From the NCBI RefSeq assembly GCF_017696275.1, contig NZ_JAAORF010000003.1:310001-374000 (forward strand): a stretch of 64,000 nucleotides of DNA, written 5' to 3'. The notes below the pieces were generated by a model. It saw only the letters and a list, made by a program, of their open reading frames with translations. It did no database searches and was not told the DNA's origin. Source of the DNA: Prochlorococcus marinus XMU1405. Lineage in GTDB: Bacteria > Cyanobacteriota > Cyanobacteriia > PCC-6307 > Cyanobiaceae. A program made the translations under genes and the position numbers. Below, piece after piece: positions 1 to 64,000 of the stretch (position 1 is the first letter of the stretch; the number at the start of each line of letters is the position of its first letter).

Positions 1-55
1 TATCTCCAGTAATTTCATTATTTTTTGCTAAGACTGAGGAAAGAGAAATTACCAA
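1..55 (-). CDS. possible 5' part of a small exported protein running off the window
   Basis: The minus strand reads an open frame with a signal-peptide-like run (VISLSSVLAKNNEITGD) that leaves the window at position 1. A TTG at 53-55 is the only start I see; the frame stays open a little further upstream (KKQVKNIIF), so the true start is unclear. No family recognised. Confidence 0.25.
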   Translation of the reverse strand, partial: MVISLSSVLAKNNEITGD

Positions 56-190
56 AAAAATAATATTTTTTACTTGTTTTTTATTTTTTGGCTTGACATT
101 AATAATTATTTAATCTCTGAGTTAATGTAAAAAATACTCATGTTAATAACAATCAAATTAAATAAAATCATCTTATAAACACTCAAAACA

Positions 191-313
191 ATGAAAACAT
201 TAAAGAAAAAAAGACTGGGTACATTAGAAGTTTATGTTATTTTTTTAAGCTGCATTTATGCAGGCTTTATAGGTTATAAATCTCTATTAAATATTTTATT
301 TACTTGGAATTAA
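191..313 (+). CDS. small single-pass membrane protein, 40 aa
   Basis: ATG start. A basic N-terminus (KTLKKKRLG) is followed by one hydrophobic segment of about 20 residues, ending LFTWN. No family recognised. The stop overlaps by 4 nt with the stop of the convergent gene at 310-444. The basic-then-hydrophobic layout predicts N-in membrane insertion. Confidence 0.55.
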   Translation: MKTLKKKRLGTLEVYVIFLSCIYAGFIGYKSLLNILFTWN

Positions 314-444
314 TTAATTCTTTCTAATGATTTAATCAACTTGCCTCCATCTTGGTCATCATCATCATTTGAAGCGAAAAATAAAAAAAATATTCCTAGA
401 GAAGCTATAGATAGCGAAATTGACAATACAGAAAGCTCATCCAT
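310..444 (-). CDS. small membrane protein with acidic DDDDQDGG tail, 44 aa
   Basis: One hydrophobic segment (about residues 8-24) is followed by NDDDDQDGGKLI. The same layout, a TM helix then a DDQDGG-x-LI tail, occurs in the 60-aa product at 1581-1763, so the two look like members of one small-protein family. Function unknown; the acidic tail could bind cations or a basic partner (inference). Confidence 0.6.
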   Translation of the reverse strand: MDELSVLSISLSIASLGIFFLFFASNDDDDQDGGKLIKSLERIN

Positions 445-563
445 AAATTAGAAATTTTTTTTATGATAAACGAAAAAAAATAAAAGACAGTAAAGAAATA
501 CACATTCTTGAAAATAAAAATTTCTTTTATTTGTAAAATGAAAAAACACATCCGAACTATTTC

Positions 564-839
564 GTGAAAGTTCTAGTATCTTCTCCCTGCAGTGCAAGCG
601 TAATAATTCAGTATGGAATAAAAAGTTGGCCTATTTGGGAATGTGAGCCAAGCAAATTTCAATGGAATTACGATGATAAGGAAATTTGCTTAATTATTGA
701 AGGTCAAGCAAATATAAGTACCCAAAACGGTGACATTTACGTGATTAAAGCTGGAGATCTTGTTGAGTTTCCCGCTGGACTTAAATGCGAATGGGAAGTA
801 ACCAAAAGTATTAAAAAACATTATCGATTGGGTAGCTAA
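564..839 (+). CDS. small cupin-domain protein, 91 aa
   Basis: GTG start. The central part (IIEGQANISTQNGDIYVIKAGDLVEFPAG) reads as the conserved half of a single-domain cupin: glycine turn, beta strand, then PAG turn, as in the DUF861/Cupin_3 group of short cyanobacterial proteins. The classical metal-binding histidines are absent, so it may be a non-enzymatic or small-ligand-binding cupin. Monocistronic, with intergenic DNA on both sides. Confidence 0.8.
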   Translation: MKVLVSSPCSASVIIQYGIKSWPIWECEPSKFQWNYDDKEICLIIEGQANISTQNGDIYVIKAGDLVEFPAGLKCEWEVTKSIKKHYRLGS

Positions 840-930
840 ATTTAAGAAAAAAAATTTTTTCTTCTTTACTGTTTAGTCAATGTAGATAAAATATGGTTAA
901 TAAATAATTTTCAAGAAGGAAACTAATATT

Positions 931-1101
931 ATGCCTTTTACTGATCAAGAATATTTTGAGGTTATTGAAAAAAACGAAATAGTAAAAAAGGCCTTTGAAA
1001 ATATTAAGCAAATTTGCATTGATTTACAAAAACAAACAAATTGTCCTGAAGAGGATCTAAAAGATTTTCTTGAATTTATTTCTAAACAATGGAATAAGTA
1101 A
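931..1101 (+). CDS. small soluble protein, 56 aa, unknown
   Basis: ATG preceded by AAGGA nine bases upstream. The charged, helix-rich sequence (EVIEKNEIVKKAFENIKQ) contains two cysteines (ICIDLQKQTNC) and ends QWNK. No domain recognised. A good ribosome-binding site and protein-like composition support a real gene. Confidence 0.6.
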   Translation: MPFTDQEYFEVIEKNEIVKKAFENIKQICIDLQKQTNCPEEDLKDFLEFISKQWNK

Positions 1102-1165
1102 TAATTAACAAGCCTTTTAAATACTAAATTTAAAATTTCAATTTAGTTTTCTGACACAATAAGTT

Positions 1166-1297
1166 CTAATCTAATTCCTTTTTTGGTTTTGTATTGATAC
1201 TGGAAGTTCCCTTAGCAGCAGAAACGAAGAAAAAGAAGCCGACAATTCCTGAGATACCAAATATCGCAGCCAAAGGATCAAAAGTGAAAGAAAACAT
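1166..1297 (-). CDS. small membrane protein, 43 aa
   Basis: I start at the internal ATG giving MFSFTFDPLAAIFGISG, because the upstream extension is not membrane-like or well placed for translation. One hydrophobic helix (DPLAAIFGISGIVGFFFFV) is followed by a Lys-rich tail (NTKPKKELD). No family recognised. Confidence 0.5.
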   Translation of the reverse strand: MFSFTFDPLAAIFGISGIVGFFFFVSAAKGTSSINTKPKKELD

Positions 1298-1372
1298 AGA
1301 ATTTATAAAATCAAGATAAATAATAGTTTTTGAATCAAAATTGTACAATTATTGTTAAGTATAAAAAATAAC

Positions 1373-1384
1373 AATCGCGCGATT
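1373..1384. promoter_or_regulatory. 12-bp perfect GC-core palindrome
   Basis: AATCGCGCGATT is a perfect palindrome inside a very AT-rich intergenic stretch, upstream of both the minus-strand gene ending at 1166 and the plus-strand gene at 1581. It could be an operator; no regulator is implied by neighbours. Confidence 0.25.
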
Positions 1385-1580
1385 CATTATGTCATTATTA
1401 GTTTCTCAGTAGGTTCAAGAAAATAATTATTAAATTGATTTTAAGAATAAAAATATCAATACATACCGAAGATCTATTCGTGCGAAAGAGAAAAGTTTTT
1501 AAAAAATATTTATAGAAATATTGAATAAAACACTACACAGAGGATCCACAATTGTTGTTTCTTTAGATTATTATCAACAC

Positions 1581-1763
1581 ATGACAGAATTTTACTCAGC
1601 TTCTTCTTCCGTAAATCCTCTTACAGCGATATTATGGTGCTTTTATCCAGTAGCTGTACTCGTAATTATTGAATTACTTTTTGGGGGTGGCTTTGATGAT
1701 GACAATAATGACGATCAAGATGGTGGAATGCTTATACCTGCTTACTCTAGATCAGACGTTTGA
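1581..1763 (+). CDS. small membrane protein with DDQDGG tail, 60 aa
   Basis: The ATG at 1581 gives MTEFYSASSSVNPL; a TTG 60 nt upstream in frame is possible but less likely. One TM segment (about residues 12-32) leads to GGGFDDDNNDDQDGGMLIP. It shares the DDQDGG-x-LI tail with the product at 310-444. Confidence 0.65.
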   Translation: MTEFYSASSSVNPLTAILWCFYPVAVLVIIELLFGGGFDDDNNDDQDGGMLIPAYSRSDV

Positions 1764-1811
1764 ATTTTTTGAATTTTTTTAAATTATAAACTCATAAAAA
1801 ATTTAATTTAA

Positions 1812-1952
1812 TTGGCCAACAATATTGATACTACCCATATTTCTCTAATTACACTGACCATCCTGATGATTTCCTCTCTAACCTGGCTCATCTTAAAAAC
1901 TCTTAAGGAAGGTAGAAAAGCTTTAGCAGAAATAAATAAGGATAGATCGTGA
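1812..1952 (+). CDS. small membrane protein, 46 aa
   Basis: TTG start (MANNIDTTHISLITLTILMI). One TM helix (about residues 11-28) is followed by an amphipathic basic tail (KTLKEGRKALAEINKDRS). It lies 48 nt after the preceding gene on the same strand and may share its transcript. Confidence 0.5.
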   Translation: MANNIDTTHISLITLTILMISSLTWLILKTLKEGRKALAEINKDRS

Positions 1953-2197
1953 AATACAATAGAAATTTAAAAATGTAGAATTTGATTACATTTAGAAATC
2001 CTCAGATTTATAAGTTTTACTAACTAAATAGATATATTCCAAAAAATTAAAAACTTTTCCTTCTCAAAGTTTGGGGAAAGCATAAAAAACTTAAATAAAT
2101 ACTAGAATTTGTTTGATTGCTAAGTCAAAAAATTACCAACCTGCTGAAATCCCATTTTTATGAAAGGCTCTCTTTGTTATCACTTTAATAAATAAAA

Positions 2198-2293
2198 ATG
2201 CATCTAAATTCTTTACTTTATATTTGTTCTATATCTTTATTCATTTATATAATGGCGCTGTTTTGGAGAGACTTGCCAAATCAAAAAAAATAA
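2198..2293 (+). CDS. micro membrane protein, 31 aa
   Basis: ATG start. MHLNSLLYICSISLFIYIMA is almost wholly hydrophobic, then FWRDLPNQKK. A single-helix peptide of unknown role; call rests on composition only. Confidence 0.4.
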   Translation: MHLNSLLYICSISLFIYIMALFWRDLPNQKK

Positions 2294-2374
2294 TAAATAA
2301 TTAATATTAAATTTATTGCTTATCAAAATAAATTGAGTTATTAATTTAATATTGGATTTAATTTTTTTATATAA

Positions 2375-2539
2375 ATGCTGAAAGGATCTTCAAATCACAA
2401 AAACAAAAATATATTCTCAGAAACAACAAGTATTGAAAAAGAAAAGATTATTTGCAAAGACGGATTCTGTTCATTACCAAATAGAGATGAGCTCCCAAAA
2501 CAAGATTCAAATGATATGAATTTATTTGATCCTATTTAG
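2375..2539 (+). CDS. small soluble protein with CKDGFC motif, 54 aa
   Basis: ATG start. The hydrophilic N-terminus is followed by IICKDGFCSLPNRDELP, a C-x4-C pair, and an acidic end (SNDMNLFDPI). The closely spaced cysteines could bind a metal or form a disulfide. No family recognised. Confidence 0.5.
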   Translation: MLKGSSNHKNKNIFSETTSIEKEKIICKDGFCSLPNRDELPKQDSNDMNLFDPI

Positions 2540-2607
2540 TAAATAAAAAACATTTTGAGAAATTGAAGATTAAATTTATAGTATTAAATTCTTTTAATTT
2601 TTAATAT

Positions 2608-2943
2608 ATGCTTAACAACTTTTTTAATGCATATAAAGAATTTTGGATTAAAGCTACAGAATTCAATGGATTCACATCTAGATCAGACTGGTGGTTAGTT
2701 CAATTAGCGAATCTTATAATTTCTTTACTAACTATCCCAATATTTTTAAAAACTTTTGGTTTCAATGCTTATGGATTAGTTTGTGTCATTCCTCAAATAG
2801 CTATTGATGTAAGAAGAATCAGAGACTTTGGAAAAGATTGGAAATGGATCTTTATTAATTTAATACCTATTTTCGGATGGATCTTGTGGTTCATCTGGCT
2901 AGGCTTTGGTAAGACTGGTAATGGGAAAAATAAACTTATATAG
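2608..2943 (+). CDS. DUF805 family membrane protein
   Basis: 111 aa. The N-terminal FNGFTSRSDWWLVQL matches the 'G-R-x-R-x-x-W' opening of DUF805 (YhaH-type) proteins. Hydrophobic segments lie near residues 30-50, 55-65 and 80-100. IDVRRIRDFGKDW (about 67-79) fits the family's conserved R-R-x-x-D-x-G-x-x-W core, and the GFGKTGNGKN end fits the usual G-T-x-G-x-N tail. Function in bacteria is unknown; about the usual family length, so probably intact. Confidence 0.85.
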   Translation: MLNNFFNAYKEFWIKATEFNGFTSRSDWWLVQLANLIISLLTIPIFLKTFGFNAYGLVCVIPQIAIDVRRIRDFGKDWKWIFINLIPIFGWILWFIWLGFGKTGNGKNKLI

Positions 2944-2954
2944 AAATTAACTCC

Positions 2955-3272
2955 TCATTTTTTTCTTTTTTTAAAATCTACAAATCTTACCTTGTTTCTT
3001 AACTCTATTTGTTTTTCAAGAATTCTAAACACATGCATCTCGCATTCGGTTAATTTAAGAAACTGATCGAGTGTATCTTTATCTTCTTCATCAAAATTCT
3101 CGAAAACTTCTGAAATAGCAATACTATTTCTAGAAATAAAATCCTCTGCTACATCTTGTGGATTCTTACCTGATTCGAAATCCTCAAAAGCTTCATAAGA
3201 ATTAAGTTCTCTTGTTAACCATTTAAACCATGGTTCATTTTTATTATGTTTTTTATTTATGATTTTCTTCAT
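2955..3272 (-). CDS. conserved-type hypothetical protein, 105 aa
   Basis: Soluble and strongly charged: a basic N-terminus (MKKIINKKHNKNEPWFKWL), an acidic middle (YEAFEDFESGKNPQDVAEDF) and a Lys/Arg-rich end (DFKKRKK). No domain recognised. Convergent with the DUF805 gene, 11 nt away. Confidence 0.65.
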   Translation of the reverse strand: MKKIINKKHNKNEPWFKWLTRELNSYEAFEDFESGKNPQDVAEDFISRNSIAISEVFENFDEEDKDTLDQFLKLTECEMHVFRILEKQIELRNKVRFVDFKKRKK

Positions 3273-3481
3273 GAAAAAATTTTTACTAGTTTAATCATTA
3301 TTAGTTATTCATTTTTTGACAGCTGTACAAATACTTATTTTAAAAAACCAATTAAAGAATAACCTTATTTATTTTTTACAAAATAACTAGCATAATTACC
3401 ATAAAGCTTTTTAAAGAATAAGTATTTATTACTCATTTTTTTGTTTATGAGATAGCTAGAATTTATTTTTAGTAAAGTACA

Positions 3482-3700
3482 TTGTCAATTCCATTTTACG
3501 ACTTTCCTTCATCTCCAATTTTAATAATTGGTGCTCTTGGCATTGCAGTAGCGATAGCAGTTTTTTTTGTCTCTTACCAAAAATATTTCAATTCTCCTTT
3601 GAACAAAGAGCGTGCAGAAAAGAAAAAATCCTTAATTAAGGAACAAAAAGAATTAAATGAAAGATTAGAAAAAATAGAACAAGAATTAAAAAATTTATAA
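3482..3700 (+). CDS. small membrane-anchored coiled-coil protein, 72 aa
   Basis: TTG start (MSIPFYDFPSSPILII). One TM helix (about residues 13-30) is followed by a Lys/Glu heptad-like stretch (NKERAEKKKSLIKEQKELNE...) predicted to be a coiled coil. A helix-plus-coil tether; partner unknown. Confidence 0.6.
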   Translation: MSIPFYDFPSSPILIIGALGIAVAIAVFFVSYQKYFNSPLNKERAEKKKSLIKEQKELNERLEKIEQELKNL

Positions 3701-3785
3701 AAAGAACTCTTAAATAGAGATGAGTGAATGATCTCGAATTCAAGACCTTAATTTTTTAAACATGAATTTTGGTCTATAAGGAGTT

Positions 3786-3941
3786 ATGGATAAAGATCAT
3801 CTTATTGAGTTAATTTCTAATAGTCTTCTTTACGAGAGCAAAAATTCTGACTCTACTAAGAATCTTAGTGACTTTAAAAATTACTTAGAAAGATTAAATC
3901 TAGATCAATTGAGAACTATGTCTAAAGAATTTATCCTTTAG
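3786..3941 (+). CDS. small MDK-x-HLI family protein, 51 aa
   Basis: ATG with AAGGAG upstream. MDKDHLIELISNSLL at the N-terminus and LNLDQLRTMSKEFIL at the C-terminus match, at the same total length, the product at 35020-35175, so the two are paralogues. The middle is variable and charged. No domain recognised. Confidence 0.65.
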   Translation: MDKDHLIELISNSLLYESKNSDSTKNLSDFKNYLERLNLDQLRTMSKEFIL

Positions 3942-4023
3942 TATGAATTTTAAAAATTTTATTGTTTATTAAATAATCAATACTTTTTAAAAATTGTTAG
4001 TATCAAAAAATAACAAATGAAAT

Positions 4024-5130
4024 ATGCCTAAAGTAAATAGAAGCGATTTTATAATAAAGCCATTTTTAAAAAAAAATAATATTAGAGCTTTTTATCAAAT
4101 TTTTTCTACCATCTTCCCAATAATTTCTATTTGGTTAATTGTTCACCAAATAATAATTCAACCTTTTACATTATTGATAAAAGCATTCCTATTGGTACCT
4201 TTTATAGTTCTTCTAACTCTGTTCTCTTCTCGAACATTCTCATTAATGCACGATTGCGGACATAATTCTCTTTTTACAAAACGAAAATTAAACCGCTTTT
4301 TTGGATTTTTACTTGGCTTAGTTAATGGAATTCCTCAGAAGTCATGGTCAATTGATCATGCATTTCATCATAGAAATAATGGAAATTGGGAAATTTACAA
4401 AGGGCCGATAGATGTTTTAAGTCTTGAAGACTATAATTCCCTTACAAAAAGAGAGCAAATATTTTATAAAGTAAGTCGAAACTGGATTATGCTTTTCCCT
4501 GGAGGTTTTTTTTACTTAGTTTTAAAACCTAGATTGGGACTGGTTATCATTATTTTTAATTTCACTAAAGATATATTGGAAGAGACTTTTATCAAAATAA
4601 AAAACAGAGAAATTTCTCAACTTCTAGATATTAATTCAAGAGTCAAACCACCTTTTTCTGATTATGGAGATAATTTTAGTGAACTATTTGAATTAATAAT
4701 CAATAACATAGTAGTAATAATAGGTTGGATTTTTATGTGCAAATGGTTGGGATTAGTTTTTTTCTTATCATTTTATTCCGCGATACTAACCTTATCAGCA
4801 GCAATTTTAATATGTGTTTTTTTCGTTCAGCATAACTATGAAAATGCATATGCTAAAAATACAAAAAATTGGGATCTTATCGATGGAGCGATTTTAGGAA
4901 GTAGCAATTTAGATATCCCTAATTGGCTAAATTGGTTTTTAGCAGACATATCCTTCCACAGCATTCATCATCTCTCTGAGAGAATCCCAAATTACAACTT
5001 AAGAGCTTGTCATAAAGCAAACGTTCATTTGCTTCAAAAATCCAAGTTCTTAAAACTAAGCGATTTTTCAAACTGCTTCAAATATATTATTTGGGATAAT
5101 AAAAATGAAAAATTAATTCCAATAAGCTAA
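4024..5130 (+). CDS. membrane fatty acid desaturase
   Basis: 368 aa. Three histidine boxes that ligate the di-iron centre of membrane desaturases/hydroxylases are visible: HDCGH (76-80), HAFHH (112-116) and HSIHH (312-316). Hydrophobic segments lie at about 28-65, 92-104, 160-180 and 225-270. By family knowledge it introduces double bonds (or hydroxyls) into membrane lipid acyl chains using ferredoxin electrons. A second, distinct desaturase lies at 6725. Position specificity cannot be read from the sequence. Start ATG at 4024; no clear operon partner. Confidence 0.85.
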   Translation: MPKVNRSDFIIKPFLKKNNIRAFYQIFSTIFPIISIWLIVHQIIIQPFTLLIKAFLLVPFIVLLTLFSSRTFSLMHDCGHNSLFTKRKLNRFFGFLLGLVNGIPQKSWSIDHAFHHRNNGNWEIYKGPIDVLSLEDYNSLTKREQIFYKVSRNWIMLFPGGFFYLVLKPRLGLVIIIFNFTKDILEETFIKIKNREISQLLDINSRVKPPFSDYGDNFSELFELIINNIVVIIGWIFMCKWLGLVFFLSFYSAILTLSAAILICVFFVQHNYENAYAKNTKNWDLIDGAILGSSNLDIPNWLNWFLADISFHSIHHLSERIPNYNLRACHKANVHLLQKSKFLKLSDFSNCFKYIIWDNKNEKLIPIS

Positions 5131-5133
5131 TAG

Positions 5134-5286
5134 TTAATTCAACCTTCTTCTCAATTTTCTTTTTAGAGGAATACTGCTATATGCATGGGTACCAATAGAT
5201 GGTGGTAAGTCATTCTCTAATGGATGCATGAAAGCATTTGCCATACTCTCTAACATTTTCGAAAGCCAATTAATTACTGATTTCAT
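5134..5286 (-). CDS. small basic protein, 50 aa, unknown
   Basis: MKSVINWLSKMLESMANAF forms an amphipathic helix, followed by HPLENDLPPSIGTHAY and a very basic end (LKRKLRRRLN). Protein-like and intact; no family recognised. Convergent with the desaturase, 3 nt apart. Confidence 0.55.
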   Translation of the reverse strand: MKSVINWLSKMLESMANAFMHPLENDLPPSIGTHAYSSIPLKRKLRRRLN

Positions 5287-5574
5287 TTGAAAATTTAAAA
5301 GTGTACTTTTTTATCTTCTAACTAAATTACTGAAAAGTAAATCAGTCTTTATGCTGATTTTTTTAGAATATTACCTTATAAACTAATATTAAATAATCAA
5401 AAGTGTTTTTTTCTTTTATCTTTTAAAAGAATAAAAATACTACCTTTTTAAAGACAAACTAGGTGAAATATAGCTTTAGTAAATAATACTTATTTTTTCT
5501 AATTCACTTAATAAATTAAATTATTGAACATAAATTCGTGCTATATCTCTATTCCAAATAAATTAGACAATATT

Positions 5575-5733
5575 ATGAATGATTCATTTGTTTCTACAAA
5601 CCAGAACACAGAAATAGATTCTATTAATTCATATTTTGAGTGTATTACTGAATGCAGTATTGTGGATGGTCATCAAGAATGTATTACTCGTTGTTTAGAA
5701 GTGCATTTAAAGGGGGGTGAGCAAAATGAATAA
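5575..5733 (+). CDS. small twin-CX3C protein, 52 aa
   Basis: ATG at 5575 (MNDSFVSTNQNTEIDS) is preferred over an upstream in-frame TTG. The core FECITECS and ECITRCLE are two C-x3-C motifs about 14 residues apart, a helical-hairpin (CHCH-like) pattern. The product at 26111-26275 has the same layout. The stop overlaps the start of the next gene, so the two are probably translated together. Confidence 0.6.
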   Translation: MNDSFVSTNQNTEIDSINSYFECITECSIVDGHQECITRCLEVHLKGGEQNE

Positions 5734-5878
5734 AAAAAATTCACCGCAAAGGAAAACAACTTTAAAATGGAACTCCAATGGAGAACTTTCGGAAATTGAT
5801 ATGTTAAGGATTTTAGAAAAAATATCATCTCAGGACCTTAGCCAATGTGAATTAACATGCGATTCTGATCCAAATTAA
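5726..5878 (+). CDS. small protein with C-terminal cysteine pair, 50 aa
   Basis: ATG overlaps the upstream stop by 8 nt, with GGGGGGTGA upstream. Basic N-terminus (MNKKNSPQRKTTLKW), then NGELSEIDMLRILEKI and a CELTCDSDPN end with C-x3-C. Probably functions with the twin-CX3C protein encoded just upstream (inference from coupling). Confidence 0.55.
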   Translation: MNKKNSPQRKTTLKWNSNGELSEIDMLRILEKISSQDLSQCELTCDSDPN

Positions 5879-6009
5879 GATATGTTTTTCAATCTATTTC
5901 TAATACTGCTGATAAAAAAGCAGCTTACGGGATTTTTATAGGTTTTTAATTAATCAAATTTTAATCAAGATTTAGAACACTTTCATAAACCATAGTTTTA
6001 TTCTAAAAA

Positions 6010-6150
6010 TTAATTTTTAGAACTCCTACCTTTTTTTAAGAAAGTTTTGCTAATTTCTTTTTTTGTTAGTTGAATCGGTTTTACTAATCCTGAATCACCA
6101 TGAGTTGGACAATAATAAGTCATAAGCATCCAATTTTTTTCTTGATCCAT
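6010..6150 (-). CDS. small hypothetical protein, 46 aa
   Basis: MDQEKNWMLMTYYCPTHGDS then GLVKPIQLTKKEISKTFLKK. The single Cys-Pro-Thr-His and the basic tail are its only features. Soluble; no family recognised. Confidence 0.5.
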   Translation of the reverse strand: MDQEKNWMLMTYYCPTHGDSGLVKPIQLTKKEISKTFLKKGRSSKN

Positions 6151-6339
6151 AACTAATCACTATTTAAATAATGAATAAGTACATAGGATGAATTTTGAAA
6201 AAATTGCTTTTTTTTAAGCTTTTTTTCTTTTTTACTTAATAATTCATAAAAATTTTGGATCTATTCTCACAAAATAGATATAAATACGCATGACTTTAAA
6301 AAAAATTCCTGCTATTTATTAATAAATTCAAAATTATTC

Positions 6340-6471
6340 ATGTCTCTAGAATCTATATTGATGGTAGTTGCTCCAATCTGTCTTTTTACAGTAGGAGTTG
6401 TAGTTTTACCTATCCTAGTAACGCCACGTAAACAATCTGGTTTACCTAAGAGGTATATACGCGGTCTTTAA
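6340..6471 (+). CDS. small single-pass membrane protein, 43 aa
   Basis: MSLESILMVVAPICLFTVGV is a TM helix of about 25 residues, followed by PRKQSGLPKRYIRGL. Size and layout resemble photosystem or cytochrome accessory subunits, but it matches none that I recognise (not PetG, PetN, PsaM or PsbY). Confidence 0.55.
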   Translation: MSLESILMVVAPICLFTVGVVVLPILVTPRKQSGLPKRYIRGL

Positions 6472-6724
6472 ATTAATTAAGCTTTAAAGAAGCAAAGACA
6501 AGCAGGATAAAAAAGAAATAACTAAATAAAAAATTAATAAGATTGCGATAAAAGAATAAAATAAAAAATCTTTGGCAAAGTTAGTTTAATTTGAAGATAA
6601 AATTAAAATCTTAAAAACTTTATTTAAAAAAAAATTTATAAATTCTTTTCATTATGAGATCCTGTGATGGATAATAGAAAATATAAATTCACTTTTATTT
6701 AACAAAATTCTTATCCAAAAAAAT

Positions 6725-7891
6725 TTGAGTAATATAAAATTTTCAGGTCTTAAAGGCCAAGCGCTTGTAATAGAGGATAAAGATATTCCAAGCATAAAAG
6801 AATTTCAGGACGTTATCCCAAATCACTACTTTAAGTGCAATACCAAAACTTCTTTGAAGTATCTTTTACAAACTGCTTTAATTCAATCATTTGTAATTGC
6901 GATAGGGTTATCTATTCCATTTACCCCCAAAATGATCCCAATTTGGATTATTTACGCATTATTATCAGGTACCACTGCGATGGGATTCTGGGTAATTGCC
7001 CATGAATGTGGGCATGGAGCATTCTCTAAAAACAAAACATTGGAATCCATAACTGGTTATTTACTACATTCATTACTTCTAGTACCTTATTTTTCTTGGC
7101 AGCGTTCTCATGCAGTTCATCATCGATTCACAAATAACATAACCAATGGAGAAACTCACGTACCTTTAGTTATTAAAGGGAATGGAGTTACAGAAAAAGT
7201 TGGCGGAGAAAAAGAATTACATTTTTCAAATTCTTTAGGTAAGAAAAATTATGGAATTCTTCAACTTGTTTTACATCTTATATTTGGCTGGCCCGCTTAT
7301 TTACTTACAGGAAGTACAGGAGGAGTTAAGTATGGCACTTCAAATCATTTTTGGCCAATTAAACCATTTTCTAAAGCATTATGGCCATCAATATGGGCCA
7401 AAAAAGTTTGGATATCAGATATTGGTGTAGGTTTGACATTAATGGGCATGGTTTATTTAGTTTTCAAGTATGGATTATTTCCAGTAATTGCTCTATATTT
7501 TGGCCCCTTAATAGTGGTTAATTGTTGGCTAGTAGTTTATACATGGCTTCATCATACAGATTCAGATGTGCCTCATCTTTCAAATACCGAATTTTCCTTT
7601 ATGAGAGGCGCATTTCTATCTATTGACAGGCCTTACGGTGAAGTCCTTAATTTTCTTCACCATAATATAGGTTCTAGCCATGTCGTTCATCATGTATGTC
7701 CAACAATCCCTCATTATCATGCTAAGAAGGCAACTGTCTTAATTAAAAAAGCCTTTAAAAAAGCATATCTTTTTAATCCTGATCCAATACACAAAGCTCT
7801 ATGGAATATTGCTTGCAATTGCGTTGCTGTTAAGTCAGACATCAAGAGAGGAAGATATATATGGCAATCTTCATACAAATTGATGGATTAA
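6725..7891 (+). CDS. Delta-12-type fatty acid desaturase
   Basis: 388 aa from a TTG start. Histidine boxes: HECGH (93-97), HAVHH (129-133) and HVVHH (319-323). TWLHHTDSDVPH (273-284) is typical of the FAD2/DesA acyl-lipid branch. TM pairs lie at about 50-90 and 235-275. By family it desaturates acyl lipids, which would adjust membrane fluidity. It is clearly a different subfamily from the desaturase at 4024. Substrate position is inference. Confidence 0.88.
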   Translation: MSNIKFSGLKGQALVIEDKDIPSIKEFQDVIPNHYFKCNTKTSLKYLLQTALIQSFVIAIGLSIPFTPKMIPIWIIYALLSGTTAMGFWVIAHECGHGAFSKNKTLESITGYLLHSLLLVPYFSWQRSHAVHHRFTNNITNGETHVPLVIKGNGVTEKVGGEKELHFSNSLGKKNYGILQLVLHLIFGWPAYLLTGSTGGVKYGTSNHFWPIKPFSKALWPSIWAKKVWISDIGVGLTLMGMVYLVFKYGLFPVIALYFGPLIVVNCWLVVYTWLHHTDSDVPHLSNTEFSFMRGAFLSIDRPYGEVLNFLHHNIGSSHVVHHVCPTIPHYHAKKATVLIKKAFKKAYLFNPDPIHKALWNIACNCVAVKSDIKRGRYIWQSSYKLMD

Positions 7892-8008
7892 AAACACAAT
7901 AAAGATCAATTCTTTATCACATTAATTAACGCAAATCTGAAAAGAATATAAAAGAATTAGAAATATTAAATTTTTCATCTTAGAAAATACTTAAAATTAT
8001 GTACTTTT

Positions 8009-8170
8009 ATGAGTGGCGACAATTTGCATGGTAAGCAGCCTATTAAATTTTATTCGGAAAAAATAACACTAACAAAAGTTGAATTATTAGAAAGACAGTT
8101 GAGTTTAGGCGAAAAAATTTCAGATTTAGATCAAAAGCATAAAGAATGGAGCAAAAAACTATCAGGTTGA
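8009..8170 (+). CDS. small charged protein, 53 aa, unknown
   Basis: ATG at 8009. MSGDNLHGKQPIKFYSEKIT is followed by a helical charged stretch (LTKVELLERQLSLGEKISDL) probably forming a short coiled coil, ending KHKEWSKKLSG. No family recognised. Confidence 0.5.
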   Translation: MSGDNLHGKQPIKFYSEKITLTKVELLERQLSLGEKISDLDQKHKEWSKKLSG

Positions 8171-8221
8171 TCATCTAATATGATGAATTTGAATGACTTA
8201 TTGATATTTGTATTTACCTTA

Positions 8222-8839
8222 TCAAGAAACTTTTCTGTAAATTATTGAAAAATTATTTGCAGGCATCCTAATAATATCCTCTTGAGAAAAACCATTTTTC
8301 TCACTCTCATCACAAACTTCCTCAAGATTTTTAATACCCCAAAGATCATTTTTCATTTTTAATGCATTATCGAAAGAATAATTACTTTCACTTGTATGCT
8401 TATTACAAATTTTAAATGGGCCATACAAAATCAAAAATTGTCCCTTTTTGAGTAATTTTCCTGCTTCTCTAAAGAGTGCTACAGTGCAAGACCACTCTGC
8501 TACATGAATCATATTTATAGATACTATTCCTTGCAAAGAATGAGCTAGTATCAATGGAATTTTCCAAGGAATTTTTTCTACATCAATCTCAAGAGGCTGG
8601 GGCATTTTCTTAGTTAGGTCTTCATACTCAATCCAAGAACTTATACTCTTTCTATGCACTAACTCTGGGTCACTTGTTTGCCAAATTATTCCAGGAAAGC
8701 GTTTTTGAAAAACCACTCCATGTTCACCGCTACCACTCCCGATTTCCAATACTGAACCTTTTTTTATAATTCTGGATAGAACATCACCAATACAGTCTCT
8801 ATTTCTTTGGGTTGCCGAAAAAAAAAGTCTATTATCCAA
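8222..8839 (-). CDS. DUF938 SAM-dependent methyltransferase-like protein
   Basis: 205 aa. FFSATQRNRDCIGDVL and the glycine-rich LEIGSGSGEHGV (31-42) form the SAM-binding motif I of the DUF938 family. MIHVAEW (about 110-116) and LYGPF (about 139-143) are further family landmarks. Such proteins are predicted class I methyltransferases; the substrate is unknown. Length is near the family norm. Confidence 0.85.
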   Translation of the reverse strand: MDNRLFFSATQRNRDCIGDVLSRIIKKGSVLEIGSGSGEHGVVFQKRFPGIIWQTSDPELVHRKSISSWIEYEDLTKKMPQPLEIDVEKIPWKIPLILAHSLQGIVSINMIHVAEWSCTVALFREAGKLLKKGQFLILYGPFKICNKHTSESNYSFDNALKMKNDLWGIKNLEEVCDESEKNGFSQEDIIRMPANNFSIIYRKVS

Positions 8840-9417
8840 AATTAAAAAAAATTGGGAGTTTCAGTAAAAAGAAAAATTCTAAAATCTTTGATTATTTAAC
8901 CTTTCTCAATTTAGGAGTCTTGAAAAACATTATTTTAATACTAAAGAATAAAATTGAAATAGTAAGAACAGGCAAGATAAAAAGTATTAAATCAGAACTC
9001 ACTAGAGAAGGAATCCTTCCAAAAATTAAATGCATATAGTAGGTCGAAAATGACATAACTTTATATATATCTAATTAATTAATAGCAATTATTTGAATTT
9101 TATAAACTACTTTTAGCCAAAAATCAAATTTTCTAGAAAAAAGAGTCAGCCTGTATCCCTACTAGCTGACTCTAAGAATATATTAATTAAAATTAAATCT
9201 AAATGAGGATATACCTCTAAAAAAACAAAGCAAAAAGCTCATATTTTTTTTCAAATTTAAAAAATCAGAGCAAAAAAGAAAAAAAATAATAAGGTATATT
9301 TCAACACATATATGTAGCAGTTTTTTAAATTTTCCCGATAGAACGAGGAATAATCCCTGATTTTCTTTACATAATTAAATAATTATGTTATATTAGTTTA
9401 CAAATTACTTAAACAAA
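8840..9417. other. intergenic stretch before the hli pair
   Basis: No convincing gene. An open frame at 8812-9039 is rejected as chance Lys/Ile-rich coding. The only strong structure is the hairpin at 9142-9173, listed separately. The last ~100 nt hold the hli promoter region, very AT-rich. Confidence 0.5.
9135..9173 (-). terminator. 9-bp hairpin with T-run on the minus strand
   Basis: AGAGTCAGC and GCTGACTCT form a perfect 9-bp stem around a 14-nt loop. On the minus strand it is followed by six T residues, the form of a Rho-independent terminator. No minus-strand gene ends here, so it may end an unannotated small RNA from 9.2-9.4 kb. Confidence 0.5.
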
Positions 9418-9525
9418 ATGACTCCAGAAGCAGAACGTTTTAACGGTTGGGCAGCAATGTTAGGTTTCGTTGCAGCAGTTGGTGCATATGTCACAACAGG
9501 CCAAATCATTCCAGGTTGGTTCTAA
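9418..9525 (+). CDS. hli: high-light-inducible protein (Hli), 35 aa
   Basis: EAERFNGWAAMLGFVAAVGA is a single chlorophyll-binding helix of the LHC/Hli type, ending YVTTGQIIPGWF, the usual TGQIIPG tail. The normal NGR-x-AM is NGW-A-AM here. By family, Hlips bind chlorophyll and carotenoid and protect photosystem assembly intermediates under light stress. The stop overlaps the next hli start (TAATG), so the pair is cotranscribed. Confidence 0.9.
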   Translation: MTPEAERFNGWAAMLGFVAAVGAYVTTGQIIPGWF

Positions 9526-9665
9526 TGAAAAATAACGAACCAAAAATAGTTGAAAAAGAAAAAATCGTTGCTGAAAAACTAAACGGCAGATTTGCAATGT
9601 TAGGCTTTGTTGCTCTAGTTGGAGCATATTTAACTACAGGCCAAATCATTCCTGGTTTTATCTAA
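9525..9665 (+). CDS. hli: high-light-inducible protein (Hli), 46 aa
   Basis: True start is the ATG at 9525, overlapping the previous stop by one base. A hydrophilic lead (MKNNEPKIVEKEKIVA) precedes EKLNGRFAMLGFVALVGAYL, with the canonical E-x-x-NGR-x-AM chlorophyll-binding signature, and TTGQIIPGFI. Thylakoid single-pass protein; likely forms dimers with its neighbour (family knowledge). Confidence 0.93.
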   Translation: MKNNEPKIVEKEKIVAEKLNGRFAMLGFVALVGAYLTTGQIIPGFI

Positions 9666-9688
9666 TATAAATTTTTTTAATTTTCATT

Positions 9689-9724
9689 AAAAAGTCTAAT
9701 TTAAAATTAAATTAGGCTTTTTTT
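9689..9724 (+). terminator. Rho-independent terminator after hli pair
   Basis: AAAAGTCTAATTT pairs with AAATTAGGCTTTT over at least 11 bp and ends in a T-run, 24 nt after the second hli stop. Confidence 0.8.
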
Positions 9725-10081
9725 AACGGAATTTTTTTTTGATAATGAATGGTCTTTATTAATTAAGATTTGAATAATCATATTTGCATAAAAAAGTATG
9801 CTAAAAATCAGCATAAAAACACTATCTAATTTCTAAAAATTAGATTCTAAGTTTTTTGGGTAATTTTATAATCTATATTCGCGGAAAACAAATCTAACTA
9901 AGGAAGTTTATTATCAACAATAAGAAAGAATATAATTATTCCTAATAGAAATTTGAATAAGCAAACTGATTAATTTAAAAAACACCTTAAAAAGAAATAT
10001 TAATTTGATTATTTTTCTCATTTAAAACTTAAATTTATCCTTTAATTAATGCTATCTTTATCGAGATAATTCGAGGATTTA

Positions 10082-10207
10082 ATGAGAGTAAAGCTTGAAC
10101 CAGATACAGCATTTATTGGCAAAAAATTTGCCTATATATTTCTAGGAATAATATTTAGCTTGAATGCCATAACTTTTATTTGGTTTTTCTTATTTTCAAA
10201 TTTATAA
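10082..10207 (+). CDS. small membrane protein, 41 aa
   Basis: ATG with GAGGA upstream. MRVKLEPDTAFIGKKFAYIF leads into one TM helix (LGIIFSLNAITFIWFFLF). Unknown, but the ribosome-binding site and composition support it. The 416 nt before it contain only the terminator and AT-rich DNA. Confidence 0.55.
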   Translation: MRVKLEPDTAFIGKKFAYIFLGIIFSLNAITFIWFFLFSNL

Positions 10208-10284
10208 AAAAAATCTAAATTCTTCGTTAAAAAGCATTAAATAAAGCTCAAACTACAAGTTTATTTTTAAAAATTACTTAGAAA

Positions 10285-10491
10285 CTAAAAAATTCCTGGA
10301 ATGATCTGTCCAGTCGTTATATAGGCACCTAATAAAGCAACGAAACCAACCATAGCCCATCTGCCGTTTACTTTTTCTGCATTTTGAGGATATCCATCGT
10401 AAGAGACAGTTTCATCAATATAAGGCCTAGTTTCTGATGGGAACATATTCTGCCTTCCACCTGATTCTGTAGTTACTCCTGATTTTGTCAT
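10285..10491 (-). CDS. hli: high-light-inducible protein (Hli), 68 aa
   Basis: The N-terminal ~38 residues are a variable hydrophilic extension. Then EKVNGRWAMVGFVALLGAYI carries the E-x-x-NGR-x-AM signature, followed by TTGQIIPGIF. It is longer than the two Hli proteins at 9.4-9.7 kb and lies on the opposite strand, so it is independently regulated. Membrane chlorophyll-binding photoprotection protein by family. Confidence 0.93.
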   Translation of the reverse strand: MTKSGVTTESGGRQNMFPSETRPYIDETVSYDGYPQNAEKVNGRWAMVGFVALLGAYITTGQIIPGIF

Positions 10492-10784
10492 TAAAAATGA
10501 TAATAATTGTTAACTAAAGTAACACAAATATTAACTTATGTAAACCAAAATTTCCAATAATTTGCTTCTGAGAATTTATATTGTGAGTTAATATGTGACA
10601 TTTCTGTTAAAAAACTCAACAGGCCGCATTTAAAAAATCACTTTTTATTATCAAATTCGTAATCAATCATTATAAAGTAAGCATTTATACTCACAATAAG
10701 TAATTTTACTTAGTAAAATATTTAAAGCATTTAGGAAGTGCTTAGCTGGTTAAATTAGAAAATCTGAATTAACTAGGTCGTCAT

Positions 10785-10823
10785 GAGCTTGCCAGTGGGA
10801 TACTTGCAGGCTCTTTCAATTTT
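10785..10823 (+). terminator. stable hairpin in intergenic region, terminator or small-RNA end
   Basis: GAGCTTGC pairs with GCAGGCTC (8 bp, one G-U), with an inner AGT/ACT pairing, followed by TTTCAATTTT. It sits alone in the 10.49-10.95 kb gap, so it may end a short non-coding RNA starting near 10.70 kb. I see nothing else in this gap. Confidence 0.4.
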
Positions 10824-10945
10824 AAAACCATAAACAAACTAGACACTTAAATAAGTTTATACCTATTGAATAAAATCTTTTAAAAACAAAACTAATGTCA
10901 AAGATTTAAATATTTGCTAAATAGAAAATAGACTGAACAAAATGA

Positions 10946-11047
10946 ATGTCTTTAGATTTTATTCTCATTCCATCTTGTATTTTAATTATCCTTTTTCTTT
11001 TAAATCGGGAAAATATGATCTACAAAAGAAATCAAAAGGTTAAGTAA
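10946..11047 (+). CDS. possible micro membrane protein, 33 aa
   Basis: MSLDFILIPSCILIILFLLN then a basic tail (RENMIYKRNQKVK): one TM helix with positive-inside end. An overlapping frame starting 4 nt earlier also stays open, so the call is tentative. Confidence 0.35.
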   Translation: MSLDFILIPSCILIILFLLNRENMIYKRNQKVK

Positions 11048-11170
11048 TATCATTATTATAAAAAAAGACACAATTATTAAAGATAGAACAAATTAATTTT
11101 CTGAAAATAATAGTTTTAAACAACTTTTTTAAAAATAAGTTTTGAATCTTAAAAGATTTAGTAAAAAAAC

Positions 11171-11275
11171 TTACACCATCTTTTTTCTTAAAATTAATTT
11201 TTCCCAATAGACTCTTGAACGATTTATTTGTTCTAATTTTTCTTGGCAATGATTGCACTTACAATCTTTTAACAT
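11171..11275 (-). CDS. micro protein with CKCNHC zinc-like motif, 34 aa
   Basis: MLKDCKCNHCQEKLEQINRS begins with C-x-C-x2-C plus His, then a basic helix (WEKLILRKKMV). The knuckle-like spacing suggests metal binding. I prefer this frame to the longer overlapping minus-strand frame (11040-11258), which has low-complexity composition. Confidence 0.5.
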   Translation of the reverse strand: MLKDCKCNHCQEKLEQINRSRVYWEKLILRKKMV

Positions 11276-11507
11276 ACTTTTATTGATTTCTTTAAATTAA
11301 CCAAATTTTCAAATTAACTACAAGTACAAATAAATAGAATATAAACATATCCCCTTTAATCAGGATTTTTAAAAACCTGTTATGAAATAATTATTAGATA
11401 TCTATAAATAAAATATTGATAGAAAAAACTTAAAAGAAGAGTATGACATATTTAAAGAAGATTTTTTTGTTGGATAACTAAATTTATATCTAATGACACC
11501 CTAAACG

Positions 11508-12701
11508 CTAAGAGGCTTTTTTCAATAAATAAAAACCACCAGAAAAAGATATTAAAACTGGAAGCCAAGCTGAAGCAAAAGGGGTAAGTATTCCTTTCAC
11601 ACCAAGTGAACTTGATAAAAAAGAGAGTACATAATAAGAGAGAATCAATATTACGCTTAAACCAAATCCTTGGCTTTTTGATGTTCTCAAGTTTTGCTTA
11701 GATCCTAAACTACTTCCTATTAATCCAAACACTAGGCATGCGCAAGGTAAAGTAAACTTTTCTTGAATTCTTACCGACATTTTTCTTGCTTCCCTTACAT
11801 CTCCTGATTCTTCATAAAGCTTTTTCGCTTTAAGAGCCTGATCCAAAGTCATTTTATTAGCATCATCAGGAATTTTAGACACTCTTAAAGGCCCATCTCC
11901 TAAAGGATAAAAGTAATTTTTAAAACTTATGGTTGTTGTCTTGCCACTTTCGTCTAATGTGATGAGCTTTCCGTTAGTAAACATCCATGCTGATTTTTCT
12001 TTATCAAAAATTGCTTGATCAGCTGATAAGATTTGTTTATAACCTAAAACAGAAAAGTCAATAAGAGTAACGTTTTTCATAACATTATCTTCAACTATTC
12101 TAGAAAAAAATATTTGATTTAAAAATGTATTCTTTTCTGATGATTCATTAGTTTTTGGATCAGTATATGAACCATATCCTTTAAAAAAAATATCATGACC
12201 TCTTTCAATAGAAACAGATTTCCCTAAACCATCCCTTAATAAAATCTCTGAATATTTATTGGTTAATGGAACCAAACTATTATTAAAGTAAAAAGTTAAT
12301 AAAGTCATAAATATTGCAAGTATTATTGCTGGTATCACCAGCCTAGAAGTTTTAACTCCCAAACTTCTTGCCGCCAAAATTTCAGAATTAGAAGACATCT
12401 TTCCATAAGCCAATAAAGTTGATAAAAGTACCGACATTGGAAAAGAAAGAACCAAAAAACCTGGCAGTTTAAGAAACATAACTTGAATAGCTAGTGTGAT
12501 TGGCAACCCGAATTCTACAATTTTCCTTATCAAGTCAAACATTACCCCGACAGAAAGAGAAACAACTGTAAAAGCAGAAATTGCAAATAGCAAAGGTGGT
12601 ATAAGTTGACCGAATAACCACTTATCTATAATGGGAATATAGTTAATTAATTTTGAAAAATATTTAATATTATTTTTATACATTATCTTGATTGAAATCA
12701 C
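11508..12701 (-). CDS. LptF/LptG family permease (YjgP/YjgQ)
   Basis: 397 aa. N-terminal TM helices at about residues 33-60, 68-92 and 110-135, a periplasmic beta domain at about 150-305, and C-terminal TMs from about 315 to the end form the Lpt permease layout. SFPMSVLLSTLLAYGKMSSN and SEILAARSLG are the coupling-helix landmarks. By family it moves lipopolysaccharide from the inner membrane to the outer membrane with LptB; cyanobacteria often have one such permease. The divergent gene at 12740 and the nearby glycosyltransferase suit a cell-envelope role. Confidence 0.88.
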   Translation of the reverse strand: MISIKIMYKNNIKYFSKLINYIPIIDKWLFGQLIPPLLFAISAFTVVSLSVGVMFDLIRKIVEFGLPITLAIQVMFLKLPGFLVLSFPMSVLLSTLLAYGKMSSNSEILAARSLGVKTSRLVIPAIILAIFMTLLTFYFNNSLVPLTNKYSEILLRDGLGKSVSIERGHDIFFKGYGSYTDPKTNESSEKNTFLNQIFFSRIVEDNVMKNVTLIDFSVLGYKQILSADQAIFDKEKSAWMFTNGKLITLDESGKTTTISFKNYFYPLGDGPLRVSKIPDDANKMTLDQALKAKKLYEESGDVREARKMSVRIQEKFTLPCACLVFGLIGSSLGSKQNLRTSKSQGFGLSVILILSYYVLSFLSSSLGVKGILTPFASAWLPVLISFSGGFYLLKKAS

Positions 12702-12739
12702 TTGTAACGATATTCATAAAATAAGGAAATTAACTTAAA

Positions 12740-14053
12740 ATGCCAATAATAAATATTAAACAACTTAATATTAAAAATTTGAGAAAAAATTTTGCACTTG
12801 AAATACTTTCAAATCGAAAATTTTCATTTGAAATTTTTTTTACTATTTTAATAATTGTAGGAATACCTTTAAATTTATATAAAAATAGATTTTATGACAA
12901 TTCTTGGACAGTTGGAGAATGGCTAATATCTTATGCTGGCGGCTTCGTTAGACGAGGCTTACCAGGTGAATTAGTTCAATTTTTCTCTAGAAAATATTCA
13001 TTATCGCCAATTGTATTGGTTTGGATTTTAAGCGTTTTTGCCCTACTATCACTAGCTTTAATAATTTTATATTTTTGCAAGGATTTATTTGAAAAATCGT
13101 TTTTATTATCTCAATTAATAATACTTGCTCCAATATCTGAAGATTATTTAGTAAGAAAAGACACTTTGATAGTTTTCTTATATGGCCTTTCTTTATTAAT
13201 ACTTAAATTCCTTTACAAAGGTAATATTTCATGGATTAGTTCTATATTTTTTGTTAATTTTTTCTCTGTAATTGCAATATTATCCCATGAAAGTTACGGG
13301 ATATGGGGATTACCAAGCCTAATATTTATTTTGTATATGTTTGAAAGATCGAATAAGAAAAATCGAATAAGATCAATTTTTTTAGCTTTAGCTAGCTTAA
13401 TGCCTGCATTTATATCTTTTTTATTATGTTGGATATATAAGGGGAATACATATCAATCATTAAGTATTCATCAAAGTTGGCAATCTTTAAGTAATATACT
13501 CCCTTCAACAGGATCTCTTTATGAACTTATTCCAAGTGGGGCAATTGCCGCTATTGGTTATGAGTCATCAAGAGTATATTCAAGCTCATTAATTTCTCAA
13601 TTTAATCTTTTAGTTTTTTGGCATCCAGGGATGTGGCTTTTAACTATCTTTTTAACAATGAAATTTTTTATAGGAGTGGACAAAAATCCAACTCAAGCAG
13701 CTAAAAGATTTATACTCTGTTTTCAATTATTAGCATTTTTACCGATGTTTTTATTTGTCGATATTGGAAGATGGATATTTATGTGGTTATCTTCATCCGC
13801 TTTACTATTTGGTTTTTTAGAAAATATCTTTGGGGTAAATATGATTATTAAAAACTCATTTAGACTAAAAGGGTCAAGAATTTTATCAAAAATAATACCC
13901 GGATTCAGTTCAATAAAAAACTATAATAGGTTCTTATTATTTTTTGGATTACCGCATTGTTGTTGGTCAGTGGGAAGATTTTTAATTTCAAACCCATTAG
14001 GATTTGCTATGAAAAATTTAATTTTCTATTTTAAATTATTGTTTATTGAATAA
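12740..14053 (+). CDS. polytopic membrane protein, glycan-polymerase-like
   Basis: 437 aa with about ten hydrophobic segments. GEWLISYAGGFVRRGLPGE (about 57-75) is a motif I associate with uncharacterised bacterial membrane proteins in surface-polysaccharide loci. FLLSQLIILAPISEDYLVRK and VDIGRWIFMW are further conserved-looking stretches. Layout resembles O-antigen polymerase or GT-C enzymes, but no catalytic motif is recognised. Neighbours (Lpt permease, GT2-GtrA, FkbM) support glycan work. Confidence 0.6.
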   Translation: MPIINIKQLNIKNLRKNFALEILSNRKFSFEIFFTILIIVGIPLNLYKNRFYDNSWTVGEWLISYAGGFVRRGLPGELVQFFSRKYSLSPIVLVWILSVFALLSLALIILYFCKDLFEKSFLLSQLIILAPISEDYLVRKDTLIVFLYGLSLLILKFLYKGNISWISSIFFVNFFSVIAILSHESYGIWGLPSLIFILYMFERSNKKNRIRSIFLALASLMPAFISFLLCWIYKGNTYQSLSIHQSWQSLSNILPSTGSLYELIPSGAIAAIGYESSRVYSSSLISQFNLLVFWHPGMWLLTIFLTMKFFIGVDKNPTQAAKRFILCFQLLAFLPMFLFVDIGRWIFMWLSSSALLFGFLENIFGVNMIIKNSFRLKGSRILSKIIPGFSSIKNYNRFLLFFGLPHCCWSVGRFLISNPLGFAMKNLIFYFKLLFIE

Positions 14054-14097
14054 TTGATAAATATCAGATTTAAAAAATATCTAAATTTTAAAAAATT

Positions 14098-15192
14098 TTA
14101 GTCTTTCCAAACAAATTTTGATGATGCGGCATAATTCCAAATAAAAACAATAATTATTCCAGCCATCTGAGATAAAAACTTATTAGGACTCACATATTGA
14201 TAAAAAGAACTAGCTAAACCAACATTTGCGAGAAGAGGTATAGATGAAACCAATAAAAATTTAATTAATCCAAAGATAAGTTCAAAACCTCTTAATCTTG
14301 CATTTCGAAAAGTTAATAAATTATTTATGAAAAAATTTGAACTCGCTGCACTAACTCCTGCGATAGGAAGGACTTGAAAAAATGTCAAATTTGTTATTTC
14401 TAATAAAAAATATACAACAAAAAGATGAACTAGAATTCCAGTTGCTCCAACGAATCCAAAACTAATTGCTCTTCTTGGAATTATTCTTTTTGTTAATGTA
14501 TGAGCAGCAGAAATAAAAAAGTCCCAAATTACAGCATTATCTAATTTTGATGAGCCAAATATTCTTGCCTTAAAATCTAAAGGAATTTCATTAACTTTCA
14601 ATTTTCCTCTACTTATAGATAACAATTCATACAAAAATTTAAATCCATTAACGTTAATTAGTTTTAAATAATTCATGCAAGAATTCCTTTTAAAAGCACA
14701 ACATCCACTCATAAAATCTGATAAGTGACGATAATTTCTGGGAAGAGTAATTCTTGCGAGATAATTTGCAATGATCGATCCTTTTTTTCTTTGCTTACTT
14801 AAACCACTTACTGAAGATCCTTTTTTAAAACGACTTCCAATAATAAGATCATTATCACTACTTAATAAATATGAAATAGATTTGTAAACCGATTGCACCT
14901 CATGTTGACCATCAGAATCCATAATGGCAATTACCTCACCAGTGGAATTCAAACAACCTTCGCATATCGCGCTTGAAAGACCATACCTACCTAATCTATT
15001 AATTAATCTTACTCTGATGTCAGTTTTAGAGAATGCTCTTACTAGGCTTTGAGTTTTATCACTAGAGTTGTCATCAACTACAATAATTTCAATAGAATAA
15101 CCTTTATTTAAAGATAATATCTCCTTTATTAAAGGGATTATATTCTTCTCTTCGTTATGTGTTGGCAATACAAATGTAATATAATCGGGCAT
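14098..15192 (-). CDS. GT2 glycosyltransferase fused to GtrA-like membrane domain
   Basis: 364 aa. Residues 1-225 are a dolichol-phosphate-mannose-synthase-type GT-A domain: LPTHNEEKNI (9-18), VVDDNSSDKT (38-47) and the metal-binding MDSDGQH (91-97). Residues ~240-362 hold four TM helices of the GtrA type (SFGFVGATGILVHLFVVY at the start). By family, the catalytic part transfers a sugar from a nucleotide donor to a lipid carrier and the GtrA part helps flip it across the membrane. Start ATG; 112 nt from the divergent FkbM gene. Confidence 0.88.
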   Translation of the reverse strand: MPDYITFVLPTHNEEKNIIPLIKEILSLNKGYSIEIIVVDDNSSDKTQSLVRAFSKTDIRVRLINRLGRYGLSSAICEGCLNSTGEVIAIMDSDGQHEVQSVYKSISYLLSSDNDLIIGSRFKKGSSVSGLSKQRKKGSIIANYLARITLPRNYRHLSDFMSGCCAFKRNSCMNYLKLINVNGFKFLYELLSISRGKLKVNEIPLDFKARIFGSSKLDNAVIWDFFISAAHTLTKRIIPRRAISFGFVGATGILVHLFVVYFLLEITNLTFFQVLPIAGVSAASSNFFINNLLTFRNARLRGFELIFGLIKFLLVSSIPLLANVGLASSFYQYVSPNKFLSQMAGIIIVFIWNYAASSKFVWKD

Positions 15193-15304
15193 TTATATTT
15201 TCAAAACTCTTAAGTCAATGTATTCCATGATTTGCAAAAAAAACATAACAATTAATAAATCATGAAAATCATATGATTTATTAAGATATTAATTTTCTGA
15301 TAAA

Positions 15305-16165
15305 GTGTCTAAATTTAGAAAAATGATTCCTGAATTTATTTATTGTTATATTCTAAGACCTTGGCCTTTGAGAAATATAACTAATTGGATAATTAAGAAG
15401 TTATTACCAAAGAAAGTAAAGATTAAAAGTAATTTTATATATTTGAATCCCAATGACCCTGTTGTAAGCGGAGCTATTTTCTTTAATGTTTATGAAAAGA
15501 CTGAGACTAACTTTATAAAAAGTGTTTGTTTTGAAGGTATGAATGTATTAGATATTGGAGCAAATATTGGTTTTTATACATCTATTTTTTCCCAATTTAC
15601 GGGCGCTAAAGGCATTGTAGTTGCCATTGAACCTGATAAAGAAAGCTACAAATATTTATCTAAAAGCATAAATTGTTTTAATTATAAAAATGTTTTATCA
15701 TTTCCAATTGCGGCTTCAGACACTAAACAGAAACTACCTTTATTTATATCAGAAGAAAATAGAGGTGATAATCGCCTTTATGCAACTGATCAAAAACGTA
15801 ATTCGATCATGGTTGATTGCTTAACAATTGATGAGTTACTAAAAGAAAATAAAATAAAAAATTTAGATTTGATAAAAATCGATGTCCAAGGATACGAACC
15901 TAAAGTCTTGAAAGGGATGCGAAAGATTGTTAAATCTTCAGAAAAATTAATACTTTTATCAGAGTTTTGGCCGAAAGGTATCTCTCAATCAGGAGAGAAT
16001 CCAAGAGAATATTTAATGATGTTGAGAAAAATGGAATTTGAACTATTTGAATTAAAAAATAATGGATCTTTAGTTCTTTTAAAACCAAGAGAAGATGATA
16101 AATTAATAGAAAAATATCGAGGACGAAGATACACAAATATAATTGGTAAAAAAATTAGTTTATAA
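15305..16165 (+). CDS. FkbM family methyltransferase
   Basis: 286 aa. VLDIGANIGFYTSIF (81-95) is SAM motif I; VVAIEPDKESYKYL (~105-118) holds the acidic motif II residue; LDLIKIDVQGYEPKVLKGM (~182-200) is the diagnostic FkbM segment. A TTG/GTG-type start near 15305 gives MSKFRKMIPEFIY. By family it O-methylates sugars or other small substrates, which suits the adjacent glycosyltransferase. Confidence 0.87.
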   Translation: MSKFRKMIPEFIYCYILRPWPLRNITNWIIKKLLPKKVKIKSNFIYLNPNDPVVSGAIFFNVYEKTETNFIKSVCFEGMNVLDIGANIGFYTSIFSQFTGAKGIVVAIEPDKESYKYLSKSINCFNYKNVLSFPIAASDTKQKLPLFISEENRGDNRLYATDQKRNSIMVDCLTIDELLKENKIKNLDLIKIDVQGYEPKVLKGMRKIVKSSEKLILLSEFWPKGISQSGENPREYLMMLRKMEFELFELKNNGSLVLLKPREDDKLIEKYRGRRYTNIIGKKISL

Positions 16166-16594
16166 AAAATATCTCATAAAATTCAACCTTTTTTAAAATT
16201 CCAATAGTTAACTTTTACGATAAATTGATTAATTAATCCCAATTAACTTATCTTTAAGCAAATAAATTTAAATCAAATCGCTTGTAAGAAGTTTATATAT
16301 CAAAATTTTATAATATTTCCTGCAGCTAATTAATCTTCTAAATAGTCTTACTTCACTAAACCAATCACAAAGACTCCATTAACAAAAGTAAATATAAGAG
16401 ATTTAATTTTTTTATAGAATATAATTTTCCCTAGAAAATTATTTAATACCAAAATATTCTCAAAGAAAATTTTTGATTTTTATTTATCAAATATATTGAT
16501 TTAGGCATCTCACATAATATTTCAATATGCAATATGGTCAGCGATTAATTTGATAATATAATACATCCTAAGACTTAAAATAAATAAACCCCTT
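16166..16594. other. intergenic, no gene seen
   Basis: 429 nt of about 80% AT between the FkbM gene and apt. I see no open frame, hairpin or repeat I can support; the apt promoter should lie in its last ~100 nt. Confidence 0.5.
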
Positions 16595-17110
16595 TTGACT
16601 GAGAATCTCAAAGATCTAGTTAAAGATCACATAAATTTCCCAAAAAGTGGAATTATTTTCAAAGATATATTGCCCTTGCTACAGTATCCTGATGTTTTTT
16701 CAAAAGTAATTGAAGAAATGTCATCTAGCCAAATTTTTAAAGATGCAGATGCCATATTATCTATTGATGCTAGGGGTTTTATTTTTGGCACCGCAATCTC
16801 TTTTTACTTATCTAAACCTATGATTGTAGCGAGAAAACCGGGCAAGCTTCCTGGCAACCTTATAAATAGGTCTTATGATTTAGAGTATGGTAGCAATTCA
16901 CTTTCTATTCAAGTGGATGCACTAAAACCATATAATTCCTTTGCGGTTGTAGATGATTTATTAGCTACAGGAGGAACAATTAAATGTGTGTCTGAAATGC
17001 TAAAAGATTCAGGTAAGGTAATTAGTGGTTTATCAGTGGTGATTGAATTGGGAGAACTTAATGGAAGAGATAAATTTGATTTTCCTGTAGAATCAAACAT
17101 AGTACTTTAA
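16595..17110 (+). CDS. apt: adenine phosphoribosyltransferase
   Basis: 171 aa from a TTG start. FPKSGIIFKDILPLL (15-29) is the apt N-terminal signature, DARGFIFG (58-65) the conserved substrate loop, and VVDDLLATGGT (118-128) the PRPP-binding loop. It converts adenine and PRPP to AMP and pyrophosphate in purine salvage. Length is as expected, so intact. Monocistronic. Confidence 0.95.
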   Translation: MTENLKDLVKDHINFPKSGIIFKDILPLLQYPDVFSKVIEEMSSSQIFKDADAILSIDARGFIFGTAISFYLSKPMIVARKPGKLPGNLINRSYDLEYGSNSLSIQVDALKPYNSFAVVDDLLATGGTIKCVSEMLKDSGKVISGLSVVIELGELNGRDKFDFPVESNIVL

Positions 17111-17163
17111 GAAATTTGATGTAAAATTTTTAGTCAAAAATTAATAAAAACCAGATAAATTAT

Positions 17164-17307
17164 TTAACTAAACCAACCTTTCTTTTTAGTTTTAACTTCA
17201 GGAGATGTTTTAATTTTTGGTTTTTCATCTGTTCTTCCTTTAATTATCATGAGAGGAACTATTGCCCATAAAGTTAAAAATAAAATCCAAAATAGATAGA
17301 TGTTCAT
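17164..17307 (-). CDS. small membrane protein, 47 aa
   Basis: One TM helix (MNIYLFWILFLTLWAIVPLM) then a Lys-rich tail (KGRTDEKPKIKTSPEVKTKK) ending GWFS. Convergent with apt. No family recognised. Confidence 0.6.
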   Translation of the reverse strand: MNIYLFWILFLTLWAIVPLMIIKGRTDEKPKIKTSPEVKTKKKGWFS

Positions 17308-17550
17308 TACATAAAATTATTATTGAATTTATACTAAAGTCTATTAGATAATATCTGTGAATTGCTTTTTAAATTTCCAATTTATATGTATGATATTTTA
17401 TATATGTGATTAAAGCAGGATAAATTATTTAAGCAGTTTTATTAAAAACTATTATTGATATCTTCAAAATCGTAATTTTTTTAAATTAGAAAAATATTTA
17501 ATAAATAAAAATAGTTTTTTTAAAATTTTCTTTAGCAAAGTTTTTAATTA

Positions 17551-17706
17551 ATGAAAATATGTGATTTATTTCATAAACCAGATAAACTTCATTTCAGGGT
17601 TAAATCCATAATTCATACTGAGTGGATTTTTTGTTGCAAAGGATGTTGGAATATTATTTCTAGACAAAAGGGGTACTGCTATGGTGGCACACGAAAGTCA
17701 AAATAA
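17551..17706 (+). CDS. small Cys-rich basic protein, 51 aa
   Basis: MKICDLFHKPDKLHFRVKSI, then WIFCCKGCWNIISRQKGYCY with CC-x2-C and a later Cys. Highly basic. The cysteine cluster may bind metal. No family recognised. Confidence 0.5.
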   Translation: MKICDLFHKPDKLHFRVKSIIHTEWIFCCKGCWNIISRQKGYCYGGTRKSK

Positions 17707-17727
17707 AAATTTTTCCTGAAAACATAT

Positions 17728-17820
17728 ATGCAAAAAAACAATCAAACAAGAAGAAGGTTAGAAATCTATAAGACTACTTTAAATAAGAACTTGAAAATTA
17801 ATGATGACTTAAAAACATGA
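17728..17820 (+). CDS. possible micro protein, 30 aa
   Basis: MQKNNQTRRRLEIYKTTLNK ends NLKINDDLKT. Hydrophilic and basic; lies 21 nt after the Cys-rich gene on the same strand. Weak support. Confidence 0.3.
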   Translation: MQKNNQTRRRLEIYKTTLNKNLKINDDLKT

Positions 17821-17899
17821 TTTATGAAATTTACCAACAATAATAATTTTCTTTTTTTATTTGATTTATCTTTTTAATATACTTTTTTGAAATAAAGTC

Positions 17900-18349
17900 T
17901 TGTCATATTTTGCTGAAACAAATTTTAAAGTCTATGACGAGTGGATTGATAATGATTTCAAAAAAACTAAACTTGACTTTAAAAATAAAAAAATAACAAA
18001 TATGTCAAACATACATGAATTTTTTTTATGAACAATCGAATTACAAAGTTGGTGCTTCTGAAAATAACTTGCAAATAGGCATTGATGATAATAGGAAAGA
18101 AATATTTAATAATTATTATTTTAAAAAAAATTCTGCAAAATATTATTCATTGTCAAATAACAAATTTCTGTTCTTTAAAAATTTACCAAAAACAAACTTA
18201 AATTTAATATCAAAAAGAAAATAATTTATTCTTTATCAATTTTTGGATTTGTAATGATTTTGGGACTACCAATATTTTTTATTTCGCAATCTAAAAAAAA
18301 TGAATCAACCTTAACAAATAAATTGATTTTTTTAGAAAAAAGATTTTAA
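17900..18349 (+). pseudogene. doubly frameshifted small membrane-protein gene
   Basis: Three open segments join into one protein-like reading of about 149 aa. Frame 1 (from TTG 17900) reads SYFAETNFKVYDEWIDNDF up to HEFF. A run of eight T (18020-18027) shifts it by one base into the frame holding YEQSNYKVGASENNLQIG up to KTNLNLIS. At a run of five A (18212-18216) one missing A returns it to frame 1, giving KKKIIYSLSIFGFVMILG, a C-terminal TM helix, and ending LEKRF. Total span is a multiple of three. Either a decayed gene, compensating mutations, or two homopolymer sequencing errors. The middle segment also has its own ATG (18015). Confidence 0.55.
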
Positions 18350-18353
18350 TTTT

Positions 18354-18830
18354 CTAAAAAAAATCATTAATTTCTTTTTTTATAGATTTATATTCTAAAT
18401 TAATTCCTTTAATAAATTCATCTACTTCTTTTTTAGTATTCTTATATTCATTTATTTTTTGTTTGGTTTTCTCATAAAAAATTGATTCAAATTTTCCTGG
18501 ACTTACATTCTCTATCCAATATCCTGCTAAACAATAAATTTTGTTTGGAACAAAAGTAATAATAAATAATTTTTTAGAATTTTTATATTGATCAATTATC
18601 TTATTAGCGAAAGTGCCTTTAGTTTTTTTAGTCCCAAATAGAGCAATATCTTTTGCTAAAGACCTAAAATTCTTAGACATATTTTTATTTTTTTCTACTG
18701 TATTTCTAGAAATTATTTTTTCTAAAGAATAACAATAATCCAAAAAATTAGTATTTTCTTTTTTTGAAGGATATATAGTTATGAGGGAACTTAAAATCAA
18801 AAAAGAAGTTAAAAGAAATTTTTTAAACAT
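18354..18830 (-). CDS. exported hypothetical protein, 158 aa
   Basis: Signal peptide at residues 1-20 (MFKKFLLTSFLILSSLITIY). The mature part is Lys-rich with C33 and C100, and the C-terminal ~45 residues look helical or coiled (INEYKNTKKEVDEFIKGIN). Probably periplasmic. No family recognised. Confidence 0.65.
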   Translation of the reverse strand: MFKKFLLTSFLILSSLITIYPSKKENTNFLDYCYSLEKIISRNTVEKNKNMSKNFRSLAKDIALFGTKKTKGTFANKIIDQYKNSKKLFIITFVPNKIYCLAGYWIENVSPGKFESIFYEKTKQKINEYKNTKKEVDEFIKGINLEYKSIKKEINDFF

Positions 18831-19026
18831 TTATTTTAATTAGATTTATTATTTCATAAATATATAAAGACAATTTATAAATTACTATTAATTACCTTAA
18901 CAAGATTCACATTAATTAAAAAGATTTCTATTAATTTAGCTAAACCTCTTTGAGAAAAATTTAAAATTATTTTAGACTAATTAAGTATTTATAAAACGCA
19001 TAAAATTTTTTTCATATAATAAAATT

Positions 19027-19407
19027 ATGAAAAATTCTTTTTTGAAAAATAAAAGTATCAAATCTTTTCTAGATTTTTTTTCAAGAGTATCAATTTCAGC
19101 AATATTTATCTCAGCCATACCCAGCAAAATAAATGATTTTGAAAGAACAGTTGAATATATTTCTACAAAAGGCATTCCTGAACCAATTTCATCTATTCTT
19201 CTAGTAGGAGCAATTATATGCCTTATCTTGGGTTCTGGATTTTTTATATTTGGTGAAAAACAAAAAATCGGTTCAGTCTTTTTATTACTATTTCTTATTC
19301 CAACAACAATAATTTTTCATGTATTTCCTTTCCATCAAAGAGCAGTATTTATTAATCTCGGATTGATAGGTGGATTAATTATTTCTGCAATAAGGGAACC
19401 AAAATAA
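19027..19407 (+). CDS. DoxX-like membrane protein
   Basis: 126 aa. ISAIFISAIPSKINDFERTV with a four-TM layout (about 18-35, 58-78, 84-102, 108-122) and the FPFHQRAVF loop fits the DoxX/SURF4-like family. Roles in the family range from thiosulfate:quinone oxidoreductase subunits to redox or membrane integrity; no specific function is claimed. Confidence 0.75.
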   Translation: MKNSFLKNKSIKSFLDFFSRVSISAIFISAIPSKINDFERTVEYISTKGIPEPISSILLVGAIICLILGSGFFIFGEKQKIGSVFLLLFLIPTTIIFHVFPFHQRAVFINLGLIGGLIISAIREPK

Positions 19408-19416
19408 ATAACTGAA

Positions 19417-19593
19417 TTAAAGAAACCTAAATATTTTTTTTCCCTCTCTTAATTCAGGAAAGCAATTCGCAATATATATTAATTCATAAACCTCCTTGCT
19501 ATCGTATTTTTTATTAGGAATTCCACTTCCCACCTCTATTCCTCTCTCTTTCATCTTCTTTAATATTAATTCTTGTCTTTGCATACTTGTCAT
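19417..19593 (-). CDS. small hypothetical protein, 58 aa
   Basis: MTSMQRQELILKKMKERGIE, then VGSGIPNKKYDSKEVYELIY and ANCFPELREGKKIFRFL. Soluble and helical, with one Cys. Convergent with DoxX. No family recognised, but composition is clearly protein-like. Confidence 0.55.
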   Translation of the reverse strand: MTSMQRQELILKKMKERGIEVGSGIPNKKYDSKEVYELIYIANCFPELREGKKIFRFL

Positions 19594-20361
19594 TGACTTA
19601 AATATTTTAATGCGTTCTTTTTTTTCACTAGATCTTAATTTAGTTAAGCTTTATTGTTAAGGTTATATCAATTAGCGATTCATTAAATAAGTAAGAAAGC
19701 CAGTAAAAGTAAGTAATTTAAATCCAATAAAGAAAGGCAAATATTTTTTTACCTTTTTGCCAACGGGCAATAATTTGTTTAATGAATTGATCATCATTTA
19801 CCTTAAAAATCTAATTCTTTAGAATATCTTAACGAATTTTTTTGAAAATCATTACATTTCGATTTGGGATAAATATTTATAGGATTAGCAAAGTTATTAT
19901 CTCTTTTTATGGTGCTACTAGTTATGGGTAGTTCTTTTGTTGTTTTAATTTATTTTTTTAAAAAATAAATATCTCAAATAAAAAACCAGTAACTATTTCC
20001 TTTTTTGAAAACAATCGCTTCTTTTTAGCTAAGTAATTTGATTTTCAGGTAAAAACAAAAACTTTAGACAGACTAACTCCTATATCTAAAGCTAATAAAG
20101 CAATTAGTAATTTACTCATTTTTTAGAACTCTCAACTATTTTTTTGTAAAGTTCTTCAGAAATAGGCTGCATAAACTTATAAAAATCTGATTACAAATTA
20201 GTTATTTTAAAATTAATTTCTCGTTACTAAATATACGAATATATGAATTTTTAAATAGGTAAATAATATCTTCACAATAAGTTTTTCTTATAACGTATTA
20301 ATAAATACTGAGTTCAAAACTTTAACGAATGTCCAAACTTTTAAAAAAGAAGTTAGAAATC
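19594..20361. other. 768-nt region with only micro-ORFs
   Basis: No normal gene. Minus strand 20116-20172 reads MQPISEELYKKIVESSKK with good composition. Its TGA overlaps an ATG (ATGA) that starts MSKLLIALLALDIGVSLSKV (20045-20119), a possible coupled pair of 18- and 24-aa peptides. Plus strand 19909-19968 reads a 19-aa hydrophobic peptide (MVLLVMGSSFVVLIYFFKK). All three are weak. Confidence 0.35.
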
Positions 20362-20463
20362 TTATTTCAAGTAAATAGATCCTCTATAAGTGAGCTTAAT
20401 TGTCTTTTCTTCTTGTTTTCTACAATATACGAATGATTTGCCATTGAAATACATGTTTACCAT
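20362..20463 (-). CDS. DUF4278/PirA-like peptide, 33 aa (copy 1)
   Basis: MVNMYFNGKSFVYCRKQEEK then TIKLTYRGSIYLK. The KLTYRG-x-x-Y core is that of the DUF4278 family, which includes the PII-interacting regulator PirA of nitrogen metabolism; this is a short form, so function is inference. ATG with AGGAG seven bases upstream, at the end of a structured leader (20464-20560). A near-identical copy lies at 36541-36642. Confidence 0.75.
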   Translation of the reverse strand: MVNMYFNGKSFVYCRKQEEKTIKLTYRGSIYLK

Positions 20464-20560
20464 GATGCAGCTCCTGAACTTGCTCAAGTCCCCGTCCTAT
20501 GGCTTGAGTCGTACTGCGGTCTATCAGATGGTAGATCGGACGATTTTGTAGTATTCACTA
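20464..20560 (-). ncRNA. structured leader, glutamine-II riboswitch-like (copy 1)
   Basis: Reading the minus strand: hairpin TGTAGT/ACTACA, then CGTCC, a TCTA/TAGA hairpin, then stem CTCAAG/CTTGAG whose loop contains GGACG, complementary to the upstream CGTCC (H-type pseudoknot). The end reads AGGAGCTGCATC just before the ATG, so folding can reach the ribosome-binding site. In the copy at 36.6 kb the stem is ATCAAG/CTTGAT, a compensatory A-U to C-G change. Small-ORF leaders with pseudoknots in marine picocyanobacteria are typical of the 'Downstream-peptide' glutamine riboswitch. Confidence 0.6.
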
Positions 20561-20567
20561 CAATCTA

Positions 20568-20596
20568 TTTATAAAGTATTTATACCTAGATGTCAA
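20568..20596 (-). promoter_or_regulatory. sigma-70 promoter of the PirA-like peptide unit
   Basis: On the minus strand TTGACA (20591-20596), a 17-nt spacer, then TATAAA (20568-20573). The identical boxes with the same 17-nt spacing lie at 36747-36775. Confidence 0.7.
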
Positions 20597-20599
20597 CAA

Positions 20600-20746
20600 T
20601 TAATAGAAATTAAACTTCAATTTAAAATTAGATTCTGCTCTCGCAAACAGCCTAAAAAGAATATAGAACATATAACTACGAGTAACTCCCATAAAAACTG
20701 AAACAAATGCAAGAACTACACAAATAGGGCAGTGTGGAAATCCCAT
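20600..20746 (-). CDS. small membrane protein with CPIC motif, 48 aa
   Basis: MGFPHCPICVVLAFVSVFMG has a C-x2-C just before a TM helix, then a basic, aromatic tail (YMFYILFRLFARAE). Its ATG overlaps the upstream stop (TAATG), so it is coupled to the gene at 20746-20943. No family recognised. Confidence 0.5.
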   Translation of the reverse strand: MGFPHCPICVVLAFVSVFMGVTRSYMFYILFRLFARAESNFKLKFNFY

Positions 20747-20943
20747 TATTTATTTTCCAATATAAATTTTAATTCAGCCTCTGCATTATAAATATCAATT
20801 CTTCTCTTAAGTAGTTTAAAAAATTTAATTATTTTTTTCACAATTAAACCTTCTTTAGGCATCAATAATAATATTATTTTTAGAATGAATATATCAATGA
20901 GCAAAAATACTGAATCCATTGATATAACTAATGTTTGTAACAT
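20746..20943 (-). CDS. small membrane protein, 65 aa
   Basis: A hydrophobic N-terminus (MLQTLVISMDSVFLLIDIFI) and second segment to about residue 28, then a basic helical tail (KKIIKFFKLLKRRIDIYNAE). Translationally coupled to the CPIC-motif gene downstream. Unknown function. Confidence 0.5.
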   Translation of the reverse strand: MLQTLVISMDSVFLLIDIFILKIILLLMPKEGLIVKKIIKFFKLLKRRIDIYNAEAELKFILENK

Positions 20944-21070
20944 AATTATACAATAAACTACACCAACATTTGCTCAGATACTCTTGATCAATTAACCAAT
21001 AAAGGCTTATTCAGAATTAAATATAATAATCGCTGATTTAGTTACCTTGCAGTGCAATTTTTCTTTTGCT

Positions 21071-21121
21071 AAAAAAATAGAGCGGGCTAAAGTCCAATAC
21101 TCCACGAGGATTTAGTCCGCT
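21071..21121 (-). terminator. 11-bp hairpin with T-run; shares loop with 21253-21284
   Basis: On the minus strand AGCGGACTAAA pairs with TTTAGCCCGCT (one G-U) and is followed by CTATTTTTTT. The loop begins TCCTCGTGGAG, identical to the loop of the plus-strand hairpin at 21253-21284. It could end a minus-strand transcript or be a displaced copy of that element. Confidence 0.5.
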
Positions 21122-21252
21122 ACCTAAAGCCTGAGAGTGCAAATTTTTCTTAATTAATATGCAACTAAGCTTTATAAGATAAATATCTTGATTGTGCAAT
21201 AAATTTATTTTGTATATTGCTATTACAAAAATTATGAGTTTATTTAAATTAG

Positions 21253-21284
21253 TTACTAAATCCTCGTGGAGAAAGCTTTAGTAA
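21253..21284 (+). promoter_or_regulatory. start-codon hairpin of the SAES-peptide gene
   Basis: TTACTAAA and TTTAGTAA form a perfect 8-bp stem whose loop (TCCTCGTGGAGAAAGC) contains the GTG start at 21266. The CTAAA/TTTAG stem and TCCTCGTGGAG loop recur on the opposite strand 130 nt away with different outer base pairs. Confidence 0.45.
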
Positions 21285-21385
21285 ATTTCTTTTACTGGTT
21301 ACTGATAAAATCAGCCGAATCTCATTATGGAGAATCATTTGTATCTGTGGAAGTTCCATCTAATTCAATCAAAAGTTTTTCTTGA
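21266..21385 (+). CDS. small YW-x-L-x-KSAES family protein, 39 aa
   Basis: GTG start. MEKALVNFFYWLLIKSAESH then YGESFVSVEV. The product at 25700-25807 (MEKSFLNFIYWILVKSAESY, YGDS) is a clear paralogue. A half-hydrophobic helix with a KSAES-x-YG turn. No known domain. The start codon lies in a hairpin loop, suggesting translational control. Confidence 0.7.
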   Translation: MEKALVNFFYWLLIKSAESHYGESFVSVEVPSNSIKSFS

Positions 21386-21530
21386 TTTTAGAAAGTTTTT
21401 AATACTTAAATTCATAGCTTTCTGAAAATTAAATAACTAATTTGATTTAAGTTGGTTAATTATCTCTATTGCAAATAAAGATAAGGTTGTTAATCTTGCA
21501 ATTAAAGAAGAAACTTAATTTCTTAAACTG

Positions 21531-21740
21531 ATGCAATTTGATCATTTTAATTTCAATGAAGATGATGGCCTCATGTCCATAGAAGATTTAAGGGCTTTAC
21601 GTCTTCGAAACAAGAAAATTGAAAGTGACAAGAAAGCTAGAAAGTATATCCTGGATATAAATCAAAGATATAGAAAAATGAGTACCCGCAAAAGTAATAA
21701 CTTTTTAAGGAATATGAACCCTTTTAAAAAGGCCGCATAA
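21531..21740 (+). CDS. small basic hypothetical protein, 69 aa
   Basis: An acidic N-terminus (MQFDHFNFNEDDGLMSIEDL) is followed by a strongly basic helical body (RALRLRNKKIESDKKARKYI) ending NPFKKAA. Likely nucleic-acid- or membrane-interacting by charge (inference). No family recognised. Confidence 0.6.
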   Translation: MQFDHFNFNEDDGLMSIEDLRALRLRNKKIESDKKARKYILDINQRYRKMSTRKSNNFLRNMNPFKKAA

Positions 21741-21829
21741 ATTGTTAATCTTGATTTTGTTAATTTGTTTAACTTTGCAACTTTCAGAGTAATATTTTAA
21801 TGGTGTTTCTTTGGAAGAGTTTCACCAAG

Positions 21830-21855
21830 AGGGGTCAATTTTTGGCCCCTTCTTT
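21830..21855 (+). terminator. GC-rich hairpin after 21531-21740
   Basis: AGGGG and CCCCT pair around TCAATTTTTGG and are followed by TCTTT. Weak T-tail; probable terminator about 90 nt after the gene stop. Confidence 0.4.
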
Positions 21856-22063
21856 GCGGGGATATTTTTAAGTTGAAACTCGTTATAAAATTAAAGTAAT
21901 ACTTTCCTAGAAGGCGAAAGTGATGCAAATCTTTTGTTAAAAGTTTTTTACTACCACTTAATGAAAACTTTATATCTACAAATAAATCCTCTTAAAAAAA
22001 CAAAAGTTTTAGCTTATGGACCATTTCCCATAATTTATTGAATTTTTTCATTCGCGATTTTTG

Positions 22064-22267
22064 ATGGCTTCACCTACAAGTTGGGAATTCTACAAAGAAG
22101 TTGACACTAAAACTCTATGGGTCAATATTTGTACCCAAAATTTAGAGGGAGTAGCTATTTCGATCAATAAATGGTGGAAGACAAGATTTCCAGCATACAA
22201 AATCAGAATAGTTTCGAAAAAAGAATTTGAGCTAATAAAAATGCAAGCTGAGAAAAAAGAGCAATAA
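22064..22267 (+). CDS. hypothetical protein, 67 aa
   Basis: ATG at 22064, directly after an in-frame TTG. MASPTSWEFYKEVDTKTLWV, then NICTQNLEGVAISINKWWKT and a basic end (AEKKEQ). Mixed alpha/beta-looking soluble protein, rich in Trp. No family recognised. Confidence 0.6.
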   Translation: MASPTSWEFYKEVDTKTLWVNICTQNLEGVAISINKWWKTRFPAYKIRIVSKKEFELIKMQAEKKEQ

Positions 22268-22343
22268 AATTATTATTTGGTAAATATTGATGCTGAATAT
22301 TTAATTTTTGCAGCTAATATAAAATCAATAAATTAAGGAACAA

Positions 22344-22499
22344 ATGAATTCTGCATTTGCAAAAGTCTCAAATTTGAAAGTTAAAAAGGCTTCTAAAATA
22401 GCTATTACTCTCGCATCATCAACTTTCTTTTTATATGCCTTGGGTCAAGCACCAATTTTTAAAAATATTCTTGCAGGTGCCTTCTCTTGCTCTGGCTAA
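22344..22499 (+). CDS. small membrane protein, 51 aa
   Basis: ATG with AAGGAA upstream. A basic N-terminus (KVSNLKVKKASK) and one TM helix (IAITLASSTFFLYALG), ending AGAFSCSG. Could also be a secretion signal. No family recognised. Confidence 0.55.
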   Translation: MNSAFAKVSNLKVKKASKIAITLASSTFFLYALGQAPIFKNILAGAFSCSG

Positions 22500-22546
22500 A
22501 TAAGATACTGTTTTTTTAGAGAAGCTTAAAAGCTCAAATAGACTGT

Positions 22547-22591
22547 GATTGACAGTCGATCTAAACTTAGAGGGATAAACCCCTCTTTTTT
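22547..22591 (+). terminator. repeat-family terminator module (copy 1)
   Basis: GATTGACAGTCGATCTAA is followed by AGAGGG-ATAAAC-CCCTCT and a T-run. The same composite, conserved box then hairpin, recurs at 32374, 31190, 36084 and 38088, so it is a dispersed terminator-like element rather than a chance hairpin. Confidence 0.7.
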
Positions 22592-22651
22592 AATGATTAA
22601 TAGATTTATTTATGAAAAGATAATAACTCTTCTTATTTCTCTTTTCAGCTG

Positions 22652-22768
22652 ATGAATATTTCCCCGCACCTATTAATTGATGCTGTGATATTAAGCGCTG
22701 CCCTTACCATAACTTTGGTATTAAGAGCAAAAGGTAATGCTGCCAGAAAAGAAAAAGAAAATAAATGA
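22652..22768 (+). CDS. small membrane protein, 38 aa
   Basis: MNISPHLLIDAVILSAALTI forms the TM helix, then a basic tail (LRAKGNAARKEKENK). First of three genes chained by ATGA overlaps. No family recognised. Confidence 0.6.
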   Translation: MNISPHLLIDAVILSAALTITLVLRAKGNAARKEKENK

Positions 22769-22905
22769 TTACTAAAGAAGAAGAAAAAGAATTTAAAAAA
22801 CCTAAATTATATAGATTTTGGAACTTTCTTTTTTATGGAAGTTCCATTGCTATTGGAGTATTCTTAGTTTATTTATATTCTGCTTATGTCTTTATAAATA
22901 AATGA
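22765..22905 (+). CDS. small membrane protein, 46 aa
   Basis: Starts inside the previous stop (ATGA). The charged N-terminus (MITKEEEKEFKKPKLYRFW) is followed by one TM helix (GSSIAIGVFLVYLYSAYVF). Translationally coupled to both neighbours. Confidence 0.6.
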   Translation: MITKEEEKEFKKPKLYRFWNFLFYGSSIAIGVFLVYLYSAYVFINK

Positions 22906-22997
22906 CGTATATGTACGGCATAGCGATTACTTATGGGGTTTTGAGTCTTTTATTGCTTGGTGGTTTTGCATACTTTACTTTTAAAATGAAACGCTAA
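22902..22997 (+). CDS. micro membrane protein, 31 aa
   Basis: Starts inside the previous stop (ATGA). MTYMYGIAITYGVLSLLLLG is a TM helix, ending FTFKMKR. Third in the coupled chain; the three may form one small membrane complex (inference). Confidence 0.55.
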   Translation: MTYMYGIAITYGVLSLLLLGGFAYFTFKMKR

Positions 22998-23002
22998 TTT
23001 TT

Positions 23003-23128
23003 ATGTCCTCTTCAATGAAAGATTTCTTAGATAAATTTTTTGATTTATGTAGAGAATATCAACAAGAAATTCCACCTCAAAAGATGGCTGAGATTTTAAG
23101 AGAATATGCAGATAGATTAGATGAATAA
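23003..23128 (+). CDS. small soluble protein, 41 aa
   Basis: ATG 5 nt after the previous stop. MSSSMKDFLDKFFDLCREYQ then QEIPPQKMAEILREYADRLD; helical and acidic, one Cys. Fourth gene of the same run, so possibly the soluble partner of the three membrane peptides. Confidence 0.55.
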   Translation: MSSSMKDFLDKFFDLCREYQQEIPPQKMAEILREYADRLDE

Positions 23129-23272
23129 TAGATAATGGCAGTCCTGAAAAAGTATTAAGAGAATATAATCTCTGAGTAAAATTTATACAAATTTTTTTAA
23201 ATTTAGAATCAATTTTTTGAAGATTTTTTCCTTGGAATTATTCATAATTTGAGATTTTTTTTTGATCCTTAA

Positions 23273-23350
23273 TCCGTACAATTTTGTTCCTCTTACCGCA
23301 CACATACAACTTGAAATTTACTATTCAAATGAATTAGAACATAGTTGTAG
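23273..23350 (+). ncRNA. leader element, partial relative of the 33.8-kb leader
   Basis: Shares, in order, CCGTAC, TGTTC, ACCGCACACAT and TTCAAAT-x-AATTAGAACA with positions 33879-33943. TGTTC and GAACA can pair around the block. It lacks the ATGGTTG hairpin found upstream in that copy. It ends 17 nt before a small gene with an AAAGGGG ribosome-binding site. Confidence 0.4.
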
Positions 23351-23366
23351 TAAAGGGGTAAGTCTT

Positions 23367-23453
23367 ATGGCACTAAATCACATATTTACTATCCAAGAAA
23401 TTAATTTGGATACAAAAGACCTTTCATTTGATAATAAGCTCAAAAAAATTTAA
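23367..23453 (+). CDS. micro protein, 28 aa
   Basis: ATG with AAAGGGG upstream. MALNHIFTIQEINLDTKDLS then FDNKLKKI. A longer frame opening at a TTG (23262) would run through the leader element, so I use the internal ATG. Unknown function. Confidence 0.5.
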   Translation: MALNHIFTIQEINLDTKDLSFDNKLKKI

Positions 23454-23603
23454 GCTTACTGGAATAACGGATGTTCAGAACATCCAAGTAACAACCATTG
23501 CAAGATTTTTTGTGATTAAAACTTAACTTTTAGGTATTCTTACGCTTGATTTTTACTTAATACCCGTACTAAAGAATAATCAGATAGAAAGGAGGCCAAG
23601 CAA

Positions 23604-23705
23604 ATGACTAATTTAGGTATAGAGATTTTATTTTGGACAATTTTAATTTCTTATCTGGGATTAAGGTTTTCTCAAACTTGGAATGGATTCAAAAAACAGT
23701 ATTAA
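23604..23705 (+). CDS. small membrane protein, 33 aa
   Basis: ATG with a strong AAAGGAGG site. MTNLGIEILFWTILISYLGL then RFSQTWNGFKKQY. The MTNL-x-IE-x-L opening also begins the product at 25875-26033. Confidence 0.6.
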   Translation: MTNLGIEILFWTILISYLGLRFSQTWNGFKKQY

Positions 23706-23720
23706 TTAGGAGGATAGAAA

Positions 23721-23867
23721 ATGAAACTACAAACTCAGTTCACGGTTCCAAACAAAGAATTAAAAGATCTTGATTATGTTAAGAAAGTAGATTTTTTAGA
23801 AGAAACTTTAAAAAAAGAATGTATAGATTATCCAAATCAAGAAGATTGCCTAGTTTGTTGCAATTAA
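23721..23867 (+). CDS. small protein with C-terminal cysteine cluster, 48 aa
   Basis: ATG with TAGGAGG upstream, 15 nt after the previous stop (likely one transcript). MKLQTQFTVPNKELKDLDYV, then helix DFLEETLKKECIDYPNQEDC and LVCCN. Four cysteines in the last 17 residues suggest metal binding or disulfides. No family recognised. Confidence 0.6.
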   Translation: MKLQTQFTVPNKELKDLDYVKKVDFLEETLKKECIDYPNQEDCLVCCN

Positions 23868-23946
23868 AAATCAAAAAATAGCTGTTTTTTAAAAGTAAAT
23901 AAATTATTTTTAATATTTAAAAATTTTCTAAAAGGGAGTTAGCACT

Positions 23947-24465
23947 ATGGAATTAAGATTCTTCCCAATAAATATTTTTAGAGAGACTCCAAAAGTCACA
24001 TTCTTCGATGCAGGCATAGATAGTTCTAATGGTTCTGATGTTGTGATCCATTCCGGGGAAGCTATATCTCCTCCAGATGATTTAAAAGATGAGCAATATT
24101 ACGTTCACAATCATCAAATTGATCACAATTTAGTTATCACTGGAGAAAGGACATTTGTTTTAATAAATCCTTCCTGGGATGAACCTCATCATGTGATTTA
24201 TTTAAATAGATCCATGGGAGCATTAGAAATTCCTATAGGAACTTTTCACAGATCTATCTCAGGGAAAGAAGGTAGTATTGTTTTAAACCAACCCAAAAGA
24301 GATAAATTTTTTGATCCTGCTAAAGAATTTATCCCTCAAAAATTAGACAAAATTAATTTAATTAAGGCAAGAAAAAGTCCGCCTGTTTATTGGATTTACG
24401 AAAATAACAAAATCAAAAGATTCTATTTGAATCCTTTAGAAAGAAAAGTTAAAACTCTTTTTTGA
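23947..24465 (+). CDS. cupin-fold protein (RmlC-like)
   Basis: 172 aa, ATG with GGGAG upstream. Beta-rich centre with H-N-H-Q-I-DHNL (54-62), GERTFVLINPSWDEPHHVIY and LEIPIGTFHRSISG (~94-107) reads as a cupin with several possible metal-binding histidines, close to sugar-epimerase-like cupins. The next gene starts 2 nt after its stop, so it is cotranscribed with a LOG-family protein. Reaction unknown. Confidence 0.6.
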   Translation: MELRFFPINIFRETPKVTFFDAGIDSSNGSDVVIHSGEAISPPDDLKDEQYYVHNHQIDHNLVITGERTFVLINPSWDEPHHVIYLNRSMGALEIPIGTFHRSISGKEGSIVLNQPKRDKFFDPAKEFIPQKLDKINLIKARKSPPVYWIYENNKIKRFYLNPLERKVKTLF

Positions 24466-24466
24466 A

Positions 24467-25333
24467 ATGAAAAAACATATATCCCCTAGTAATAATTTAA
24501 AAAACCTGAATTTAATTATTAATTCTGATACTTATAAATTGGCCCAAGATGATATTGGTCTACTACGCCGAAATGAAATGCGTGGAGTTAGGATGCTTCT
24601 TGAAATTACTAAACCAGATTTAATCCTTGAAGAAAATAAAATTCTTTCAACCATAATTATTTTTGGAGGTGCAACCATTACAGAAGAATCAATTACAAAA
24701 AAGAGAATTAAAAATATAGAAGAGTTAATTAAAAAAAATCATAAATCGATACTTCTAAAACGAAATTTAAATAGATTAGAAAATTTGCTTCTAATGAGTC
24801 ATTACTATCAATCCGCAAGAGAGTTTTCTAAACTTGCTTCAATGAGTAATCAAAATAAAAACTGTAATTCTCACGTGATTGTTACAGGTGGGGGGCCTGG
24901 GATTATGGAAGCTGCTAATAGAGGTGCATTTGAAGCAAATTGTAAATCTATAGGGTTAAATATCAGTCTTCCTAATGAGCAAATCCCTAATTCTTTTATA
25001 ACGCCAGGTCTTTGCTTTAAGTTTAATTATTTTGCATTAAGAAAGATCCATTTTGTCATGCGATCAGTGGCTGCTGTATTTTTCCCAGGAGGTTTTGGAA
25101 CGCTAGATGAATTATTTGAACTATTGACACTTTGTCAAACAGGAATGAAAACTAAAATCCCAATCATACTTTTTGGTAGAGAGTATTGGAATAAGATAAT
25201 TAACTTTGAATATTTAGCTGATCTTGGATTAATTGAAGATGAACATTTAAATCTTTTCCAATATGCAGACACTGCATCAGAAGCATGGAAAATTATCAAG
25301 AAAGCCAGCCTCGAAAATTACAAGCTGATTTAA
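24467..25333 (+). CDS. LOG-family (TIGR00730-like) nucleotide-processing protein
   Basis: 288 aa. IIIFGGATI (~63-71) opens a Rossmann-like fold. GGGPGIMEAANRGA (141-154) and PGGFGTLDELFE (207-218) are the two LOG/'lysine decarboxylase' family motifs (GGGxxGxM and PGGxGTxxE). Characterised members are phosphoribohydrolases that release free cytokinin bases or act on nucleotide 5'-monophosphates, not lysine decarboxylases. It has an N-terminal extension of about 55 residues relative to short LOG proteins. Cotranscribed with the cupin protein. Confidence 0.85.
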   Translation: MKKHISPSNNLKNLNLIINSDTYKLAQDDIGLLRRNEMRGVRMLLEITKPDLILEENKILSTIIIFGGATITEESITKKRIKNIEELIKKNHKSILLKRNLNRLENLLLMSHYYQSAREFSKLASMSNQNKNCNSHVIVTGGGPGIMEAANRGAFEANCKSIGLNISLPNEQIPNSFITPGLCFKFNYFALRKIHFVMRSVAAVFFPGGFGTLDELFELLTLCQTGMKTKIPIILFGREYWNKIINFEYLADLGLIEDEHLNLFQYADTASEAWKIIKKASLENYKLI

Positions 25334-25356
25334 TAAGAAATGTAAAAGAGGATTGA

Positions 25357-25473
25357 TTAATAAGTATTTGAAATTTTGTCTTTCATGCTTTCAATTTTAT
25401 TAATTAATTCATCTAACCATTCTGTATTATTTTGCTCTTGTCTTTTATGACTTTGACTTTTTTGAGTACTCAT
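25357..25473 (-). CDS. small NT-x-WLD-x-LIN family protein, 38 aa
   Basis: MSTQKSQSHKRQEQNNTEWL then DELINKIESMKDKISNTY. The NTEWLD-x-LIN-x-IE-x-MK core is shared with 33981-34118 and, more loosely, with 26278-26385. A short amphipathic helix with a variable basic lead. Unknown function. Confidence 0.6.
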   Translation of the reverse strand: MSTQKSQSHKRQEQNNTEWLDELINKIESMKDKISNTY

Positions 25474-25699
25474 AAATTTTTTACTTTTATAATTTTTTAT
25501 TTAATATATCTTCAGAAATTACAGGAATCAATAAGCAATATTACTAAATCGATTGACCAGACAAGCTTTAGTAGCATTTCATACAAACCTAACTATCAGA
25601 AATAAACTAAGAAAATCTAAATCTCTTTAGTTAGGTATTTTCTACGATGTTTTTATTTGAAATTCTGATTTGAATTAGGAAAGGGTTATAGATGTTCCT

Positions 25700-25807
25700 A
25701 TGGAAAAATCATTTCTGAATTTTATTTATTGGATCTTAGTTAAGTCAGCTGAAAGTTACTACGGAGATTCATTAAAAACAGAAGTACCATATACACCTTA
25801 TTTTTAG
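25700..25807 (+). CDS. small YW-x-L-x-KSAES family protein, 35 aa
   Basis: ATG start. MEKSFLNFIYWILVKSAESY then YGDSLKTEVPYTPYF. Paralogue of 21266-21385 over the first ~25 residues. The upstream region lacks the start-codon hairpin of that copy. Confidence 0.65.
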   Translation: MEKSFLNFIYWILVKSAESYYGDSLKTEVPYTPYF

Positions 25808-25874
25808 TTTTGGTGGACCCTAACTTTTAATATTAGATTTCTATTTTAAGAGTTATTAGTTTGAAATTAATTTT

Positions 25875-26033
25875 TCAAAAAACACAATATGGGTTACTTT
25901 TAGATTCACTACAAAATAATCTCTTACGTTGAATTTCTTTTACTGATTGTGAATAAATTTTAGAAGTAAGGATGGCTCCAAAATTAACTAAAACTACATT
26001 TAGAAGCAGTAGCTCAATTGCGAGGTTGGTCAT
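25875..26033 (-). CDS. small membrane protein, 52 aa
   Basis: ATG with a strong AGGAGGG site. MTNLAIELLLLNVVLVNFGA is a TM helix; the tail (VKEIQRKRLFCSESKSNPYC) is basic with two cysteines. The first residues match the product at 23604-23705. Confidence 0.6.
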   Translation of the reverse strand: MTNLAIELLLLNVVLVNFGAILTSKIYSQSVKEIQRKRLFCSESKSNPYCVF

Positions 26034-26110
26034 AAGATTACCCTCCTAAAATTTATATAAAAACACTACAACGTTAAAATAGGTATTGAATAGAGTTTAA
26101 ATTCCTATTT

Positions 26111-26275
26111 TTAGCCATCGAGATTCTTTAGTACTGGATTAGGTTCACAATTTTCGACGCATTCTTCTAAAGACTTTTCAGAATTACTCTTAATTTCGCA
26201 ACTACGAAGACAATCATAGAAGGCATACTTGGGATCTAATTCATTTTTGAATTGTTTATTTCTAAAAGTATTCAT
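26111..26275 (-). CDS. small twin-CX3C protein, 54 aa
   Basis: MNTFRNKQFKNELDPKYAFY leads to DCLRSCEIKS and EECVENCEPN: two C-x3-C motifs about 15 residues apart, as in 5575-5733. Such pairs usually form a disulfide- or metal-held helical hairpin. It starts 2 nt after the stop of 26278-26385, so the two share a transcript. Confidence 0.65.
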   Translation of the reverse strand: MNTFRNKQFKNELDPKYAFYDCLRSCEIKSNSEKSLEECVENCEPNPVLKNLDG

Positions 26276-26277
26276 GA

Positions 26278-26385
26278 TCAAACTCCCTTTGATTTTTTTT
26301 CAAGTTGATTAATTAATTTATCCAACCAAAGAGTGTTATTTATCTTTTTTGTGTTTTTAAAGTATTTCATTTTGTAAGTACTCAT
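26278..26385 (-). CDS. small NT-x-WLD-x-LIN family protein, 35 aa
   Basis: ATG with GGAGG upstream. MSTYKMKYFKNTKKINNTLW then LDKLINQLEKKSKGV. Shares MST and NT-x-WLD-x-LIN with 25357-25473. First gene of a two-gene unit with the twin-CX3C protein. Confidence 0.6.
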   Translation of the reverse strand: MSTYKMKYFKNTKKINNTLWLDKLINQLEKKSKGV

Positions 26386-26575
26386 GAAGTAAAACCTCCA
26401 ATCAGTGGAACTAATTTAAAGGTGATGATTCAAATTTACTAGAGCAAAAATACTGATTATGAATTAAGTGAAATATTTTAAAAACGATTAATTTATAGTT
26501 TGTATTTTAGGTATTAAAACTCTTGATTCTTGTATATAACTAATACTAAAAAACTTCTAAAAAAGAGGGTTAATT

Positions 26576-26746
26576 ATGACTTACGGAAATCTAATTAAAA
26601 ATAAAATTCAATATGCATTTGGTGGTTTGTTTGACACGTTATCGATTGAGAGAAAACTAACTGATGCTCAAATGGAATGTATGCAATTCGGAATTTGTGA
26701 TTATGCTCCAAGACAAGTTGAGGAAGTTCCCTTTTTTCATTATTAA
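26576..26746 (+). CDS. small hypothetical protein, 56 aa
   Basis: ATG with AGAGGG upstream. MTYGNLIKNKIQYAFGGLFD, then TLSIERKLTDAQMECMQFGI and CDYAPRQVEEVPFFHY; two cysteines seven residues apart. Soluble; no family recognised. Confidence 0.55.
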   Translation: MTYGNLIKNKIQYAFGGLFDTLSIERKLTDAQMECMQFGICDYAPRQVEEVPFFHY

Positions 26747-26773
26747 TTTGAATTTATTTTAAACGAAGCGCAA

Positions 26774-27082
26774 TTAGCTCCTCCTCACCCAATCAGGAGA
26801 TCCACTAAACCAATCAGCAAGATCATCATTTTTGGGATCGAAATGATTTTCAGTTTCTAAACCATCAAGGCCAAGATTCTGGATAAGTCCATTTATTCCA
26901 TCTGATTTTTGCTTACCATATCTCCTCAAGCTATTAGCTTTCTTAAGCCATGTCCATATAGTTGAATTATGTTTTGAAAGCTTTTCAATATAAATTCTTT
27001 CTTCCAATGAGACTGGTTTATCTTGTGAAATTCTCTTAACGATATTCTGAATTTTTAAACGAGTATTGTTTGTTAAAAACAT
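26774..27082 (-). CDS. hypothetical protein, 102 aa
   Basis: MFLTNNTRLKIQNIVKRISQ, then a helical section (SLEERIYIEKLSKHNSTIWT), and a C-terminal NDDLADWFSGSPDWVRRS that looks conserved-type. Soluble and mostly helical. I do not recognise the family. Convergent with the gene at 26576, 27 nt away. Confidence 0.65.
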   Translation of the reverse strand: MFLTNNTRLKIQNIVKRISQDKPVSLEERIYIEKLSKHNSTIWTWLKKANSLRRYGKQKSDGINGLIQNLGLDGLETENHFDPKNDDLADWFSGSPDWVRRS

Positions 27083-27395
27083 TTTAAGAAAAGAAGTTAA
27101 TGTTTTATAGAAGTTTTTTTTATATATGTCTTGTCAATCTTTATTTCAAGAAAAAGTATGTTTTAGGAGGTTTTCAAGGACAAAAATAAGCATTTAGAGA
27201 CAGGTATATTTAATTGGTAATAACGACTACTTAAGTCGATTTATATAACTTATACATCAACCACTCTCTTATAAGTTTCTCTACCTAATTTAAGATTTAA
27301 TTTAGAAAAAAAATAAGGAAAATTACATATTTAATTGATTTATACTTAAAAAAATAAACCCTCTTTTTTCAGGCAAAAATTTAAATTTAAAACAA
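27083..27395. other. intergenic, short hairpin only
   Basis: 313 nt. The only structure is CGACT-ACTTA-AGTCG near 27227. I see no gene; the 3' end should hold the promoter of the hydrolase gene. Confidence 0.45.
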
Positions 27396-28112
27396 ATGAA
27401 AGGGAAGTGGATAAACATTTATAGTTCCGATTTACCTCTTAGATCTTGGTGGGTAGATTCAATTAATGAATGTGAATATATATCTATAGTTTTACCAGAG
27501 GTATTTGGGATAAATAATTGGATAAGGAATTTTTCTAAAAAATTAGCAAAAAAAAATATATCTGCACTAGCCTTACCCCTTTACGGTAGAACAGCTCCAA
27601 AAATGGATCTGTCATACAGTGAAGATGACTTAAAATTAGGAAGACATCATAAAAATTTAACTACTTCAAAAAATATTATTCAAGATGTTTCTGCTGCTAT
27701 AAATTGGGTTAAAGAAAAATATCCAAGAAAGAAGATCTCAATAATTGGATTTTGTTTTGGGGGCCATGCAGCACTTATTGCTTCTTCATTAGAAGGAATA
27801 GAAACTTCATTTTGTTTTTATGGAGCAGGAGTTACAACACCAAGATCAGATACTAATTTTGCACCATTAGATTTACTTGAAAAAGTTTCTGGAAAATTAA
27901 ATTTTATTTGTGGTTCTTCAGATAAATTAATTCCCTTAAAAGATAGATTAGAAATCAAAAAAAAATTTAGGAAAGTAGATCCATTAGAAGAGAGATTTAT
28001 TTATGTTGAAGTTAAAGGAGCTGATCATGGCTTTATGTGCGAAGAGAGAGAATCCTTCAATCAAGATGCATCATCAATTGGTTGGAATCTATTGATGAAA
28101 GAATTTAGTTAA
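27396..28112 (+). CDS. dienelactone hydrolase family protein
   Basis: 238 aa alpha/beta hydrolase. LPEVFGINNWIRNF (~33-46) is the family's early loop; GFCFGG (118-123) is the nucleophile elbow with Cys120; Asp176 (GSSDKLIP) and His211 (GADHGF) complete the Cys-Asp-His triad of dienelactone hydrolases. It hydrolyses a lactone or ester; cyanobacterial substrates are not established. Length is typical, so intact. Confidence 0.88.
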   Translation: MKGKWINIYSSDLPLRSWWVDSINECEYISIVLPEVFGINNWIRNFSKKLAKKNISALALPLYGRTAPKMDLSYSEDDLKLGRHHKNLTTSKNIIQDVSAAINWVKEKYPRKKISIIGFCFGGHAALIASSLEGIETSFCFYGAGVTTPRSDTNFAPLDLLEKVSGKLNFICGSSDKLIPLKDRLEIKKKFRKVDPLEERFIYVEVKGADHGFMCEERESFNQDASSIGWNLLMKEFS

Positions 28113-28315
28113 CAAAAATCTTATGGTTGCTATCCTGATTGGCAGATGGTATTAAATTACTAATGAAGGAATTACAGGAGAATTCTATCTATCAAATAAA
28201 AATCTTCCTAGGTATTTAACCTAAACAGATCTATTAAATACTAAAGATTTACTGATACTTATTAATTTTCTCGTATCTAATAAAGGAACTCAGTAGCAAT
28301 AATCAAAAAACCTAC

Positions 28316-28503
28316 CCTAACATAGACTTTGATGGACAATAAATTCATATCCAAAGAAGTTATCCAAACTTTATTCAAACCATATATATTCGCCGAGATT
28401 CCATGATGCAACAGGAACCTAGCTACTGGCCAATGAAAAGTACATCTGACTAGCTATTAATGGGATATTAAGGAATCGTAATTTTTTATAAAATTCACTC
28501 AAA
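28316..28503 (+). repeat. att-like composite repeat, copy A
   Basis: ACTTTGATGGACAATAAATT, then TCCAAAC and TTCAAAC at 11-nt spacing, then a core (28402-28446) resembling the EVE-gene 5' end (CCTAGCTACTGGCCAATGAA), then AGCTATTAATGGGAT, GGAATCGTAATTTTTT and CACTCAAAC. Compare copies B and D. It lies just beyond the dienelactone-hydrolase-like gene and marks the left edge of the island. Confidence 0.6.
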
Positions 28504-28582
28504 CTTTTGACGAAATTTAGAGCAAAAAAAAGTTGCTCTTACACTTGAGTAGGGGCTGCTTTTTGGGAACGCGGATAAAATT

Positions 28583-29851
28583 TTAGAATTTAAAGGTTGC
28601 GCCTGCACCAAAAGCTGTTCTATCAATAAAAGTAGTTTCGGTATTATCACCCATTGCGAAGGAAATACCTCCCGTGATTTCCATAGAATCATTTAGATCG
28701 TATGAATAATAAATTTCTGCAAATTCTCCAAGTGAATCTGCAAGAGCTGTATTACCAACTGTTCTATAAAAGTCAGAAGACTTAATAGCTGCCGATAAAA
28801 CACCTTCACCAAGTTCATGATCAATACCAAAGTGAGCTTCGTTAATTTCCTCAACTATACTTCCAGGTACTTCTCCTGATAAAACTCCCATCGATACACT
28901 TAATGTTGTTTTACCTTCATTAAAGTTCCAATAACCTCCAATACTTGTAGAACTTGCTGCTATCTCGGCAAACCCAAGGGAAGCACAAGTTTCATAGTCT
29001 GCGATAGGCGCACAAACATCATTGAGAACGTTATAAATAAAACCAAGTCCATAATTTTCTCCGTCATATCCAGCTGATAAGGTAAAAGTATCACCTCCTT
29101 CTTTGGTAAGTAAACCATCTGAATTACCTGCACTCATACCAATAACACTTGCGGAGGTATTAAATCCATTATCAAAAGTACGTGCAATAGCTACACCAGA
29201 ACCAGTTATCCCAGGAGCGTAATAGAAATCAGCAGCAGTTATCCCACCATTTGATCCAGCCATGAAAAACTTATCAGAATATTTGGAGAGAGTTGTTGGC
29301 ATTAAATCATCACTATCTAATTTCGGTCCAACTGCCACCTCATAACTTCCTAGAGGAAATTGATAGTACATTGAAGTAACATTTAAAATATCAGCACCTC
29401 CACCTGAACTATCTAAATTAAAATCTATAGTTGGTAATCCTCCATTGCCTGTCTCAATACCGATATACAAATTATCATCTCCTGTAAAGGTAGTATTAAG
29501 GTCAAGGTCATAAGAATAAGTTGCTGTAACTGCTTCACTTATAACCGAACCATCAACAGCACCAACTTGAAAAGAAGCAGCTCCACTCATAGTTGTTGTT
29601 TCTGAGAAAGCGCCAGCTTCATATTCATTTTGTTGAGCCTCAAGACCATCAGCACTACCCTTAAGGTTTGCAAAATCTTTACTAACTTCTTTAATGAATG
29701 TTTCACTATCAAGCCTTGAAGATTTTTTTGCTTGACTGCGCACGTAATTATTTATTTCTTCAATGTTGACTATATCTGAAGATTGAACAGCGATCGGAGA
29801 AAGGAATCCTAATACCACAGGAGCGATTATTATTTTTTGAAAAAGTTTCAC
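28583..29851 (-). CDS. outer-membrane porin-like beta-barrel
   Basis: 422 aa with a signal peptide (about residues 1-24, ending AVQSS). Residues ~28-75 form a helical N-terminal segment (NIEEINNYVRSQAKKSSRLD). From about 85 onward Gly/Ser/Thr-rich alternating strands such as AATYSYDLDLNTTF-like segments and the final GAGATFKF mark a porin barrel with C-terminal Phe. Resembles picocyanobacterial porins, several of which respond to nutrient stress (family knowledge). Two cysteines flank DYETC in one loop. It sits between att-like copies A and B. Confidence 0.8.
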   Translation of the reverse strand: MKLFQKIIIAPVVLGFLSPIAVQSSDIVNIEEINNYVRSQAKKSSRLDSETFIKEVSKDFANLKGSADGLEAQQNEYEAGAFSETTTMSGAASFQVGAVDGSVISEAVTATYSYDLDLNTTFTGDDNLYIGIETGNGGLPTIDFNLDSSGGGADILNVTSMYYQFPLGSYEVAVGPKLDSDDLMPTTLSKYSDKFFMAGSNGGITAADFYYAPGITGSGVAIARTFDNGFNTSASVIGMSAGNSDGLLTKEGGDTFTLSAGYDGENYGLGFIYNVLNDVCAPIADYETCASLGFAEIAASSTSIGGYWNFNEGKTTLSVSMGVLSGEVPGSIVEEINEAHFGIDHELGEGVLSAAIKSSDFYRTVGNTALADSLGEFAEIYYSYDLNDSMEITGGISFAMGDNTETTFIDRTAFGAGATFKF

Positions 29852-30035
29852 AAAAATAGCCTCACACTATATCTAAATTTTCTACTTACTTTAATTATAA
29901 TTTACAAGAAGTCCAGCTAAAATAACCAAATTTTTAACCGTCATATATAAATTTATATCCATAAAATTTCAACAGAAATTCCTTAGGTCATAATTTAACT
30001 CTTTAGAACGAACGCATATACCCCTTACCACATAT

Positions 30036-30246
30036 CACTTTCCTAAATAGATAATTTGATAGATAATAAATTAATATGCGGGTTTCGAAACTATCAAATC
30101 AACACCTTATCCACACTCTACAATGTTCTTCTAATCCCTGAGTATGACTGAAAAAATTACTGTCTAACGAAAAGTGTGCGTGTCTAGCTATAACTAGAAT
30201 CTCAAGTAATCGTAATTTTTTACTCAAACTTTACTCAAACTTTTTC
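30036..30246 (+). repeat. att-like composite repeat, copy B
   Basis: CACTTTCCTAAATAGATAA, then GATAATAAATTAATA, TTATCCACAC (30108), the core ATGACTGAAAAAATTACTG (30144) with CTAACGAAAAGTGTGCG, then TAATCGTAATTTTTT and two ACTCAAAC units at 11-nt spacing (30221-30243). Same order as copy D. Confidence 0.7.
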
Positions 30247-30286
30247 ATTTAAAGAACTACTTTTTTTTCGAATTTTTAAATAAGAA

Positions 30287-30913
30287 TTAGAATCTTACTC
30301 TTAAACCAATGGTTCCATTAGTATAGTTTCCATTAGTTATGGTAATTGTTCCGTTATTAACTGTATCAAATGTAAGTTCTGGAACTATTGTTGTCTCTCC
30401 TTTAAAGAAAACTTCTACCGCCTCAGATGTCTTGTAACTTAAACCATAACCAATCCCATAAGATAGACCTGATGCAGAATCTCCGTCAATATCAACAGTA
30501 GAGCTTCCTATTGATGCACCGATAAAAGGACTCCATAGTTTATCTTCACGGAAATCATAATAAACTGAAGCCATTAATGAATCAATTGTAGTGTCAGTTT
30601 CAATATCAAATCCAAGCCATGAAGTCCCATCAGATTGTCCCCTAACCCAATTACCTTCAATACGCGTTTTCCCGAAATCATAACCTACTCCTAAATCAAG
30701 TCCTAAACCTGCGTCAAACTCAATATCTGAATTTACATTTTCTACATCAATATCTCCAACTTGACTACCTCCTATACTACCGGTGAAGTAAGTTCCCTTT
30801 GTTGAATATTCATTTGCAATTAAAGGAGCACTTAGTAAAGATAAGCCTGCAAAGGTAGTTGATAAAAAATGACTAAAATTTTTCATAGAATTCAAATTAA
30901 TAAATTTATTCAT
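30287..30913 (-). CDS. outer-membrane beta-barrel protein, 208 aa
   Basis: A signal peptide ends near ANEYS (about residue 37); an internal Met (residue 10) may be the true start. Then eight-strand-like Gly/aromatic repeats (YFTGSIGGSQVGDIDVEN; LGLDLGVGYDFGKTRIEG; LWSPFIGASIGSS) and a terminal GTIGLRVRF: an OmpA/Opa-like membrane-anchoring barrel. No periplasmic domain. Bracketed by copies B and C. Confidence 0.75.
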   Translation of the reverse strand: MNKFINLNSMKNFSHFLSTTFAGLSLLSAPLIANEYSTKGTYFTGSIGGSQVGDIDVENVNSDIEFDAGLGLDLGVGYDFGKTRIEGNWVRGQSDGTSWLGFDIETDTTIDSLMASVYYDFREDKLWSPFIGASIGSSTVDIDGDSASGLSYGIGYGLSYKTSEAVEVFFKGETTIVPELTFDTVNNGTITITNGNYTNGTIGLRVRF

Positions 30914-30987
30914 ATTACGAATTTAAAAAATATTCTATAAATATCTTGAACTAAATATAATTTTTTCAATACTACAACCATACATAA

Positions 30988-31190
30988 CTTACCTTAATAG
31001 AAACTTTGATGAATGATAAAAAAATAAAAAGAATTCTGATTTCAGTAAAAATTTTAGCAAAACCAATTTCCTTAAACTGATTGATATGACTGAAATAAAT
31101 TGCTGGCTAATGAACCATGTGCCAGTAGTTTTAGCAGGGGCTTTCAAAAATCAAATAAATTCCGTCCACACCTCGTCCACACTTTTCACG
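30988..31190 (+). repeat. att-like composite repeat, copy C
   Basis: TTAATAGAAACTTTGATGAA, then a core at 31085 (ATGACTGAAATAAATTGCTG, GCTAATGAA), then GTCCACAC twice at 11-nt spacing (31161-31183). It runs directly into the terminator module at 31190. Half of the composite (upstream arm) is lost or rearranged. Confidence 0.6.
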
Positions 31191-31233
31191 ATTGACAGTC
31201 TATCTGCAATAAGGGGCAATTAGCTCCTTTTTT
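31190..31233 (+). terminator. repeat-family terminator module
   Basis: GATTGACAGTCTATCTGC followed by AAGGGGC-AATTA-GCTCCTT and a T-run. Directly adjoins att-like copy C on one side and the stop of the DsrE-like gene on the other. Confidence 0.55.
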
Positions 31234-31609
31234 AATAGCAAAGTACGCTATCCGCTTTAATTGATTCTTCAACTAGAACATCTGGCATAACAAACTCTGC
31301 AGTATATCCATCTAGAAGTTTCTCATCGTAACCCCTAGATTTAGCAGACATTCCTGAGACATATATGGTAATTTTTGAGCTCTTTAAATTTTGAAGATGT
31401 TCGTATAAATCTCCAGTACCTTGACCAACTATTTCACCAGCTTTTTTGCAATTTAATATTTGTACTCCGTCTCCTGCTAGAAAAAGTGTTACTTTATGAT
31501 CGTTTTTTTCTGCAGTAAGGGCAACTAATAAACCTAAAGTAATTTTATTTTTAGATTCTAAACCGCTGTAAATATGTACTAACACTCTATTGTCGGTAAT
31601 GATAGACAT
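31232..31609 (-). CDS. DsrE/DsrF-like family protein
   Basis: 125 aa. Alpha/beta fold with VLVHIYSGLES, TLGLLVALTAEKNDHKVTLF and LAGDGVQIL (about 45-53), typical of DsrE/YchN proteins, then a YVSGMSAKSRGYDE loop. Family members take part in sulfur transfer or redox, usually via one Cys; Cys54 and a C-terminal Cys (residue 124) are present here. Function unproven. ATG with GGAGG upstream. Confidence 0.75.
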   Translation of the reverse strand: MSIITDNRVLVHIYSGLESKNKITLGLLVALTAEKNDHKVTLFLAGDGVQILNCKKAGEIVGQGTGDLYEHLQNLKSSKITIYVSGMSAKSRGYDEKLLDGYTAEFVMPDVLVEESIKADSVLCY

Positions 31610-31907
31610 TTAATCCTCCCTAAATTTTGTTTTTGTATCCTAATTAAAATCTATTTTCAATAGCTGTTTTTTTATGAAACGCTTATTACTTGCACCTCTT
31701 TCTTATTGGCAGATGGCTATTAATTATTAAAAATAGCCCCAAAATATAGAAGTCTTCTTCCAACCTTTTTCCATAAATGATTGCGAATAATAGATTTATA
31801 CAACACGATTTTTTGCCAATTTTCTTGCTTTTTCCTTATTTTTTCGTAAGGATGCGTATATAGGCTCTAATTTGCTCTAAAAAACTGTCACATGGGGGTT
31901 TACGATT

Positions 31908-32177
31908 ATGGAAATTCCAGACGAAATGTTGAAAGAAATTAGAGAAAGTGGATACAATCAAGAGCTTGTATATAACTACATAAGAGAACTATTAAACAGC
32001 GATAAACAAATTAATGAAAACAACAATCTAGAGCTTATAGACAATTACTTATTAGACAAAGATCTAAAAGAACCTGCTGCTGAGATACAGATGGCAGCAG
32101 AGCTTATAGACAATTACTTATTAGATAAAAGATTTATGAGAGAGCTTGAAGATGATAAAGAATATGATGCTGCTTAA
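31908..32177 (+). CDS. small acidic protein with internal duplication, 89 aa
   Basis: MEIPDEMLKEIRESGYNQEL, then ELIDNYLLDK occurs twice, about 26 residues apart (residues 42-51 and 65-74). Acidic and helical; the duplicated decapeptide may be a repeated interface. No family recognised. Confidence 0.65.
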   Translation: MEIPDEMLKEIRESGYNQELVYNYIRELLNSDKQINENNNLELIDNYLLDKDLKEPAAEIQMAAELIDNYLLDKRFMRELEDDKEYDAA

Positions 32178-32248
32178 TTAGATAAAGTACCTATTTTTCT
32201 CAATTTATTTAAAGGTTATTCTTTTGAGCAAATAACAGGATTAAAACA

Positions 32249-32371
32249 ATGATGAAACTTGCAATCATTTTTTTACCAATATTATTTGCAGTTATTTGGG
32301 CTGCTTTTATAGGTTTAAGAATAAATAAAGTAGAAACTAGAGATGGAAAAAGAAAATTAATTAATTACTAA
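32249..32371 (+). CDS. small membrane protein MMKLAIIF family, 40 aa (copy 1)
   Basis: MMKLAIIFLPILFAVIWAAF is the TM helix, then GLRINKVETRDGKRKLINY. Nearly identical to 36188-36310, including the upstream DNA (TAGATAAAGTACCTAT, AATAACAGGATTAAAA). Size and layout resemble photosystem accessory peptides but no known one is matched. Confidence 0.7.
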   Translation: MMKLAIIFLPILFAVIWAAFIGLRINKVETRDGKRKLINY

Positions 32372-32373
32372 TT

Positions 32374-32419
32374 GATTGACAGTCGATCTAACATAGAGGG
32401 ATAAAACCCTCTTTTTTTT
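32374..32419 (+). terminator. repeat-family terminator module
   Basis: GATTGACAGTCGATCTAA then AGAGGG-ATAAAA-CCCTCT and a T8 run, 2 nt after the stop of the MMKLAIIF gene. Best preserved copy with that at 22547. Confidence 0.75.
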
Positions 32420-32420
32420 G

Positions 32421-32609
32421 ATGAGAAATAAATTTAAAAGATCAGCTTTTTTTGATATTTCTGATGACCTTTTCTATCGAATATCATTAATAGGATTTTT
32501 AGTTGTTTTTAGCTCAATGGTATTTTTTCTAACGAAATATAGAGAAAAAAAAGTTAATAATATAAGCCATATTTCCATAACTGAACAAATTAAATTTTTA
32601 AAGCATTAA
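32421..32609 (+). CDS. small membrane protein, 62 aa
   Basis: ATG at 32421 (MRNKFKRSAFFDISDDLFYR), following an in-frame TTG. One TM helix (about 22-39), then a basic tail. Its stop overlaps the next start (TAATG). Confidence 0.55.
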   Translation: MRNKFKRSAFFDISDDLFYRISLIGFLVVFSSMVFFLTKYREKKVNNISHISITEQIKFLKH

Positions 32610-32962
32610 TGCAAAGATTTATAATTTCACCGTTATTTGCTTTATCTAGGTTTTTTATAAATATTTACGGAATATTTTTAAAGTTTTTTCTTCAATTAAA
32701 TGGTGGCTATTGGTCAAGAATTGGTTTAACCGAAAATATTACAGGGGAAAGAATTAAAAAAAGAAGATTATATATCTTGCCTTTTTATATTCTTCTGGCT
32801 TTATTGTTTGGATTACTATCTGCTCTATATTGGTATTTTATTATTCTCCATGTACCACTTTCAATAGAAAGATATTTAAGTCCATTGAATAACAATATTG
32901 CTTTAATAATTGCTTTTGCTACTTTCTTTGGTTGGCTTTATATTCTTTGTAAAACAAAATAA
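32609..32962 (+). CDS. membrane protein, 117 aa
   Basis: Coupled to the preceding gene (TAATG). Hydrophobic N-terminus (MQRFIISPLFALSRFFINIY), then WSRIGLTENITGERIKKRRL and two TM helices (about 55-78 and 95-113). No family recognised. Confidence 0.6.
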   Translation: MQRFIISPLFALSRFFINIYGIFLKFFLQLNGGYWSRIGLTENITGERIKKRRLYILPFYILLALLFGLLSALYWYFIILHVPLSIERYLSPLNNNIALIIAFATFFGWLYILCKTK

Positions 32963-33039
32963 ATAAAATGCTTACTAAGATATGATGTGGTCTGATGATT
33001 AAAGATTTAATTAATCATGATTAAATCAATCTTAAGGAT

Positions 33040-33383
33040 TCATGCAAAATATTTGAGACCGATTACTTTATTTATACGACAGTTCTGGTGATCGACTCGA
33101 CCAAGGTTGACCAACTAGATCTTCACTAGCCAATGGTCTGCAACACCAAGGTAAATTAACTTTTCTAACCTTTACGGAAAGTAAGTTAAGTGATCAGAAA
33201 TTAAACTTTCGGGATTAATTCTGAGCTATCTTAAAAATTAAGTCGTTTGTAAAGCATGAAGAAGTGAGTAATCACTTTTACTTCCAAAACTAATTTCTAA
33301 GAAAATTCTTAATCTGATTATTAAATAGATCTCCTTTCTGTCGTCACCATTAAAAAAAGACCTATAACAGGGTCTTTTTTTTA
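33040..33383 (+). ncRNA. candidate structured RNA ending in a terminator
   Basis: No reading frame, but a series of strong local helices: GGTTG-ACCA-A-CTAG against CTAG-TGGT-CAAC near 33108-33152; TTAACTT/AAGTTAA near 33157-33190; TCAGAA-TTAA/TTAATTCTGA near 33194-33226; AAGTGA/TCACTT near 33263-33278. It ends with AGACC/GGTCT plus T8 (33352-33383). That is a full transcript-like unit. It matches no RNA I recognise (not tmRNA, RNase P or SRP RNA). Confidence 0.5.
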
Positions 33384-33433
33384 TGTCTTAAATTTTATTG
33401 ATTTACTGTTAATCCACGAATAACTAAATATTT

Positions 33434-33565
33434 TTATCTCACTCTTTCACAATCAGTTAATGCTTTTTCAAAAGTAGAAAAGAAAGTACTAATGCTATTC
33501 AATGCAACCAACAAAAGAACTACTGATCTTCCATGTTGATTTAATTGAAGTGTTCTTTGAGTCAT
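33434..33565 (-). CDS. small hypothetical protein, 43 aa
   Basis: MTQRTLQLNQHGRSVVLLLV then ALNSISTFFSTFEKALTDCE. A central hydrophobic stretch and one Cys. It begins 4 nt after the stop of the gene at 33570-33752. Confidence 0.5.
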   Translation of the reverse strand: MTQRTLQLNQHGRSVVLLLVALNSISTFFSTFEKALTDCERVR

Positions 33566-33569
33566 ACTT

Positions 33570-33752
33570 TTAATAATCTTCGTTGTAATCGGAGGGACTA
33601 CCAGTTAAAGAACAAACAACTGATTCCTCTTTTTTCATTTCTTTTATTTCCATTATTGGTCTGCCCATTTTCTTAAGAACATTTATATCTTCTTTAGTCT
33701 GACAGCGAGCAATTATGTTTCCTTTTTGATCAAAGCAACTGTAGTAAGTCAT
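33570..33752 (-). CDS. small hypothetical protein, 60 aa
   Basis: MTYYSCFDQKGNIIARCQTK, then EDINVLKKMGRPIMEIKEMK and a tail with one more Cys (VVCSLTGSPSDYNEDY). The first 20 residues look like a beta-hairpin with paired cysteines. Coupled to the next gene; divergent from the 33.8-kb leader. Confidence 0.6.
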   Translation of the reverse strand: MTYYSCFDQKGNIIARCQTKEDINVLKKMGRPIMEIKEMKKEESVVCSLTGSPSDYNEDY

Positions 33753-33771
33753 TTTATTAAATGCAATTTAA

Positions 33772-33952
33772 AGTTTATGGTTGATTTCAGTTGGAGCAAC
33801 GCAACCGACTCATGACAACCATGTTTTCAATCTAAGTCAGCAATAGATTTAAATGGCTAAAAAAAAGATACCTCTTTCCGTACCAATATGTTCATCAAAC
33901 CGCACACATTAGATACGCAGTATTTTGTTCAAATCAATTAGAACAAAGAGGT
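33772..33952 (+). ncRNA. ATGGTTG leader RNA, copy X
   Basis: ATGGTTG (33777) pairs with CAACCAT (33816) and encloses CAGTTG/CAACCG. A conserved run ATACCTCTT-x-CCGTACC, GTTC-x-TC, AAACCG follows, then ACCGCACACAT and a TTGTTC/GAACAA hairpin. The first 125 nt recur on the minus strand at 37030-37162 with perfect CAGTTG/CAACTG pairing. It precedes the gene at 33981 (AGGAGA site). Candidate cis-regulatory RNA. Confidence 0.5.
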
Positions 33953-33980
33953 AGTTAAACGAATATACACAGGAGAATTT

Positions 33981-34118
33981 ATGAGTGGAGATTTTGAGAC
34001 TCTTGAAATTAATCAACCAAAAATTAAATATTTAAAACCAGAAGATAATACAGAATGGTTAGACAAATTAATTAATAATATTGAGGACATGAAGAACAAG
34101 ATATCAAAAGAGTCTTAG
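33981..34118 (+). CDS. small NT-x-WLD-x-LIN family protein, 45 aa
   Basis: ATG with AGGAGA upstream. MSGDFETLEINQPKIKYLKP, then EDNTEWLDKLINNIEDMKNK. The core matches 25357-25473 (NTEWLDELINKIESMKDKIS). Translated from the long structured leader at 33772-33952. Confidence 0.65.
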   Translation: MSGDFETLEINQPKIKYLKPEDNTEWLDKLINNIEDMKNKISKES

Positions 34119-34252
34119 AAATTTAAGAAAGAAATTTTTTATTTGATTTTTAGTTTGAATGAAAAGCAATTCAAAAAAGAATTTAAATTTTGTATTTAAG
34201 GTAACCGCTTTTTTGTGAGCATTATTCAGAATAAAAGTCCGACTATTTTTTT

Positions 34253-34396
34253 ATGCAAAAAAATTTAGATGAAAATTCTTATGAAAAAAGAATTGAAAAT
34301 ATAGAAAAAGGAAAATCTTATTTAAAAAGTAATGGATTTTTCAAATCAAAATCTAATCTATTCGAAGACATACAAAGATTTATCTATAAAAGGTAA
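34253..34396 (+). CDS. small charged protein, 47 aa
   Basis: MQKNLDENSYEKRIENIEKG, then KSYLKSNGFFKSKSNLFEDI and QRFIYKR. Basic and helical. No family recognised. Confidence 0.5.
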   Translation: MQKNLDENSYEKRIENIEKGKSYLKSNGFFKSKSNLFEDIQRFIYKR

Positions 34397-34514
34397 TTTA
34401 AAAAATATTTTTTACTTTTGATTAATTAAATCTCTCCATAAGCAAGCCATCACATAAAAGAAAGAAAGACTTGAAAAGGTTAGGAGAAAAAAAGAATGGG
34501 TCAATTTTCTATAA

Positions 34515-34619
34515 CTAAATTAATCCCAATAATCCTGCAGTAAAACCAACAGCAGCAAAGAATACGAACTCGATTAAATCTCTTGGGGCAGAGTTCATAA
34601 AAAAACTGATTTGAGTCAT
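34515..34619 (-). CDS. micro membrane protein, 34 aa
   Basis: MTQISFFMNSAPRDLIEFVF then FAAVGFTAGLLGLI. One hydrophobic helix at the C-terminus. Begins 4 nt after the stop of the exported protein gene (34624-34818). Confidence 0.5.
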   Translation of the reverse strand: MTQISFFMNSAPRDLIEFVFFAAVGFTAGLLGLI

Positions 34620-34623
34620 AATT

Positions 34624-34818
34624 TTATGACTTGAGAGAATCTCTTAAATCAAACTTTTCAGCTTTTTCAATTTGACACTCAGTATCATCTTCAGCACATT
34701 TGATTTCAGCTTTTTTGTTCATGTGGCTACTACAACCGCCTGCTATAACGGGTAAACCGGTCGTAGCTGTAAAACCAGTTAAACATGCAAAAGCTATATA
34801 AGGAAAAAGTCTTTTCAT
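34624..34818 (-). CDS. small exported Cys-containing protein, 64 aa
   Basis: Signal-like N-terminus (MKRLFPYIAFACLTGFTATT), then VIAGGCSSHMNKKAEIKCAE and DDTECQIEKAEKF. Four cysteines after or within the signal; VIAGGC could act as a lipobox. Probably periplasmic or lipid-anchored. Coupled to the micro membrane protein downstream. Confidence 0.6.
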   Translation of the reverse strand: MKRLFPYIAFACLTGFTATTGLPVIAGGCSSHMNKKAEIKCAEDDTECQIEKAEKFDLRDSLKS

Positions 34819-35019
34819 TTAATTGTTACTTTATGTAAACTTATTATGTTACATAAAAAGCTCAAGTGTGAGTAGCTGATAATTCGCGTGCACCCTATAC
34901 CAATCATCTAAAGTGATTTAGCAAACCTATGAGTTTTATATTTATCTAAGTATTCTTACTTATATGTTGAGTTGAAGATTTTAAATAATTAATGTTTGTT
35001 TTGGGTTTATATATAAGTC

Positions 35020-35175
35020 ATGGATAAAGAACATTTAATTGATTTAATATCTAATAGCATTATTTCTGAGATTAAAGATCTCGAAATTAATGAGGAAAAA
35101 TTGATTGCAAATAATTATTTAAATAATCTGAATTTAAATCAGCTTAGAATAATTTCTAAAGAATTTATTTTGTAA
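35020..35175 (+). CDS. small MDK-x-HLI family protein, 51 aa
   Basis: MDKEHLIDLISNSIISEIKD, then NNYLNNLNLNQLRIISKEFI. Paralogue of 3786-3941 with identical length and conserved ends. Function unknown. Confidence 0.65.
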   Translation: MDKEHLIDLISNSIISEIKDLEINEEKLIANNYLNNLNLNQLRIISKEFIL

Positions 35176-35253
35176 TTTTTATTGAATATTTATTTAAATA
35201 AATGAGATTTTCTTTACTATCATTTGAATTTTAATAAGTTAATACCTTTTAAT

Positions 35254-35439
35254 ATGAATGATTCAGAAGAATTTAAACCTAGCCTTAAACAAATAAATGA
35301 GGATATCAGACCTACATGGGAAGATATCAAAAAACAATCAGAAGTTTTAGTTAACAAACTTGGTTGCCCTAGATCATTTGTAGGAGGGATGCTTCATGCA
35401 ATAGCAAGCGACTTCTCTGATTTGAAAACTTGGGAATAA
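35254..35439 (+). CDS. small hypothetical protein, 61-71 aa
   Basis: ATG at 35254 (MNDSEEFKPSLKQINEDIRP) or a TTG at 35224, giving ten more residues (MNFNKLIPFN). The C-terminal half WEDIKKQSEVLVNKLGCPRS and FVGGMLHAIASDFSDL looks conserved-type. Acidic, one Cys. The next gene begins directly at its stop. Confidence 0.6.
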   Translation: MNDSEEFKPSLKQINEDIRPTWEDIKKQSEVLVNKLGCPRSFVGGMLHAIASDFSDLKTWE

Positions 35440-35589
35440 ATGAAAAACTTATTACTTACACCACTTTTCAAACTATTCAAAAAAAGCACTTTCCTCTTAT
35501 CACTAAATCAAAACTCGTGCCCTGTTTTAGATGCTGAAGACATAAAAAAGCAAGAACAGAAAGAAGCTATTGAAAGGTTGTACCCGTAA
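35440..35589 (+). CDS. small hypothetical protein, 49 aa
   Basis: ATG shares the last base of the previous stop. MKNLLLTPLFKLFKKSTFLL is amphipathic or signal-like, then QNSCPVLDAEDIKKQEQKEA and IERLYP. Coupled to 35254-35439. Confidence 0.5.
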   Translation: MKNLLLTPLFKLFKKSTFLLSLNQNSCPVLDAEDIKKQEQKEAIERLYP

Positions 35590-35646
35590 ACTTTTAACAG
35601 AAATGTATCAGATCATATATACGATGCAGCACGGTCCTATGCACCC

Positions 35647-35863
35647 CCATACCACCACTTTCCTAAATAGATAAATTGATGGATAATAAGTTAATAAAAG
35701 GGTGTAGAAACTATTCCGTCCACACACTATCCACACTTCTTGATATTCTTCTAATCGACTGATATGACTGAAATAAATTACTGGCTAATGAAGAGTGAGC
35801 GCGACTAGCTATTACTGGGATCGCAAGGAATCGTAAATTTTTACCCAAACTTTACCCAAACTT
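35647..35863 (+). repeat. att-like composite repeat, copy D (most complete)
   Basis: CCATACCACCACTTTCC and TAAATAG, GATGGATAATAAGTTAAT, two TCCACAC units at 11-nt spacing (35716-35738), ~30 nt, the core ATGACTGAAATAAATTACTG with GCTAATGAAGAGTGAGC (35764-35800), CTAGCTATTACTGGGAT, GGAATCGTAAATTTTT, then two ACCCAAAC units at 11-nt spacing (35841-35863). The core is the first ~35 nt of the EVE gene with few changes. Confidence 0.75.
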
Positions 35864-36001
35864 ATAAGCTTCTTTTTCAGCCTGTTCCTTTGTATCAAAT
35901 AGCATTGGCATTTTCATTTCTTTTTCAATAGGTTTATTAGAACAACCTAATGAAAGAATTGACATAAAAAGAAAAGGAATAAAAGAAATAAAGTGTTTCA
36001 A
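35852..36001 (-). CDS. small lipoprotein, 49 aa
   Basis: TTG start. KHFISFIPFLFMSILSLGCS is a signal with lipobox LSLGC (Cys at about residue 19), then SNKPIEKEMKMPMLFDTKEQ and AEKEAYKFG. Its stop lies inside the downstream arm repeats of copy D, so the end of the coding region may have been set by the integration event. Confidence 0.6.
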   Translation of the reverse strand: MKHFISFIPFLFMSILSLGCSNKPIEKEMKMPMLFDTKEQAEKEAYKFG

Positions 36002-36083
36002 AATTAATTAATTAATCAATGAAGTTTAGTATTAAATATCTTTGGAAATATGTTAAAGCTAATTTATTTACATCTTTAATATT

Positions 36084-36119
36084 GATTGACACTCGATCTA
36101 ACCTCGACCCTACTTTTTT
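36084..36119 (+). terminator. repeat-family terminator module, degraded
   Basis: GATTGACACTCGATCTAA then CCTCGACCCTACTTTTTT; the hairpin has lost pairing. Unlike the 32374 copy, it lies upstream, not downstream, of the MMKLAIIF-family gene. Confidence 0.4.
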
Positions 36120-36187
36120 AGATAAAGTACCTATATTTTCTTGTTGATTTAAAAGTTATTATTTTTGCAAATAACAGGATTAAAAAA

Positions 36188-36310
36188 ATGATGAAACTTG
36201 CGATCATTTTCTTACCAATTGTCTTTGCACTTATATGGGCTCTGTTTATTGGGTTAAGAATAAATAGAGTAGAAACTAGAGATGGAAAGAGAAAATTAGT
36301 TAATTATTAA
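36188..36310 (+). CDS. small membrane protein MMKLAIIF family, 40 aa (copy 2)
   Basis: MMKLAIIFLPIVFALIWALF then GLRINRVETRDGKRKLVNY. Near-identical to 32249-32371, with shared upstream DNA. The changes are conservative (I/V, K/R), so both copies appear functional. Confidence 0.7.
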   Translation: MMKLAIIFLPIVFALIWALFIGLRINRVETRDGKRKLVNY

Positions 36311-36347
36311 AGGATTTTCCTCAGATAACAATCTTATTTTTATCTAG

Positions 36348-36482
36348 TTATTCAAAATCTTCTCTGGTTTGACTTTCACCTTCCCTTCTCCAATAGTCCT
36401 CATATTTAAAATTTCTTTTTTGATAATCTAATGCGTTCATGTTCTTATCGAGTATGGCAAAAGGAGAATTAGTAAATTTCAT
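36348..36482 (-). CDS. small EDYW-motif protein, 44 aa
   Basis: ATG with AGAGGTG upstream. MKFTNSPFAILDKNMNALDY, then RNFKYEDYWRREGESQTRED. The YEDYWRRE stretch resembles FEDYWKRE in 36794-36976, on the other side of the PirA-like unit. Unknown. Confidence 0.55.
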   Translation of the reverse strand: MKFTNSPFAILDKNMNALDYQKRNFKYEDYWRREGESQTREDFE

Positions 36483-36540
36483 GGCATAACACCTCTAAAA
36501 AAAATAGTTTATTGATTATCTAATAGATATGAGATTTTAT

Positions 36541-36642
36541 TTATCTCAAGTAACTAGATCCTCTATAAGTAAGCTTTATTGTTTTCTCTTCTTGGCTCTT
36601 GCAATATACGAAAGATTTGCCGTTAAAATACATGTTTACCAT
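36541..36642 (-). CDS. DUF4278/PirA-like peptide, 33 aa (copy 2)
   Basis: MVNMYFNGKSFVYCKSQEEK then TIKLTYRGSSYLR. It differs from copy 1 (20362-20463) at only four residues. ATG with AAGGAG seven bases upstream, at the end of the structured leader. If PirA-like, it would bind the PII protein and tune arginine/nitrogen metabolism (family knowledge; inference here). Confidence 0.75.
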   Translation of the reverse strand: MVNMYFNGKSFVYCKSQEEKTIKLTYRGSSYLR

Positions 36643-36740
36643 GATGCAGCTCCTTGTCTTGATCAAGTCCCCGTCCTATGGCTTGATTCGTACTGCGGTC
36701 TATCTAATAGTAGATCGGACGATTTGGTAGTATTTACTAC
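36643..36740 (-). ncRNA. structured leader, glutamine-II riboswitch-like (copy 2)
   Basis: Minus strand: GTAGT/ACTAC hairpin, CGTCC, TCTA/TAGA hairpin, stem ATCAAG/CTTGAT with GGACG in its loop pairing back to CGTCC, then AAGGAGCTGCATC and the ATG. GCAG upstream can pair with CTGC next to the ribosome-binding site. The stem differs from copy 1 by a compensatory pair change. Confidence 0.6.
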
Positions 36741-36746
36741 ACTTTA

Positions 36747-36775
36747 TTTATAGAGTATTTATACTCAGTTGTCAA
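36747..36775 (-). promoter_or_regulatory. sigma-70 promoter of PirA-like unit (copy 2)
   Basis: Minus-strand TTGACA (36770-36775), 17-nt spacer, TATAAA (36747-36752); same arrangement as at 20568-20596. Confidence 0.7.
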
Positions 36776-36793
36776 CCCTTAAGATTAAAATTC

Positions 36794-36976
36794 TCAGTCG
36801 CAATAGACTAAACAATGCTGATTAGTTGGATGTTCTCTACATTCCCTCTTCCAATAGTCTTCAAATAAATGGTTATCTCTATCAAGATTTCTTGTTATTT
36901 CTTCCATTCTGTTTCCAGCATAATTAAATGCTTTTAGGTATCTTGGAAGGATTGTGAATTGATTGAATAGTTTCAT
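36794..36976 (-). CDS. small EDYW-motif protein with Cys, 60 aa
   Basis: ATG with AGGAGG upstream. MKLFNQFTILPRYLKAFNYA, then GNRMEEITRNLDRDNHLFED and YWKRECREHPTNQHCLVYCD. Three cysteines at the end. It follows the minus-strand leader RNA copy Y. Confidence 0.6.
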   Translation of the reverse strand: MKLFNQFTILPRYLKAFNYAGNRMEEITRNLDRDNHLFEDYWKRECREHPTNQHCLVYCD

Positions 36977-37029
36977 TTAGACCTCCTAGATCTATACTTA
37001 TATTGTCCTCCTATAGCCTTGAAATTTAT

Positions 37030-37162
37030 AGGTCGGTTTGAGGAACTATTAGGTACGGGAAGAGGTATATATTTTGAATCAAAAAATACTAAAGCAGTCC
37101 TTAAATTAATACATGGTTGTCATGAGGCAGTTGCAGGGATACAACTGAAGCCAACCATAAAT
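37030..37162 (-). ncRNA. ATGGTTG leader RNA, copy Y
   Basis: Minus strand: ATGGTTG/CAACCAT outer stem, perfect CAGTTG/CAACTG inner hairpin (loop TATCCCTG), TCATGA before the outer 3' strand, then ATACCTCTTCCCGTACC, GTTCCTC, AAACCG. Matches copy X at 33772. The next gene (36794-36976) starts about 55 nt later with a strong AGGAGG. Confidence 0.5.
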
Positions 37163-37427
37163 TATTAGAGATCAATTCAAGATTTAAAACACACTCATTA
37201 TTTAAAAAGAAATCTTCTCCACTTTAGATAAAACTAAAATAAATCAGGATTTGAAAACAATGTAATCATAGATACCAACAGGTATTTAGCTAATTGATTA
37301 TATATTTAACACACGAGTTAACCCGTTCCAATTTGTTGACTCTGAGGTTTTACCGTTGATTCCTTATCTTCTGAAAGTTGTTCCTTGCAGCTTTAGATTA
37401 AAAAACGGTCTTTATTTAATTTAAACC

Positions 37428-37565
37428 ATGCAAAAGAAAATCGTAAAAAAATATGCTGAATTAATGCATCAGGCTCAACAAGCTACTGGAAGAAAAGAAG
37501 CAGTTGGACTAATACATAAAGCAGCAAAGTTAAAAACTAAATTTGATAATTACGAGATGATGTGA
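37428..37565 (+). CDS. small basic helical protein, 45 aa
   Basis: MQKKIVKKYAELMHQAQQAT, then GRKEAVGLIHKAAKLKTKFD and NYEMM. One amphipathic basic helix pair. No family recognised; composition resembles short phage/picocyanobacterial proteins. Confidence 0.55.
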   Translation: MQKKIVKKYAELMHQAQQATGRKEAVGLIHKAAKLKTKFDNYEMM

Positions 37566-37595
37566 TCATCTACAAAGCAATTTTCCCAAATAAGA

Positions 37596-37961
37596 ATGTC
37601 ATTCTTAAATAAATTCTCAATTAAAGATATCATTCTCTCAAGCAAAGAGGCATATCAAAAGGAACTCAAGAACAACGGTGTGGGTTCACAAATAGGAAGG
37701 TCATTATTTAATAAATTTTCAATTAAAGATATCATTCTCTCAAGCAAAGAGGCATATCAAAAAGAACTCAAGAACAACGGTGTGGGTTCACAAATAGGTA
37801 AGTCATTATTTAATAAATTCTCGATTAAAGATATCATTCTCTCAAGCAAAGAGGCATATCAAAAAGAACTCAAGAACAACGGTGTGGGTTCACAAATAGG
37901 TAAGTCATTATTTAATAAATTCTCGATTAAAGATTTTTCCTTCAATATTTCCAACAGATAA
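37596..37961 (+). CDS. protein of three near-identical 34-aa repeats, 121 aa
   Basis: The unit FNKFSIKDIILSSKEAYQKE then LKNNGVGSQIG(K/R)SL occurs three times, followed by a fourth partial unit (FNKFSIKDFSF). Each unit is 102 nt and nearly identical at DNA level, so the array is young or kept uniform by recombination. Each unit looks like a helix plus glycine loop. Function unknown; copy number probably varies between strains. Confidence 0.75.
   Translation: MSFLNKFSIKDIILSSKEAYQKELKNNGVGSQIGRSLFNKFSIKDIILSSKEAYQKELKNNGVGSQIGKSLFNKFSIKDIILSSKEAYQKELKNNGVGSQIGKSLFNKFSIKDFSFNISNR
37605..37935 (+). repeat. 102-bp tandem repeat array, 3 full copies plus part
   Basis: Period 102 nt, in frame. 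Units differ at only a handful of sites such as AAATTTTCAATT versus AAATTCTCGATT and ATAGGAAGG versus ATAGGTAAG. It lies wholly inside the 121-aa gene. Confidence 0.85.
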
Positions 37962-38008
37962 GCGTAATTTATAAAGGGGTACCGTCATGATATATAGAGG
38001 AAAGGGGT

Positions 38009-38083
38009 ACACTTTCCTAAATAGAAACTTTGATGGATAATAAATTCATATTCAAAGAAGTTACCCAAACTTTACTCAAACTT
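38009..38083 (+). repeat. att-like composite repeat, copy E (left part)
   Basis: CACTTTCCTAAATAGAAAC, TTTGATGGATAATAAATTCA, TTCAAAGAAG, then ACCCAAAC and ACTCAAAC at 11-nt spacing. No EVE-like core follows; it runs into the terminator module at 38088. The left part matches copy A. Confidence 0.6.
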
Positions 38084-38087
38084 TTTT

Positions 38088-38133
38088 ATTGATGCACAGT
38101 TGATCTAATGCAGAGGGGGGACTCTTTTTTTTT
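38088..38133 (+). terminator. repeat-family terminator module, diverged
   Basis: ATTGATGCACAGTTGATCTA then GCAGAGGGGGGACTCT and a T-run. Directly adjoins att-like copy E, as the 31190 module adjoins copy C. Confidence 0.5.
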
Positions 38134-38147
38134 AACTTTTTCTTCCT

Positions 38148-38366
38148 TTATTCTGCTTCTTCTTTAACTTCAATTGAGTTTACCTCTTCCGATTTCACTT
38201 CCTCTTCTTTTACTTCAACCTTTTTTGACTTTGGCTCTTCCGTTTTAACTTCAACTACTTTTAATGCTATGGATGCAAACTTTCCCTTAATAAAATTTAC
38301 TATGAAGATTAATATTGGAACATGGGCTAGTCCACCCATTATCACTTTAGTTTCCGAATAATACAT
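38148..38366 (-). CDS. small membrane protein with Glu/Lys repeat tail
   Basis: 72 aa; an internal ATG (MGGLAHVPILIFIVNFIKG) may be the true start. One TM helix, then a low-complexity V-E/K-V-K-E-E tail (KVEVKEEEVKSEEVNSIEVK). The highly charged tail is probably extended. No family recognised. Confidence 0.55.
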   Translation of the reverse strand: MYYSETKVIMGGLAHVPILIFIVNFIKGKFASIALKVVEVKTEEPKSKKVEVKEEEVKSEEVNSIEVKEEAE

Positions 38367-38509
38367 TTGTAAGTTAATGAGAACTGAAATATTTAAGCAT
38401 AAATTTAATTTTTAAATTGCTTTTATTAAGCCAATCAATATTAATAATCATTGTCTTGATTCGTAGATCAATAATCTTGCTATTAATTGAATAGAGACTT
38501 TTTTATTAA

Positions 38510-38599
38510 ATGCCATTAGACGTATTTCTAATGAACATGTGTGTTGTAGTTATAGCCTTGCTTATAAGAAGAGAAATTAAACTTAAAAAAGCGAGATAG
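38510..38599 (+). CDS. micro membrane protein, 29 aa
   Basis: MPLDVFLMNMCVVVIALLIR then REIKLKKAR. One TM helix with a basic end. Followed 3 nt later by the next micro gene. Confidence 0.45.
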   Translation: MPLDVFLMNMCVVVIALLIRREIKLKKAR

Positions 38600-38602
38600 A
38601 TT

Positions 38603-38722
38603 ATGAAGACACAAATTTTCAAAGAGCATTACATTCCAAATGTCCATGCTATTACTCTTTTACTAATGCTGCTTCTATGTCTTTGGTTACCTCTAGCCCT
38701 CAGATTCTTATTAATAATTTAG
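38603..38722 (+). CDS. small membrane protein, 39 aa
   Basis: MKTQIFKEHYIPNVHAITLL then LMLLLCLWLPLALRFLLII. One long hydrophobic helix at the C-terminus. Probably cotranscribed with 38510-38599. Confidence 0.5.
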   Translation: MKTQIFKEHYIPNVHAITLLLMLLLCLWLPLALRFLLII

Positions 38723-39095
38723 TCGAACAAATTTGTTAATATTATTACCAATAAACTCAGCCATATCAAAATTTTATCCAAACTTTTACAGACTAAATAA
38801 CTAACCGAGATTGAGTTCGGCTGGAAATAAGGAAACACTTAAATATTAAACTCTGTGATAAATAGTCTTAAATGACAAAGACACAAATCATGAGAGCGAA
38901 GTTCAGCAGCAAGCTAAGTGTCTTGGAAGTAATCTTCATTAATTAAAAAGGTTTTTGTACTCGTGCGTAGGAGTGCGGGGTTAACCTTGAAACCGCTAGG
39001 CTCAAGTCCTTACAAAAAGGACAAGTCCTTAGACCACTTATACCGATAAAATATATTCATAACAAGTTTAGGGAACTTGATTCACTAGCTAAAAA
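38723..39095. other. intergenic with hairpins and a micro-ORF
   Basis: AAGACAC (38881) pairs with GTGTCTT (38922), and GTCCTT-ACAAA-AAGGAC forms a hairpin near 39007. A 24-aa frame at 38872-38946 (MTKTQIMRAKFSSKLSVLEV) lies inside the first structure. GGGGTTAACC is a 10-bp near-palindrome. Possibly a leader or small RNA; no firm call. Confidence 0.35.
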
Positions 39096-39815
39096 CTAAA
39101 GCATTCCAAATCCCTTAATTCTTTTTTCTGATTTATATCCTGCTTGTAAGAATTGAGTATTATCAGTCCCTACATCATAAAGAGTATAATTTTTTCCTGC
39201 CCCAATACCAATAACAGCTTTTTGCGGAACTTTCTGCTCTTTCTTACGATTTCCATTTAAATCTTCTACTTCAGAATTAACAGTTCCCTCTGTCAATTCC
39301 AAATGAAACTGTTGTTTGCTTCTTGCAGTAAATAATCTGTTTACCTGAAGACGTGTAAGTCGATCAAGGAGTGTCAGTGGGGGTGTATCTAGTGTTAAAT
39401 TTTCGCCAATATCTTTTGAGCTTCCGTGAATTAAACCACAATCAAGTTCAACAAATCCAAATTGAAGTGCTGCTATCCAATCAAGAAATGATTTGTCTAC
39501 AGCATTCGTAAGAGACTTAACTAATTCTTCACCCTTATTTATTCTCAAAGCTTCAGCTCTTTGATCCCCACGGTAACCACTTTCCAATAGGATTTGTTCT
39601 TCCCACCAACCATATATACACCATGGTTGTAAATCATTACTTTTTGGATTAATTAACCTATGGAGAAGCCTATTACAGTTTTTTTCAGGACCTATCATAT
39701 CCCCCAAAACAAAAAGAGTTATATTACCTGGAGTTTTTTTTAAGTCTTTTTGAATAAGTTCATAAGTATCTAGATCCCCTTTAAGACCACTTACGAGTGC
39801 CCAGCGTTCTATCAT
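39096..39815 (-). CDS. metallophosphoesterase-like protein, 239 aa
   Basis: Begins MIERWALVSGLKGDLDTYEL; the usual D-x-H of motif I is replaced by SGLKGDL. GDMIGPEKNCNRLL (~38-51) is motif II-like and GLIHGSSKD (~125-133) resembles the GH motif, so the fold is that of calcineurin-like phosphoesterases but metal ligands are partly lost. Its ATG overlaps the upstream stop (ATGA), so it is made together with the intact paralogue next door; perhaps a regulatory partner (inference). Confidence 0.6.
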   Translation of the reverse strand: MIERWALVSGLKGDLDTYELIQKDLKKTPGNITLFVLGDMIGPEKNCNRLLHRLINPKSNDLQPWCIYGWWEEQILLESGYRGDQRAEALRINKGEELVKSLTNAVDKSFLDWIAALQFGFVELDCGLIHGSSKDIGENLTLDTPPLTLLDRLTRLQVNRLFTARSKQQFHLELTEGTVNSEVEDLNGNRKKEQKVPQKAVIGIGAGKNYTLYDVGTDNTQFLQAGYKSEKRIKGFGML

Positions 39816-40627
39816 CTTTCACAAACATGAGATGCATCTTCAGCTTGTTCTGCAAATTCGAATCCATTTTTTAAACGCCATGCAAAAATCGGAGGAAGAC
39901 CGGCATCTATTATTGCTTTACACGTAAGTTCAAGATCATATTCCACTTCTCTAATTTTTACTTCATTTGTGACTTCGTTATGAACAACATAAGTAGCTTT
40001 AGTTCCTCCATGCCTTGGCTCTCCTACTGAACCTGCATTTACTATTCTTCGCATCGGCAATTGAATTTCTTTTTCTTGAATATCTTTGGGGGCAGCGTTT
40101 TTGATTTTTACAGCAATTGAACCATCTGCTAATTCGCGAATATAAGGTTGATGAGTATGACCACAAAATAGAATCTCTGCTCTGGCATTTTCAACTCTCT
40201 CAAGAGCTGCAAATGCATCCATATCGGGTAGAAGATATTCATGTTGACTATTAGGACTACCATGAACAAAAAGACATTTATCTTTACGTATTGAGTAGGG
40301 TAGATTAGCTAGATAATCCTTATTTTCTTTAGTTAATTTATCAGTAGTCCATTGATGAGCAAAATGACCTCTCTTTTCAGCAAGCTGAGAAGGATAACTA
40401 CAATCGCAAGCATCTAATCCATCAACAACGTCTTCGTCCCAACATCCCTGACAAGTAGGAATTTTTTTATCTCTTATTAACTCAATAACCTCATTAGGTT
40501 GAGGACCATAACCCACTAGATCTCCAAGACAGGTAATATTTGTAATTCCTTGGAGTTCAATATCTTTTAAGACAGCCTCTACTGCAGGTAAATTTGCATG
40601 TAAGCATGAGATGACAGCTTGATTCAT
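39812..40627 (-). CDS. calcineurin-like metallophosphoesterase
   Basis: 271 aa. SCLHANLPAVEAVL (7-20) has the H of motif I (S replaces the usual D), GDLVGYGPQPNEVI (35-48) is motif II, VHGSPNSQHEY (~121-131) and GHTHQPYIR (~156-164) are the conserved His motifs. Close to YfcE/Ap4A-hydrolase-like enzymes. CDCSY and QGCWDED add cysteines. Operon with the CobW-like GTPase upstream (7 nt) and the degenerate paralogue downstream. Confidence 0.83.
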   Translation of the reverse strand: MNQAVISCLHANLPAVEAVLKDIELQGITNITCLGDLVGYGPQPNEVIELIRDKKIPTCQGCWDEDVVDGLDACDCSYPSQLAEKRGHFAHQWTTDKLTKENKDYLANLPYSIRKDKCLFVHGSPNSQHEYLLPDMDAFAALERVENARAEILFCGHTHQPYIRELADGSIAVKIKNAAPKDIQEKEIQLPMRRIVNAGSVGEPRHGGTKATYVVHNEVTNEVKIREVEYDLELTCKAIIDAGLPPIFAWRLKNGFEFAEQAEDASHVCER

Positions 40628-40634
40628 TTTTAAA

Positions 40635-41417
40635 TTAACGGCGAGCAGTTTGTAGTTGTGAATTTCTAAGTGAAGTTTGATGATGATCTAGTACAGCATC
40701 ATTAAGAAGACAATTATGAATCGTTGATTTTATTGACTCGAAGTTTAAATTTTTCCCTTGTATAACAATTTCAGAACATCTTTCTGGTCTTCCATTAAGA
40801 GGGGCAACTTGGTTTAATGTTTGATATTGAGATCCTTGCTGACTAACTATCCAGTTAAACAAGATGTAACGCCCATCCGGCAAGTTCATTAATGCTTTTG
40901 CTCTATATACATCCCCATAAGCACCATTAACTAATTCAAACCAAAAAGTATTCAAGCTTGCAGGATCCCAAATATGCTTTTTAAGATCAAGGCTTATTGA
41001 TTCAATTGCTCTAAAATCTAAAGTATCTTTAATTGATAATTCTGGATCTCTACCAAAATGAAGATATCTATTTGGCTGGAAATTATATTTTTCAAGTTCA
41101 TTAATAATTCTCAGATCAACTCCATTAATACCTTGAGATTTAGGTATAAAAAATTGTGGAAATTCAATAATAATTAAAATGTTTTCTTTATCTTTCTCTG
41201 ATATTGAGTTTGAAATAGATAAGTCTAATAAGTTAGGAATTTGATCTTTCAAAAAAGCAAAATCAATTTTTGAATTTATAGCTTGCTCTAAATTAATTTC
41301 GGAATATCCTCCAAGACGTAAGTAACCACAATTACCAGAATAATTCTTAAAAGTATTTAGTATCCAATTTGTCTTACCGCATCCCGGCGACCCTGATATT
41401 AACCAAACTTGACTCAT
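40635..41417 (-). CDS. CobW-like G3E GTPase
   Basis: 260 aa. ISGSPGCGKTNWIL (7-20) is the P-loop. GYLRLGGYSEIN follows. The C-terminal part (YGDVYRAKALMNLPDGRYIL, then an ERCSEIVIQG strand) is the CobW C-terminal domain. The G3E metal-binding C-x-C-C motif is missing, so a metallochaperone role is uncertain. It is shorter than most CobW/Yei proteins. First gene of a three-gene unit with two phosphoesterase-like proteins, a context that suggests metal supply to those enzymes (inference). Confidence 0.75.
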   Translation of the reverse strand: MSQVWLISGSPGCGKTNWILNTFKNYSGNCGYLRLGGYSEINLEQAINSKIDFAFLKDQIPNLLDLSISNSISEKDKENILIIIEFPQFFIPKSQGINGVDLRIINELEKYNFQPNRYLHFGRDPELSIKDTLDFRAIESISLDLKKHIWDPASLNTFWFELVNGAYGDVYRAKALMNLPDGRYILFNWIVSQQGSQYQTLNQVAPLNGRPERCSEIVIQGKNLNFESIKSTIHNCLLNDAVLDHHQTSLRNSQLQTARR

Positions 41418-41541
41418 GAAAAATACTAACTTATATATAAAATTTACACCAATATGAAAATGAAAATCATTTCTGTTTTCGATTTTAAATATTTATTTTG
41501 TGATTTAAGTGATAAAAACAATATTATTTAGAGAATTAATT

Positions 41542-41590
41542 ACCCCATACCACCCATCACTTTCCTAAATAGAAGCTTTAAATGCATGGA
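41542..41590 (+). repeat. att-like composite repeat, copy F (fragment)
   Basis: CCATACCACCCATCACTTTC and CTAAATAGAAGCTTT, then ATGGATAATC. Left end only; no core or arm repeats follow. Separates the CobW unit from the exported-protein cluster. Confidence 0.5.
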
Positions 41591-41692
41591 TAATCTTAGA
41601 ACTTTTGATCGAAAGTATTTAAATTTATATATTTAATTGCCCTGAAATATTTAATTTCTTATTTTTAGTGAATATTTCTAAAATAATTAGCA

Positions 41693-41887
41693 ATGAATAT
41701 AGATCAATTATTTTGCATTTTTGGAGGCTTTTTTACTTTGTTAGCAGCTAGAAGTGATTGGAATTGGTTTTGGAATCATCCTAAAGCTAAGGGGGTTTTA
41801 TCTTTGTGTAGAGGTAAAAAAGGAGCAAGAATTTTTTATTCAATTTTGGGAATTTTTTTAATAGCTTTAGGAATTAAAGGGTTTTAA
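41693..41887 (+). CDS. Imm17-like small membrane protein, 64 aa
   Basis: Two TM helices (about 3-18 and 47-62) flank WNWFWNHPKAKGVLSLCRGK and KGARIFYSILGIF. The W-N-W/F-x-N-H-x-K-A and ARIFY-x-x-LG stretches match my recollection of Imm17, an immunity-protein family of contact-dependent toxin systems. No toxin gene is evident unless it is the nearby nuclease. Also plausible as a housekeeping membrane peptide. Confidence 0.6.
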   Translation: MNIDQLFCIFGGFFTLLAARSDWNWFWNHPKAKGVLSLCRGKKGARIFYSILGIFLIALGIKGF

Positions 41888-41908
41888 ATTTAATAGTAAA
41901 TTATAAAA

Positions 41909-42202
41909 ATGAGACAAACACCAAATGAAAGAAGAGAGAAATGTAACCCTACCCTAATAGGTATATTTGTTGGAGTTGTCTCGCCTCTTTCATCTTTAAT
42001 TTGGGGCATTAGACAAAGATCATTGAAACTTGCGATATTTCCATATTTATTTGTATTCGTAGCTGGATACTTAATTCTGTCTTTAGGAAGAATAAATCCA
42101 TTAAAACTAGAAATAAAGATTCCATTACAACTTATAGGAGGATACTATTCTTTTGATTTGACAAAAAAAATGAAGGAAGAAGCACTTAAGAAAAAAAAAT
42201 AA
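41909..42202 (+). CDS. membrane protein, 97 aa
   Basis: MRQT-PNERREKCNPTLIGI lead, then two or three hydrophobic segments (about 14-30, 42-60, 70-82) and a Lys-rich tail (TKKMKEEALKKKK). 21 nt after the Imm17-like gene, same strand. No family recognised. Confidence 0.6.
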   Translation: MRQTPNERREKCNPTLIGIFVGVVSPLSSLIWGIRQRSLKLAIFPYLFVFVAGYLILSLGRINPLKLEIKIPLQLIGGYYSFDLTKKMKEEALKKKK

Positions 42203-42332
42203 AATCCTCGATATTGAAATTAAAAAAGACTAATTTTGAATTCAGAAAAAAAATACTGCTGCAGATCTAATTCTGGGTGATGATGATTACAAGATCGATC
42301 ATTAAAGGAACTATTTTTTTATTAATTTATTT

Positions 42333-42743
42333 ATGTTTTATTTAATGAAAGTTATTTTATTAATATCTCTCTCATTATTTTATACTTCAGAAATTCATCC
42401 AAAACTTACAACCACAATCATCATCAATTGCTATGACGGTGATACTTGCACAACTATTGAAGGAGAAAAAATAAGACTTGCATGTATAGATACACCTGAA
42501 TTAAAAGGTAAAAATGCCAATCCTATTGCGGCTAAAGAAGCAAGAGATTTTTTGAATAACTTAGTGACTAATGAAGAGATTTATATTAAGAGAATTGCTA
42601 AAGATAGATACGGAAGGACAGTTGCTGAATTATTTAAAAATGATATTAATGTTCAAGAAATAATTGTTAAAAAAAGATATGGGAAAATTTATAAAAGATA
42701 TGCAGATCAATGTGAATGGACTCAAAAAGAGGGATTAAATTAA
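42333..42743 (+). CDS. exported thermonuclease-like (SNase) protein
   Basis: 136 aa; ATG at 42333 or 42345. Signal peptide to about residue 24, then YDGDTC (34-39), RLACIDTPE (48-56) and KDRYGRTVAEL (90-100). These hold the Arg, Asp and Glu/Arg active-site residues of staphylococcal-type nucleases. It cleaves DNA/RNA with calcium in the periplasm or outside; could scavenge phosphate from nucleic acids or act as a defence/toxin (inference). Confidence 0.87.
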   Translation: MFYLMKVILLISLSLFYTSEIHPKLTTTIIINCYDGDTCTTIEGEKIRLACIDTPELKGKNANPIAAKEARDFLNNLVTNEEIYIKRIAKDRYGRTVAELFKNDINVQEIIVKKRYGKIYKRYADQCEWTQKEGLN

Positions 42744-42746
42744 AAA

Positions 42747-43322
42747 TCATTTACAAAAATTTATAAGGAAATCAATAGTAGATTCTTTTTCATTTCCGAG
42801 CTCAAATGATTTCTTTACCAAATTACAACCATTTTTTTTGTCTCCTAGTTTATGAAGAATAATACCCTTTAGAGCTAGAGAACCAGGATTTGAGGAATCC
42901 AATAATAATGCCTTATTTATGTCCTTTAATGCACCTCTGTACTTCCCAAGAGCGAATTTTGAGAGGCTTCTTCTTGTCCAATATTTTTTAGAGCTTGGAT
43001 ATAACTTTATAGCTTTACTATAATCTCTTATCGCACCTTTATAATCCTTTATTTCATCTTTAAAAACACCTCTATTAAAATATCCATATTTATGGTCTTT
43101 AGGATATATCTCAATATATTTAGTTAAATCATTAATCGCACCTTTATAATCCTTATTTTCGTACTTTTCCATGGCATTATCGAAAATGATGCCTGCCCTT
43201 AAAGAGTCAGACGCATATAATCTCCAATTTGATACTCCATAAAAAAAATTTAAAAGTATCAATAAAGGAAACAAAAATAATTGATATTTTTTTCTCAATT
43301 TTTCTTTTAATAACAAACTCAC
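42747..43322 (-). CDS. exported TPR protein, 191 aa
   Basis: N-terminal membrane anchor or signal (LLILLNFFYGVSNWRLY). Then about four tetratricopeptide repeats: YENKDYKGAINDLTKYIEIY (~53-72), DEIKDYKGAIRDYSKAIKLY, FALGKYRGALKDINKALLLD and a partial GCNLVKKSFELGN. TPRs mediate protein contacts. Convergent with the SNase gene, 3 nt apart. Confidence 0.82.
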   Translation of the reverse strand: MSLLLKEKLRKKYQLFLFPLLILLNFFYGVSNWRLYASDSLRAGIIFDNAMEKYENKDYKGAINDLTKYIEIYPKDHKYGYFNRGVFKDEIKDYKGAIRDYSKAIKLYPSSKKYWTRRSLSKFALGKYRGALKDINKALLLDSSNPGSLALKGIILHKLGDKKNGCNLVKKSFELGNEKESTIDFLINFCK

Positions 43323-43362
43323 TATAGTGGAATTAAGTAAGGAAAATTAAAGTAAATTCATT

Positions 43363-43830
43363 ATGAAGGGATTTGTATTTTATTCATTCATTCTTATCAA
43401 TATTGCTATAAGTTCTATTACCAATACCTCCATAGCTAAAGAAATCATCAAATTTAGTTGCCAATACGAAGAGAGTAAATATGAAAACAATTGGGGAACT
43501 GGTTGGGATTGGAGACCCTTTCAAAAAGTAGAAGGAGTTATGCTTCCTATTCATGAATTTTCGATAAATACAAAAACAAATAAAGGTGAATATTTAGAAA
43601 AAAGAACTAAAAAAAATAATTTCTTTTTATTAAATAATATTTATCTAGATTCTAAAATCATTTTAATTTCTTTTGAACCGATAATCACAAGACGAGATCC
43701 TTTATGGACTACAAGGGATCAAATAGAAATAAATAGGAATAACCTTACAATAGAAAGATCCAGCTACAGCTATACAGAAACAATAGGGGGGACATTAAGT
43801 GTTTATAGAGGAAAATGTTCGAGACTTTAA
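43363..43830 (+). CDS. exported hypothetical protein, 155 aa
   Basis: Signal peptide (about 1-25, ending SIAKE). The mature part has WGTGWDWRPFQKVEG, a beta-rich middle and a final GTLSVYRGKCSRL; two cysteines (about 33 and 152) could form a disulfide, suiting the periplasm. No family recognised. Divergent from the TPR gene. Confidence 0.65.
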   Translation: MKGFVFYSFILINIAISSITNTSIAKEIIKFSCQYEESKYENNWGTGWDWRPFQKVEGVMLPIHEFSINTKTNKGEYLEKRTKKNNFFLLNNIYLDSKIILISFEPIITRRDPLWTTRDQIEINRNNLTIERSSYSYTETIGGTLSVYRGKCSRL

Positions 43831-43874
43831 ATACTTCATTATTTACTGCTCAAGAGATATTAGATAAGCCTATT

Positions 43875-45614
43875 TTAATTTCTGCAAAATTTCCCAATAA
43901 AACTATCCATTAATTTATTTGCATCATTTCCATAACTCATAAATAATAATCTGTCTCCCTTTAAATTCTTTGCTTTTCTTATATCTATACATGTTCTTTT
44001 ATTTAAAGAACGGTCATAACCAGGAATCATTATATATGTCATTGCTCTATGAAAATAAGCGCTTCTATTTTCTAAATCATACTTAATAGCTATATCAAAG
44101 TTTTTTAAAGCATTTTCAAAATCGTCAAATTCATAAGCTTGAATATATCCGATACCAACATAAGCTTCTGAAAATTTTGGATTAATATCTAAGACTTGCT
44201 TATACAAATCAATTGCCTTATCAAAGTCACCATCAAACTGAAAGACCTTTGCCAATAGATAAAGAGATTCATATGATTTGGGATTTAAAGAAATAGCTTT
44301 TTCTAAATCTTGCTTTAATAAATTAGATTCATAACGCCTACCAAGAAGCTCATAATAAACTTTCTTAGTAAGTAGTTTTGAGCTTAAATTATTTGTTAAA
44401 TCACCCTTTAAGCCCTCTTCAATAGTTTTTCGAGCATTCTCAATTTGATCAATCTGATCATACGAACTTGCCATACTAAGTAAAGCGTCTATATTTTTTT
44501 TCTTATTAACTAAAACACTAATTTTATTTGTTCTTTTAAATTCTTTAATTGCTTTATAGTGATCACCCTTTATTTGAAAAATTAACCCTCTATACAGGGA
44601 AGCATTATCAAAATTTTTATTTATCAAAAGTGCATTTTTAAAATCTTCGAGAGCCATATCAAAATTTTTATCTTTGTAATATGATTGACCCCTTAAAAAA
44701 TAACCATAGTCGGATTTCTGAATATCTAAGGATCTAGTTACATATTTCTCGAGATATGGTTTTTTTGTACGAAATGACTTTATCCTATCAGCCTTAATTA
44801 AGTAATTTATTGCCTCTTCATTTGGCTTACATGGATTCTTATCTTTAAAACATGCAAAGAAAACTTTATCTTTTAAATAGTTTTTTTTAGAAAAATTATT
44901 TTGTGAAGTCTCTGGTAATTGTTTTATAAAATTCAAGGCAACATTACTCGAAATTGCAAAATTCAAATTTTCTGAGTCATTTAAAGCTGCCGTATTTACT
45001 CCTACAACACAGCCAAATTTGTTGATAAGTGGACCTCCAGAATTCCCCTCATTCAATGCAGCATCAGTTTGAATAAGTTTACCTTCTTCTCTAAAACTAC
45101 TTATAATTCCTTTCGTAAATGAGTAACTTAATCCCTTCGGTGAGCCAATAGCAATCACATCAGAACCAATTTTAGGGGGTCTTTTTTCAAAACCAAAAGC
45201 TTTTCCAAATTTTCCATTTACAGAAATTATTGCTAAATCATTAATATTACTTACACCCATACCATCAATTTCAACTCTTCCTATTTGCTCTGATCCATCA
45301 CTCAAATTTATAAGTACCTTTTCCTCTCCATTTAATACATGACTATTTGTAAGAATAAAGGTTTTATTTTTTTTATATCCAATAATAAAGCCACTCCCAA
45401 ATCCTTCGTCAGTAGAGACGATAACAGTACCTTTTTTCATATTTGAAATAAATCTATCAGAATTAAAATCTTGTTTCTTACAATTATTTGGAAATTGATC
45501 AAAAAGTTGGAATGCCAATACATCATTTTTAGGCAACATCAAAATCCCTAAAAAAATATTTAAGATAAATAGATTCTTAAAAATCGATATTCTTTTTAAG
45601 GAAAAGTTTTTCAA
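43875..45614 (-). CDS. exported trypsin-like protease with TPR domain
   Basis: 579 aa. TM/signal to about 35. Serine-protease domain with His92 (LTNSHVLNG), Asp126 (INDLAIISV) and Ser192 (NEGNSGGPLIN), an HtrA-like triad. No PDZ domain; instead residues ~290-560 hold at least five TPRs (YKDKNFDMALEDFKNALLIN; FDKAIDLYKQVLDINPKFSE). By family, an envelope protein-quality-control or processing protease whose TPRs may recruit substrates. Starts 2 nt after the stop of the upstream TPR-like gene, so one operon. Confidence 0.85.
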   Translation of the reverse strand: MKNFSLKRISIFKNLFILNIFLGILMLPKNDVLAFQLFDQFPNNCKKQDFNSDRFISNMKKGTVIVSTDEGFGSGFIIGYKKNKTFILTNSHVLNGEEKVLINLSDGSEQIGRVEIDGMGVSNINDLAIISVNGKFGKAFGFEKRPPKIGSDVIAIGSPKGLSYSFTKGIISSFREEGKLIQTDAALNEGNSGGPLINKFGCVVGVNTAALNDSENLNFAISSNVALNFIKQLPETSQNNFSKKNYLKDKVFFACFKDKNPCKPNEEAINYLIKADRIKSFRTKKPYLEKYVTRSLDIQKSDYGYFLRGQSYYKDKNFDMALEDFKNALLINKNFDNASLYRGLIFQIKGDHYKAIKEFKRTNKISVLVNKKKNIDALLSMASSYDQIDQIENARKTIEEGLKGDLTNNLSSKLLTKKVYYELLGRRYESNLLKQDLEKAISLNPKSYESLYLLAKVFQFDGDFDKAIDLYKQVLDINPKFSEAYVGIGYIQAYEFDDFENALKNFDIAIKYDLENRSAYFHRAMTYIMIPGYDRSLNKRTCIDIRKAKNLKGDRLLFMSYGNDANKLMDSFIGKFCRN

Positions 45615-45616
45615 AT

Positions 45617-46762
45617 TTATGATTCTTTACAAGCTGCTTTTTTGAAGCTTTCCATAAATTTATAATTAAGCTCCATAGCTTTAGTCAAATTTTTGCATGC
45701 TTCTTTTACAGATGATTTTGTATTAATAAATAATTGCGAAGAACCCTTTAAGTAATATGCTTTTCCAAGATCACCATCAGGATTTTTAATATATCTTTCA
45801 ATATCAGCAAGATTCTGATTAAGTACTGCAATATTTTTATCTTCACTTAACATATACCGAGTAAAACCATGATCAGCCCTTTGAAGAAAAATACCTGCAT
45901 ATTTTTTCTGAAGTTTTGGACTATTCAACATCTCCACAGCCTTATTTGCATATTCATATGCTTCATCAATATTGAAAAAAGGATTTTCTATACCACCAGC
46001 TAAATTCATATAGCTTTTATCAAAAGCTAACAATGCAAGCGATAATAATCTTGAACTATAAAAAGGAACTTCATTAGGATAAATTTCTTCTTCCCACTCA
46101 TCAAAAGCATTTATAGAAATATTTAATAAAGTTATATATTTTCTGAATATATCTTGCCATGTATCTTGTGGTACTTTCCCTCTTAGACGTGCTGCTCTTT
46201 GCGACATGACAGAAAGATTATAGGCATATGTTGGGGGTTCTTCGTTACCTATCTTTTTACAATTTGCTTTTTTTACCCAATCGTCGTTGAACATAAGTGT
46301 CTTTTTTAGCTCTAAAGTGTTCAAATCTAATGTATGAGTTCCATCGTTTAACAACATTCTTTTACTTGATCCAGGCAACACAACTGGAATGGAAGGTCTC
46401 ATAATTAATTTATTTCCTACTTGAGTAAACTTTTGTGGATTTATTTTTTTTCTATAAAGGATATTCTCTATAGAATCTTCAAAGTCTTTGGCAGTATATT
46501 CGCGATCATCGTAAATTGAACCACTGGCAAATTTATCAAAAATTCTTACTTCAGAGACTTTATTTTTAGAGTCAAAATTTATTTCATAAATTTGCTGATT
46601 ATCTGAACTTGGGAAAGTTGCAAAATTCTTTTTCTCTTTTAGGGATACTGGTAAAGTTTTACATAATACTCTTAACTTATTTTCTTTAGCTAATAATGAT
46701 TCAGGAAAAAATAAACCAACTAAGCTTAATAAAATAAAAACTAGGTAAGTTAATTTTTTCAT
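45617..46762 (-). CDS. exported protein with C-terminal TPR-like region, 381 aa
   Basis: Signal peptide (about 1-25, ending LLAKE). Residues 30-170 are beta-rich and unrecognised. From about 250 helical repeats (FNIDEAYEYANKAVEML; KEACKNLTKAMELN) resemble TPRs. Three cysteines. Cotranscribed with the protease, so probably its partner, inhibitor or substrate (inference). Confidence 0.7.
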   Translation of the reverse strand: MKKLTYLVFILLSLVGLFFPESLLAKENKLRVLCKTLPVSLKEKKNFATFPSSDNQQIYEINFDSKNKVSEVRIFDKFASGSIYDDREYTAKDFEDSIENILYRKKINPQKFTQVGNKLIMRPSIPVVLPGSSKRMLLNDGTHTLDLNTLELKKTLMFNDDWVKKANCKKIGNEEPPTYAYNLSVMSQRAARLRGKVPQDTWQDIFRKYITLLNISINAFDEWEEEIYPNEVPFYSSRLLSLALLAFDKSYMNLAGGIENPFFNIDEAYEYANKAVEMLNSPKLQKKYAGIFLQRADHGFTRYMLSEDKNIAVLNQNLADIERYIKNPDGDLGKAYYLKGSSQLFINTKSSVKEACKNLTKAMELNYKFMESFKKAACKES

Positions 46763-46851
46763 AAATTAGATTGAAAATTGTATTATGGACTTAAATTTAT
46801 AATAAATTTGCAAAACTTTTTTGAATTTATATTTATCAAAAGTTCATATTT

Positions 46852-47265
46852 ATGATAAAAATTATCAAAATTTTTAAGGTTTGTTTTATAGGCATATTTT
46901 TTCTTCAAGTGCCTTCTTATGCTGATTGGCAATTAATAGCTGAAAATGATTTAGGCATTAAGTATTTTTTTGATTCAGAATATGTCTCTAAAAAGGGCGA
47001 TATATTAATTTATCAAGTTTTAGAAAATCATAAAGTCAAAACACCAGGAGGCTATTTAACTGTGCTTTTAGATATGCAAGGTAATTGTGATAAGTTTTCA
47101 ATTAAATGGGACAAAGGTGAATTTTCTGAGAAACCCTTTGATTTTGAATTGGATTGGATAAAAGAGCCAAAATTACTTTATGTAAGAAATCCAGAATGGG
47201 AATATCCTGATTATGATTCACCTTGGGGGAAAGCATTAAAAAAAGCTTGCGATCTTAAATTATAA
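46852..47265 (+). CDS. exported protein, surface-adhesin-E-like, 137 aa
   Basis: Signal peptide (about 1-24, ending SYADW). The mature part DWQLIAENDLGIKYFFDSEY with a central Cys (QGNCDKF) and C-terminal KKACDLKL resembles the small beta domain of the surface-adhesin protein E group (W-x-x-I-x, YYD, conserved Cys pair). Divergent from the TPR gene; probably periplasmic. Confidence 0.55.
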   Translation: MIKIIKIFKVCFIGIFFLQVPSYADWQLIAENDLGIKYFFDSEYVSKKGDILIYQVLENHKVKTPGGYLTVLLDMQGNCDKFSIKWDKGEFSEKPFDFELDWIKEPKLLYVRNPEWEYPDYDSPWGKALKKACDLKL

Positions 47266-47280
47266 ATTTATAAAAAACAT

Positions 47281-48387
47281 TTATGCAGCTAAATTTCTGA
47301 AACGCCCAAATTGTGGTTCAAATAACATTTTGACAGTCCCAACAGGACCATTTCTATGTGTAGTGACTATTAATTCTGCTATACCCCTATCCTCTGTATC
47401 TGGATCATAATATTCATCTCTATAAAGCATTACAATAATATCTCCATAATCTTCAAGCACATCAGAATCTCTTAGGTCAGATAACATTGGTCTGCAATTT
47501 TCTCTTTCTTCAACTCCTCGCGATATAGGTCCAGTAATTAAAACAGGGACGTTAAGCTCTTTTGCTAGATTCTTTAGCTCTTTAATATTTTTTTCTAATT
47601 GAGCTTGATGATCATCCTTGTTTGAATGCTCCATCAATTGATAAGAATCAATTACTATTAGCCCTAAATTTTTCTCATCATTGGTCAAAGATATCTTCCT
47701 ACATCTATTTTTTATTTCATCAATTGAGATGGCTTTTTTGTCCTCTAAATATATTGGAAGAGCTTCAAGTTTTGTATTCTTTTCATGAACTAGTTCCCAC
47801 TCCTCAGAAGTAAATCTTCCTGTTCTTATTCGACCAATTTCTATACCAACCTCCATACCTAATAACCTGTATGCCAATTCTTCTTTACTCAAATCAAAAC
47901 CAAAGAAACAAACTGGAAGATTTTGACTTGCAATATTTCTGGCTAATTGCAAAGCTAAAGAAGTTTTACCCATAGATGGGCGTCCTGCAAAAGCGATCAA
48001 ATCTCCTCTTCTTAAACCTTGAGTCATCGCATCTAAATCATAGAAAGAAGTTGTTATACCAGCCGAAGAATTTCCTAATGCAATATTCTCAATTTCAGTA
48101 AAGTTTCTTTTAAGAAGATATTTTAAACTTGTAAAATCACAAATCTCTTCTGAATTTTTAATAGATTCCTGAGTTTGACTAGATTCGGATTTATCAGTTA
48201 AGTCTCTTAGCTTTTGAATATATTTAACTTCAATTAATTTCGCCTTACTAATTTCAATTCCTAGTTTTAATGATATTTCCTTAAGAGTAAGAGGTTCTTC
48301 GTCATCAATTCCAAACCTCAATTTCACTATTTCTTTCTCTTCTTTAGATAAACTTTCAAACCAAGTAGCTAAATCTTTTTTATCCAT
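47281..48387 (-). CDS. sigma-70 region-4-like domain fused to DnaB-type helicase core
   Basis: 368 aa. Residues ~9-62 (LSKEEKEIVKLRFGIDDEEP, LTLKEISLKLGIEISKAKLI) read as sigma-70 region 4. Residues ~112-365 are a DnaB/RecA-like ATPase: Walker A GRPSMGKTS (135-143), Walker B LIVIDSYQ (243-250), GPISRGVEER (286-295), and THRNGPVGTVKMLFEPQFGR near the end. The usual DnaB N-terminal hexamer/primase domain is absent. So not the replicative helicase; perhaps a DNA-loading ATPase guided by a promoter-like HTH. Divergent (58 nt) from another region-4-like gene. Confidence 0.8.
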   Translation of the reverse strand: MDKKDLATWFESLSKEEKEIVKLRFGIDDEEPLTLKEISLKLGIEISKAKLIEVKYIQKLRDLTDKSESSQTQESIKNSEEICDFTSLKYLLKRNFTEIENIALGNSSAGITTSFYDLDAMTQGLRRGDLIAFAGRPSMGKTSLALQLARNIASQNLPVCFFGFDLSKEELAYRLLGMEVGIEIGRIRTGRFTSEEWELVHEKNTKLEALPIYLEDKKAISIDEIKNRCRKISLTNDEKNLGLIVIDSYQLMEHSNKDDHQAQLEKNIKELKNLAKELNVPVLITGPISRGVEERENCRPMLSDLRDSDVLEDYGDIIVMLYRDEYYDPDTEDRGIAELIVTTHRNGPVGTVKMLFEPQFGRFRNLAA

Positions 48388-48445
48388 TATTATTAAAATC
48401 TGTTTTACTTTTATAATTGACTTCTAGAAAAAAACAATAGCAATT

Positions 48446-48601
48446 ATGAAAAATTATATTATTTCGGGACAAGTTGATACTTACAGAATAAAAATAAATT
48501 TATTTGCTTCATCTCCCAGTAGTGCGATAAATGTCTTTAAAAATAAATATCCAAATGCAGAAGATGTTTATGTGATACAAGATTTATTCAAAGGTAAATA
48601 A
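48446..48601 (+). CDS. small hypothetical protein, 51 aa
   Basis: MKNYIISGQVDTYRIKINLF, then ASSPSSAINVFKNKYPNAED and VYVIQDLFKGK. The layout beta-beta-helix-beta (strand, SAINVFKNKYP helix, VYVIQ strand) resembles small ferredoxin-like modulating domains. Next gene begins 1 nt after its stop. Confidence 0.6.
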   Translation: MKNYIISGQVDTYRIKINLFASSPSSAINVFKNKYPNAEDVYVIQDLFKGK

Positions 48602-48602
48602 A

Positions 48603-49025
48603 ATGGAAGATAATAGAGTTGTTCCAATCAACAAGAATAAAGAACCAGAAATTGATACTTTAGGATTTATGTCTAAGACAATAGATTCTTTTCCTGTTCT
48701 TGAAAGAGATATTCTCCGATTAAGTTTAGGTCTAAGAGAACCTTATGAAATTATGCATTCATGCGATGAGATAGCTGAAATATTAAATAAGCCAAAAGAA
48801 CTAATTGATAAAAACTGGGCAACTGGAATGAAAAGATTAGGAGATATTGTTCAGGAAGAGAAATCAAAACAGGAAAATGAGGATGCTTATTCCGAAATCA
48901 GATTGCAAATGCATAATCACTTAATTAAAAAACTTCGTTCACTTAAGGAAGAGTGGAAACTGGATAATATTAGCCAAGTCACAGAAAGAATTATTCTTGC
49001 TTTTTTCAAGAATGATCTTAATTAA
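48603..49025 (+). CDS. helix-turn-helix (sigma region-4-like) protein, 140 aa
   Basis: FPVLERDILRLSLGLREPYE, then CDEIAEILNKPKELIDKNWA and TGMKRLGDIVQEE (about 31-85) follow the region-4 pattern, weaker than in 47281-48387. The C-terminal half (EIRLQMHNHLIKKLRSLKEE) is helical. Probably DNA-binding. In a two-gene unit with 48446-48601. Confidence 0.6.
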   Translation: MEDNRVVPINKNKEPEIDTLGFMSKTIDSFPVLERDILRLSLGLREPYEIMHSCDEIAEILNKPKELIDKNWATGMKRLGDIVQEEKSKQENEDAYSEIRLQMHNHLIKKLRSLKEEWKLDNISQVTERIILAFFKNDLN

Positions 49026-49559
49026 ATATATTGGTTAACCGATGACGGGCTAATAGAGGGAAGAGTAATGACGGGCTTATAAGGAGAAAGGACGACCGAT
49101 CACGCCCTATAAGGGAAAAGAGAATAAATACAACAAGTCTTCTTTAACACAACAAGCTTAGCTGGATATCCCTGAAAGATATCACTTCTAACTACTACCA
49201 CTAACTCTTTAACTAGGCTAAAAAAGTAATACTATAACAAGGTTTTGAACGGTAGTCCCCTTATAAGGGGAAGGTGAATGGAATCTCCCTTTAAAGTACT
49301 GTTAGCTGGATATCACTTTTTGATATCACTTCTAACTACTACCACCAACTACTTTAACTATATATATCAGTGATATAAGTGATATACATGTTATTAGGAG
49401 AGGTAAGAAGAGAAGAGTAAGAGAATACATCTTTTTAATAAACCCAATATTTTTGAAAGAAATTTGTGAATTGATATAAATACAAATAAGTAAGGGAATG
49501 CCCCCCGTACCACCCCATCGAAAACCACTCATAGATAACTAACAATTAACAATTAAAAA
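49026..49559. repeat. repeat-rich, GC-shifted intergenic block
   Basis: A ~57-nt direct repeat (49158-49214 and 49302-49360) starts TTAGCTGGATATC and contains CACTTCTAACTACTACCAC. Each copy carries two GATATC palindromes able to pair. CCCCTTATAAGGGG (49257-49270) is a perfect 14-bp palindrome; related sequences are GGGCTTATAAGG (~49073) and GCCCTATAAGGG (~49108). GACGGGCT occurs twice near 49045-49075. A minus-strand frame (49332-49532) is not trusted. Confidence 0.6.
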
Positions 49560-49880
49560 ATGAACAGAATACAAGAAATTAAGGATGCCCATCCTTGGCT
49601 TTCCTACGACGAAGTAGTGAAGGTTCTCCTCTATCATCATCAGGGTTCAATGTGGATACAGAACCTTAAGAGTGACACGCTTGAGAGGTCGATGGAAGGG
49701 TTCACAAAGCTTTTTAAATCTAAGACTAAGAAAGCCCTTAAACCCTTTGTAGAGTACGTTATAGGCGCGTACTACAACGGTTTAGATGAGCATGGCAATC
49801 AGATAGAAGAATCAAGTAGAGAAGAGACTTTCGAGCAGAGATGGAACAGGGCAAGAGCTATCCTTCTGAAGAGCAAATAA
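49560..49880 (+). CDS. phage-like hypothetical protein, 106 aa
   Basis: MNRIQEIKDAHPWLSYDEVV, then VLLYHHQGSMWIQNLKSDTL and FVEYVIGAYYNGLDEHGNQI. Soluble and helical. Codon choice is visibly more GC-rich (CTC, GGC, GTG, GAC, GCG) than neighbours, a sign of recent transfer. No family recognised; short proteins of this style are common in cyanophages and mobile islands. Confidence 0.65.
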   Translation: MNRIQEIKDAHPWLSYDEVVKVLLYHHQGSMWIQNLKSDTLERSMEGFTKLFKSKTKKALKPFVEYVIGAYYNGLDEHGNQIEESSREETFEQRWNRARAILLKSK

Positions 49881-49941
49881 ACTTGTTGACTCCTACCCTT
49901 TTCAGCTGCTATAAATATTAGTACACTTGTACTATATTACT

Positions 49942-50169
49942 ATGGAGGACTGGCAGGAATGGGGTTATCTAGAGGACGAAATATTAGTAAGAAAACGACG
50001 GAAGATTTGTATTACTTGCAATCACTTCAGGTACAGCACGACAAGTTCTTGTGTCACCATCCTTACTTGTCCCTTTCATCAAAAGCTTATTCCTCAAGGT
50101 GATCATCTAATTAAAGGATGTAGATACTGGAGAGAGAACAGTAGGATATTTGCGCCTGAAGCTGCTTAA
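49942..50169 (+). CDS. zinc-ribbon-like small protein, 75 aa
   Basis: ATG at 49942 (MEDWQEWGYLEDEILVRKRR). CITCNHFRY (C-x2-C), then SCVTILTCPFHQKLIPQGD and KGCRYWREN: five cysteines plus histidines in a treble-clef or ribbon-like arrangement. Same GC-shifted style as its neighbour; probably came in with it. Confidence 0.65.
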   Translation: MEDWQEWGYLEDEILVRKRRKICITCNHFRYSTTSSCVTILTCPFHQKLIPQGDHLIKGCRYWRENSRIFAPEAA

Positions 50170-50440
50170 GCTTTGGGTGCGTGGTTCTTTATAGAGAGCA
50201 TTCAACCTAGTCTATGACTGGGTTTTACATGCCTAGCTGGTATTGATTTGACAATCTGCTGGTATAAAAGACTCTCTCATTCCCTGAAAAGCATTGTAAA
50301 TACTACGTTTATTGATTTCAAAAAAAGTTTACTTCAAGCGATCTGTTTCTATATTTTTCTAAACTTTCTTAGACCAAATATCTTCGATAAACTAAACAAA
50401 ATGCTTTGGATTTGACTAACTTTCGAAAAAGTTAACAAAA
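50170..50440. other. intergenic before EVE gene
   Basis: No gene. Inverted pieces GAGAG (50200) and CTCTC (50273) and an internal CTAGCTGGTATTGA / CTGCTGGTATAAA similarity are visible. Part of the accessory block between the GC-shifted genes and the att-like site. Confidence 0.35.
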
Positions 50441-50528
50441 TACCATACCAGCACCATACCAGCAGCACTATTTCCCGCAAATTATAGACCATGACTGAAC
50501 CTAACTACTGGCTAATGAAAAGTGAGCC
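50441..50528 (+). repeat. presumed native target site at EVE gene 5' end (copy G)
   Basis: Two ACCATACCAGC units at 11-nt spacing (50441-50464), 26 nt, then ATGACTGAACCTAACTACTG and GCTAATGAAAAGTGAGCC, the first ~38 nt of the EVE gene. The order arm repeats, gap of about 30 nt, core is the same as in copies B and D, where the core is non-coding and degenerate. Confidence 0.6.
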
Positions 50529-50949
50529 TGATGCTTACAGCATAGATACTTTAAAAAATGACGGAGTAACTTTATGGGACGGAATAAGAAATTATCAGGC
50601 TCGAAATTTCATGAGAAAAATGAATAAAAGAGATAAGGTTTTTTTCTATCATTCGAACTGTAAACCCCCAGGTATTGTGGGACTTATGGAGGTAATAGAT
50701 CTAAATATTGTTGATCCTACTCAATTTGATAAAGATTCAAAATATTTTGATCCAAAATCAAAACCCGATAATCCGAGATGGGATTGTGTAAAAGTAAAAT
50801 ATAAATCTAAAGCAGATAAGATTTTAAGTTTACCTGAATTAAAGATTTTATTTAATGAAGATGAGTTATTAGTTGTAAAAAAAGGAAATAGGTTATCTAT
50901 ACTTCCTGTCAGAAATGATATTGCAAAAATACTACTAGAAAAAATATAA
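50491..50949 (+). CDS. EVE-domain (PUA-like) protein
   Basis: 152 aa. MTEPNYWLMKSEPDAYSIDT and DGVTLWDGIRNYQARNFMRK are hallmark EVE sequences; YHSNCKPPGIVGLMEV and FDPKSKPDNPRWDCVKVKYK follow. EVE domains bind modified bases in RNA or DNA and are common in modification-dependent restriction contexts, though single-domain forms are widespread. Length is typical, so the gene remains intact although its 5' end appears to be an integration target. Confidence 0.92.
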   Translation: MTEPNYWLMKSEPDAYSIDTLKNDGVTLWDGIRNYQARNFMRKMNKRDKVFFYHSNCKPPGIVGLMEVIDLNIVDPTQFDKDSKYFDPKSKPDNPRWDCVKVKYKSKADKILSLPELKILFNEDELLVVKKGNRLSILPVRNDIAKILLEKI

Positions 50950-50955
50950 AAATTT

Positions 50956-51207
50956 TTAATCCTTAAAATTCATTAAAAACATGTTGCCAATATAGAGTCT
51001 CGTTAAATCCCTATTTTGAAATCCTTTTTGCATCAAAAATCCTGCAATAGCAGCTTGTATTATCCTGTATTGATCCCAATTAGGATGCTCTTCAACAAAT
51101 TCTTTCATAGCCTTTTGAAGATTTTCTTGGAGTTCACATTTGAAACTTATTACTTCATCTTTATAGTTTAAAATTTTTGGATTTTCATCGTAATTTAATT
51201 CTTCCAT
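50956..51207 (-). CDS. DUF2811 protein
   Basis: 83 aa. VISFKCELQENLQKAMKEFV, then EEHPNWDQYRIIQAAIAGFL and NRDLTRLYIGNMF match the cyanobacterial DUF2811 pattern. Function unknown. Convergent with EVE, 6 nt apart. Confidence 0.85.
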   Translation of the reverse strand: MEELNYDENPKILNYKDEVISFKCELQENLQKAMKEFVEEHPNWDQYRIIQAAIAGFLMQKGFQNRDLTRLYIGNMFLMNFKD

Positions 51208-51518
51208 ATTAAAAAACTTGTTTAAATTTAAATCTACAAAATGTAGTTTTCTCCAAAATCACTAAATCGTCAACAAGCATTATTAAGATCCAGTCTCAGG
51301 TCATAGAATAATGAGAATTCAGTCATAAAGGGGGAGCTCATGGAAATTAATTTTGCAAAATTAAATCTTTCTGAAATATAAAGATTTATGTAAAATCAGA
51401 AGTTTTCCACATGCCTTAGATCGACAGATATGTTTAAAAAAAATATTGTGGAAAAGTTGTGAAAAAATTTTTTTTGGAGGGGGAAATATTTTCTAAAATT
51501 TCCAATTTTATTTATCTT
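51208..51518. other. intergenic with DnaA-box-like pair and a micro-ORF
   Basis: TTTTCCACA (51403-51411) and its inverted copy TGTGGAAAA (51447-51455) match the cyanobacterial DnaA-box form; TTGTGAAAA follows at 51457. Nearby A/T runs. A 13-aa frame (51340-51381, MEINFAKLNLSEI) has a strong AGGGGGAG site. Otherwise empty. Confidence 0.45.
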
Positions 51519-51890
51519 TCAATCCATTGATTCCCACATGTTTTTTATTTCATAAAATAAATTTTGTGCTATTGGTATCGGCCAATACATTTCGAAAGAT
51601 CTTGTTTGGTCTTGACTTTCAAAAACAAATCTTAAGCTCCATTCATTCTTTTTCCCTTCTAACTCAATAAACCAAGGAAGTTGTTCTAATTCCAAAGAGA
51701 TAGACTCCTCATCCATTAATTCATTTTTGATTCCTAGTAGTTGTTCATTAATTCTTAAAAGCAAAATATAAAGTGAATGAAATTCACTTTTTTGCAACTC
51801 AATTGACCAATTCTCGACACTAATCAAAAAGCAAAATTTGCCTTTTTTAAAATCTCTAAGTAATCTCCAACTTTTTGGGTCTTTTACCAA
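51519..51890 (-). CDS. DUF1818 protein
   Basis: 123 aa. SWRLLRDFKKGKFCFLISVE, NWSIELQKSEFHSLYILL, LMDEESISLELEQLPWFIEL and a final MYWPIPIAQNL match the cyanobacterial/plastid DUF1818 family. Function unknown. It starts 2 nt after rpoZ on the same strand, so cotranscribed. Confidence 0.85.
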   Translation of the reverse strand: MVKDPKSWRLLRDFKKGKFCFLISVENWSIELQKSEFHSLYILLLRINEQLLGIKNELMDEESISLELEQLPWFIELEGKKNEWSLRFVFESQDQTRSFEMYWPIPIAQNLFYEIKNMWESMD

Positions 51891-51892
51891 AA

Positions 51893-52129
51893 TTACCCAG
51901 GAAGTAAATCTGGTTGATCTTGTTCATCGCTTAGTTCAATAATTGACCTTTGAACTGGTTTAATAGTGGACTCCTCTAATAATCCATCAAAATCATCAAA
52001 ACGTCTTTGTTTTGCTCTAAAAGCAATTTTCACAGTAGTTAGGAATCTATTAGTTGATTTTCTTATCAAGCTCTCACCTCTTTTTGCAAGATCATTAGAG
52101 TCAATTCCTGCATTATTTGATATGTTCAT
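51893..52129 (-). CDS. rpoZ: RNA polymerase omega subunit
   Basis: 78 aa. [20 protein letters not shown], then [20 protein letters not shown] and [20 protein letters not shown] is the cyanobacterial omega form. It stabilises the beta-prime subunit and aids core assembly. Transcribed ahead of the DUF1818 gene. Confidence 0.92.
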
Positions 52130-52224
52130 TAATAAAAAATTTCTTTAGAATATATTTTACAATTTATTGGGCCAAATCAAAGCATAAATTACAAAAAGAA
52201 CTTAATTAATTCAAAAAATTTCAT

Positions 52225-53793
52225 ATGGAAGAAAATTTAACTGGAACACTTGCTATTGATTTAGGTAATACTAATACTGTAATAGCTTTTCAAGATCAGA
52301 AAGATATAAATTCTATATTAGTTGAAATACCAAATATCACTTCATCACCAGGAGTTATCCCAACAGCAGTTTGGTTCGAGAAAGCTTCAAAAAATTTAAA
52401 AATTGGAATAAGTGCTTTAAAAATGAGGGATAGCGCTAATTCGGATTTATTTTTTCATTCGAATTTTAAAAGATTAATTGGTAATCCTATTGAAAAAAAT
52501 CACCAAAAAAATATTTTAAATCCTAGTGAATGTGGCGAAAAATTTTTTAAATTTTTGTTGGCAAACATTCCTCAAAAATATGAAATTAAAAGACTTGTTT
52601 TAACTGCCCCGATCGATACATACAAGGGTTATAGAGAATGGTTAACTAACCTTTGCAATGAAGTGCCTTTTGATGAAATAGCGCTAGTTGATGAGCCTAC
52701 TGCAGCAAGCTTAGGAATCAACATACCATTTGGCTCAAAAATAATGACAATAGATATTGGAGGAAGCACGATTGATATGAATATAGTCAAAATAGAGGGC
52801 GGAGAAGGAAAATCTGGCCCAATAGCTGAATTATTAAAATTTAAAGGAAATGATGTAAGCTCAATATCAAAACAAAAAATAAGATGTGCTGAAATAATTA
52901 GTAAAATAGGCTCAAAAATTGGTGGTAAAGATATCGATCAATGGATCGTAGATTATTTTATTCAAGATAATAAATATCCAATTAATCTTCTAAAAGCAGA
53001 AGAAATAAAATGTAAACTGAGCTCACCTTTAATCAAATATGAAAGTGAGTATTCATTTAAATTATTAACTGAAGATTATCAAGAAAAAGAATTTTTCCTA
53101 AGTAAAGAAATATTTGAGAATATAATAATTGAGAATAATCTCATTAAACATCTTAATTCTTTACTTAAAGATTTACTAAATGAAGCAAGAGGTAAATTTT
53201 GCACAGTAGATGACTTAAGTGCAATTATTTTGGTCGGAGGTGGTACTCAAATACCAATAATTCAAGAATGGATAACAAAAAAAATTTCAAAAATTAAAAT
53301 AAAGTCTCCACCTCCTATTGAATCAATAGCTTTAGGAGCTTTAGCATTGACGCCGGGCGTAAAAATTAAAGACATCTTAAACAAAGGATTATCAATAAGA
53401 TTATTAAATAAAAAAGAACAAAAACATTTCTGGCATCCTATTTTTTACAAAGGTCAAACATGGCCAACTGAAAACCCATTGAAACTCATCCTTCAAGCAA
53501 GTAAAAATAATCAAAAAACATTTGAAATAATTGTTGGAGAAACAAAAAAACAAAGAGAATATGATGTAATTTTTGAAAATGGATTGCCAAAATTATCGGA
53601 AGTTCAAAATAATGAAGAAACTATAAAATGGGAAAAAACCCCACTCAAAATTGAACTAAAAAATCACTCTAATCTTGGGGAAGATAACTTAAAGCTTTTC
53701 TTCCAAATCAATAAAAAAGCTGATTTATTAGTTAAGTGTTTTAGTATTGGTGATGAATTTCTTGGAGAATATAATTTAGGTAATATATTCTGA
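52225..53793 (+). CDS. Hsp70/DnaK-family ATPase, divergent
   Basis: 522 aa. TLAIDLGNTNTVIAFQDQ (8-25) is the phosphate-1 loop, LVDEPTAASLGINI (~153-166) and MTIDIGGSTIDMNI (~174-187) the connect/phosphate-2 motifs, and AIILVGGGTQIPIIQEWI (~334-351) the adenosine motif. The C-terminal ~130 residues are short and unlike the DnaK substrate-binding lid, so it is not the main DnaK. Probably a specialised chaperone or chaperone-fold regulator. Convergent with pyrR. Confidence 0.88.
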   Translation: MEENLTGTLAIDLGNTNTVIAFQDQKDINSILVEIPNITSSPGVIPTAVWFEKASKNLKIGISALKMRDSANSDLFFHSNFKRLIGNPIEKNHQKNILNPSECGEKFFKFLLANIPQKYEIKRLVLTAPIDTYKGYREWLTNLCNEVPFDEIALVDEPTAASLGINIPFGSKIMTIDIGGSTIDMNIVKIEGGEGKSGPIAELLKFKGNDVSSISKQKIRCAEIISKIGSKIGGKDIDQWIVDYFIQDNKYPINLLKAEEIKCKLSSPLIKYESEYSFKLLTEDYQEKEFFLSKEIFENIIIENNLIKHLNSLLKDLLNEARGKFCTVDDLSAIILVGGGTQIPIIQEWITKKISKIKIKSPPPIESIALGALALTPGVKIKDILNKGLSIRLLNKKEQKHFWHPIFYKGQTWPTENPLKLILQASKNNQKTFEIIVGETKKQREYDVIFENGLPKLSEVQNNEETIKWEKTPLKIELKNHSNLGEDNLKLFFQINKKADLLVKCFSIGDEFLGEYNLGNIF

Positions 53794-53800
53794 AATAAAA

Positions 53801-54337
53801 CTACTCAAGAAAAACTCCTTCTTCATTATCTATATTTTTTAGACGTAGGCTTATACTTTCATTTTTACTAGTTGGGACTTTTTTACCACAAAAATCTGGT
53901 TGAATAGGTAATTCTCTATGACCTCTATCTACCATTACTAACAACATTATTCTCTGAGGTCTGCCCCATGAATATAGAGCATCCATTGCAGCTCTAATTG
54001 TTCTACCTGTGTAAATAACATCATCTATCAATAGAATTTCTTTTTTCTCTATGGGAATTGGAATATCTGTTGCCTTTATTAGGCGAGTTCCAACTCTATT
54101 TTGATCATCTCTATAAAAAGTTGGATCAATTGTTCCTTTTCTTATTTTGACGCCCGTCTTTAAGAATAATTCCTTTTCTAACACTTCTGACAAATCAATT
54201 CCTCTGGTAGGTATACCAATTAATAAAAGGTTTTCTAGATTTTTTACTATTTCAATAATTTCGGAAGTTAGACGTGAAAGGGTTTTCCTAAGTTCAACTT
54301 CCGTAAGTATAGTGATCCTTTTTGAGTTGTTAGACAT
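53801..54337 (-). CDS. pyrR: PyrR regulator / uracil phosphoribosyltransferase
   Basis: 178 aa. LIGIPTRGIDLSEVLEKELF, GTIDPTFYRDD and the PRPP loop ILLIDDVIYTGRTIRAAMDA (~101-120), then LVMVDRGHRELPIQPDF, are classical PyrR. In Bacillus it attenuates pyr transcripts and has UPRT activity; in cyanobacteria the enzyme role is more likely. Intact. Confidence 0.94.
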   Translation of the reverse strand: MSNNSKRITILTEVELRKTLSRLTSEIIEIVKNLENLLLIGIPTRGIDLSEVLEKELFLKTGVKIRKGTIDPTFYRDDQNRVGTRLIKATDIPIPIEKKEILLIDDVIYTGRTIRAAMDALYSWGRPQRIMLLVMVDRGHRELPIQPDFCGKKVPTSKNESISLRLKNIDNEEGVFLE

Positions 54338-54474
54338 GATTTATCAATAAAAAATATTCGTTCAATATCTTCATAAATTAGCAAAAGCTAACTATGTTTA
54401 ATATAAATTGTTAAAGAGTAAGGTTTGAGGTTAGATTTAAGGTTGGATCACATAACAATGAATTTGATCTAAAT

Positions 54475-56097
54475 ATGTCAAAAATTAGCAGAAAAAATAT
54501 AAATAAATTTAGTACTCCTCAGAGTCCTGTAGTTCTAGCAATACTTGATGGATGGGGATATCGGGAAGACACATCCGAAAATGCAATAAAAATTGCCAAT
54601 ACACCAATAATGGATTCATTATGGCATGCATATCCTCACACTTTAATTAGCGCCAGTGGATCTGATGTAGGCCTTCCAGATGGTCAAATGGGTAATTCAG
54701 AGGTAGGACACCTAACTATTGGTTCGGGAAGAATAATCCAACAAGAACTCGTTAGGATTTCAAATATTGTAAAAAATAATCATTTAAACCAAGTTAATGA
54801 GTTGCAAAAGATTGCTGATTCATTAAAAACAAACAATTCAACATTACACATAACTGGATTATGTTCTGATGGAGGCGTCCATAGTCATATTGATCATTTA
54901 TTGGGTTTAATAAAATGGGCTTCGGAACATGGCCTCAAAAAAGTTGCTATTCATATCATTACAGATGGAAGAGATACTCCCGCAAAAAGTGCATCTAAAT
55001 ACATAAATCAAATAGAGTCATGTATAAAAAAATTTAATACGGGTGAAATAGCATCTATTTGTGGAAGATACTGGATAATGGACAGAAATCTTTTATGGGA
55101 AAGAACAGAAAAAGCATATAATAATTTGACTGATCAAAGTATTAAAAAAACTAATATTTCTCCACAAGAATACATAAAACAGAGTTATGACAAAAACATA
55201 ACAGATGAATTTATAGAACCTATTCGATTGTCTGAAAACTATCTTAAGGATGGTGATAGTTTGATTTGCTATAACTTTCGTCCGGACAGAGCAAGACAAA
55301 TTATCAAATCTCTCTCAAATATAGAATTCTCAGACTTCAAAAGAAGGTTTTTCCCAAAATTAGATTTAGTCACTTTCACTCAATATGATGCAAACTTCCC
55401 CGTTAAAGTTGCATTTCCTCCTGAGTCTCTCAATAATTTTATAGGCCAAATAGTTTCAGAAAATGGACTTAAGCAATACAGAACAGCCGAAACAGAAAAG
55501 TATCCCCACGTTACATATTTTTTCAATGGAGGAGTAGAAATCCCTTTACCAGGAGAAGAAAGATATTTAGTTCCATCGCCAAGAGTCGCAACTTATGACA
55601 TGGAGCCAGCAATGTCTGCTCAAGAATTAACTATTAGTTGCTCTAAAGCAATAAAGAGTGGAAACTACGCTTTCGTTGTAATAAATTTTGCTAATCCTGA
55701 TATGGTAGGTCATACAGGCAACATGGATGCAACAATTGAAGCTATAGAAATGGTAGATAAATGTTTAGGTCAGATAGTTAAGGCTACTGGAGAAATGGGG
55801 GGAAGCATTCTCATAACTGCCGATCATGGAAACGCAGAGTTAATGAAGGGTCCATCTGGAGAACCTTGGACGGCACATACTATAAACAAAGTTCCTTTGA
55901 TTTTTATTGAGGGTGAAAAAAGAAAAATCCCAAATATGGGAAACGAAGTTTTCTTAAGAGATAATGCTGGATTAGCGGATATTGCCCCAACTTTATTACA
56001 GTTACTTGATCTTCCAATTCCAGAAGAAATGACAGGGAAATCTCTAATAAAAGAAATCGAGTTAAAAGGTTATAATAAAGTAGTTCAACATGTTTGA
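54475..56097 (+). CDS. gpmI: cofactor-independent phosphoglycerate mutase
   Basis: 540 aa. [14 protein letters not shown] (~19-32) supplies the first metal Asp; [20 protein letters not shown] holds the catalytic Ser; [46 protein letters not shown] and ITADHGNAE are all present. Interconverts 3- and 2-phosphoglycerate. In cyanobacteria this enzyme is controlled by the PII partner PirC (knowledge, not seen here). 25 nt before secG on the same strand. Confidence 0.97.
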
Positions 56098-56121
56098 ATA
56101 TTAATACAAATCTAATTTGCG

Positions 56122-56349
56122 ATGTTACAAGTTTTTAGTTGGATATGGGTATTTTCGGGAATTATTTTGATTCTATTGGTTTTACTCCATAGTCCGAAAG
56201 GAGATGGAATGGGAGGAATAGCTGCTAGTGGAAGCTCAATGTTCAATAGTGCAAGTAGTGCTGAAGCATCTCTCAATAAAATAACATGGACTTTTTTAAG
56301 TATATTTTTAGCTCTCGCAATAATTCTTAGTGCTGGTTGGATTTCATAA
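56122..56349 (+). CDS. secG: SecG translocase subunit
   Basis: 75 aa. Two TM helices (about 4-22 and 53-73), with LLHSPKGDGMGGIAASGSSM and FNSASSAEASLNKITW between them, the SecG signature. Assists SecYEG protein export. Downstream of gpmI. Confidence 0.93.
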   Translation: MLQVFSWIWVFSGIILILLVLLHSPKGDGMGGIAASGSSMFNSASSAEASLNKITWTFLSIFLALAIILSAGWIS

Positions 56350-56357
56350 GATTTTCA

Positions 56358-56388
56358 TTAAAAAAAGGGATCATTAAAATAATCCCTT
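56358..56388 (-). terminator. groEL terminator between convergent genes
   Basis: AAGGGAT/ATCCCTT 7-bp stem; on the minus strand it is followed by a T7 run, about 35 nt past the groEL stop. It may also work for secG on the plus strand. Confidence 0.75.
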
Positions 56389-56422
56389 AAATTAAAATTT
56401 CAATTAATAAACTAATTTTAAA

Positions 56423-58087
<1,665 letters not shown>

Positions 58088-58111
58088 TTAATAATTTTTG
58101 AAACAAATACT

Positions 58112-58423
58112 TTAGCTTACTACAGCTAAAATATCTTTTTCTGAGAGCAAGACATATTCATCTCCTCCCAATTTTATGTCTGTACCCGCATATTTGCTGT
58201 ACAAAACTTTATCGCCAATACTCACTTCTGGAGTTTGTCGAGAACCATCGTCATTAAGTTTGCCAGGACCAACCTGAGCAACTTCTCCAACCTGTGGTTT
58301 TTCTTTAGCTGAATCAGGCAAAAGAATGCCCCCAGCAGTTTTTTCCTCAGATGCGGAAACTTTAATAAATATTCTATCTCCCAGTGGTTTTACTGTAGAG
58401 ACTGTAAGTGAAACAGCTGCCAT
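58112..58423 (-). CDS. groS: co-chaperonin GroES
   Basis: 103 aa. [20 protein letters not shown], then [14 protein letters not shown] mobile loop and [20 protein letters not shown]. Lid of the GroEL chamber. No CIRCE inverted repeat is visible upstream. Confidence 0.97.
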
Positions 58424-60104
<1,681 letters not shown>

Positions 60105-60144
60105 ATATCCAAATATATATTTAACCTTCAATAATTTTAAATTA

Positions 60145-60549
60145 ATGGCAATTTCTCTAAAAGTTTTAGCTCCCAATAAAAATGTCTATAATGGCGAGGC
60201 TGAAGAAGTAATACTTCCTAGTACTACTGGTCAACTTGGTGTGCTTCCAGGGCATATTTCTTTAGTCACGGCTATAGATATTGGCGTTTTAAGGTTAAGA
60301 ATGAATTCTCAGTGGAAATCAATTGCTTTAATGGGGGGCTTCGCTGAAATTGAATCAGATGAAGTTATAGTTTTAGTAAATAATGCTGAAATAGGATCTG
60401 AAATTAATGTTCAAAATGCTGAACAAGATCTTAAAAAAGCAAAATTAGCAATTAGTAAATTCTCCGAAAATGAAAAAACTCCAGAAAAAATAAAAGCCTT
60501 GAAAGAGATTTCCAAGGCTGAGGCTAGGATTCAAGCTGCAAAAAACTAA
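60145..60549 (+). CDS. atpC: ATP synthase F1 epsilon subunit
   Basis: 134 aa. [40 protein letters not shown] and [19 protein letters not shown] form the beta sandwich; the C-terminal helices ([16 protein letters not shown]) follow. Central-stalk subunit, coupling and ATPase control. 40 nt after atpD. Confidence 0.98.
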
Positions 60550-60552
60550 TTT

Positions 60553-61020
60553 TTAAGCAGTTCCACAAAATGTAACTTCGGGAAACTTTAACTTGGCTTC
60601 TTCTAATTTTTTTGTTTTACCCTCTTCTTGCCAATAATTTATTACTTCTGTAGCTTTATTCAATATTTCTACTCTTTCATTATCTGTAATCCAACCTTTA
60701 TTCTCTAGTTCACTTTTTAGTTTTTCCCAAGCGTCATCTCTTGGCCAAAAATAATAGGCAGTTAAAGGACTAGGGCCTCCCCCCACTATTTGATCAACAG
60801 CTAAAGCAACATTATCAGGTAACCACAAAACTTTAATGATGAATCTTCCTTCGTCAGGTTTAGGGGTATAACCAGTAGGTACTCCATCTTCATCAATTGT
60901 TGCAGCTGCTAATACAGCTGTGGCACCCATCATTCCTGTATTAGGAGAGGGATTTTTAGACTTTTGGTCTTCACTGTTTTTTCCTTTTGAATTTTGATTT
61001 AAATTATCTGATGAGGACAT
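60553..61020 (-). CDS. Ycf65/PSRP-3-like ribosomal protein
   Basis: 155 aa. Residues ~58-130 ([51 protein letters not shown]) match the Ycf65/plastid-specific ribosomal protein 3 (cS23) family, bound to the small subunit. The first ~50 residues are an unusual Ser/Asn/Lys-rich extension and an Ala-rich stretch ([16 protein letters not shown]). Convergent with atpC. Confidence 0.87.
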
Positions 61021-61127
61021 TCACTTATTGAGGGTTTAATAAATAATTTATCAGTTTATGGTCACATTTTGATTGATTTATTCAAAAATTCTTGATTTTA
61101 GTTATTGATACTTGCTAATTAGAATTT

Positions 61128-61286
61128 TTATCTATCATGAGAGACTTGATAAAAATCATAAATTGTAGCCTCTAATGAATCCCAAAGATCTTTAGGGATA
61201 TCGTTTTCTTCTGCAAACATTCCAAGCTGGCTAGCCAAGCCTCTTGCTTGGGAGAGTTTCGAATCATGTGAATCTGACATATTCAT
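61128..61286 (-). CDS. small conserved-type protein, 52 aa
   Basis: Starts at ATG 61286 or the ATG two codons later. MSDSHDSKLSQARGLASQLG, then MFAEENDIPKDLWDSLEATI and YDFYQVSHDR. Acidic, helical; protein-like and probably conserved in picocyanobacteria. No function known. Confidence 0.65.
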   Translation of the reverse strand: MNMSDSHDSKLSQARGLASQLGMFAEENDIPKDLWDSLEATIYDFYQVSHDR

Positions 61287-61339
61287 ATTTGAACTTTAAA
61301 CTTAATAAAAATAAATCTATTAACTAGATAAGTCAAATT

Positions 61340-62665
61340 TTAAAATTCTAAATCAGAAATTTCTTTTAATGCAGCAATACTTAAGACTTCCGGGTTTGTA
61401 TCTTTGACCAGAACATCATCTTCTATTCTGATCCCAATACCTTTCCATTTCTCGTCAATTGCAGGTTGTCCCTCAGGAACTGGAATCCTATCACTTATGT
61501 AGATCCCAGGTTCTACAGTAAGTATCATGCCATTCCGTAATGGCACTTCATAGTCTCCCATTCTGTATGCTCCAACATCATGAACATCTAAGCCAAGCCA
61601 GTGGCCAGTTCTATGCATGTAAAGATGTTTATAAGATTGATTTTCAAGTATCTCATCAGTACTGCCCGCTAATAAACCAATTTCTTTTAATCCTTCTATG
61701 AGAATTTTTAAAGCAACATTATGAACAGTACTAGAATTAGATCCAGTTATGGCACTTTTAATTGCATTTTTCTGAGCGCTTAATACAATTTCGTAGATTA
61801 CTTTTTGTTCTTTAGAAAATTTTCCACCTATAGGAATAGTTCTTGTTATGTCTCCATTGTAATAATCGGTTAGTGAGCAGCCAGCATCGACCAACAATAA
61901 ATCTCCCTTCTTCAAGGGTGAATTATTTGAAGTGTAATGCAAGATACATGCATTATCTCCTGAAGCAACAATAGAATTATATGCTGGTCCTCTTGCCCCT
62001 TTTTCTAAAAAGAATCCTTCTAGAAGGCCTTGAATTTGTCTTTCATTTTTCTTAGATGAGATAGATTCTCTAACCAGCTCATGAGCTTCTGCTGAGATTT
62101 GAACAGCCTCTCTCATTCTCTTAATTTCAAATTCACTTTTAATTAATCTCATCTCATTTAAATAAATTTCTGGAGATTTTATAGAATTTGCACCAATACC
62201 CATTCTTGAGCGATTTTCAAGTTGTTGTGAAAATATCTCCAATACTATTTTCTCAATTACTGGATGCTTACCAATTGAAAAAACAATTTCATCAGAACCA
62301 TTTAAATAACCTGGGAGTAAATCTCTTAACTCATTTATTGAATGGGCTTTGTCAGCCTTAAACTCTTTTTCAGCGCCATCTAAACCCCATCTAAAGCCAT
62401 GCCAGACTTCGCTAATAACATCTTTTGGTGCAACAAACAAAATAAACCTCTCTCCCTTTGGCTTATGCGATAAGAAAAGAGCAATCGCATCCGGCTCATC
62501 AAAACCAGTTAAATACCAAAAATTACTATCTTGTCTAAAGGGATATTCACAATCGGCATGATGCTTAACAAGATTAGCTCCAGGGATAATAGCGGCTTTC
62601 CCACCTAATTTATCAAGAAAAATTTCTCTTCTTTCTTCAAAAACTTTATTATTAGGTTTGAACAT
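61340..62665 (-). CDS. pepP: Xaa-Pro aminopeptidase (aminopeptidase P)
   Basis: 441 aa. N-terminal creatinase-N domain (PFRQDSNFWYLTGFDEPDAI). Pita-bread metallopeptidase: LLLVDAGCSLTDYYNGDITR gives two metal Asp, HRTGHWLGLDVHD the His, TVEPGIYI and GIRIEDDVLV the Glu ligands. Removes residues N-terminal to proline. Length typical. Confidence 0.96.
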   Translation of the reverse strand: MFKPNNKVFEERREIFLDKLGGKAAIIPGANLVKHHADCEYPFRQDSNFWYLTGFDEPDAIALFLSHKPKGERFILFVAPKDVISEVWHGFRWGLDGAEKEFKADKAHSINELRDLLPGYLNGSDEIVFSIGKHPVIEKIVLEIFSQQLENRSRMGIGANSIKSPEIYLNEMRLIKSEFEIKRMREAVQISAEAHELVRESISSKKNERQIQGLLEGFFLEKGARGPAYNSIVASGDNACILHYTSNNSPLKKGDLLLVDAGCSLTDYYNGDITRTIPIGGKFSKEQKVIYEIVLSAQKNAIKSAITGSNSSTVHNVALKILIEGLKEIGLLAGSTDEILENQSYKHLYMHRTGHWLGLDVHDVGAYRMGDYEVPLRNGMILTVEPGIYISDRIPVPEGQPAIDEKWKGIGIRIEDDVLVKDTNPEVLSIAALKEISDLEF

Positions 62666-62739
62666 AAATTCTGAATTGGCGTGTTTTTAAAAAAAATGGA
62701 AGAATGAATTAAAACAGATTTAATATTTAATCTATCTTA

Positions 62740-63726
62740 ATGGAACCAAGTGTTTACGGTTTAATTTTACTAATTTTCATTATCTTAATTGGGTCAGCAT
62801 GTTGTTCGGGAGTAGAAGCAGCTTTTTTAGCTGTCAATTCAATTAGGATTTTAGAAATAGCCTCTAGACAGAAGCCTAAGAGTTCTGCGAATCAACTCCT
62901 TAAACTTAGGAGACATCTTGGGAGAACATTAACTGTAATTACAATTACTAATAATGGATTCAACATAATTGGAAGCCTTATTTTAGGAGTATATGGAGCA
63001 TTAGTAATTAATAGTAATTATGGTTTAACCTTATTTTCGATTGCTTTTTATGTACTCGTTGTTTTGGTTGGAGAAGTACTACCTAAAGCTCTTGGCACAC
63101 GATTTTCATTACAAATAGCATTATTATCAGTTCCAATCCTGGGTGTATTAAATACTTTAATGAGGCCATTCTTAATATTAATAGAGCAAATTTTTCCAGT
63201 TATTACCGCAGAAAATGAAATTTCAACTGATGAAGAAGAAATAAGACAAATGGCAAAGATTGGGAGTCAAAAAGGTTTTATTGAAGCTGATGAGGCGGCA
63301 ATGATCTTTAAAGTGTTTCAATTAAATGATTTAAAAGCTAAAGATCTAATGATCCCCAGAGTATCAGCACCTTGTATTAATGGGTCTTCAAATCTTGATG
63401 AAATTTCACAACTCATAATGTCTGATAACTCACAATGGTGGGTTATTTTGGGAGATAAAGTAGATAAAATTCAAGGTGTTGTCAGACGTGAAAATATCTT
63501 AGAAAAATTATTAATTAATGGAGAAAATAAAAAATTATTATCAGAAATTTGCGAGCCTGTGGACTACATTCCTGAAATGATTAAGGCAGATCAATTATTA
63601 ACAAGATTTGACAAGGATCATAAAGGGGTGAAAGTAGTAGTAGATGAATTTGGGGGATTCGTGGGAATTATTGGTGCAGAAGCAGTGTTGTCTGTATTAG
63701 CTGGTTGGTGGAAAAATCAATCATGA
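62740..63726 (+). CDS. CNNM/DUF21-CBS membrane protein
   Basis: 328 aa. Three to four TM helices in the DUF21 domain (about 5-30, 65-85, 92-112, 122-142), with VEAAFLAVNSIRI and VLVGEVLPKALGTRFSL landmarks, then a CBS pair (about 190-315; DLMIPRVSAPCI, VVVDEFGGFVGIIGAEAV). The HlyC/CorC C-terminal domain is absent. Members are linked to magnesium/cobalt or sodium transport. Its stop overlaps the next start (ATGA). Confidence 0.87.
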   Translation: MEPSVYGLILLIFIILIGSACCSGVEAAFLAVNSIRILEIASRQKPKSSANQLLKLRRHLGRTLTVITITNNGFNIIGSLILGVYGALVINSNYGLTLFSIAFYVLVVLVGEVLPKALGTRFSLQIALLSVPILGVLNTLMRPFLILIEQIFPVITAENEISTDEEEIRQMAKIGSQKGFIEADEAAMIFKVFQLNDLKAKDLMIPRVSAPCINGSSNLDEISQLIMSDNSQWWVILGDKVDKIQGVVRRENILEKLLINGENKKLLSEICEPVDYIPEMIKADQLLTRFDKDHKGVKVVVDEFGGFVGIIGAEAVLSVLAGWWKNQS

Positions 63727-64000
63727 AACAATTGATCATTAATAAAAATTATTTACTGTTAAAAAATTGGTGGGAGACTATGGATCTTACCAACTATGAA
63801 AAAAGTTTTTTTAATAAAGAAATAATTTCTTTTAATCAACAACTTTTTAGACTCAAAGAAAAAAAAATAAGAATTGGCGCATATGGTAAATCAGGTGTAG
63901 GAAAATCTTCTGTTTTAAATTCTTTATTAAAAAAAAATATATTCAAAACAGATATTATCAACGGGACCACAAGAGAAATTCAGGCTGAAGAATGGAAATT
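63723..64000 (+). CDS. GTPase, 5' part only (runs off window)
   Basis: ATG overlaps the previous stop. After ~55 residues, KIRIGAYGKSGVGKSSVLNS is a G1/P-loop, and IINGTTREIQAEEW contains a G2-like Thr. Resembles the Era/Der or YcjF-type GTPases. The reading frame is open to the window end, so G3-G5 are not seen. Confidence 0.8.
   Translation, partial: MKQLIINKNYLLLKNWWETMDLTNYEKSFFNKEIISFNQQLFRLKEKKIRIGAYGKSGVGKSSVLNSLLKKNIFKTDIINGTTREIQAEEWK

Follow-up and report, generated by a model that had tools for sequence, protein, structure and literature searches.

How does a piece of a sigma factor come to stand where the front of a replicative helicase should be, and what might such a protein do? 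The question is raised by a small cassette in Prochlorococcus marinus XMU1405, whose genome amounts to 1.67 Mb in three contigs, and we have tried to answer it from one stretch of that genome, the 64,000 nucleotides that we call the window, together with comparisons to related genomes. On the reverse strand of the window, at 47281-48387, lies the gene for a protein of 368 aa (P0001) in which sigma-70 region 4 (residues ~3-62) is followed by a linker and then by the linker helix and RecA-type ATPase domain of DnaB. A first-pass annotation gave its coordinates, frame and length correctly, and the identity of the cassette's parts (Table 1) is secure.

Table 1. Features of the cassette and its surroundings, in window coordinates
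Feature	Position	Strand	Basis
Variable interval, 9.1 kb, holding the cassette; 260-aa gene to EVE-like gene	41418..50490	.	comparison of genomes
Stop codon of P0001	47281-47283	-	
DnaB linker helix and RecA-type ATPase domain of P0001 (residues 86-368)	47284..48132	-	DnaB_C, TIGR00665, motif table
Walker A motif GRPSMGKTS (residues 135-143)	47959..47985	-	alignments
Fast-evolving linker (residues 67-85)	48133..48189	-	low pLDDT; dN
Sigma-70 region-4 domain (residues 1-66), replacing the DnaB N-terminal domain	48190..48387	-	Pfam, NCBIfam, PDB, AF2
Divergent control region, 58 bp, between fusion and 51-aa ORF	48388..48445	.	conservation
51-aa ORF (MKNYIISGQVDTY...), directly upstream of P0002	48446-48601	+	homologues in other genomes
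P0002, 140 aa: region-4-like (residues ~19-82) and probable RHH segment (83-140)	48603..49025	+	Foldseek, profile, alignment, hhalign

A Sigma Region 4 on a DnaB Core

The central claim of the first-pass annotation, that region 4 has taken the place of the DnaB N-terminal domain, is borne out by Pfam, by NCBIfam and by a sequence search of the PDB. In Pfam, Sigma70_r4 matches residues 9-61 (E 4.8e-9, 36 bits against a cut-off of 24.1) and DnaB_C matches residues 110-365 (E 9.1e-82). In NCBIfam, the cyanobacterial RpoD/SigA model matches residues 3-61 by its C-terminal end (3.4e-9), the sigma models listed all matching only inside residues 1-65 and each by its C-terminal end, and TIGR00665 matches residues 59-367 (2e-98) with 330.1 bits, below the curated DnaB cut-off of 385.25 bits. 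The DnaB profile of NCBIfam aligns to P0001 only from profile position 127 onward, and therefore the DnaB N-terminal domain is absent. The PDB search recovered DnaB chains and, separately, chains of sigma domain 4, the best of these at E 2.2e-5. An AF2 model of moderate confidence (mean pLDDT 70) matches DnaB structures; it places helices at residues 3-12, 15-25, 35-42 and 46-68 of the region-4 part and falls below a pLDDT of 50 in linker residues 67-84. Sigma70_r4 was the only Pfam sigma domain matched in P0001 and no regions 2-3 were found, so that by its domain content P0001 is not a sigma factor.

Could the fusion be an accident of assembly or of frame? We rejected such an artifact because four genomes have the same 368-aa frame; between codons 2 and 120 there is no in-frame ATG, and GTG or TTG occurs only at codons 21 and 23. 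The full fusion is found in 4 of 266 genomes of the genus (G000, G228, G039 and G106), at 88-100% identity and each time as one frame. Among the four, omega is 0.10-0.20 in the DnaB part and 0.11-0.69 in the sigma-4 part, where it is noisier because the segment is short, and the linker has a dN of 0.14-0.30; the fusion is under purifying selection. A KaiC-type clock protein or regulator, which the annotation had offered as one reading, was rejected, the KaiC ATPase matching at E 1.6e-7 in Pfam against 9.1e-82 for DnaB_C. The same genome also encodes a normal DnaB, in an open frame of 464 aa that is 55% identical over P0001 residues 60-367.

A Family of Short DnaBs

Is the fusion, for whose architecture the annotation knew of no described system, a one-off? 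We, too, found no description of a sigma-4/DnaB fusion or of short DnaBs in Prochlorococcus, in a literature that was mainly openly licensed. What the annotation could not see is that the fusion is a derived member of a larger family of accessory DnaB paralogues without the N-terminal domain, the short DnaBs. These occur in at least 45 of the 266 genomes, one broken copy (G058) counted, and form subfamilies A (11 copies, 4 of them fused), B (15), C (14) and D (6), together with divergent copies in G258 and G175; the copy in G270 has a stop. We also surveyed the family at large through 251 genomes, of which 16 belong to the genus; of the other 235, at least 18 have short DnaBs, as frames of 301-318 aa in genomes all of 1.0-2.0 Mb. 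Beyond these, G347, G432 and G496 (2.2-2.7 Mb) each have a second DnaB match, and the matches listed in the survey include no fusion outside the window's genome. D-type copies were sought only in genomes with a second match or otherwise picked, so the counts for the family are lower bounds; E-values of the genome searches are per single genome.

In a tree of 89 rows (computed without G187x, G046 and G270), a branch with support of 100/100 has 23 canonical DnaBs on one side and the short DnaBs on the other. Subfamily C clusters with the copies from other genera (100/97), and A, B, D and the G258 copy form one group (96/98). The short DnaBs attach among the picocyanobacterial DnaBs, an attachment that is tentative because the branches are long. 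The annotation had also thought of a phage-derived regulator, an origin that the comparisons do not favor: 1227 of 50,697 phage records match P0001, all at less than 60% identity (the top-ranked at 44.6% over residues 47-366), set against 55% for the genome's own DnaB and a place in the tree beside picocyanobacterial DnaB. In IMG/VR, a contig scan that finds close relatives only gave eight loci matching P0001 at 20-35% identity.

What Has Changed in the ATPase and in Region 4

The annotation described the Walker A and B and other motifs as intact, which is only partly right: Walker A, the Walker B Asp and the Arg of HRNGP are kept, but four other sites have changed. With positions taken from an alignment to 2r6a, the catalytic Glu of P0001 has become Asp, in itself a conservative change; the Gln of LSQLSR has become Pro and the Lys of KHRNGP has become Thr; and the RESGSIEQ loop is altered, with RDSD in place of RESG. 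We take these sites to be, in that order, the catalytic Glu, the gamma-phosphate sensor Gln, the finger Lys and the ssDNA loop, and all four are kept in 23 of 23 canonical cyanobacterial DnaBs. Every short DnaB compared, 48 in the genus and 20 in other genera, keeps Walker A, and every one likewise keeps the Walker B Asp. RESGSIEQ is intact in 23/23 canonical DnaBs as against 0/48 short DnaBs of the genus, and RESGSIEN is kept in 2 of the 20 from other genera (left out of these motif counts are the 160-aa G058 copy and G187x, a normal DnaB truncated at the end of its contig). Throughout subfamily A the catalytic Glu is Asp (11/11) and the sensor Gln is Pro (11/11), and the Lys of KHRNGP is Thr in 6/11, all four fusions among these. 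Read from the alignment, the changes in short DnaBs argue against processive translocation, and P0001 is probably not a processive replicative helicase. DnaB cores lacking the N-terminal domain can nevertheless be helicases: a truncated mycobacteriophage DnaB core is reported to have retained helicase activity (PMC4523182).

The sigma-4 domain has changed in its own way. Compared with S2_L003, the closest sigma factor of the genome, the fusions are identical at 17-21 of 39 residues ahead of the DNA-reading stretch and at 0 of 8 in the stretch that reads the -35 element (0-1 of 8 when all four of the genome's sigma factors are compared), whereas S2_L003 itself has 5-7 of these 8 in common with the remaining three. 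The -35-reading residues of region 4 are presumably those of the RERVRQ type. By this comparison the fused region 4 has lost the residues that read -35 DNA, and the annotation's idea of an ATPase recruited by promoter-like DNA is not supported. With the reading residues lost and the preceding part kept, the domain would therefore read some other sequence or dock on a protein.

Small Partners and a Conserved Control Region

P0002, the divergent gene, does have the region-4-like segment that the annotation saw in it, on evidence that is weaker but real. The 50 Foldseek matches listed for P0002 are, by their titles, all sigma or region-4 entries, with probabilities of 0.94-1.00 but E-values of only 0.04-0.21. 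When 300 genomes of the family were searched with a profile built from P0002 and its homologues, 276 gave a match at E <= 0.001, the matches listed lying nearly all at positions ~26-85, within sigma-sized frames, and at about 1e-5. Beyond this segment the C-terminus is a probable ribbon-helix-helix (RHH). It aligns with the RHH-like partner family with an hhalign probability of 95.3% (E 2.2e-8), and NikR came up only at E 0.045. Of four partner proteins, two fall below the Pfam cut-off for RHH_1 (20.2 and 16.2 of 20.5 bits) and two have no match to it; a PDB search with the C-terminus alone gave no convincing match, and the AF2 monomer has an all-helical C-terminus, with a helix at the expected RHH strand.

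Does such a partner keep company with short DnaBs elsewhere? Full-length homologues of P0002 occur in 14/266 genomes of the genus, and for 11 of these a short DnaB is found no more than 3 kb away: of type A in G000, G228, G250, G218 and G200, of type B in G039 and G217, and of type C in G265, G188, G190 and G166. The remaining loci are those of G169 (same contig, ~13 kb from a short DnaB), of G187 (near a contig end) and of G127, in which no short DnaB was found. The phage records and IMG/VR, in contig scans that find close relatives only, gave no match to P0002. Other partners occur as well. Sigma-4-only proteins of 80-85 aa lie within about 2 kb of the C copies in G009, G156 and G131, and G217 has a further Sigma70_r4 protein (E 3.1e-10) between P0002 and DnaB. 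G166 repeats the arrangement of the window (sigma-4 ORF, a 215-nt gap with a 51-aa ORF, P0002) at 86% DNA identity over 832 nt; there the sigma-4 ORF stands alone, breaking off after 67 aa, and downstream of P0002 comes a C-type DnaB gene. In other genera, an intact RHH-like ORF of 59-80 aa precedes the short DnaB by 72-84 nt in 11 of 20 loci, and 4 more of the 20 have a broken RHH-like ORF or its remnants; within the genus, genes of the P0002 or sigma-4-only type are similarly placed before the C-type DnaB in G265, G188, G166, G156 and G009. Proteins of the sigma-4-only, the sigma-4 plus RHH and the RHH-only type are thus found in similar positions next to short DnaBs, and in one clade, that of the window's fusion, a sigma-4 domain is joined to the ATPase itself.

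The association of short DnaBs with a small DNA-binding protein is recurrent but not universal. In the stretches seen, P0002 is missing beside 13 of 15 B copies, and the C copies of G028, G280, G274, G205, G147 and G291 have no adaptor; the fusions of G039 and G106 and the short A copies of G202 and G146 have no adjacent P0002. By a rough hand estimate, chance would place P0002 beside a short DnaB in fewer than 0.1 cases genome-wide and in ~1 if both were confined to ~130 kb of variable regions, and shared insertion places could be a partial cause of the adjacency. A sigma-4 HMM run over the genes of the genus loci, D-type operons included, picked up module genes along with a handful of weak hits to other genes (E 0.08-0.5), a supporting survey only, because its source ORF set included three non-sigma ORFs.

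Between the divergent genes the annotation counted 216 nt; the start codons are 215 nt apart, and it overlooked the 51-aa ORF that lies between them. This ORF has homologues in G228, G200, G166, G106, G146 and G205; four more, in G187, G190, G202 and G258, accompany other short DnaBs; further genomes hold fragments or copies with stops, and it has no Pfam match. The divergent control region is extremely conserved, with 0 differences in 58 positions among G000, G228, G106 and G166; in these same genomes the 198 nt of sigma-4 codons show 14-41 differences and the 153 nt of the 51-aa ORF show 3-35. G039 has several differing positions. A promoter scan of the region did no better than shuffles, and its 29-nt core has no second copy in the window at <=3 mismatches.

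The Neighborhood

To the right of the cassette is an EVE-like gene (named by eye), present in 16 of 16 other genomes searched, and to the left is a 260-aa gene present in only 5 of the 16. The distance between them is 275 bp in G120, 9.1 kb in G000, 13.2 kb in G101 and 13.5 kb in G050, and they are far apart in G039 and G119. Within ~9 kb of the EVE-like gene one finds the fusion (G000, G228, G039), a short A copy (G200) or a C-type copy (G009); the fusion of G106 is on another contig than that gene. We scanned 114 of 116 neighboring proteins, among which TPR proteins account for 28 and trypsin-like proteases for 5 (Pfam); the 25 of 74 matching Pfam families that were seen include no integrase or primase. 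PADLOC returned RT-Protease_XI in 5 of the 114 and otherwise single hits, one of them a strong Type IIG restriction enzyme (25 of 27 families seen). The RT-Protease_XI pair presumably reflects the trypsin-like domain, and we assigned the cassette to no known defense system. There are no tRNA genes in the 64-kb window, and no tyrosine recombinase was recognized by eye among its ORFs. Tycheposons are reported as flexible elements of the same host group (PMC10872708); with no bordering tRNA in the window, we did not place one here.

Discussion

What, then, might the cassette do? We favor, with a probability of roughly 45%, a DnaB-like ATPase switch that is guided by an adaptor and whose divergent control region is autoregulated, a mechanism that we infer. 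An accessory Prochlorococcus module would consist of a DnaB paralogue without its N-terminal domain and a small DNA-binding adaptor. The adaptor, or the fused sigma-4 domain, would put an ATP-binding ring or oligomer of DnaB type at chosen sites, candidates being RNA polymerase or another protein site, or else the control region of the cassette itself; the switching of transcription or replication would depend on ATP being bound more than on DNA being unwound processively; and the divergent cassette would regulate itself. Of what the annotation proposed, the replacement of the N-terminal domain by region 4 holds, and the swapping of partners (RHH, sigma-4, sigma-4 plus RHH) supports an ATPase working with a DNA-binding adaptor.

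The same parts could instead serve the replication of a mobile element, with the short DnaB as the element's helicase and the adaptor as its origin-binding or copy-control protein, much as repF and repA are arranged in RSF1010. A helicase with a small DNA-binding protein, a variable location and a patchy distribution fit such a module, an integrase-like family (c66, read by eye) lies beside the G175e copy with fragments beside that of G202, and a DnaB that is RecA core only can unwind DNA (PMC4523182). We hold it to be somewhat unlikely, however, in view of an ssDNA loop altered in all 48 of the short DnaBs compared within the genus, changed catalytic and sensor residues in subfamily A, a window with no tRNA, and 25 of 74 neighbor families with no integrase or primase. 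A further reading takes the sigma-4 domain to bind the beta-flap of RNA polymerase without reading DNA, and so to bring a DnaB-like ring to transcription complexes. This would suit a domain that keeps 17-21 of 39 residues ahead of the reading stretch and 0 of 8 within it relative to S2_L003, and T4 gp33, which grips the flap tip helix in the manner of sigma-4 while tethering the sliding clamp, would be a precedent for such docking; but gp33 is structurally unrelated to sigma-4 (both points from PMC7892883), and the domain may simply read a different DNA sequence, so that we regard polymerase docking as unlikely. If it were true, it would be a new way of joining a helicase-type ring to transcription. 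Its fullest form, in which a ring derived in Prochlorococcus from the host DnaB has had its primase-binding domain swapped for a flap-docking sigma region 4 that couples replication-type and transcription machinery, strikes us as distinctly improbable.

A toxin-antitoxin-like or defense function must be weighed as well, in which a short DnaB, with the DnaB of the host as its probable source, would block or poison the replicative ring of host or phage, and the RHH or sigma-4 protein is its antidote or repressor. The RHH-like gene upstream, in an apparent operon, at 11 of 20 loci of other genera is what one might expect of such a pair, as are decayed copies (the stop in G270, an RHH gene with a stop in G379); the linker helix and Walker residues are retained, so ring assembly is possible, and there are some defense-model matches among the neighbors. 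Yet many short DnaBs of the genus have no nearby adaptor, PADLOC gave one model pair in 5 of the 114 neighbors and otherwise single hits, the usual toxins are smaller than a short DnaB, and the usual spacers in such pairs are shorter than 72-84 nt. We find the proposal quite unlikely. Last, altered catalytic residues and broken copies in some genomes might mark a decaying relic without function, an extremely improbable one given that the DnaB part has an omega of 0.10-0.20, that four genomes keep the frame intact and that the control region is invariant.

The cassette shows how a phototroph with a highly streamlined genome has remade a replicative helicase as an accessory module: the N-terminal domain was dropped, the ssDNA and catalytic residues drifted, DNA-binding adaptors were exchanged and, finally, one was fused. 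It points to an unstudied family of DNA-targeted molecular switches in a variable region of the genome. Sigma region 4 occurs both on the ATPase and in its divergent partner, which makes the partnership directly testable with small proteins.

How far does the cassette resemble systems already known? In RSF1010, repF-repA sets the gene of a small DNA-binding repressor upstream of that of a hexameric helicase without the N-terminal domain, and there is RepC also; the cassette differs from RepF/RepA/RepC in that no initiator or mobilization genes were recognized in it and its ssDNA loop is changed. Homology to DnaB itself extends over P0001 residues ~59-367 and takes in the linker helix, the Walker A/B motifs and the HRNGP Arg, but P0001 is without the N-terminal domain and is changed at the catalytic Glu, sensor Gln, finger Lys and RESG loop. 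The RecA-core DnaBs of mycobacteriophages are likewise DnaB ATPase domains without the N-terminal domain; they are phage proteins described as a distinct clade, however, and the abstract of PMC4523182 mentions no sigma-4 or RHH partner. T4 gp33-gp45 shares the idea of a flap-binding protein that tethers a DNA ring, but there is no homology, and gp45 is a clamp, not an ATPase (PMC7892883). With cyanobacterial sigma-70 region 4, P0001 shares the fold and about half of the residues ahead of the reading stretch in the genome's closest sigma factor; unlike sigma-70 factors, it is without regions 2-3, its reading stretch is replaced, and it carries an attached ATPase.

Genomic settings of short DnaBs

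The vicinity of the tmRNA gene is a second recurrent place for short DnaBs, the DnaB paralogues that lack the N-terminal domain: at eight loci (L041, L045, L124, L125, L127, L129, L130 and L131), a tmRNA gene lies within a few kilobases of a short DnaB of subfamily B.

Subfamily D comes with an operon of its own (Table). Besides the short DnaB it encodes two large TPR-CHAT proteins, a protein that resembles Zn-peptidases, and two further proteins, one of about 397 aa and the other of about 435 aa. A Pfam scan, which covered the L141 operon only, assigned no clear family to the ~397-aa and ~435-aa proteins. In G354, a genome of another genus, a short DnaB is followed by two proteins that, by eye, resemble this pair.

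Two kinds of gene from the neighborhood of the window cassette return near short DnaBs elsewhere: the thermonuclease-like family (cluster c53) does so in genomes G265 and G166, and genes similar to the trypsin-like protease, whose N-terminus looks like a signal peptide, do so at several loci. Proteins that look like the thermonuclease-like protein were also seen in G328 and G316.

Features of the window and of the D-type loci
Feature	Location	Remarks
Thermonuclease-like protein, secreted	window 42333-42743	identity and secretion judged by eye
Trypsin-like protease with TPRs	window 43875-45614	
Repeated stretch TTAGCTGGATATC...GATATCACTTCTAACTACTACCAC	window 49150-49350	downstream of P0002, the divergent gene; by eye
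D-type operon	L141:2772-14000	further loci L139, L140, L143, L144; L210 in part

Spacers upstream of short DnaBs

The 72-84 nt that separate the RHH-like ORF, the small partner gene found in other genera, from its short DnaB are themselves strongly conserved (L212-L218, L225-L228), and at several loci part of this spacer is open in one frame that reaches the DnaB start. What is conserved here may be an RNA element or a tiny ORF.

Within the spacer between the sigma-4-only gene, an 80-85-aa partner, and the subfamily C DnaB, an inverted repeat, AAAGTTTC...GAAACTTT, was noticed by eye at L040 and L120.
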